Part shown: piece by piece, positions 1 to 32,887 of the stretch
Layout of the letters: every line of letters starts with the position of its first letter
Position numbering within the stretch: position 1 is the stretch's first letter
Source: Actinomycetota bacterium
Lineage (GTDB): Bacteria > Actinomycetota > Actinomycetes > Nanopelagicales > Nanopelagicaceae
DNA: 32,887 nucleotides
Assembly: GCA_010031635.1 (NCBI GenBank)
Contig: RGZI01000010.1
Span: 1 to 32,887, forward strand
Direction: 5' to 3'
Translations under genes and position numbers: made by a program
Notes under the pieces: generated by a model
Seen by the model: only the letters and a program-made list of their open reading frames with translations
Database searches by the model: none
What the model was told of the DNA's origin: nothing

Positions 1-1
1 C

Positions 2-2011
2 GCTGAGTTAACTCAGCGATTACTGAATAAAGAAAAAGATGTTGTGCTCCTAGGTGCTACCGGAACTGGAAAATCTGCGACAGCCGCCTGGCTGATCGAA
101 AAATTACAACGCCCAACCCTGGTGCTTGCGCCAAATAAAACCCTTGCAGCGCAATTAACACATGAGTTCAGAGAATTACTTCCCGAAGCAGCAGTTGAAT
201 ACTTCGTTTCTTACTATGACTATTACCAGCCAGAGGCATATGTGCCGCAGACCGATACATTTATTGAAAAAGATTCATCTATAAACTCGGAAGTTGAACG
301 ATTGCGATATTCGGCAACTCATTCCTTACTCACCCGCAGAGATGTAATAGTCGTTTCGACTGTCTCATGCATTTACGGATTAGGTACGCCGCAAGAGTAT
401 GTAGATGCGATGCTAGAGCTAAATGTTGGAGATACTTTTGAGCGCAATAAACTTTTACGCCGATTTGTGGATATGCAGTATGCGCGAAATGACGTGGCTT
501 TTGAGCGTGGCACTTTTCGGGTGAGAGGCGACACAATTGAGATTATTCCGGTGTACCAAGAGACCGCTTTACGTATAGAGATGTTCGGGGATGAGATTGA
601 AAGAATTTTAACTCTTCACCCGATTACCGGAGAAGTTTTAGCCGAAGATACGCAAGCTTTCATTTTTCCAGCATCACACTACGCAGCTAGTAAAGAAACA
701 ATGGAGCGGGCGATTTCTGAGATAGAGATTGAGCTTGCGGAACAATTAGCACTATTTGAAAAACAGGGCAAACTTTTAGAAGCCCAGCGGCTTCGAATGC
801 GCACAACTTTTGATATAGAAATGATAAGGCAACTGGGTTATTGCTCTGGGATTGAAAATTATTCTAGGCAGATCGATGGACGAGTACCAGGCTCAGCACC
901 TAACTGCTTATTAGATTATTTTCCAGAGGATTTTCTATGCATCATTGATGAGTCACATGTAACTGTTCCGCAGATAGGCGCAATGTTTGAGGGAGATTCA
1001 TCTAGAAAACGCACATTAGTTGAACATGGTTTCAGATTGCCAAGTGCAATGGATAACAGACCATTGAAGTGGGCAGAATTTTTAGAAAGAGTTGACCAAA
1101 AAGTTTACCTTTCAGCAACTCCAGGAAAATATGAAATGGGAGTAACTGCTGGTGTTGTTGAACAGGTGATCAGACCAACAGGATTAATTGATCCAAAAAT
1201 TGTTCTAAAACCAACAACCGGTCAAGTTGATGATTTAATTGCACAAATAAGAATTAGAAGCGAAAAAAACGAGAGAGTGCTAGTTACAACTTTAACTAAA
1301 AAAATGTCAGAAGATTTAACAGATTATTTGTTAGAGATGGATATTCGGGTTAGATACTTACATTCAGAGGTTGATACTTTGCGACGAGTTGAACTCTTGA
1401 GAGAATTACGATTGGGTGAATATGACGTCTTAATTGGCATTAACTTATTACGTGAAGGGTTGGACTTACCTGAAGTATCACTTGTGGCAATTTTGGATGC
1501 AGATAAAGAGGGATTCTTAAGATCTACAACTTCGCTTATTCAGACGATAGGTAGAGCCGCAAGAAACGTTTCCGGTGAAGTTCATATGTATGCCGATAAA
1601 GTTACAGATTCCATGCAAAGAGCAATCGATGAGACCAATAGGCGTAGGGAAAAACAAGTCGCATACAACACTGAAAGAGGATTGGATCCACAACCACTGC
1701 GTAAGCGCATAGCTGACATCACCGATTCAATAACAAGGGAAGAGGAGGATTCTGAGCAGTTAATGGCCAAAGCGGGCCGGAATAATCGAAGCTCAGATCC
1801 TTCAATAGGAGGATTCAAGAGCAAGAATATTCTCGCTGGGAAAGGGGGAGCCGCATTACCTAAGATGGAGTTATTGGACCTTATTGAATCCTTGACCGCT
1901 CAAATGCGTTCAGCTGCTGAAAACCTACATTTTGAGTTAGCTGCGCGTTTACGAGATGAGATTCATGAATTAAAACGGGAATTACGCGGAATGGAGACGG
2001 CCGGATTATGA
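2..2011 (+). CDS. uvrB: UvrABC system protein B (5' end outside window)
   Basis: DNA helicase-like damage-verification subunit of nucleotide-excision repair; it is loaded by UvrA and then recruits UvrC. The ORF track begins at an internal GTG, but the same frame is open to base 2 and reads [21 protein letters not shown], so the gene runs in from the left and only its N-terminus is missing. Visible: Walker A GATGTGKS; the DNA-clamping beta-hairpin region ([12 protein letters not shown]); DEAD-like CIIDESH; helicase motifs V/VI ([22 protein letters not shown]); and a C-terminal UVR coiled coil ([13 protein letters not shown]) that contacts UvrC. The stop overlaps the uvrA start by 4 nt (ATGA), so the two are probably translationally coupled. 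Confidence 0.98.
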
Positions 2012-4860
2012 GCGACCACCTGATTGTACGCGGAGCGCGGGAGCATAATCTAAAGAATATTTCAATTGAAATTCCGCGAAACTCACTTGTGGTTTTTACC
2101 GGCTTATCTGGCTCTGGTAAATCAAGTTTAGCTTTCGATACTATTTTCGCCGAAGGCCAGCGGCGATATGTTGAATCTTTAAGTGCATATGCGAGACAAT
2201 TTTTGGGCCAATTGGATAAACCTGATGTTGATTTTATAGAAGGGCTTTCACCGGCTGTTTCAATCGATCAAAAGTCAACAAACCGAAACCCAAGATCAAC
2301 TGTTGGAACAATTACTGAAGTTTATGATTATTTTAGATTGCTTTATGCGCGAGCAGGTAAACCTCATTGTCCTAAGTGTGGAGAAGAAGTCTCTCGTCAA
2401 TCACCCCAACAGATAGTTGACCAGATTTTGACGCTTCCAGATGAAACAAAGTTTCATGTTCTTGCACCAATCGTGCGCGCACGTAAAGGCGAATTCGTAG
2501 ATCTATTTAAAGATTTAACTTTACAAGGATTCTCAAGAGCAAGAGTAGACGGAAAAGTATTTACGTTAGATGAGATTCCAGAACTTAAGAAGCAAGAAAA
2601 ACACACAATTGAAGTGGTAGTTGATAGATTAAGCGCAAAAGCTAGCTCACAACAAAGATTAACTGATTCAGTAGAAACTGCATTGAAACTTGCTAATGGA
2701 ATTGTGATTCTTGAATTTGTTGACGAACCAGTCAAATCTCCAAATCGGGAAAAAAGTTTTAGTGAAAAAATGGCATGTATGAACTGTGAGATATCAATCG
2801 AGGAGTTTGAACCAAGATCCTTTTCTTTTAACTCACCTTTTGGTGCTTGTGGAGAATGCGATGGAATCGGAACGCGGCTAGTAGTAGATGAGGAGTTGGT
2901 GATTCCAGATGATTCGATTTCAATCGCTGAAGGAGCCATTGCACCTTGGTCTATTGGTACCAGTTCTGAATATTTTGAAAGGTTATTAGAAGGTTTAGGC
3001 AAGGAACTTACTTTTTCTATGGATGCGCCTTGGAAAAAATTAAGCGCTAAAGTAAAAGATGCAATTCTTAATGGTTATGACTTCGAAGTTCATGTTAAAT
3101 ATCGGAATCGTTATGGTCGAACTCGCCAATACACAACTGGATTTGAAGGCGTACTACCATTTCTGGAACGCCGTCATGGTGAAACCGATAGCGACCAAAG
3201 TAGAGATCGACTTGAAGCCTTCATGCGTCAAACACCTTGCGCGGTGTGTAAAGGCGCAAGACTCAAAAGTGAAATTTTGGCGGTAACACTGGATGGTTTA
3301 AATATTGCCCAACTTTGCGCATTGCCGATAAATGAATGTGCTAAATTTTTACAGAAACTTACTCTAGGTAAAAGAGAGCGCCAAATCGCTGAACGAGTAT
3401 TAAAAGAAGTTAATGCCCGTTTAGGTTTTCTCTTAGATGTGGGACTTGATTATTTATCTTTAGATCGACCAGCAGGATCATTATCAGGTGGTGAAGCTCA
3501 GCGCATTCGGTTGGCAACCCAAATTGGCTCAGGCTTGGTAGGAGTCCTTTATGTTCTAGATGAACCAAGCATCGGTTTGCATCAACGCGATAATGTGAGA
3601 TTAATTGAAACTCTGACCAGGTTGCGGGATCTTGGAAATACTTTAATTGTCGTTGAACATGATGAAGAAACTATTAGAGCAGCAGATTGGATTGTAGATA
3701 TTGGACCCGGCGCAGGGGAGCACGGTGGGGAAGTAGTTGTTTCGGGAGATTATAAATCTTTGCTTGCAGAGAAAAAATCAATAACCGGAGCATATCTTTC
3801 AGGTAGAAGAAATATCGATATCCCCAAAAAGCGCAGAGCCATAGATCCAAAAAGGCAACTGGTTGTTAAAGCTGCACGAGAGAACAATTTGCAAAATATT
3901 GACGTATCTTTTCCTTTGTCTACTTTTATCGCAGTAACTGGAGTAAGTGGATCTGGTAAATCAACGTTAGTAAATGAAATTTTATATACATCTTTAGCAA
4001 ATAAATTAAACGGTGCTCGAATGGTCCCGGGACGACATCGAACAATTACTGGGGTGGATCAATTAGATAAAATTGTTCATGTTGATCAATCGCCTATTGG
4101 ACGAACACCGCGGTCAAATGCCGCAACATACACCGGGTTGTTTGACAAGGTCAGAGCCTTATTTGCGGAAACAAATGAAGCCAAGGTCCGTGGGTACCAA
4201 CAAGGAAGATTTTCCTTTAACGTCAAAGGTGGACGTTGTGAAAATTGTTCTGGGGATGGAACTATCACTATTGAGATGAATTTCTTGCCAGATGTTTACG
4301 TACCGTGTGAAGTTTGCCATGGTGCCAGATATAACCGCGAAACTCTAGAAGTGCATTACAAGGGTAAAACGATCGCAGACGTTTTAAATATGCCTATAGA
4401 GCAAGCAAATGATTTCTTTGAAGCAGTCCCAGCTATTTCAAGGTACCTGAAAACATTATGTGATGTTGGACTTGGTTATGTTCGACTAGGTCAATCGGCA
4501 CCAACTCTTTCTGGTGGAGAAGCACAGCGCGTCAAACTGGCTACTGAACTCCAACGCCGGTCAACCGGTAGAACTATCTATGTCTTAGATGAACCAACCA
4601 CGGGGCTTCATTTCGAAGATGTAAGTAAATTGCTAGTAGTTTTAAACCGATTAGTAGATGCTGGAAATACCGTGGTTGTTATTGAACATAATCTGGATGT
4701 TATTAAGTGTGCAGATTGGGTGATCGATCTTGGTCCTGAAGGAGGCTCAAGGGGAGGCAGTGTTATTGCCGTAGGCACTCCTGAGGATGTAGCTAAAGAT
4801 AAGAAAAGCTTCACTGGAGTATTTCTAAAACAAGTCTTGAGTGGGAGAAGTGGTGGCTGA
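2008..4860 (+). CDS. uvrA: Excinuclease ABC subunit A
   Basis: Damage-recognition ATPase of nucleotide-excision repair, acting as a dimer that hands UvrB to the lesion. At 950 residues it is full length for the family. Two ABC modules are visible. The first has Walker A GLSGSGKS at residues 32-39, a zinc-binding CMNC...CGEC pair, signature [11 protein letters not shown] and Walker [11 protein letters not shown]. The second has Walker A GVSGSGKS, a zinc module CENC...CEVC, signature [11 protein letters not shown] and [11 protein letters not shown] further CPKC pair lies near residue 120 in the UvrB-binding region. The ATG overlaps the uvrB stop (ATGA), and its own stop overlaps uvrC. Confident call; nothing looks degenerate. 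Confidence 0.98.
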
Positions 4861-6790
4861 TCCGCTTTCCTATCGACCTGAAAATATTCCAACAGACCCA
4901 GGCGTTTATAGGTTTAGAAATCCAGTGGGAAAAATTATATATGTTGGAAAAGCAAAAAATTTACGTTCAAGACTGAGTTCATATTTCCAAAAAAACTTAC
5001 CAGAAAAAACAAAACAAATGGTTTGGACGGCCTCTAGTGTTGATTGGACAATAGTAAAGAACGAGATAGAGGCGCTGCAATTAGAATTTACCTGGATCCG
5101 GAGTGAATCTCCAAGATTTAACGTAATTTTCCGTGATGATAAGTCATACCCGTATTTAGCTGTATCTAGTAAAGATAAGTATCCAAGATTATTTATCACC
5201 AGAAAAGAAAAACAAAAAGATGTTAAATATTTTGGTCCATATCCGCATGCTTGGGCATTGCGTGAACTTTACGATTTAGTACAATCATCTTTCCCGATCA
5301 GATCATGCAGTGCTGGAGTTTTTAATTCAGCAAAGAGATCCGGGCGACCATGCTTGCTTGGGTTTATCGATAAATGCGCAGCTCCATGCGTGGGAAAAAT
5401 TTCAGAGCCAGATCATGTTCAACTTACAAAAGAGCTAATTAATTTTCTCTCTGAAGACCCAAGTAAATTAATGGCAACGTTAACAAAAGAAATGGAATCT
5501 TTATCGGCAAACGAAGAATTCGAAAAAGCCGCCCGAATTAGAGATCGAGTTTCAGCTTTAGAAAAGATTTCCACTACAAATACTGTGGTTTTACCCGATC
5601 AAACTGATGCAGATATTTTTGGCCTTCATTTAGAAGAGATTGATGCAGCAGTCACTCTCTTCTTGGTTCGTAAAGGCAGAATCCTGGGTGCCCGTTCGTG
5701 GATTGTCGAACGACCAGATGAGTCAACGGCGGAAGAGATTATGGAAAAAATTCTCCTAAATCATTACTTGGTGGAAGGGTTAGAGGATTTTCCAAAAGAA
5801 GTCCTGGTTTCCTATTTGCCAGAATCAAGCAAGTCAGTCGAGGAGATCATTTCTGAACGATGTGGGCATCGTATGGAAATCAGAGTCCCTCAAAGAGGTG
5901 AGAAAAAAGAATTACATGAAACAGTTATTAGAAACTCTCAGGATGCACTGAATCGCTACCGCTTAAAAAGAACTAGCGATTTAGGCACTAGGACTCAAGC
6001 TTTAGCGCAATTGCAAGAATCTCTTGAAATGAAAGAAGCACCACTGAGAATTGAGTGTTTTGATATTTCCAATTTACAAGGCACTCAAATGGTGGCCTCA
6101 ATGGTGGTCTTCGAGGATGGAGTTCCAAAAAAATCCGAATATCGTAGATTTGAAATCAATCTCCCAGATGACGGCACTCTTGATGACACCGCAGCAATAA
6201 ATCAAGTGTTAACTCGCAGGTTAAATAGATTGAAGATCGAGAATGATTTAGAAAAAAACGAAACAGATGAGAAGTTAATTAAAAAATTTACCTACAAACC
6301 TCAACTAATTATTGTTGATGGAGGTAAGCCTCAGGTGAGTGCTGCCGCCAGAGCGTTAGCGGGTTTTGATATTACATTTTGTGGAATAGCTAAAAGGCTA
6401 GAAGAGGTCTGGCTGCCAAACCAAAAAGATCCAATCATTTTTCCACGCAATAGTGAGGCGATGTATTTAATTCAACGGATTCGCGACGAAGCCCATCGTT
6501 TTGCGATTACTTATCACCGCTCCAAACGGTCTAAAGCAATGTTGGAATCTACATTGGAAGACATCCCAGGATTGGGTCAAGCAAGAGCCCGTTCTCTCAT
6601 TACCCATTTTGGATCTGTCACAAAGTTAAGAGGGGCATCAGAGGAGCAGATTGCCCAGATTCCTGGAATTGGCAGTAAATTGGCAAAAACAATTGTGGGA
6701 TATTTGGGAGATTCTGGATTGACTGGAAAAACCCCAGCAGCGTCAGGGATCGATATGGCAACCGGGGAGATACTTGACAGCCGAGGATGA
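4853..6790 (+). CDS. uvrC: UvrABC system protein C
   Basis: Dual-incision endonuclease of nucleotide-excision repair. Domains in order: N-terminal GIY-YIG nuclease (PGVYRF...IIYVGKAKN) making the 3' cut; a Cys-rich stretch ([19 protein letters not shown]); a UVR motif ([14 protein letters not shown]) pairing with UvrB; an RNase H-like nuclease ([20 protein letters not shown]) for the 5' cut; and a C-terminal tandem helix-hairpin-helix ([18 protein letters not shown]). The track starts at GTG 4841. I prefer GTG 4853, 5 nt after a GGGAG Shine-Dalgarno-like run, giving an 8-nt overlap with uvrA. GTG 4850 is also possible. The choice changes only the first few residues. Confidence 0.96.
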
Positions 6791-6852
6791 TAGTCAAGTG
6801 AGTTAGATCTGAGATTTGGACTTATCTGCCAAAACACATTTGAGGAGGGGTC

Positions 6853-7695
6853 GTGGAAGTAGTAGTTATTACCGGGATGTCAGGTGCCGGCAGATCTACA
6901 GCGGCGCATGTGCTCGAAGATAGCAATTGGTATGTCGTTGATAATTTACCTCCTGCGATGTTACTTCCACTTATTAAAGAGGTAGAAGGCGATCATCAAA
7001 AAGTTGCAGTTGTAATTGATGTACGCAGCAGAGCCTTTTTTGAAGAATTCGCTCAATCTCTTTCGGCACTTCGACAGATGGAAGTAAATGTCAGAATTTT
7101 ATTTTTAGATTCGGCTGATGAGATTTTAGTGAGAAGGTATGAAGCCACTCGTCGCCCACACCCATTGCAATCTGGAGATCGAATTTTTGATGGGGTAACT
7201 AGAGAGCGCAAATTACTCGGCGACTTAAGAGCAACAGCAGAAATTGTGTTGGACTCCAGCGCCTTAAATGTGCATCAACTTGGAAATAAGATCATCGAGG
7301 TTTTCTCGCAGATAAGTGATAGAGGAATTCATTTGTCACTACTTTCCTTCGGTTACAAATATGGAATTCCTTATGACGCTGATTTCATTTTGGATTGCCG
7401 ATTCATTCCAAATCCGCATTGGGTCCCAGAATTGCAACCTTTGTCAGGCAAAGATGGTGCCGTGGCAAAGATGGTTTTGGATAATCCAGCGACCAAAGAG
7501 TTCATTAATAACTTTTTACAACTATTTAAAGGGACTCAAGATGGTTTTTTACAAGAGGGTAAAAGGTATTTAACAATCGCAATAGGTTGCACCGGTGGGC
7601 GACATCGCAGCGTTGCTGTAGGAGAGTTCTTGGCTAATGAGTTTAAAAATCAGAAAATAGATACATCATTGAATCATCGGGATTTGGACAGATAG
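6853..7695 (+). CDS. rapZ: RapZ/YvcJ-family nucleotide-binding protein
   Basis: P-loop protein of the RapZ (YvcJ) family. In E. coli RapZ is an adaptor that directs a small RNA to RNase E; the actinobacterial role is less clear. Seen here: a modified Walker A GMSGAGRS at residues 8-15 with Arg in place of Lys, a form I recall as common in actinobacterial members; a Walker B-like VAVVIDVRS; and the conserved C-terminal motif CTGGRHRSV at about residues 246-254. The GTG start is set by a strong GAGGAGGGG Shine-Dalgarno. The stop overlaps the yvcK GTG by one base (TAGTG). It heads the conserved rapZ-yvcK-whiA block. Confidence 0.95.
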   Translation: MEVVVITGMSGAGRSTAAHVLEDSNWYVVDNLPPAMLLPLIKEVEGDHQKVAVVIDVRSRAFFEEFAQSLSALRQMEVNVRILFLDSADEILVRRYEATRRPHPLQSGDRIFDGVTRERKLLGDLRATAEIVLDSSALNVHQLGNKIIEVFSQISDRGIHLSLLSFGYKYGIPYDADFILDCRFIPNPHWVPELQPLSGKDGAVAKMVLDNPATKEFINNFLQLFKGTQDGFLQEGKRYLTIAIGCTGGRHRSVAVGEFLANEFKNQKIDTSLNHRDLDR

Positions 7696-8624
7696 TGAAC
7701 TCTCGAATAGTTGCATTTGGTGGCGGTCATGGGTTGGCCGCAACTTTAAGTGCTTTGCGGGAAATTAGTAATGAGATTACGGCCGTTGTCACAGTGGCCG
7801 ACAATGGCGGATCGAGTGGTCAACTTCGCGCTGAATTTGGAATCATGCCACCTGGGGATTTGCGAATGGCGTTAACTGCACTTTGTGCGGATGATGAGTG
7901 GGGTAGTGGATGGGCCGAGGCATTGCAACACCGGTTTGAAAGCGAAGGAGCGTTAAATGGTCACGCTTTAGGGAATTTATTATTAACAGCGCTTTGGAAT
8001 TTAAATAATGACCCGGTTGTTGGTTTAGACAAAGTAGGGGAACTTTTAAGAATTGTCGGACGAGTACTTCCAATGGCTGCGATCCCAATTGAGATCGAAG
8101 CTACTTTGAAACCACTTTCAATTGGTCAGGAAGCAAGAGTGATACGTGGACAAGTTCAAGTTGCAGCGGCAGCTGGTGAAGTTACCAGCGTCCGCTTAAT
8201 CCCGGATTCTCCACCAGTTTTACCAGAGGTACTCAAAGCAATTGAGAAGGCTGATTGGGTAACTCTTGGACCTGGTTCTTGGTACTCCAGCGTGCTACCG
8301 CACCTACTTGTTCCACAAATTCGGACCGCCTTGGCTGATTCAAAAGCCAAGGTAATTGTATTTTTAAATCTTGATGCTCGATCAATTAAAGATGAAGCCA
8401 GTGCTCTTTCACCTGAAGTTCAATTTGAATTTCTGAAAACTCATGCACCAGAGGTGAAAATCGACTACCTTGTCGCTGACAACTCAATAAATACTCCTGG
8501 ATTAGAGGCGATTGCGCAAAAGTATGGTGCGCAGTTGGTACTAAGTGATTTAGCCCACCATCCAGGAAGCGATCAACATGATCGTTTCAAGGTACTTTCC
8601 ACCCTAAAGAAATTGATTGGATAG
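7695..8624 (+). CDS. yvcK: YvcK/CofD-like gluconeogenesis factor
   Basis: UPF0052 (YvcK) protein of the CofD-like fold. In Bacillus it is needed for growth on gluconeogenic carbon sources and for normal cell shape, and it binds UDP-sugars. Visible signatures: N-terminal nucleotide-binding loop FGGGHGLAATL, then VADNGGSSGQLR and PPGDLRMALTAL, with LGPGSWYSSVLPHLL in the second half. Length of 309 residues is normal. GTG start with a 1-nt overlap with rapZ implies coupled translation; whiA follows after 15 nt. The neighbouring gap-pgk-tpiA genes fit a carbon-metabolism context, though that link is inferred. Confidence 0.95.
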   Translation: MNSRIVAFGGGHGLAATLSALREISNEITAVVTVADNGGSSGQLRAEFGIMPPGDLRMALTALCADDEWGSGWAEALQHRFESEGALNGHALGNLLLTALWNLNNDPVVGLDKVGELLRIVGRVLPMAAIPIEIEATLKPLSIGQEARVIRGQVQVAAAAGEVTSVRLIPDSPPVLPEVLKAIEKADWVTLGPGSWYSSVLPHLLVPQIRTALADSKAKVIVFLNLDARSIKDEASALSPEVQFEFLKTHAPEVKIDYLVADNSINTPGLEAIAQKYGAQLVLSDLAHHPGSDQHDRFKVLSTLKKLIG

Positions 8625-8639
8625 TTGAATGGCAATTAA

Positions 8640-9629
8640 ATGGCAATGACAGCAGCAGTGAAAGATGAGTTGAGCCGTTTGGCGGTTTCAAAGCCATGCT
8701 GTCGAAAAGCAGAAGTTTCGGCATTACTTAGATTTGCCGGGGGATTGCATTTAACAGGTGGGAAAGTTGTTGTTGAGGTTGAATTAGATACTGCGCAAAG
8801 TGCCAGGCGGCTTAGAAAAGAAATTTCCGAAGTTTATGGACATGAAAGTGATTTAACTGTTGTGTCACCGGGTGGAATGCGTAAAGCAAGTCGTTACATG
8901 GTGCGAGTTGCCGATACAGGTGAGGCTCTTGCCAGACAGACCGGTTTAATTGATTCAAATGGCAGACCAATTCGAGGACTTCCACCACAAGTTGTTTCGG
9001 CTGCTAAATGCGATGCAGAAGCGGCTTGGCGAGGTGCATTTCTTGCACACGGTTCATTAACTGAACCAGGAAGATCTTCGGCATTAGAGATAACTGCACC
9101 AGGACCAGAAGCGGCATTGGCTTTGGTCGGTGCAGCAAGAAGATTGGGAATTACCGCAAAAGCTCGTGAAGTTAGAGGCGTAGATCGAGTCGTACTTCGT
9201 GATGGAGATGCAATTGGTGCCCTACTTACATTAATGGGCGCACATGAAAGTGTTCTTGCATGGGAAGAACGCAGAATGCGCCGTGAAGTGCGTGCTACTG
9301 CAAATCGATTAGCCAATTTCGATGATGCAAATTTACGTAGGTCGGCTAGGGCTGCAGTTGCTGCCGCTGCAAGAGTTGCTCGTGCGATTGAAATATTGGG
9401 TGAGGATATTCCGCAACATCTACTGGAAGCCGGTCAACTTCGGATAGAACATGGTCAAGCAAGTCTTGAAGAACTTGGATCGTTGGCAACCCCACCAATG
9501 ACAAAGGATGCAATCGCTGGTCGGATTCGACGTTTATTGGCCATGGCAGATAAACGGGCCACTGAATTGGGAATTGCAGATACAGAGGCTGGAATACCAG
9601 CAGAATTGCTAGAAGATTCTCAGGATTGA
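8640..9629 (+). CDS. whiA: WhiA DNA-binding regulator
   Basis: WhiA family: an N-terminal domain derived from LAGLIDADG homing endonucleases (catalytically dead) joined to a C-terminal helix-turn-helix. In Streptomyces it controls sporulation-septation genes with WhiB. This organism shows no sign of sporulation, so here it is more likely a division or metabolic regulator (inference). The start [14 protein letters not shown] matches my recollection of Streptomyces WhiA, which supports ATG 8640 over ATG 8646. [31 protein letters not shown] and the HTH region [16 protein letters not shown] are characteristic. There is no obvious Shine-Dalgarno; a repeated ATGGCAAT lies just upstream. Confidence 0.96.
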
Positions 9630-9693
9630 GCGTAATGCGCGATTTGTTGAAATGCTAAGATTGGAAAATCTACATAGAAGTTAAAAGAAGTAA

Positions 9694-10740
<1,047 letters not shown>

Positions 10741-10753
10741 GTAACTATTGAAA

Positions 10754-11929
10754 ATGAGAACTCTTACTGATTTAGACTACGCAGGCAAATCAGTAATTTT
10801 GCGTTGTGATTTAAATGTGCCGCTAGAAGGAAATGTAATTACAGATGACGGTCGAATCAAGGCATCCTTACCTACGATTCAATATCTATTAAATGCTGGT
10901 GCAAAAATTACAATTTTGGCCCATTTAGGACGTCCGAAAAATGGTTTTGAAGCAGCATTTTCGCTTGCTCCAGTTGCAAAGAGATTAAGTGAATTATTAA
11001 ATGAACCAGTTGGGCTAGCCAAGGACTTGGTTGAGTTAAGCGCTACCCCAAAAGAAATACATAAAGTACGGATGCTAGAAAATATTCGGTTTTTCTCCCA
11101 AGAAACAAGTAAGGACGAGAAAGAGCGAGTACTTTTTGCAACTCATTTAGCAGAGTTTGGTGAGATATACGTTGGAGATGGATTTGGAGCGGTGCACCGT
11201 AAACACGCATCTGTTTATGAATTGCCAAATTTGTTACCAAATGTTGCGGGCAGGTTGATCGTGGCGGAAGTTGAGGTGCTAAAAAAATTAACGGTAGATC
11301 CAGTCAGACCTTATGCAGTTGTGCTCGGTGGAGCCAAAGTCGCAGACAAAATCGGTGTAATTTCAAACTTACTCGAAAAAGTAGATTTGCTGGCGGTAGG
11401 TGGAGGCATGGTTTTCACATTCATCAGCGCACTTGGCCATGAGATCGGCAAAAGTATGGTGGATTTAGAGTTAATTAACGATGTAAAGGCCATCATTAAA
11501 CGCGCAAATGATCTTAATGTTAAATTATTGCTACCAACAGATGTAGTTGTAGCACCAGATTTTTCAAAAGATTCTCCTGCGTCAATTGTTTCCATCAGCA
11601 ATATTCCAGTAGATCAAATCGGACTCGATATCGGACCAGATTCGGCAAAAGCTTATGCTTTAGCATTGCAAGGTTGCGAAACTGTTTTTTGGAATGGCCC
11701 TATGGGCGTTTTTGAATTTCCAGCTTTTGCCAATGGCACAAAAGCAGTTGCGCAGGCACTTAGTGAAATATCTGGCTTTTGTGTCGTGGGTGGTGGAGAT
11801 TCTGCGGCAGCTATCCGTACGATGGGCTTTGATGATGCACAATTTGGTTACATATCAACCGGAGGCGGAGCCTCATTGGAATACCTCGAAGGAAAACTCC
11901 TTCCTGGATTAGTTGCACTGGAGTCTTGA
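10754..11929 (+). CDS. pgk: Phosphoglycerate kinase
   Basis: Transfers phosphate from 1,3-bisphosphoglycerate to ADP. Visible family motifs: RCDLNVPL near the N-terminus, the HLGRP loop, a substrate-region GDGFGAVHRKHASV, VLGGAKVADKIGV, WNGPMGVFE, and the nucleotide-binding GGGDSAAAI close to the C-terminus. The track begins at TTG 10748. ATG 10754 is also in frame and better spaced from AGGTAA at the end of gap, so I chose it; the difference is two residues. It shares one base with tpiA (TGATG), indicating coupled translation. Confidence 0.96.
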   Translation: MRTLTDLDYAGKSVILRCDLNVPLEGNVITDDGRIKASLPTIQYLLNAGAKITILAHLGRPKNGFEAAFSLAPVAKRLSELLNEPVGLAKDLVELSATPKEIHKVRMLENIRFFSQETSKDEKERVLFATHLAEFGEIYVGDGFGAVHRKHASVYELPNLLPNVAGRLIVAEVEVLKKLTVDPVRPYAVVLGGAKVADKIGVISNLLEKVDLLAVGGGMVFTFISALGHEIGKSMVDLELINDVKAIIKRANDLNVKLLLPTDVVVAPDFSKDSPASIVSISNIPVDQIGLDIGPDSAKAYALALQGCETVFWNGPMGVFEFPAFANGTKAVAQALSEISGFCVVGGGDSAAAIRTMGFDDAQFGYISTGGGASLEYLEGKLLPGLVALES

Positions 11930-12699
11930 TGTCGCGTAAGCCTTTGATAGCTGGTAACTGGAAGATGAATCTAAATCATCTTGAAGCGATCGCCGTTGTG
12001 CAAAAACTGGCATTCATGATTGACGACAAAGATTTTGATGCTGTTGATGTTGCTGTAATTCCACCATTTACCGACATCCGTTCAGTGCAGACTTTGATTG
12101 ACGGAGATCGTTTACGTCTACTTTTTGGGGCACAGGACTTATCTCCTAAAAATTCAGGTGCATTTACTGGTGATATTTCTGGAGTAATGCTGGCAAAACT
12201 TGGCTGTACATTTGTAATTGTTGGACATAGTGAAAGACGTGAGCATCACAATGAGGATGATTCGATGGTCAACAGTAAAGTTAAAGCAGCATTAGCAAAT
12301 GGAATTTCGCCAATTTTGTGTGTGGGGGAAAGCGCTGCGATACGAGCCGAAAATGGAGAAGTTGCACATGTAATTTCACAATTAAAGGCAGCGTTAAGTG
12401 GGATAACACCGGCACAAGTTAAAAAGATTGTGATTGCGTATGAGCCGATCTGGGCTATTGGGACCGGGACTGTGGCAACGTCAGAAGATGCGCAAAATAT
12501 GGCTCAAGCCATCAGGGCTCAAATATCAAAATCAGCCGGAGCTGAAATCGGGGAAAGCATGCGGATTCTCTACGGGGGATCAGTTAAATCTGGAACTATT
12601 CGCGAGATTATGGTCGGAGCCGACGTGGATGGCGCATTAGTTGGGGGAGCCAGCCTTGAACCTGAGGAGTTTGCCCGGATCGCTAAATTTCACCGGTAG
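11929..12699 (+). CDS. tpiA: Triosephosphate isomerase
   Basis: Interconverts dihydroxyacetone phosphate and glyceraldehyde-3-phosphate. TIM-barrel landmarks: GNWKMN with Lys12, catalytic His100 in IVGHSERRE, catalytic Glu172 in AYEPIWAIGTG, and the phosphate loop LYGGSVKSG. The ORF track used TTG 11926, but ATG 11929 directly overlaps the pgk stop as TGATG and starts the expected MSRKPLIAGNWK. 256 residues, normal length. Last of the three glycolytic genes; secG follows after 62 bp. Confidence 0.97.
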   Translation: MSRKPLIAGNWKMNLNHLEAIAVVQKLAFMIDDKDFDAVDVAVIPPFTDIRSVQTLIDGDRLRLLFGAQDLSPKNSGAFTGDISGVMLAKLGCTFVIVGHSERREHHNEDDSMVNSKVKAALANGISPILCVGESAAIRAENGEVAHVISQLKAALSGITPAQVKKIVIAYEPIWAIGTGTVATSEDAQNMAQAIRAQISKSAGAEIGESMRILYGGSVKSGTIREIMVGADVDGALVGGASLEPEEFARIAKFHR

Positions 12700-12761
12700 A
12701 CTCTTACCATTGCCTGGCTGAGGGTCTAAAGCCAACGGATGAAGAAAATTAGGGAGTTGCA

Positions 12762-12992
12762 ATGGTCTTGGGATTATCTATATTTTTGATGGCCTTGAGC
12801 GCATTGATGATTTTGTTGGTATTGCTTCATAAGGGCAAAGGCAGCGGATTATCTGATCTATTTGGTGGGGGAGTCTCCTCAAATTACGGTGGGTCATCTG
12901 TAGTTGAACGCAACCTTGATCGCATCACAATCGTTGCTGGTGGTTTGTGGTTTGCTTCTATCGTGGCATTAAGTTTGTTATTAAAAAAGTAA
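12762..12992 (+). CDS. secG: Preprotein translocase subunit SecG
   Basis: Small membrane subunit of the SecYEG protein-export channel. 76 residues with two hydrophobic helices (about 3-22 and 54-73) separated by the Gly/Ser-rich loop HKGKGSGLSDLFGGG, which is typical of SecG. The Shine-Dalgarno AGGGAG lies just before the ATG. The location after tpiA is the usual one in Actinobacteria. The 62-bp gap from tpiA has no recognisable terminator, so it is probably co-transcribed with the glycolytic genes. Confidence 0.95.
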   Translation: MVLGLSIFLMALSALMILLVLLHKGKGSGLSDLFGGGVSSNYGGSSVVERNLDRITIVAGGLWFASIVALSLLLKK

Positions 12993-13037
12993 GTAACTTT
13001 TAATTAAGTTAATTAGAGAAAGCAAAAGGAGCAGTAA

Positions 13038-13382
13038 ATGGCTGGTGGAAGCGCAATTCGCGGAAGTCGCGTCGGAGCAGGCCCAATGGGTGAAGCAGAA
13101 CGTGGCGATGCAATAGCTAGATTTCGCATCTCGTATTGGTGTGCAAATGACCATGAAACCAGACCATCTTTTGCCGACGATGGTTCAGTAACTCCACCAG
13201 AAGAGTGGGATTGCCCTCGTTGTGGATTTCCAGCCGGCCGTGATCGCAGTGCTCCGCCAAAGCCAATTAAAAATGAACCTTATAAAACTCATTTGGCTTA
13301 TGTGAAAGAGCGCAGAACAGATACCGAAGGCGCTGCTTTGCTAGAGGAAGCTCTTAAAAGACTTCGCGGAGAGATTGATTAA
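13038..13382 (+). CDS. rbpA: RNA polymerase-binding protein RbpA
   Basis: Actinobacteria-specific essential activator that binds RNA polymerase and the principal sigma factor and stabilises open complexes. 114 residues. A zinc-binding core is formed by Cys35, His39, Cys59 and Cys62 (YWCANDHE...WDCPRCGFP). The basic segment GRDRSAPPKP fits the linker that touches promoter DNA, and the C-terminal helix (HLAYVKERRTDTEGAALLEEAL) is the sigma-interaction domain. Strong Shine-Dalgarno AAAAGGAG. Its 3' end overlaps the convergent pgi gene by 29 nt. A good lineage marker for Actinobacteria. Confidence 0.97.
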   Translation: MAGGSAIRGSRVGAGPMGEAERGDAIARFRISYWCANDHETRPSFADDGSVTPPEEWDCPRCGFPAGRDRSAPPKPIKNEPYKTHLAYVKERRTDTEGAALLEEALKRLRGEID

Positions 13383-14859
13383 TTTTATTAAAAGTTAAAT
13401 CCTTCGACAAAGTCAAATGTAATACATTTAATTTACTTTCAGTTAGCGCCGCAAGATCTCCCAAAGCCTGAGCTTTTTGTAATTGTGCGAAAGAATAATT
13501 CTCCCCTGGAATACTCAAATCCGGCTCACCTTCATGGGTAAGAATTAGAAATGAACCAGTAGGAACTCCACCTTTATGGAATTGACCAGTTGAATGTAGA
13601 TATCTCGGACCCCATCCAACAGTTATTGGAATGTTGACTAACCTTTTAAATTCAGTGGAGAGTTCATTAATTTGTGATTCAAATGTTCGAGGCAAGAAAG
13701 CAAGTATTCCGAGATAACCAACAGGTTCAATTTTTGAAATGAAATCTTTAAGAAAAGTCGGAACTTCATTTTTAGTAATTGGTGCAACGGAAAATCCTTT
13801 GTCTGCTAAAACCGAATTCGCCCGTTCTTTCGCAAGAGTCACATTTGGTTGATCAAAGGGATTAACTTCAAGAAGGTAACAGAGGAGAGCGGTGGCCCAC
13901 TCCCAAATAAGAAATTGCCCGCCAAGAGAGGTATTTAAGTGAATCTCTTTACTTTGGCTTTTATCTGTTAGGGGAGTGAAATTAACTCTAAGAATTTTTG
14001 AGTTTTCAGGTTGGTGATTTTCAACAACTGGCAAAACACCCTTTCCTTCTTTCCCAGTTGATTCGGCTATCAATTGTTCAATCCATTGACTCAATGGCGA
14101 ATCAGGCAAGGAGATAAACGGGGTACCGCTTTCAAAGATTGCCAACGCAAGTAAAACTGCAGGGTTATTTGGCTTAGCTAATTCAAGAAGAACATCTTGT
14201 GCTTCGTCTAGCAAAATTGATACGTCAATTCCGCAAATAGCCGCGGGAGCGAGACCAAAAGCAGATAACGCACTAAAACGCCCACCGACATCAGAGAACC
14301 CATTTAAAACTGGCACTCCATTATCTTTTGCCCAGATTTCCAGTGACGAGTCGGGGTCAGTTATCACTATCAGATGATCACTAACTACTAAATTTTGCTT
14401 GCCTAATTCACTGTGAAAGAGCGCGCGATGTGAGTTTGTTTCGATTGTGGTTCCAGATTTAGATGCGAGGATAAATAAGGTTGTGCTTAAATCTGAATGG
14501 AGAATCGGAAGCAGATCTGCTGGATCAGTTGAATCGATAATAATCAAAGGAAGTTCTGATTCGAGATTTGAGGCTGCAATAACTTCAGGTGCTAGGGAGG
14601 AACCACCCATACCGCAAAGAACTATTTGATTGATCGAGTTCTTACGACGCAGTGCAGCGATGGCATCAAATTTAGGTAAGAGTTGAGTGGATTTTGTCGG
14701 TAAATCAATCCAGCCCAAGCGATTGAGTGCTTCTGCTTTCGCTTCGTGGCCCCAAAGCAGCACATCTCTATTTTGTAATCTTTGGTTGGCTAAGTTTAAT
14801 TTCTCAAGAAGGCCACTGTTCATTGCAGAATCAATTGGAGAACCCGATATAGATATCAC
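13354..14859 (-). CDS. pgi: Glucose-6-phosphate isomerase (Tal-Pgi fusion-like subtype)
   Basis: Interconverts glucose-6-phosphate and fructose-6-phosphate. SIS-domain motifs: VLCGMGGSSLAPEV, SKSGTTIETNS, FSDVGGRFSALSAFGL, ESTGKEGKGVLPV, and the C-terminal RYLHSTGQFHKGG. The last is the form I recall from bifunctional transaldolase/phosphoglucose isomerase proteins rather than E. coli-type Pgi. 501 residues. GTG start overlapping the tal stop by 4 nt (GTGA), so the pair looks like a split version of that fusion. The stop lies inside the 3' end of rbpA on the other strand. Family assignment is firm; the subtype is from memory. Confidence 0.93.
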   Translation of the reverse strand: MISISGSPIDSAMNSGLLEKLNLANQRLQNRDVLLWGHEAKAEALNRLGWIDLPTKSTQLLPKFDAIAALRRKNSINQIVLCGMGGSSLAPEVIAASNLESELPLIIIDSTDPADLLPILHSDLSTTLFILASKSGTTIETNSHRALFHSELGKQNLVVSDHLIVITDPDSSLEIWAKDNGVPVLNGFSDVGGRFSALSAFGLAPAAICGIDVSILLDEAQDVLLELAKPNNPAVLLALAIFESGTPFISLPDSPLSQWIEQLIAESTGKEGKGVLPVVENHQPENSKILRVNFTPLTDKSQSKEIHLNTSLGGQFLIWEWATALLCYLLEVNPFDQPNVTLAKERANSVLADKGFSVAPITKNEVPTFLKDFISKIEPVGYLGILAFLPRTFESQINELSTEFKRLVNIPITVGWGPRYLHSTGQFHKGGVPTGSFLILTHEGEPDLSIPGENYSFAQLQKAQALGDLAALTESKLNVLHLTLSKDLTFNKINQSLREVF

Positions 14860-15965
14860 GCGAGAGCTTGTTTAACTGTCTGGAGTAGATGTTGCCAAGA
14901 CTCTTCAAACTTCTTAATCCCATCAACTTCAAGATCAGCAACAACTTTATTGTAATCAATTCCAAGGGCGGCTAGATCTTTCAAAATTTTATGAGCATTT
15001 ATTACCTCACTTGATATTGCATCTTGAATTTTTGGGTTCAGATCACGGACTGCTCGCAAAGTTTGCTCAGGCATCGTATTTACTGTCCACGGAGCCGCTA
15101 GTTCAGTTACATATTTATCCTTTAGATATATTGGATCTTTTACACCAGTAGATGCCCAAAGCAAACGTTGTGGCGATGCGCCTGAATCTGCCAATTTTTT
15201 CCACCGATCACTTTGGATAAAATTTAGAAAAATTTCATATGCTAAATGCGCATTAGCCACTGCGGCTTTTCCTCGCAGCAGAGCTCCGTCATCAGTTTGC
15301 ATTAAATCTAATATTGGATCAATTGCGGTATCAACCCGACTTACAAAAAATGAAGCCACAGATTGGATTTGCGAAATATTTGCGCCAGTTGCGAGTCGTT
15401 TTTCAATTCCAGATGCATAAGCAAGTAAGACTTCCTCATACCTTTGGATTGAAAATATTAAAGTGACATTGACGCTTATTCCTTCAGAGATTAAAAGTTC
15501 TATTGCCGGTAACCCTGCCAAAGTGGCTGGCACTTTAATGAAAAGGTTCTCTCGCCCAACTTCATTCCATAGCTCACGACCTTGGATAATAGTCTCCTGC
15601 GTGTTGTGCGCCAATCTTGGATCTACTTCAATACTAACGCGTCCATCAACGCCTTTAGATCTTTGGTAAGTATCAATAAATAAATCGCAAGCATCACGCA
15701 CATCGGTTGTGGTTACTTTTCTAATGGCTTGATCTACTGAGGCTCCATCTTTTTTTAATGCAGCAAAAGTTTCAGCATAGGTTTGCGAATCTTTTAAAGC
15801 GTTATCAAAAATAGAAGGATTAGTTGTTACTCCTACAACTGAGTAATTTTCAATTAAGTTTTTTAGCGAATTATCATTTTCAGGGTTTGTAAGCCGTGAT
15901 CTAGACAAGTCATCTAGCCAAATGGAAGTTCCAAGAGCAGATAATCTCTGTAACGCATTTGTCAT
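14856..15965 (-). CDS. tal: Transaldolase
   Basis: Moves a three-carbon ketol unit between sugar phosphates in the non-oxidative pentose phosphate pathway. Long TalB-like form of about 369 residues. Motifs: LGTSIWLDDLSR near the N-terminus, GVTTNPSIFDNAL, the strand VSIEVDPR, the Schiff-base lysine Lys144 in LFIKVPATLAG, SVNVTLIFS, SFFVSRVDTAID and LLWASTGVKDP. The track begins one codon earlier at GTG 15968; I use ATG 15965, which overlaps the tkt stop as TGATG. Sits between tkt and pgi, coupled to both by overlaps. Confidence 0.96.
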   Translation of the reverse strand: MTNALQRLSALGTSIWLDDLSRSRLTNPENDNSLKNLIENYSVVGVTTNPSIFDNALKDSQTYAETFAALKKDGASVDQAIRKVTTTDVRDACDLFIDTYQRSKGVDGRVSIEVDPRLAHNTQETIIQGRELWNEVGRENLFIKVPATLAGLPAIELLISEGISVNVTLIFSIQRYEEVLLAYASGIEKRLATGANISQIQSVASFFVSRVDTAIDPILDLMQTDDGALLRGKAAVANAHLAYEIFLNFIQSDRWKKLADSGASPQRLLWASTGVKDPIYLKDKYVTELAAPWTVNTMPEQTLRAVRDLNPKIQDAISSEVINAHKILKDLAALGIDYNKVVADLEVDGIKKFEESWQHLLQTVKQALA

Positions 15966-18031
15966 CACAAAATCTCTTCGACGGCGGCAGTTACTCGTTC
16001 AACGGTAAATCCAAATGCGGCAAACAACTCCTTCGCTGATGCCGATGCCCCAAAGTGTTCAAGCGAAATTGATTTACCTGAACTGCCGGTAAATTCAGTC
16101 CAACCCATTGCTATGCCAGCTTCAATACTTACTCGCGCACTTAGATTTTTCGGCAATACACTCTCTTGATAAGCAGAGCTTTGAGCGCGGAACCATTCCC
16201 AGCAAGGCATACTTACAACTCTTACTGGAATTTGTTTCGCTGCTAACGCATCTTGCGCAGATAGCGCCAAGGAGACTTCGGAGCCAGTAGCAATTAATAT
16301 CGCTTTCGGTTTTTCCCCTGATAATGGTTCTCTTAAAATGTAAGCTCCTTTTGTAGCTCCTGCTGCGGAGTTACTTTTACTGCGGTCAAAAACTGGCAAA
16401 TTTTGTCTCGAGAGTAATAAACCAGCAGGTCTGGCATTTTCTATGATCTGACCCCAGCATTGAGCAACTTCATTGGCATCTGCAGGTCTAATTACATCTA
16501 ATCCAGGAATAGCGCGAAGAGCGGCGATATGTTCAACTGGTTGATGAGTTGGGCCATCCTCTCCTAAACCAATTGAATCGTGGCTCCAAATATAGGTAAC
16601 TGGTAATTTCATTAGAGCTGCTAAGCGAACTGAAGGTCGCATGTAATCACTAAAAACTAAAAATGTCCCACCAAAAGGCTTAGTTCCACCATGTAGCGCT
16701 ATCCCATTCATGATTGCGCCCATTGCATGTTCGCGAATTCCAAAATGTATGACTCGTCCATAAGGATCAGCCGAAGATGAAGATAATGGTAGGAAAGATT
16801 TTGCGCCTTCGATCGTAGTGTTATTACTTTCTGCTAAATCAGCAGAGCCACCCCACATTTCAGGCAGAACAGCCGCTAATTTTTGGATTACATCGCCAGA
16901 GGCTTTGCGTGTTGAGATCTCTTTATCACTAGAAAATTCAGGTAGTGAAGAACGCCAATTTTTTGGTAATTCTTTACTTGCCAATCGATCAGATAATTCG
17001 GCAGCTTCCTTATTCTCATTGCGCCAATTCTTGAATTTCTGATCCCATTCATTCCGCAAAGTTGCTGCTCGGTCTAATACTTTTCTTGCATGAGCAAGCA
17101 CCTCTGCTGGCATTGCAAAATCTTCTTTTGGATCTAGCCCAAGGGCAACTTTAGTTGCTGCGACTTCTTCAACACCTAGTGCAGAACCATGCGATTTAGA
17201 ACTGCCTTGCAGTTTTGGTGCGGGCCAAGCGATCACAGTTTTTAATCGAATAAGAGTTGGAGCAATAGTTTGAGATTTGGCTTGATTAATTGCAGCGTTT
17301 AATGAAACTAGATCAACTTCACCGCTTGGTAAAGTTCCAACTTCAATTACATTCCAATGATATGAACGATATCTTGCACTTACATCCTCGGTAAATGAAA
17401 GTTCTATATCTCCTTCAATCGTGATTTTATTGTCGTCATAAATTACAATTAAATTACTGAGTTTTTGTAATCCAGCTATAGAAGAAGCTTCAGCACTGAT
17501 TCCTTCTTGTAGATCTCCATCGGATGCAAGTACATAGATGTGGTGATCAAAAATTGATTGATTGTGGGCGGCCTTCGGATCAAAAAGCCCACGTTCAAAA
17601 CGAGCGGCCATTGCCATTCCAACAGCATTTCCAATTCCTTGACCAAGTGGACCGGTAGTTGTTTCCACTCCGGCTGTATGACCATATTCAGGATGTCCTG
17701 GAGTAGCCGAATCTTTTTTGCGGAACTCTTTTAAATCATCAAGAGTTAATCCATAGCCGGAGTAAAAAAGTTGGGTATACAAAGTTAATGAAGAGTGACC
17801 ACACGAGAGGATGAATCGATCTCGCCCGATCCACTTAGGATCCCGAGGGTCATGCCGTAGATGGTGTTGAAACAAAAGATAAGCAACGGGGGCTAAAGCC
17901 ATCGCAGTTCCTGGGTGACCATTTCCAGCCCGTTGCACCGCATCGGCAGCAAGGGCACGAGCATATGAAATGGCCTGATCATCTAGATCATTCCAACCGA
18001 GAATCTCTGTATTAACTGGACTGGGCGCCAT
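15965..18031 (-). CDS. tkt: Transketolase
   Basis: Thiamine-diphosphate enzyme moving two-carbon units in the pentose phosphate pathway. 688 residues, full length. Domains: N-terminal PP domain with GNGHPGTAMALAP, TTTGPLGQGIGNAVGMA and the ThDP/metal motif SDGDLQEGISAEA...YDDN; pyrimidine domain with WGGSADLAESN, the catalytic-Glu segment FGIREHAMGAIMNG, and SHDSIGLGEDGPTHQP; C-terminal domain with ILIATGSEVSLAL. ATG start. First of tkt-tal-pgi on the minus strand. In many Actinobacteria zwf, opcA and pgl follow tal; here pgi does. Confidence 0.97.
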   Translation of the reverse strand: MAPSPVNTEILGWNDLDDQAISYARALAADAVQRAGNGHPGTAMALAPVAYLLFQHHLRHDPRDPKWIGRDRFILSCGHSSLTLYTQLFYSGYGLTLDDLKEFRKKDSATPGHPEYGHTAGVETTTGPLGQGIGNAVGMAMAARFERGLFDPKAAHNQSIFDHHIYVLASDGDLQEGISAEASSIAGLQKLSNLIVIYDDNKITIEGDIELSFTEDVSARYRSYHWNVIEVGTLPSGEVDLVSLNAAINQAKSQTIAPTLIRLKTVIAWPAPKLQGSSKSHGSALGVEEVAATKVALGLDPKEDFAMPAEVLAHARKVLDRAATLRNEWDQKFKNWRNENKEAAELSDRLASKELPKNWRSSLPEFSSDKEISTRKASGDVIQKLAAVLPEMWGGSADLAESNNTTIEGAKSFLPLSSSSADPYGRVIHFGIREHAMGAIMNGIALHGGTKPFGGTFLVFSDYMRPSVRLAALMKLPVTYIWSHDSIGLGEDGPTHQPVEHIAALRAIPGLDVIRPADANEVAQCWGQIIENARPAGLLLSRQNLPVFDRSKSNSAAGATKGAYILREPLSGEKPKAILIATGSEVSLALSAQDALAAKQIPVRVVSMPCWEWFRAQSSAYQESVLPKNLSARVSIEAGIAMGWTEFTGSSGKSISLEHFGASASAKELFAAFGFTVERVTAAVEEIL

Positions 18032-18045
18032 ATTTGAAGCCTATC

Positions 18046-18069
18046 TAACCCAAAGAGCAAGGTGGGTTA
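18046..18069. repeat. Inverted repeat between ctaA and tkt
   Basis: TAACCCA and TGGGTTA form a perfect 7-bp inverted repeat with a 10-nt loop, filling most of the 46-bp gap between the ctaA stop and the tkt start. On the minus strand no T-run follows, so it is not a standard Rho-independent terminator. It could be a weak transcript-end stem or an operator for tkt, 15-38 nt upstream of its start. Function unknown. Confidence 0.45.
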
Positions 18070-18077
18070 ATTTGGAT

Positions 18078-18986
18078 TTAGGAGAGTTTTGCGTGGCGTT
18101 TAGTACTGGCGCGAACGCTAGTACGGATTAGCAATTTGCAGGCGGTCAGCCAAACCAATGACAACCCAAGTAGGTGCAGTCCGACCAAAATAATCGGGAC
18201 CCCGGTGAAATATTGGAGGTACCCGATACTCCCTTGAATCAGCACCAAAAATATAAAAGTTTTCATCAATTTAAGATGATTGTCTCGAGCTTCAGATGAA
18301 GAAGATATTGGCGCTAGCTTTAGAAGTAAGTACAGCGCAAAGATCGCACCACAAAGAGCAATAACTAAATCAGCATGCAGCCAAGTGACCATGCGAAGAT
18401 CAAAATTGTAACGAGGAGCAGCTTTGTCGCCTGCGTGCGGACCGGACCCCGTAACAACACTCCCAACAATTATCACCAATAAAGTCAGTGCGAAAACAAC
18501 ACGGACTATTAAAACTCCGGCATAAGTCAATTGCGCTGCTTTTGGATAATTCTGGGAACGTTCATTTAGCACTACTGCCCCATAAATTAAGCCGATCGAT
18601 AAGAGTAGATGGCTAGCAACAGCAGCAGGATTTAATTTTGTTAATACGGTAATGCCACCTAAAACAGCTTGACCAAAAATTCCTAAAATTTGCAAAAAAG
18701 CCAGCAGCCGTAAATTTTTGCGGCGACTTTTTAATACCCAGCCAACAGTCGCGATAGCCAATGCCACCAAAACAAAGGTCAGCATTCGATTTATAAATTC
18801 AATCCAAATGTTGATGAGCGGTTCAACTTGATCTTCTGAAGGGGTGTATGAACCTTTTGCGCATTCAGGCCAAGTTGGGCACCCTAAGCCAGATTTTGTG
18901 AGCCGGACCGCTCCGCCGGTGATAATCAAGGCGATCTGCGCCCCCAGGAGTAACGCAGGAAGGCGGGTTAACCTAATTTTGAGCAC
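18078..18986 (-). CDS. ctaA: Heme A synthase (COX15/CtaA family)
   Basis: Integral membrane enzyme that oxidises heme O to heme A for cytochrome aa3 oxidase. About eight hydrophobic segments are visible. Signatures: TGGAVRLTKSGLGCPTWPEC with a Cys36/Cys42 pair (the disulfide loop of Gram-positive CtaA), IEFINRMLT with the conserved Glu, a heme-ligand-type His in ASHLLLS, GSVVTGSGPHAGD, WLHADLVIAL, and a late His in VGLHLLG. GTG start with no usable Shine-Dalgarno but a -10-like TAGGGT 6 nt upstream, so a leaderless message is likely. Divergent from sufR with 59 bp between. The usual partner ctaB (heme O synthase) is not in the window. Confidence 0.95.
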   Translation of the reverse strand: MLKIRLTRLPALLLGAQIALIITGGAVRLTKSGLGCPTWPECAKGSYTPSEDQVEPLINIWIEFINRMLTFVLVALAIATVGWVLKSRRKNLRLLAFLQILGIFGQAVLGGITVLTKLNPAAVASHLLLSIGLIYGAVVLNERSQNYPKAAQLTYAGVLIVRVVFALTLLVIIVGSVVTGSGPHAGDKAAPRYNFDLRMVTWLHADLVIALCGAIFALYLLLKLAPISSSSEARDNHLKLMKTFIFLVLIQGSIGYLQYFTGVPIILVGLHLLGLSLVWLTACKLLIRTSVRASTKRHAKLS

Positions 18987-18992
18987 CTTCTA

Positions 18993-18998
18993 ACCCTA
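18993..18998 (-). promoter_or_regulatory. Putative -10 element of ctaA (leaderless)
   Basis: On the minus strand TAGGGT fits the actinobacterial -10 pattern TANNNT and ends 6 nt before the ctaA GTG, placing the transcript start at or next to the start codon. I see no good -35. Inferred from pattern only. Confidence 0.4.
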
Positions 18999-19010
18999 CT
19001 GCGGTTCAAG

Positions 19011-19039
19011 TTGCAACGAGCAGTGAATTACGCAACACT
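19011..19039 (+). promoter_or_regulatory. Putative sufR promoter
   Basis: TTGCAA (19011-19016) and AACACT (19034-19039) are 17 nt apart and could be a -35/-10 pair that places the transcript start at the sufR GTG (19046). The -35 lies inside a perfect palindrome GTTGCAAC (19010-19017). The -10 is a weak match. The -10 region is inside the SufR operator, consistent with repression by occlusion. Confidence 0.4.
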
Positions 19040-19049
19040 ATCGTTGTGA
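19033..19049 (+). promoter_or_regulatory. SufR operator overlapping the sufR start codon
   Basis: CAAC-ACTATC-GTTG (19033-19046) is an exact CAAC-N6-GTTG inverted repeat, the site I recall for SufR in cyanobacteria and Streptomyces. The same bases also read ACACT-N5-TGTGA (19035-19049), the form I recall for Mycobacterium SufR. The site covers the first base of the sufR GTG, so apo/holo-SufR binding here would block the start of transcription. Site read directly; binding is inferred. Confidence 0.78.
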
Positions 19050-19690
19050 AAAACGAGGAGATTAGAACCCGCGAAATCATCGCCCGTGCCATCCTCGAAA
19101 ATGGCCCGGCGACCGCTACTGCGCTGGCCACTCGTCTTGGAATTACTCCAGCCGGTATTCGGCGCCATCTAGATTCACTAGAGGCTGAAGGAACGCTAGA
19201 AGCCAGAGAGCCAAAGATCGGAAGTAGCGCAATTGGTCGCGGCCGGCCGGCAAAAGTTTTTGTAATGACAGATTTTGGTCGATCTCAATTTGAACACTCT
19301 TATGATGATTTAGCGATTTCTGCCCTTAGATTTATGGCAACTGCATCTGGCACATCTGGAAGCGTTGCGCCTTTCGCAAAACATCGCGCACAAGAGATGG
19401 AAAGAAAACTTGCGAGTGATGATCAAGTTTCTGTGAATGATTTAGTTACATTTTTGAATGATGAAGGCTATGCGGCTAGTTCTCATCAGATGGGTGCGGG
19501 GATTGAACTTTGCCAACATCATTGTCCGATCGCTCACGTTGCTTCTGAATTTCCCGAAATCTGTGAAGCTGAGACTGAATTATTTTCAAAACTACTTGGC
19601 ACTCATGTTCAGAGATTGGCAACTATTGCTCATGGCGATGGGGTTTGCACGACCTTTGTTCCATTAACTTTAACCAGCACATCCAAGTAA
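19046..19690 (+). CDS. sufR: SufR, Fe-S cluster-sensing transcriptional repressor
   Basis: DeoR/ArsR-like winged-helix repressor of the suf operon. N-terminal HTH (ATALATRLGITPAGIRRHLD, about 25-45) with the wing GRGRPAKVFVMTDFG. C-terminal cluster-binding half with Cys156, Cys160, Cys173 and Cys201 (ELCQHHCPIAH, EICEAE, GVCTTFVP), the pattern expected for a [4Fe-4S] sensor. 214 residues. GTG start with no Shine-Dalgarno upstream; the SufR operator runs into the start codon, so the message is probably leaderless and autoregulated. sufB follows 24 nt later behind a good ribosome-binding site. Confidence 0.95.
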   Translation: MKNEEIRTREIIARAILENGPATATALATRLGITPAGIRRHLDSLEAEGTLEAREPKIGSSAIGRGRPAKVFVMTDFGRSQFEHSYDDLAISALRFMATASGTSGSVAPFAKHRAQEMERKLASDDQVSVNDLVTFLNDEGYAASSHQMGAGIELCQHHCPIAHVASEFPEICEAETELFSKLLGTHVQRLATIAHGDGVCTTFVPLTLTSTSK

Positions 19691-19714
19691 CTAAGTAACT
19701 AGGAGAGAGAAAAA

Positions 19715-21127
19715 ATGACATCAATCGCGCACCCAGAGCTAGACGGTATCGGAAATTACGAATTTGGATGGTCAGATAAGAGCGATGCGGGAACAAACGC
19801 AAAACGTGGATTGAATGAAGATGTAGTGCGCGATATCTCCGCTAAAAAAAGCGAACCACAGTGGATGCTTGATCTGAGATTAAAGGGATTAAAACTCTTC
19901 GAAAAGAAGCCGATGCCAACTTTTGGATCTGATCTCTCCGGCATATTCTTTGATCAAATTAAATACTTCGTCAGGTCAACAGAAAAGCAGGCAACGACTT
20001 GGGAAGACCTTCCCGATGAAATCAAAAATACATATGACCGTCTTGGAATTCCTGAAGCAGAAAAACAGAGATTAGTTTCTGGAGTTGCTGCGCAATATGA
20101 ATCTGAAGTGGTTTACCACTCAATCCGCGAAGATTTAGAAGCCCAAGGCGTGCTCTTTTTAGATACAGATACAGCACTGCGTGAGCATGAAGATATCTTC
20201 AAAGAGTATTTCGGTAGCGTAATTCCGGTTGGCGATAACAAATTCGCAGCGTTAAATACATCTGTCTGGTCTGGTGGCTCTTTTGTTTACATTCCCAAGG
20301 GAGTTCATGTTGAGATTCCTTTGCAAGCGTACTTCCGAATCAACACTGAAAACATGGGACAGTTTGAACGGACTTTGATCATCGCTGATGAAGGCTCTTA
20401 TGTTCATTATGTAGAAGGCTGTACCGCTCCGATCTACTCTTCCGATTCTCTTCATTCTGCTGTTGTAGAAATTATTGTGAAAAAAGATGCACGTGTGCGT
20501 TACACAACAATTCAGAACTGGTCTAACAACGTTTACAACTTAGTGACCAAGCGCGCTGTTTGTCACGAGGGTGCAACCATGGAATGGATCGATGGAAATA
20601 TTGGATCTAAAGTCACCATGAAATATCCCGCAGTTTTTATGATGGGTGCGCATTCAAAGGGTGAAACACTTTCGATCGCATTCGCTGGAGAAGGACAACA
20701 TCAAGATGCAGGCGCAAAGATGGTCCACGCTGCGCCGTACACATCTTCGACAATTATTTCAAAATCAGTAGCACGTGGTGGAGGACGTACCTCTTACCGT
20801 GGGTTGGTACAAGTGCAAGAAGGTGCACACCATTCCAAGAGCACAGTCAAATGTGATGCACTATTAATTGACACCATTTCAAGATCAGATACCTATCCTT
20901 ATGTGGATGTGCGAGAAGATGATGTGGAGATGGGACATGAAGCAACAGTTTCACGAATTAGTGATGACCAACTCTTCTATCTAATGTCTCGTGGACTTGG
21001 TGAAGATGAAGCTATGGCGATGATCGTCCGTGGATTTATTGAGCCAATTGCCCGTGAATTACCAATGGAGTACGCGCTTGAATTAAATCGCTTAATTGAA
21101 ATGCAAATGGAAGGGGCTGTTGGTTAA
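19715..21127 (+). CDS. sufB: Fe-S cluster assembly scaffold SufB
   Basis: Scaffold subunit of the SufBC2D complex, on which new Fe-S clusters are built from sulfur delivered by SufS/SufU. 470 residues, normal, with no intein (mycobacterial SufB often has one). Visible: [42 protein letters not shown] with Cys236, the beta-helix core, a second conserved Cys in [17 protein letters not shown], and [19 protein letters not shown] near the C-terminus. Strong ribosome-binding site AGGAGAG. One-base overlap with sufD (TAATG). Confidence 0.98.
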
Positions 21128-22209
21128 TGACAGCGCTAGCCTCAAATTATTTAACTCCAGGAGCACGTGATGAGGATTGGCGCTTTACTCCACTTAACCG
21201 TTTAGCAGGTTTGCATGATGGAAGTGCGATTGCTGGAACGCCGATGGTACGAAATATCTCGGAGAACAGTGGGGTTTTGGTTTCAACAATCCCTAACAAT
21301 GTTCCGGCGAAAATTGTTCCAACGGATGTAGTGGCTTTGCGTACTATTGAAAATGCTGCAGATATTTTAAAGATAGAGATTCCAAAGGATCTATCTGTAA
21401 CCGAACCAATCTTTATTGATCGCACCGGCTCTTCCGCTAACGGGGCCACTTACGAACGAATCGTTATCTCAGTTGGAGCCTTTTCGAAAGCCACAGTGAT
21501 TATTCAAAATAGTGGTTCAGCAAATTTGGCTGAAGATATTGAAATGGAATTAGGAGCAAGTAGCGATTTAACTTTTATTTCTCTACAAGAGTGGTCAAAT
21601 GACTCTGTTCACCTGGGACGGCATCAAGCAATCGTGGGTCCAGATTCTCACTTAACTTCAATTGAAGTCTCCCTTGGCGGCTCATTAGTGCGTTTACTTC
21701 CACGCGTAGATTTCGAAGGTAGTGGTGGAGGCGTAGATCTTTATGGACTTTACTTTGCGGGAAGCGAGCAACATCTAGAACATCGAGTGCATGTAGAACA
21801 CTCAACTCCAAATTGTCGTTCTCGAGTTAGTTATAAAGGTGCATTGCTGGGAGAAAATGCGCGAACTGTTTGGTTTGGTGATGTTGCTATTCGTGCAAAA
21901 GCAGAAGGCACAGACACCTATGAAGTTAATCGGAATTTACTACTTTCAGATGGTGCGCGAGCTGACTCTGTTCCGAATTTAGAGATTGAAACTGGTGAGA
22001 TTGTCGGAGCAGGGCACGCCAGCACTACCGGACGTTTTGATGATGAGCAATTGTTTTACTTGATGGCTCGTGGCATTGACGAGACTGAAGCGCGACGTCT
22101 GGTTATTCGTGGATTTTTTGCTGAACTATTACGTAATATAAAAAATGAAGTAATTGAGACCAGGTTGATTGACCATATCGACCGGGAACTTGGGAAAGTC
22201 TCCCCATGA
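21127..22209 (+). CDS. sufD: Fe-S cluster assembly protein SufD
   Basis: Partner of SufB in the SufBC2D scaffold, thought to help iron entry. 360 residues. Short N-terminal region with DEDWRFTPLNRLA, central beta-helix with HRVHVEHSTPNCRSRVSYKG, and the C-terminal motif GAGHASTTGRFDDEQLFYL carrying the conserved His that with the SufB Cys forms the cluster-building site in E. coli. The start overlaps the sufB stop by one base; the stop overlaps the Rieske gene by 4 nt (ATGA). Confidence 0.97.
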   Translation: MTALASNYLTPGARDEDWRFTPLNRLAGLHDGSAIAGTPMVRNISENSGVLVSTIPNNVPAKIVPTDVVALRTIENAADILKIEIPKDLSVTEPIFIDRTGSSANGATYERIVISVGAFSKATVIIQNSGSANLAEDIEMELGASSDLTFISLQEWSNDSVHLGRHQAIVGPDSHLTSIEVSLGGSLVRLLPRVDFEGSGGGVDLYGLYFAGSEQHLEHRVHVEHSTPNCRSRVSYKGALLGENARTVWFGDVAIRAKAEGTDTYEVNRNLLLSDGARADSVPNLEIETGEIVGAGHASTTGRFDDEQLFYLMARGIDETEARRLVIRGFFAELLRNIKNEVIETRLIDHIDRELGKVSP

Positions 22210-22535
22210 GTGCACTAGAAATTGATTTCAATACCTTAATTGAAGGAAAGCCCATGAAAGTCATGGTCGATACCACTCCTGTCTGTTTAGTGAAGATAAA
22301 AGAAGAAGTTTTCGCTGTGGAAGATACATGTTCTCACTCAGATGCCTCACTTAGCGAAGGTGAGTTAAATGGCTATCGGATTGAATGTTGGCTTCATGGC
22401 GCAGAGTTTGATCTGAGGACAGGAGAGGCTGTTGTTCCTCCAGCAGTTGCTCCACTTAAGCGTTTTATTGTGGAAAGAAATTCTGATCAATTATTAATTC
22501 ATCATCCAAATAGCCAAGTTAAGGAAAATAAATGA
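22206..22535 (+). CDS. Rieske [2Fe-2S] ferredoxin in the suf operon
   Basis: Small soluble Rieske protein of 109 residues, related to the ferredoxin subunits of non-heme oxygenases. The two cluster-binding boxes are intact: CSH at 42-44 and CWLH at 61-64, followed by GAEFDLRTGEAV. No transmembrane segment. ATGA overlaps on both sides (sufD and sufC) put it firmly inside the suf operon, where Actinobacteria commonly carry such a gene. It could pass electrons to cluster assembly or be a built-in client; the exact role is not known to me. Confidence 0.93.
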   Translation: MSALEIDFNTLIEGKPMKVMVDTTPVCLVKIKEEVFAVEDTCSHSDASLSEGELNGYRIECWLHGAEFDLRTGEAVVPPAVAPLKRFIVERNSDQLLIHHPNSQVKENK

Positions 22536-23284
22536 CAGCCCTAGTTATTAAGAATTTACAAGTTTCAGTAAACGCAGATGGTGGAATGCGGGAAATTTTG
22601 CGTGGCGTTGACTTGACTATAAAGAGCGGTGAAACGCATGCGATCATGGGTCCCAACGGCTCTGGAAAATCCACACTTGCATACTCAATCGCCGGACACC
22701 CTAAATACACGATTACCGGTGGCGAAGTAACCCTTGATGGGGCAAATGTTTTAGAGATGACCGTTGATGAACGAGCCCGAGCTGGCCTCTTCTTAGCTAT
22801 GCAATATCCAGTAGAAGTCCCAGGAGTTTCTGTGTCTAATTTTCTGAGAACTGCTGCAACTGCTATTCGTGGCGAAGCCCCAAAAGTGCGCACCTGGATT
22901 GGTGAAGTTAAGGATGCCATGACCCAACTTGGGATGGATCCAGCCTTTTCCGAACGTAGCGTCAATGAAGGTTTCTCTGGAGGAGAGAAGAAGCGTCATG
23001 AAATTTTGCAACTTGAATTACTAAAACCAAAAATAGCAATCTTGGATGAAACTGATTCAGGTTTAGATGTCGATGCATTGCGGATCGTTTCAGAAGGCGT
23101 AAACCGGATTCGTGAGAAAAATGAGATGGGTGTAATGCTTATTACTCACTACACCAGAATCTTAAAATACATCAAACCTGATTTTGTGCATGTATTTGCA
23201 GGCGGAAAAATCGTCGAACAAGGTGGCGCTGATCTTGCTGATCGGCTTGAAGCAAATGGTTACGCCGAATATACGACTGCGTAA
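22532..23284 (+). CDS. sufC: Fe-S cluster assembly ATPase SufC
   Basis: ABC-type ATPase of the SufBC2D scaffold; its dimerisation opens the SufB-SufD interface. Walker A GPNGSGKST starts at residue 40; the signature is FSGGEKKRHEILQLELLKP, the SufC-specific variant; Walker B AILDETDSGLD; H-loop LITHYTRIL. 250 residues, no membrane segments. Overlaps the upstream Rieske gene by ATGA; sufS follows 11 nt later. Confidence 0.98.
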   Translation: MTALVIKNLQVSVNADGGMREILRGVDLTIKSGETHAIMGPNGSGKSTLAYSIAGHPKYTITGGEVTLDGANVLEMTVDERARAGLFLAMQYPVEVPGVSVSNFLRTAATAIRGEAPKVRTWIGEVKDAMTQLGMDPAFSERSVNEGFSGGEKKRHEILQLELLKPKIAILDETDSGLDVDALRIVSEGVNRIREKNEMGVMLITHYTRILKYIKPDFVHVFAGGKIVEQGGADLADRLEANGYAEYTTA

Positions 23285-23295
23285 AGGTTAATTAA

Positions 23296-24549
23296 ATGGC
23301 GCTACTAGATACGAATTTAATTCGGCAAGATTTCCCAATACTGAGCAGAACTGTCCGCAATGGGAAGAAATTGGTGTATCTAGATAACGCTGCAACAAGC
23401 CAGAAACCATTAGTGGTTCTCGATGCGGAACGTAATTTTTATTTAAATCACAATGCCGCCGCGCACAGAGGCGCCCATCTGTTAGCAGAAGAAGCTACCG
23501 ATGCATTTGAAGGAGCTCGTGCAATAGTTGCAGATTTCATTTCTGCGCAAAGTTCAGAAATTATTTTCACGAAAAGTGCAACTGAATCAATAAATGTTGT
23601 TTCATATGGTTTTTCAAATCACCTTTCAAAAAGTGATCCATTCTTCATCGGCGCTGAGCACAATATTGTGGTCACGCAATTAGAGCATCATGCAAATCTT
23701 TTACCTTGGCAGCAGTTGGCTAAAAGAAGTGGTGCGAAGTTATCTTGGCTAGGAATTACTGCAGATGTCGCAATAGATATTTCTAAAATCGATTCAATAA
23801 TCAATGATAAAACTAAGATCGTAGCTTTTACCCATCAATCAAATGTTTCAGGCGCGATCACTCAACTAGAACCGATTATTAAACGAGCGCGCGAAGTTGG
23901 CGCAATGGTTTTGTTAGATGCTTGCCAATCAGTCCCACACATGCCCGTTGAGGTGAATAAATTAAATGTGGATTTCTTGACATATTCTGGCCACAAAGCG
24001 GTAGGACCAACTGGTGTTGGAGTCCTTTGGGGAAGAAGTGAATTATTGGAGAAAATGGAACCCATGATCACCGGTGGTTCCATGATTGACAGCGCCACTA
24101 TCGAAAGTGCAACATGGGCAAAAGCGCCAAAGAAATTTGAAGCAGGCGTTCCAAATATGGCACAGGCGGTTGGGTTAGGTACAGCGTTAAATTATTTAAC
24201 AAAAATTGGTATGGAAAAGATCTATCAACATGAAGAATTACTCACAGCGAGAGCGCTAAAAGGCTTACAGGATATTTCGGGTGTAGAAATCATAGGATCA
24301 AAAAGTTCACAAAATCGTGGCAGTGCAATCTCTTTCACTCTAGAAGGAGTGCACCCGCATGATGTTGGGCAAGTTTTAGATGATTCAGGGATCGCGGTCC
24401 GAACTGGCCATCATTGCGCTTGGCCACTTATGCAAGAGTTGAAGTTGAATGCGACAACTAGAGCTTCATTTTATTTGTATAACACTCCAGAAGAAGTAGA
24501 TATATTTCTTGATGGCGTGCGCGAAGTAAAGAAATTTTTCAAGGTATAG
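23296..24549 (+). CDS. sufS: Cysteine desulfurase SufS
   Basis: PLP enzyme of the type II (SufS/CsdA) group that takes sulfur from cysteine as a persulfide. 417 residues. Visible: YLDNAATSQKP, NAAAHRGAH, HHANLLPWQ, DACQSVPHMPV, the PLP lysine Lys234 in TYSGHKAVGPTG, and the catalytic Cys374 in VRTGHHCAWPLM. Passes its persulfide to SufU encoded just downstream. Only two bases separate its stop from the sufU ATG. Confidence 0.98.
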   Translation: MALLDTNLIRQDFPILSRTVRNGKKLVYLDNAATSQKPLVVLDAERNFYLNHNAAAHRGAHLLAEEATDAFEGARAIVADFISAQSSEIIFTKSATESINVVSYGFSNHLSKSDPFFIGAEHNIVVTQLEHHANLLPWQQLAKRSGAKLSWLGITADVAIDISKIDSIINDKTKIVAFTHQSNVSGAITQLEPIIKRAREVGAMVLLDACQSVPHMPVEVNKLNVDFLTYSGHKAVGPTGVGVLWGRSELLEKMEPMITGGSMIDSATIESATWAKAPKKFEAGVPNMAQAVGLGTALNYLTKIGMEKIYQHEELLTARALKGLQDISGVEIIGSKSSQNRGSAISFTLEGVHPHDVGQVLDDSGIAVRTGHHCAWPLMQELKLNATTRASFYLYNTPEEVDIFLDGVREVKKFFKV

Positions 24550-24551
24550 CG

Positions 24552-24992
24552 ATGAGTCTAGAATCCTTATATCAAGAAATTATCCTTGATCATTACAAAC
24601 GTCCTAAAAATAAAGTACTGCAAGATAAATATTCTGTTGAAGTTCATCATAACAATCCCAGTTGTGGCGATGAGGTAACGCTTCGAGTCCAAGTAGAAAA
24701 TCAAATTGTTACCGAACTTTCATGGGATGGTGTTGGTTGTTCTATTTCCCAAGCGAGTTCATCTGTAATGAGTGAGTTGACACAGGGGATTCCAGTGGAG
24801 AAAGCCTTGCAATTAGAAGAGTCTTTTCTGGAATTGATGCAAGGCAAAGGCGAAGTCGTAGCGGATGAAGAAGAGTTAGAAGACGCAATTGCATTTTCTG
24901 GAGTTGCACGCTACCCGGCTCGGGTAAAGTGTGCGTTGCTAGGTTGGATGGCGCTGAAAGATGCGCTCTTGAGAGCTGGAGGAAGTAAATGA
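24552..24992 (+). CDS. sufU: SufU, zinc-dependent sulfur transfer protein
   Basis: IscU-like fold, but of the Gram-positive SufU type, which carries zinc and accepts sulfur from SufS rather than acting as a scaffold. 146 residues. Ligands in NPSCGDE (Cys38, Asp40), GVGCSIS (Cys63) and ARVKCALLGW (Cys127). The insert between the second and third ligands (about 64-126) is the usual SufU-type extension. Stop overlaps sufT by ATGA. Confidence 0.97.
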   Translation: MSLESLYQEIILDHYKRPKNKVLQDKYSVEVHHNNPSCGDEVTLRVQVENQIVTELSWDGVGCSISQASSSVMSELTQGIPVEKALQLEESFLELMQGKGEVVADEEELEDAIAFSGVARYPARVKCALLGWMALKDALLRAGGSK

Positions 24993-25300
24993 CCGCATCT
25001 GTAGAAGATCTAACTGAAGCAATGAAAGATGTTGTGGATCCAGAATTAGGAATAAATGTAGTAGATCTTGGATTGGTTTATGGTGTGAGCATCGATGATG
25101 CCAATATCTGCACCTTAGATATGACACTTACCTCAGCAGCATGTCCACTTACCGATGTGATCGAAGATCAAACAAGACGGGCATTAGATGGCTTGTCTGA
25201 CGATGTGCGAATCAATTGGGTATGGATGCCACCATGGGGACCAGACAAAATAACTGATTCAGGAAGAGAGCAATTACGCGCTCTAGGATTCACCGTATAG
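24989..25300 (+). CDS. sufT: SufT/MIP18-family (DUF59) Fe-S maturation factor
   Basis: Short DUF59 protein of 103 residues, related to MIP18 and PaaD, that assists Fe-S protein maturation. Motifs: DVVDPELGINVVDLGLVYGV and MTLTSAACPLTDVIEDQ with the conserved Cys. The family motif VWMPPWGPDKITDSGREQL is present at the C-terminus. ATGA overlap with sufU; the ABC exporter starts 10 nt downstream. Confidence 0.95.
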   Translation: MTASVEDLTEAMKDVVDPELGINVVDLGLVYGVSIDDANICTLDMTLTSAACPLTDVIEDQTRRALDGLSDDVRINWVWMPPWGPDKITDSGREQLRALGFTV

Positions 25301-25310
25301 GGTTAACTAA

Positions 25311-27170
25311 ATGTCGATGCATGCACCTTGGATGACCTTGCGTGCAATGACGCAAGATCAATCTGTTAAAAATGCGTCTTTAAAACCTGGCACGATCAAA
25401 AGAATTTTCAAGTTCGCAAAGCCGTACCAAAAACAAATTTTGTTCTTTATCCTTACAGTCGTAATTGATGCTGTGCTTGTAATCGCAACGCCTTTATTAT
25501 TTGCGAGATTGATAGACAAAGGCGTTTTGCTACAAAATGGAAAATTAGTCACTTCTCTGGCATTGGTGATCGCCGCTTTAGCTTTACTTGAATCCGCCGT
25601 GAGTTTAATTGGCCGTTATTTGAGTTCGCAAGTAGGTGAAGGGTTAATTTATGATTTACGCTCTCAAGTCTTTGACCATGTACAGCGCCAATCAATAGCC
25701 TTTTTTACCCGCACGCAAACAGGTGCCTTAATTTCGCGCATCAATTCAGATGTAATGGGAGCGCAGCAAGCATTCACCTCAACACTTTCGGGCGTAGTTT
25801 CAAATGGTTTAAGTGTTGTGTTGGTCCTGGGGGCGATGTTTTTTCTATCTTGGAAAATCACCGTTATATCTCTTGTTTTGGTACCACTCTTTCTAATTCC
25901 ATCTCGTTGGATCGGAAAGAAAATTCAAGGATTGGCAAGGGATGCCATGTCAGGAAATGCTGACATGGGCGCAACAATGAATGAAAGATTTAATGTATCT
26001 GGCGCTTTATTAGTCATGTTGTATGGCAGTTATGACAAAGAATCTAAAACATTTCGCAAAAAGGCACGAAGAGTTGCTGACATAGGAATAAAGATGGCTT
26101 TTCTAAACAGATTATTTTTTGTTGGATTAATGACTGTTGCGTCAATTGCTACTGCTATTACTTATGGAGTCGGTGGGCAATTTGTTATTTCAAAAAACAT
26201 TTCAGTAGGAACATTGCTGGCACTTTCGGCGCTTCTCGCCCGTCTATATGGCCCGTTAACTGCCTTAGCAAATGTTCGTGTTGACGTCATGACTGCGCTT
26301 GTCTCATTTGAGCGAGTTTTTGAAGTTTTAGATTTGGAACCTATGGTCCGCGATGGCAGAAATCCCAAAGTACTTCCAACTACTTCACCGAAAATTATTT
26401 TCGATAAAGTTGCATTCACTTATCCAAGAGCAGAAGAGATTTCACTTGCATCACTTGAGAGTGCTGCGAAGAGTGAGGCCATTGGATCGGGTGAGGTGTT
26501 GAAAGAAATCTCATTTACTGTGGAACCTGGACAGATGGTGGCTTTGGTTGGCCCATCCGGTGCTGGCAAGACAACGATAATTTCATTGCTACCAAGATTG
26601 TTCGATGTTTCTAGCGGCTCCATATCGGTAAATGGAATAGATGTACGGGATTTAAAATTGGACTCTTTGCGTCATGCTATTGGTTCTGTTATGCAAGATC
26701 CGCATTTGTTTCATGACACAATTGATGAAAATCTAAAATATGCAAAACCGGATGCAACAGCTGGTGAAATCGAAGCGGCTTGTCGTGCGGCTCAAATCTG
26801 GGATCTAATTTTATCTCTGCCAAATGGCGTAGACACGATGGTTGGTGAACGTGGATACAGATTGTCAGGTGGGGAAAAGGCGAGATTGGCAATAGCAAGG
26901 TTGTTATTAAAAAATCCGCAGATAGTTTTGTTGGATGAAGCCACCGCCCACCTTGATTCTGAAAATGAAGCGTTGGTGCAAAGTGCTATACGAGAAGTTT
27001 TAAAAGATCGAACCAGTTTGGTAATCGCTCATCGGCTTTCAACAATTATCTCAGCTGATCAAATCTTGGTTGTTGAGGAAGGTAAAATTGCACAACGTGG
27101 TACACATGAGCAGTTAATTAGTGCCGGTGGTTTGTATTCCGAACTATACGCCCGACAGTTTACTTCGTAA
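25311..27170 (+). CDS. ABC exporter, fused membrane and ATPase domains
   Basis: Half-size type IV ABC exporter of 619 residues: six hydrophobic segments (about 42-325) then a nucleotide-binding domain. A-loop Tyr371, Walker A GPSGAGKT at 414-421, Q-loop Gln462, signature LSGGE at 518-522, Walker B VLLDEA, H-loop His574; all intact. About 22 extra residues (374-395) lie between A-loop and Walker A, a feature I recall from an actinobacterial exporter group. Substrate unknown. It sits 10 nt after sufT behind AGGG, so it is likely the last gene of the suf operon. Its 3' end overlaps the convergent SURF1 gene by 27 nt. The first Met codons (1, 3, 8, 13) are all possible starts. Confidence 0.92.
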   Translation: MSMHAPWMTLRAMTQDQSVKNASLKPGTIKRIFKFAKPYQKQILFFILTVVIDAVLVIATPLLFARLIDKGVLLQNGKLVTSLALVIAALALLESAVSLIGRYLSSQVGEGLIYDLRSQVFDHVQRQSIAFFTRTQTGALISRINSDVMGAQQAFTSTLSGVVSNGLSVVLVLGAMFFLSWKITVISLVLVPLFLIPSRWIGKKIQGLARDAMSGNADMGATMNERFNVSGALLVMLYGSYDKESKTFRKKARRVADIGIKMAFLNRLFFVGLMTVASIATAITYGVGGQFVISKNISVGTLLALSALLARLYGPLTALANVRVDVMTALVSFERVFEVLDLEPMVRDGRNPKVLPTTSPKIIFDKVAFTYPRAEEISLASLESAAKSEAIGSGEVLKEISFTVEPGQMVALVGPSGAGKTTIISLLPRLFDVSSGSISVNGIDVRDLKLDSLRHAIGSVMQDPHLFHDTIDENLKYAKPDATAGEIEAACRAAQIWDLILSLPNGVDTMVGERGYRLSGGEKARLAIARLLLKNPQIVLLDEATAHLDSENEALVQSAIREVLKDRTSLVIAHRLSTIISADQILVVEEGKIAQRGTHEQLISAGGLYSELYARQFTS

Positions 27171-27863
27171 CTCTTCACGGGCTATTAAAACTCTTCCGGC
27201 CAAAATCAAAAGCACAAAAAAAGACCATTGCAACGTATACGCATAATGTGGGCCATCGCTAAAAATTGGAAGATCAGCAGGTATTGGTGACTCTCCAAGA
27301 TCACTAGTTAACTGTAGATAGTTATCAAAACGCCTTTCATTAAAGTTTTCGTTTAATTCAGAAAGTTGGATTTTGCCGACTTTTGGTGCCGGTAATGCGA
27401 TCAAAGAACCGGTCGTAGTACTACTTTGATTAAAGGATCTGAGTAATCCAATGATTTCAACTCTTCCCTTAGGAGCAGGAGGAGGAATCGGAGTTTCCGT
27501 CGCATCCCCAACCGCTGCTACCCAACCACGATTTACCCAAATCGGTTTGGAATTTATGGGCCGAAAAAGAGTTAGCACATCAAAACCATACTTATCTGCG
27601 CGATATCTTCCGCGAACTAAAACTTCGTGAGTGCCATCGAAACTGCCATTCAATTTAACTTTGCTCCACGTTGGAAAAACGTCTTTTTCATTTAATTCAA
27701 TCGGGCTTTGAGTGAGTAATTGCTTAACCCTTACATTCTCAGCATGACGATTTTGACCCCGATGAAATTGCCATTGGGCTGCGCTAACACAGATATACAT
27801 TCCGAAAATTGCCAGTAAGGTGATTGCTATTGATTTAGGGTGGAAAAATATCTTAATCTTCAT
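27144..27863 (-). CDS. SURF1-family cytochrome oxidase assembly protein
   Basis: SURF1/Shy1 family, needed for insertion of heme a into cytochrome c oxidase. About 239 residues: N-terminal membrane helix (AITLLAIFGMYICVSAA), the conserved QWQFHR just after it, the periplasmic-type core with VRGRYRADKYGFDVLT, IWVNRGWVA, and the C-terminal PHYAYTLQWSFFVLLILAG, the second membrane helix with the family's HY/QW motif. The track begins 25 codons upstream at MQMPGEKELE; I chose ATG 27863, giving MKIKIFFHPK before the helix. It overlaps the DUF3099 gene by 11 nt. Logical partner of ctaA upstream. Confidence 0.9.
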   Translation of the reverse strand: MKIKIFFHPKSIAITLLAIFGMYICVSAAQWQFHRGQNRHAENVRVKQLLTQSPIELNEKDVFPTWSKVKLNGSFDGTHEVLVRGRYRADKYGFDVLTLFRPINSKPIWVNRGWVAAVGDATETPIPPPAPKGRVEIIGLLRSFNQSSTTTGSLIALPAPKVGKIQLSELNENFNERRFDNYLQLTSDLGESPIPADLPIFSDGPHYAYTLQWSFFVLLILAGRVLIAREELRSKLSGV

Positions 27864-28140
27864 TATTTGAAATTGCTCGTCGTTTAACAATTCGCAAAGA
27901 TTGTGGTTTTCTAATTCCTTCTCGCCCGGCATTTGCAATCACTACCGCAATGTAAGGCAAAAAGATGGCCCCGGCTAAAGTAAACCATCGGTACGGATTT
28001 GGTAATACTAGGGTTAACAAAAAGCAGACAGTTCGAATGATCATTGAGAATAGGTACCTACGTTGGCGTCCGGATTGATCCTCGGCTAACCCTTTTTGGG
28101 CATTTGTGATTGAGAAGATTTCTTCACTTGAGGAGTCCAT
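27853..28140 (-). CDS. DUF3099 membrane protein
   Basis: Small actinobacterial membrane protein of 95 residues. N-terminal soluble part with ITNAQKGLAEDQSGRQRRYL (the typical DUF3099 opening as I recall it), two hydrophobic helices (about 32-46 and 52-69), then a basic tail. Function unknown. It overlaps the SURF1 gene, so the two are co-transcribed, and is divergent from fabG. No Shine-Dalgarno, but a -10-like TAGCGT lies 7 nt before the ATG, suggesting leaderless initiation. Confidence 0.85.
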   Translation of the reverse strand: MDSSSEEIFSITNAQKGLAEDQSGRQRRYLFSMIIRTVCFLLTLVLPNPYRWFTLAGAIFLPYIAVVIANAGREGIRKPQSLRIVKRRAISNNED

Positions 28141-28147
28141 AGAGGTA

Positions 28148-28153
28148 ACGCTA
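28148..28153 (-). promoter_or_regulatory. Putative -10 element of DUF3099-SURF1
   Basis: TAGCGT on the minus strand, 7 nt before the DUF3099 ATG, fits TANNNT and the spacing of a leaderless transcript. No clear -35. Pattern-based only. Confidence 0.35.
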
Positions 28154-28208
28154 GAGAGTTTTTACGCATGACGCACCTTTAGATGCCTATTTACGCACCA
28201 GTAACGAG

Positions 28209-28214
28209 TAAGTT
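28209..28214 (+). promoter_or_regulatory. Putative -10 element of fabG-fabI
   Basis: TAAGTT lies 7 nt before ATG 28222 and fits TANNNT. Together with the lack of a Shine-Dalgarno this supports leaderless initiation at ATG 28222 rather than at the upstream ATG 28183 used by the ORF track. No convincing -35. Confidence 0.35.
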
Positions 28215-28221
28215 TTCTGCC

Positions 28222-28938
28222 ATGAGTCGAGTAGTCCTAGTTACAGGCGCAAATCGTGGCATTGGAGCAGCGATCGCTCAAGCTTTCGCATCTGAAGGTG
28301 ATGTTGTGATCGCCGGTCATAGGAGCGCTGAGCGTCCCAGCGGGATGCCAAGTGAATTAAAAAATGTACAAATTGATGTGAAAGATTCAAAAAGTGTCGA
28401 TACTGCTTTTGATTTGATTGAGAAGGAGTGGGGAACGGTTGAAGTTCTTGTAGCCAATGCCGGAATTACCAAAGATAATTTAATGTTGCGAATGAGCAAT
28501 GAGGATTTTAAAGATGTCGTGTCAACAAATCTGGAAGGTGCATTTTATTGCGCCAAACGCGCATCAAAAGGAATGCTAAAACTTAAAAAGGGAAGAATTA
28601 TTTTTATTGGCTCAGTCGTAGGCTCAATTGGATCAGCTGGCCAGGTTAACTACGCGGCGACTAAAGCCGGATTAGTTGGCATGGCGCGATCAATTGCTCG
28701 CGAGTTAGGTTCAAGATCAATTACTGCAAATGTCATAGCACCTGGATTTGTTGAAACCGAAATGACCGGAGATTTAACTGCTGATAGACGTGCTGAGATT
28801 TCAAATGCGGTCGCATTAAATCGTTTTGCATCTGTTGATGAAATTGGGGGAGTTGCTGTTTTTTTAGCATCTCCAGCGGCGGCTTACATTACTGGAGCAA
28901 TAATTCCAGTTGATGGTGGTTTAGGAATGGGGCATTAA
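28222..28938 (+). CDS. fabG: 3-oxoacyl-ACP reductase FabG
   Basis: NADPH-dependent reductase of type II fatty acid synthesis, a short-chain dehydrogenase/reductase. Cofactor loop TGANRGIG, VANAGIT, the active-site Ser in IGSVVGSIG with YAATK (Tyr and Lys of the triad), and PGFVETEMT. The track starts 13 codons earlier at MPIYAPVTSKFSA; family members begin at the MSRVVLVTG position, so I use ATG 28222. Directly upstream of fabI (4-nt gap), the same order as mycobacterial mabA-inhA. Confidence 0.93.
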   Translation: MSRVVLVTGANRGIGAAIAQAFASEGDVVIAGHRSAERPSGMPSELKNVQIDVKDSKSVDTAFDLIEKEWGTVEVLVANAGITKDNLMLRMSNEDFKDVVSTNLEGAFYCAKRASKGMLKLKKGRIIFIGSVVGSIGSAGQVNYAATKAGLVGMARSIARELGSRSITANVIAPGFVETEMTGDLTADRRAEISNAVALNRFASVDEIGGVAVFLASPAAAYITGAIIPVDGGLGMGH

Positions 28939-28942
28939 TAAA

Positions 28943-29710
28943 ATGGGAATATTGGCTGGAAAACGGATTCTAGTAACTGGCGTACTGACGGACTCTTCAA
29001 TTGCTTTTCATATCGCAAAAATCGCTCAAGAAGAAGGTGCAGAGATTGTGCTTTCATCTTTTGGGCGAGCGATGAGCATTACCCAAAGAATTGCAACGAG
29101 ATTGCCTAAAACTGCTCCGGTGATTGAGTTGGATGTTTCAAATAAAGAACATTTAGCAAATTTAGCAAGCGAAGTTAAGAAACATCTTTCTGGTTTAGAT
29201 GGTTTAGTGCATTCAATCGGTTTTGCGCCAGAGGCCGCGCTAGGCGGAAATTTCTTAAACACTGAATGGGAAGATGTAGCCACAGCACTCCACGTTTCGG
29301 CTTACTCATTTAAATCTTTATCTATGGCTGCTCTGCCGCTATTTGGTGAAAGTGGCTCAATTGTCGGTTTGGATTTCGATGCCACCGTAGCTTGGCCTAA
29401 GTACGATTGGATGGGTGTTGCAAAGGCGGCTCTTGAATCAACTAGCCGCTATCTAGCAAGAGATCTTGGTCCAAAAAATATTAGAGTTAACTTGGTCGCC
29501 GCGGGCCCAATCAAAACTATGGCCGCTAAATCAATTCCGGGATTTGAAGAGTTTGAAACAGTTTGGAATGACAGGGCTCCACTTAAATGGGATGTATCTG
29601 ATCCAACCCCAGCAGCTCAGGCCACAGTTGCGCTGCTTTCAGATTGGTTCCCGAAGACCACTGCGGAAATTATTCACGTAGATGGCGGCGTTCATGGAAT
29701 GGGTGCATAA
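28943..29710 (+). CDS. fabI: Enoyl-ACP reductase, InhA/FabI type
   Basis: Final reduction step of each fatty acid elongation cycle. Divergent SDR: cofactor region LVTGVLTDSSIAFHIA in place of the usual GxxxGIG, LVHSIGFAPEAALGG, the active-site pair in AWPKYDWMGVAKAALE (Tyr-x6-Lys), and NLVAAGPIKTMAAKSI. 255 residues. This is the FabI/InhA family that triclosan-type and isoniazid-type inhibitors target. Co-transcribed with fabG and followed immediately by a terminator. Confidence 0.95.
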   Translation: MGILAGKRILVTGVLTDSSIAFHIAKIAQEEGAEIVLSSFGRAMSITQRIATRLPKTAPVIELDVSNKEHLANLASEVKKHLSGLDGLVHSIGFAPEAALGGNFLNTEWEDVATALHVSAYSFKSLSMAALPLFGESGSIVGLDFDATVAWPKYDWMGVAKAALESTSRYLARDLGPKNIRVNLVAAGPIKTMAAKSIPGFEEFETVWNDRAPLKWDVSDPTPAAQATVALLSDWFPKTTAEIIHVDGGVHGMGA

Positions 29711-29714
29711 CATA

Positions 29715-29736
29715 GGTAGGGATCTCCCTACCTTTT
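29715..29736 (+). terminator. Rho-independent terminator of fabG-fabI
   Basis: GGTAGGGATCTCCCTACC is a perfect inverted repeat (7-8 bp stem) followed at once by TTTT, beginning 5 nt after the fabI stop. It is the clearest intrinsic terminator in the window. Confidence 0.88.
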
Positions 29737-29836
29737 ACCGCATAAAGGACAATATAGGACAACTTTTTATCGAAACGGTGCGAGAATCTTCCCTTAATAG
29801 CTTGGACTAGCTCAAGTTATAACTAGGGGAGTTTTT

Positions 29837-31798
29837 TTGAAATTTCAAAATACCAGGAAACGATCTCGCACTAATTGCGTCAGGATATTCTCTTCCCTAC
29901 TAATTTTTCTTTCTTTTATTCTCCCAACTTCACCAGTTGCATATGCGGTTTGTCCGGGCCCAACAGCAGAAACCTGGTTGCCTGATGGGACTTTAAATCC
30001 AGCGCTTCCTCCCCAAATTGACGCATATGTAGCCTGCGTAGAGGCGGAGAACCGAGCAAGGTATGCAGAAAACGCAGCAGCTGATGCTGCAGCAGCGGCC
30101 TCATACCAGGCGCAAACCCAAGCGGCTGCACAAGCGGAAGCGCAAGCAGCAGCACAAGCAGCTGCTGCAAAGGAAGCAGCTTCGCACAACGCAAAAGATG
30201 TCGCTCAAATTGCTTCACTAACAGACGAGGTCAAAAAATTAAGCGAGGAATTATCGGCTCTGAAATCCAAACTGGCAGAACAAACAATTATCGCTGAGAA
30301 AACTAAATCTCAGGCAGCCGAAATCGAAAAACTGCAACAATCTTCAAAAAGTAATGATGAAAAATTTACTGAAGCTAATACAAGGTTAACTGAGGCAAGT
30401 AAAAAGATTACTGAGTTGCTTTCAAAAGTTACCTCTACAGAGGCCGAAAAGCAGGAGTTGATCACTGCAAAATCTAAAGAAGCCACAGTTGCTAATATCG
30501 CCAAAATAGCTGATGTGAGCGCAACAGTTGAGGATTCCAAAGGTGTCAAAGTTAGTGCTATCTCCGCTGTCGATTCATCAGGTAAAGATGTTAAAGATGG
30601 AGACGGAAAGGTTGTTTTGCTTGCACCAATAGTAGGCAATGATGGACGAGCCATCAGAACTGCAGATGGGCAAGTGGCTCGTGCTTCCCTGGCAACAACT
30701 TCAAGTGGAGAAGTATTAATAGCGAGTAGCAAGAAAAAAAGTTCAGCCCCGGTAATTGTGATGAATGTTCTATCTGGAGATAATCAGTTACTACTAGGAC
30801 CAGATGGAAAACCTTTAACCACCGCACCAGTTATTAAATCTGGAAATCTTGTTTTCGTTGATGGCAATGGAACTCCAATTATGGTTAAGCCAGTTCTTGG
30901 ACCAAACGGTCAACCAGTTTTGCATGATGGCAAAATTTTGATGACACAGTTGTTAACGACCGGGTCAAATGAAGCATTATTAGATTCATCAGGGGCTCCC
31001 TTGATGATGGTTCCACTTTTGGAATCAAATGGGGTTCCGGTAAAAGCCGGAAATGGAAAAGTTGTTTACGTGCCACCAGTTCTAAATTCAAAAGGAGTAG
31101 TCATCATCGAAGCAAATGGTTCACCAAAATTGGCGCAGCCATTAGCAGATAATGTTGGAAGCATTGCTCTAACTCCAGATGGACAACCATTTGTTGGTCA
31201 ACCACTTGTCACGGATTCAGGTGCAGAGATTCAATTTAAAGGAGCAAATATATTTGTCGGCGCAGTGGGTATGCCGGTCGTGAGTTTCACGGGCAAATCA
31301 GTGAAAAGTGTTGAGGGGTCCAATCTGCAATTTAGTTACAACGGAACAATTGTTGATCAAGATGGCAAGAAATTTTTGGGAACAGACGGACGCGAGATAT
31401 TAATCAACAGTCGTGGGCTGCTATTGAATCCAGCTGGCGATCTTTTGCTCGATCGTAAAGGTAAAGCCGTACGGGTTTCTGAAACTGGAATAATCGTCGA
31501 TGGAAATAGCAAAGAGATTCAATCTTTAGCGGGAAAAGCTTTGACCATTAGTTCAAATAATAAAGTTATTGCTATCAAAATAGCCAGCAAAGAAATTTTT
31601 GCTCCTAATGGTAAAGCTGTCCGAGTTGCACTGAATGGACAATTATTTGATGCAGATGGGTTCCAAATTTTGGCTAGTAATGGAAATCCGATTTACGTGG
31701 ATTCAGTTAAGAAATCATTGGTAGATAGTGCTGGCGGGGCAATCAAGGTAGGGACTGGACAGAAACTTGTTGGCAAGATCGGGAAGGCCACAAACTAA
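29837..31798 (+). CDS. Secreted coiled-coil and Gly-rich repeat protein, function unknown
   Basis: I do not recognise this family. TTG start supported by AGGGGAG 5 nt upstream. 653 residues: a basic N-terminus and hydrophobic helix (about 16-32) with an AYA signal-peptidase site near 35-37; a short segment with two Cys (39, 67) that could pair; an Ala/Gln-rich stretch (about 68-118); a charged coiled coil (about 119-215); then nearly 420 residues of short repeats, first 21-residue units (313-458), then 24/25-residue units (483-653) ending at the stop. No LPXTG motif, C-terminal membrane helix or enzymatic motif seen. A cell-surface or matrix structural protein with a beta-rich repeat domain is the best guess. 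Monocistronic between a terminator and the infC promoter. Confidence 0.85.
   Translation: MKFQNTRKRSRTNCVRIFSSLLIFLSFILPTSPVAYAVCPGPTAETWLPDGTLNPALPPQIDAYVACVEAENRARYAENAAADAAAAASYQAQTQAAAQAEAQAAAQAAAAKEAASHNAKDVAQIASLTDEVKKLSEELSALKSKLAEQTIIAEKTKSQAAEIEKLQQSSKSNDEKFTEANTRLTEASKKITELLSKVTSTEAEKQELITAKSKEATVANIAKIADVSATVEDSKGVKVSAISAVDSSGKDVKDGDGKVVLLAPIVGNDGRAIRTADGQVARASLATTSSGEVLIASSKKKSSAPVIVMNVLSGDNQLLLGPDGKPLTTAPVIKSGNLVFVDGNGTPIMVKPVLGPNGQPVLHDGKILMTQLLTTGSNEALLDSSGAPLMMVPLLESNGVPVKAGNGKVVYVPPVLNSKGVVIIEANGSPKLAQPLADNVGSIALTPDGQPFVGQPLVTDSGAEIQFKGANIFVGAVGMPVVSFTGKSVKSVEGSNLQFSYNGTIVDQDGKKFLGTDGREILINSRGLLLNPAGDLLLDRKGKAVRVSETGIIVDGNSKEIQSLAGKALTISSNNKVIAIKIASKEIFAPNGKAVRVALNGQLFDADGFQILASNGNPIYVDSVKKSLVDSAGGAIKVGTGQKLVGKIGKATN
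30773..31210 (+). repeat. Seven tandem 21-residue repeats (type A)
   Basis: Residues 313-458 of the secreted protein divide into seven units (six of 21 residues, one of 20). The loose consensus has Gly at position 3 or 4, hydrophobic residues, a second G-x-P/V turn near the middle, and an ending P-V/L-L. Examples: SGDNQLLLGPDGKPLTTAPV and NSKGVVIIEANGSPKLAQPL. The DNA is diverged between units, so the array is old rather than recently duplicated. Less regular related units lie upstream (about 231-312). Confidence 0.8.
31283..31798 (+). repeat. Seven tandem 24/25-residue repeats (type B)
   Basis: Residues 483-653 divide into units of 24, 24, 24, 25, 25, 25 and a last one running into the stop. 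Each has a D/N-x-x-G turn, then I/L, then G-K/R/N-x-V/I, then a short turn and a hydrophobic pair (for example NPAGDLLLDRKGKAVRVSET, DADGFQILASNGNPIYVD). They resemble type A units lengthened by 3-4 residues at the end. The pattern suggests stacked beta-hairpins or a beta-solenoid (inference). Confidence 0.72.
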
Positions 31799-31825
31799 TC
31801 AATTCTCTGCTAATTCAGGCTCAAA

Positions 31826-31854
31826 TTGGATTAAAGGGTGTGCTCAGGTAGGAT
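31826..31854 (+). promoter_or_regulatory. Promoter of infC-rpmI-rplT
   Basis: TTGGAT, a 17-nt spacer, then TAGGAT: a good sigma-A-type -35/-10 pair, with the -10 fitting actinobacterial TANNNT. It predicts a transcript start near 31861-31862 and a leader of about 126 nt before the infC start. It begins 28 nt after the stop of the repeat-protein gene. Confidence 0.7.
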
Positions 31855-31861
31855 TCAATAA

Positions 31862-31987
31862 GTCCGGGTTACCCCCTGGGCTCATAGCAAGTGGAGTTCA
31901 CTCCCACCGTCTGGCCTCAAGGCATAGCGGTTTGAATGGGTCTCCTCCTGCTTTGCATTCACAGTAGCAAGGGACAGAGGAGCACTT
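31862..31987 (+). ncRNA. Structured 5' leader of infC (cis-regulatory candidate)
   Basis: No coding frame here is convincing, but several hairpins can be drawn: 31862-31868 with 31875-31881 (7 bp, two G-U pairs) at the predicted 5' end; GTGGAG with CTCCCAC (31891-31907, one bulge, loop TTCA); GCC-TCAA-GGC (31914-31923), flanked by CCG/CGG; and an SD-masking hairpin (separate entry). infC-rpmI-rplT leaders in other bacteria are autoregulatory, with L20 or IF3 as effector. Whether this matches a described leader family I cannot check. Confidence 0.6.
31942..31982 (+). promoter_or_regulatory. Hairpin that can sequester the infC Shine-Dalgarno
   Basis: CTCCTC (31942-31947) is complementary to GAGGAG (31977-31982), which is the infC ribosome-binding site. 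Inside it CTTTGC (31951-31956) pairs with GCAAGG (31967-31972) with one G-U pair, leaving a 10-nt loop. The 12 base pairs form one stem with a small internal loop. When formed, this stem would block ribosome binding; upstream hairpins or a bound protein could switch it. Confidence 0.6.
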
Positions 31988-32584
31988 ATCAGCGCAGAAC
32001 CCCGCATCAACGATCAAATCCGAGTTGCTGCTGTTCGATTAATTGGACCAAATAGCGAACAGATCGGAATCGTCGCAATAGCTGAGGCGATTCAAATGGC
32101 AATTGATGCAGATCTAGATTTAGTCGAGATCGCACCGGAAGCTGATCCACCTGTTTGCAAAATTATGGACTTTGGAAAATTCAAGTACGAGATCGCTCAA
32201 AAAGCGAGAAGTGCGCGAAAGAACCAAACACATGTTTTGATTAAAGAGATGAAGATGCGTCCAAAGATTGATACGCACGATTATGAGACCAAGAAAGCTC
32301 ATATCGAACGTTTCCTTCGCGGCGGGGACAAGGTCAAAGTGACGATGATGTTTCGCGGTCGTGAGCAAGCTCGTCCGGATACCGGTTATCGCTTATTGGT
32401 GAAACTGGCAGAGGATGTAGTTGATTGCGCAACTGTTGAGTTTGCACCAAAACTTGATGGCCGCAACATGGTGATGGTTCTAGCGCCTACAAAGCGCAAG
32501 AACGAAGCAGTTGCTGAAGCAAGAGCAGCTAGACAAGCCGCTCAAAGTTCAGTCGAGAATTCAACCCAGAATTCACCGGAATAG
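31988..32584 (+). CDS. infC: Translation initiation factor IF-3, ATC start codon
   Basis: IF-3 binds the 30S subunit and checks start-codon/initiator-tRNA pairing. The track starts at internal ATG 32096, but the frame is open upstream and codes for the IF-3 N-terminus ([20 protein letters not shown]) required by the family. An in-frame TAG at 31925 leaves no ATG, GTG or TTG before 32096. ATC 31988 lies 5 nt after AGAGGAG and is therefore the start. Rare starts in infC (AUU in E. coli; AUC, as I recall, in Myxococcus) make IF-3 limit its own synthesis. Later motifs: [43 protein letters not shown]. 198 residues. First gene of infC-rpmI-rplT. Confidence 0.94.
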
Positions 32585-32611
32585 ATTTAAGTAGAAAGCA
32601 GGAGAGTAGAA

Positions 32612-32809
32612 ATGCCAAAGATGAAAACCCACAGTGGGGCAAAGAAGCGGTTCAAGGTAACTGGAACCGGAAAAATTATGCGCGAGCGCGCTGGAAAGCG
32701 CCACCTTCTAGAAGGTAAGAGCTCACGTCGTACACGTCGTCTCTCCGGTGATGTTGTTGCTAACGATGCAACTACAAATACCGCCAAGCGTCTACTCCGT
32801 TTGAAGTAA
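32612..32809 (+). CDS. rpmI: 50S ribosomal protein L35
   Basis: Small basic large-subunit protein of 65 residues. [22 protein letters not shown] and [19 protein letters not shown] are characteristic of bL35. Ribosome-binding site AGGAGAG before the ATG. 27 nt after infC and 16 nt before rplT, the standard order. Confidence 0.98.
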
Positions 32810-32825
32810 GGGAAGGGTGATCTAG

Positions 32826-32887
32826 ATGGCAAGAGTTAAGCGCGGTGTTCATGCCGCAAAGAAGCGTCGTACAACTCTCGAGCGTGC
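32826..32887 (+). CDS. rplT: 50S ribosomal protein L20 (3' end outside window)
   Basis: First 20 codons only: MARVKRGVHAAKKRRTTLER, the conserved basic N-terminus of bL20, which binds 23S rRNA early in large-subunit assembly and in some bacteria represses this operon. GGAAGGGTGA upstream supplies the ribosome-binding site. Too short for the ORF track; the gene runs off the right edge. Confidence 0.95.
   Translation, partial: MARVKRGVHAAKKRRTTLER

Follow-up and report, generated by a model that had tools for sequence, protein, structure and literature searches.

The sufR locus and the suf operon

The window analyzed here is a stretch of DNA of 32,887 nucleotides from a member of the Nanopelagicaceae. 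The sufR gene (positions 19046 to 19690, plus strand) encodes a protein of 214 amino acids, and its GTG start codon and predicted transcript start both lie at 19046. It is the first gene of the suf operon (gene order sufR-sufB-sufD-Rieske-sufC-sufS-sufU-DUF59), the rest of which (19715 to 25300, plus strand) contains sufB, sufD, a Rieske ferredoxin gene, sufC, sufS, sufU, and a gene for a sufT-like DUF59 protein. The N terminus of the sufR product is a winged helix-turn-helix, with Pfam HTH_24 and HTH_11 both above the cut-off. In an alignment of SufR proteins, C156, C160, C173, and C201 are invariant and are likely cluster ligands; their spacing, C-X3-C-X12-C-X27-C, is identical to that of residues 171, 175, 188, and 216 of Corynebacterium glutamicum SufR (PMC11995493). 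The cyanobacterial SufR equivalog TIGR02702 aligned with the product over its full length with 82.6 bits and an E value of 2.9e-23. This score is below the curated cut-off of 178.8, and therefore the protein, though homologous, is filed only as the actinobacterial SufR type.

SufR was present in 143 of 151 Nanopelagicaceae genomes in whole-genome searches. The named relatives, with roughly 90% identity, are MAGs of Actinomycetota, Candidatus Nanopelagicaceae among them. Nanopelagicaceae-type SufR loci also occur in public MAG records that bear the title Bifidobacterium breve or Candidatus Fonsibacter lacus (L201, L209, L213, L223, and others), which are probably mislabelled or mis-binned.

Promoter and predicted operator at the sufR start codon

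A -10 element, AACACT (19034 to 19039, plus strand), is located at -12 to -7 from the GTG, and a probable -35 region, GTTGCA (19010 to 19015, plus strand), precedes it with an 18-bp spacer. Among 129 family genomes, A19035 and T19039 of the -10 element and T19011 and G19013 of the -35 region are invariant, C19014 is kept in 116, and the family consensus of the -35 region is about GTGGCG/TTGGCA. The lack of the usual first T counts against AACACT as a -10 element; Streptomyces-like relatives have AACAAT at this position, the same place as the reported Streptomyces avermitilis -10 element. The first-pass annotation had proposed the promoter TTGCAA/AACACT, of which AACACT is retained as the -10 element, whereas TTGCAA (19011 to 19016, 17-bp spacer) is off by one base relative to the conserved -35 region. 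It had also stated that sufR has no Shine-Dalgarno sequence, and indeed no match was detected in the 22 bases upstream of the GTG; sufB, by contrast, has AGGAG. The position of the -10 element and the missing Shine-Dalgarno sequence fit a leaderless transcript, and the spacing between the -10 element and the GTG is kept in 129 genomes. The compact switch proposed earlier is upheld in that about 37 bp (19010 to 19048) appear to accommodate promoter, operator, transcript start, and start codon together, which is supported by the invariance of this geometry in 129 genomes and by the mapped starts reported for relatives.

The sequence around 19025 to 19054 is GAATTACGCAACACTATCGTTGTGAAAAAC. As first noted, it contains an exact CAAC-N6-GTTG core (CAACACTATCGTTG, 19033 to 19046, plus strand), and the final G of GTTG is the first base of the sufR GTG at 19046. 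The same bases also fit ACACT-N5-TGTGA exactly (ACACTATCGTTGTGA, 19035 to 19049), which is presumably the SufR motif of Mycobacterium tuberculosis. The view that two independently described motifs coincide here was not sustained, since both represent one orthologous operator in one register, described in different genera; the axis of CAAC-N6-GTTG lies at 19039.5, and ACACT-N5-TGTGA forms no clean inverted repeat. By itself, the core is not above chance, with an expectation of 0.58 per window and 34 places in 1.64 Mb versus 84 for the reversed control. Because this count is at or below that of the reversed control, the core alone was rejected as a regulon marker. A search for AACACT-N4-TTGTGA at two mismatches gave no enrichment, and nothing was found in the viral contigs that were also searched. 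A near-identical core on contig 102, CAACACTATTGTTG, lies within a coding sequence and was treated as a chance occurrence. The functional unit is larger than the core first noted and comprises 19028 to 19051 plus the -35 region. The full predicted SufR operator, TTACGCAAC-N6-GTTGTGAAA (24 bp; 19028 to 19051, plus strand), is supported by its conservation, by the box of other Actinomycetes, and by its likeness to a palindrome upstream of efeU.

Divergent from sufR is ctaA/COX15 (heme A synthase; 18078 to 18986, minus strand), with its start 59 bp from sufR; it was recognized beside sufR in 104 of 129 relatives. A -10 element, TAGGGT (18993 to 18998, minus strand), lies at -12 to -7 from the ctaA GTG, and by this arrangement ctaA looks leaderless too. 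The promoters of sufR and ctaA may compete, because the ctaA -35 region would abut or overlap that of sufR. A transketolase gene (18031, minus strand) likewise carries TAGGCT at -12 to -7, counted from its ATG, without a clear Shine-Dalgarno sequence, and leaderless starts therefore look common here.

Conservation of the promoter and operator block

Of 130 sufR upstream regions read in the Nanopelagicaceae, 129 contain the block, and the remaining one is a contig end. The block is kept in the same register in 129 of 129 regions, which places the site above chance, the sequences being related and the counts not independent events. Invariant positions are T19011, G19013, A19026, T19028, T19029, A19030, G19032, A19035, C19036, A19037, T19039, and all of 19043 to 19051 (GTTGTGAAA), and conservation drops away on both flanks. 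Other Actinomycetes families of the class sample share this box. Three genomes of the same class, which are 7.9 to 9.7 Mb in size and appear to be Streptomyces-like, carry TTACGCAACAATGGNGTTGTGAAA with the GTG at the same place, and Mycobacterium-like genomes carry GAATTGCGTCACACTGGTGTTGTGAAA, with ACACT-N5-TGTGA in the same register.

All 129 family members have a GTG start, AAA as codon 2, and a zero-length leader geometry. Elsewhere in 30 sufR genes, lysine is encoded by AAA 202 times and by AAG 176 times, and the N-terminal stretch that follows codon 2 varies in length. The invariance of GTG AAA against mixed lysine codons and a variable following segment indicates that a constraint on the DNA probably fixes codons 1 and 2.

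A second palindrome upstream of iron-import genes

A search of the genome for a regulon, as had been suggested, succeeded with the extended box, which gave one other site in the same genome, upstream of efeU. This site, TTACGCAACATAAAAGTTGCGTAA (contig 192, 13330 to 13353; L277:1501-1524), is a perfect inverted repeat, TTACGCAAC-N6-GTTGCGTAA, 27 bp upstream of the gene. The efeU product, an iron permease, scores above the NCBIfam EfeU cut-off and matches Pfam FTR1. Two further sites in this genome with three mismatches were rejected as targets since they overlap long reading frames.

The palindrome was present in all 88 of the family's EfeU upstream regions that were read: 66 copies are perfect, 18 have one mismatch, and 4 have two mismatches over 18 positions, compared with mostly 6 to 10 mismatches in shuffled efeU upstream regions. 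Among the 73 cases with the start set automatically, the palindrome lies 27 to 28 bp from the efeU start in 65, and TANNNT occupies -12 to -7 in 60, which indicates that efeU also looks leaderless. The palindrome covers the efeU -35 region. In at least seven family genomes in which EfeU was not found, the palindrome precedes a gene for a periplasmic binding protein; the one checked against solved structures matched ferric-binding proteins (6.6e-75). Family genomes typically contain one or two sites at two mismatches, and the reversed control contains almost none.

A related palindrome, TTACGCA[GT]C...GTTGCG(T/A)AA, was observed in family f62 (L427 to L442) about 140 bp before a gene for a geranylgeranyl-reductase-like flavoprotein. 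It precedes a reductase-like gene and not iron genes, and it was set aside as a different motif. Such a resemblance therefore does not prove that the same protein reads both sequences.

The efeU palindrome TTACGCAAC-N6-GTTGCGTAA and the sufR operator TTACGCAAC-N6-GTTGTGAAA match at 16 of 18 positions, and exactly two bases of sufR differ (GCG TAA to GTG AAA). In the sufR frame, the palindromic right half would read GCG TAA, which lacks a start codon and runs straight into a stop. The two-base departure of the sufR operator is thus explained by the need for its right half to read GTG AAA. In addition, the variants of the efeU half-sites fall at positions that are also variable in sufR, and L362, one of the efeU sites, has the sufR-type right half GTTGTGAAA. 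Of the sequence arguments that a single protein may read both sites, the strongest lies in the differences matched to the start codon and the shared variant positions.

Comparison with known SufR systems

An operator that overlaps promoter, start site, and start codon has precedents in related bacteria. S. avermitilis SufR binds CAAC-N6-GTTG over the -10 element AACAAT, and the last G is the transcript start, as cited from Cheng 2020 in PMC11995493. In S. avermitilis sufRBDCSU, as that account describes it, the operator likewise lies on the -10 element and transcript start, and the suf operon begins with sufR. Streptomyces-like genomes share the identical 24-bp frame, TTACGCAAC-N6-GTTGTGAAA, and the place of the GTG; unlike the Nanopelagicaceae, they have a different six-base spacer and only the sufR copy, their iron genes lacking a second palindrome. 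In C. glutamicum, GAAC-N6-GTTG covers the -10 element of TSS1, and the S. avermitilis arrangement is nearly conserved. However, C. glutamicum sufR has three starts and a native ribosome binding site is mentioned, so it is not described as leaderless (PMC11995493). M. tuberculosis Rv1460/SufR is an autorepressor with a leaderless transcript, but a second start before sufB was reported (PMC6034842), and Mycobacterium-like genomes differ from the present one in having the left half TTGCGTCAC. Cyanobacterial SufR (Synechocystis) is also an autoregulated [4Fe-4S] suf repressor at CAAC-N6-GTTG, but its sufR is divergent from sufBCDS with separate sites, and its ligand residues differ (PMC13421787, PMC8593673). 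The precedents of S. avermitilis, C. glutamicum, and M. tuberculosis indicate that the compact leaderless autoregulatory switch is known in kind.

Proposed regulation and alternative explanations

The sequences, positions, and conservation described above were observed directly, and the best explanation for them is that SufR autoregulates a leaderless sufR-suf operon through this operator. Because the palindrome in its unmodified form sits on the -35 region of efeU, or on that of a ferric-iron binding protein gene in genomes in which EfeU was not found, SufR most likely represses iron import too; this reading as a whole is held with high confidence. By analogy with relatives, in which the start is leaderless and cluster loss leads to suf derepression, SufR, probably as a [4Fe-4S] homodimer, would bind the 24-bp inverted repeat at 19028 to 19051 and cover the -10 element, the transcript start, and codons 1 and 2. 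When clusters are plentiful, the dimer would exclude RNA polymerase from the -10 element and the transcript start of sufR, and at the efeU promoter it would occupy the -35 region. Cluster loss would then open both the suf operon and efeU. Somewhat less firmly, but still with good probability, the Nanopelagicaceae SufR is a two-target regulator coupling Fe-S assembly to iron import, which represses suf and whichever importer is carried (EfeU, otherwise an FbpA-type ABC importer), the asymmetry of its own operator arising from the leaderless start codon (GCG TAA to GTG AAA).

It is unlikely, though the most serious alternative, that SufR reads only its own operator and that the efeU palindrome belongs to a different iron regulator with a similar recognition sequence by chance. 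In several genera the left half of the sufR site switches from CA to AC at 19033 to 19034 (GCAAC to GACAC), giving TTACGACAC, while efeU still has TTACGCAAC. The two sites therefore do not covary, which counts against a common reader, as does the presence of the sufR copy alone in Streptomyces-like genomes. The left-half switch may be a tuning of autoregulation. The similar palindrome at unrelated genes of another family points the same way, as does an additional box, TAGGTTAGGCATACCTAA, that accompanies the palindrome in the efeU promoters of genus g6 (L388, L390, and L394) and that we take to be DtxR/IdeR-like. On the other hand, a separate regulator would have to share by coincidence the nine-base half-site and N6 spacing of the sufR operator. 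It would also leave unexplained why the start codon demands precisely the two bases at which sufR differs and why efeU variants, including one full GTTGTGAAA half, fall at sufR-variable positions. The SufR helix TPAGIRRHLD is, moreover, unchanged between the groups.

Two further explanations concern the sufR site itself. The three sufR transcript starts of C. glutamicum (PMC11995493) would allow a second upstream start that gives sufR a leader, with the GTG-overlapping site acting as a downstream roadblock only. This is improbable, given that only about 59 bp separate sufR from the divergent ctaA, that the spacing of the -35 and -10 elements to the GTG is constant across 129 genomes, and that sufR has no Shine-Dalgarno sequence. 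A chance match of a short motif without function, as the background frequency of CAAC-N6-GTTG alone might suggest, has a negligible probability and is already refuted by the invariant conservation in 129 family genomes and by the box in other families.

Implications

Two points add to the known switch: the proposed regulon that includes efeU, and the way in which the start codon explains the operator asymmetry. Both appear to be undescribed in the literature searched, and a link between SufR and EfeU was not found in the portions of it that were available. The start codon within the 24-bp operator accounts base for base for the departure of that operator from a perfect palindrome, and the perfect form is found at iron-import genes throughout a family of freshwater bacteria that are very abundant. 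Should SufR read this palindrome, these streamlined genomes put iron uptake under an Fe-S sensor, which suggests that one sensor may serve both iron-sulfur assembly and iron uptake.
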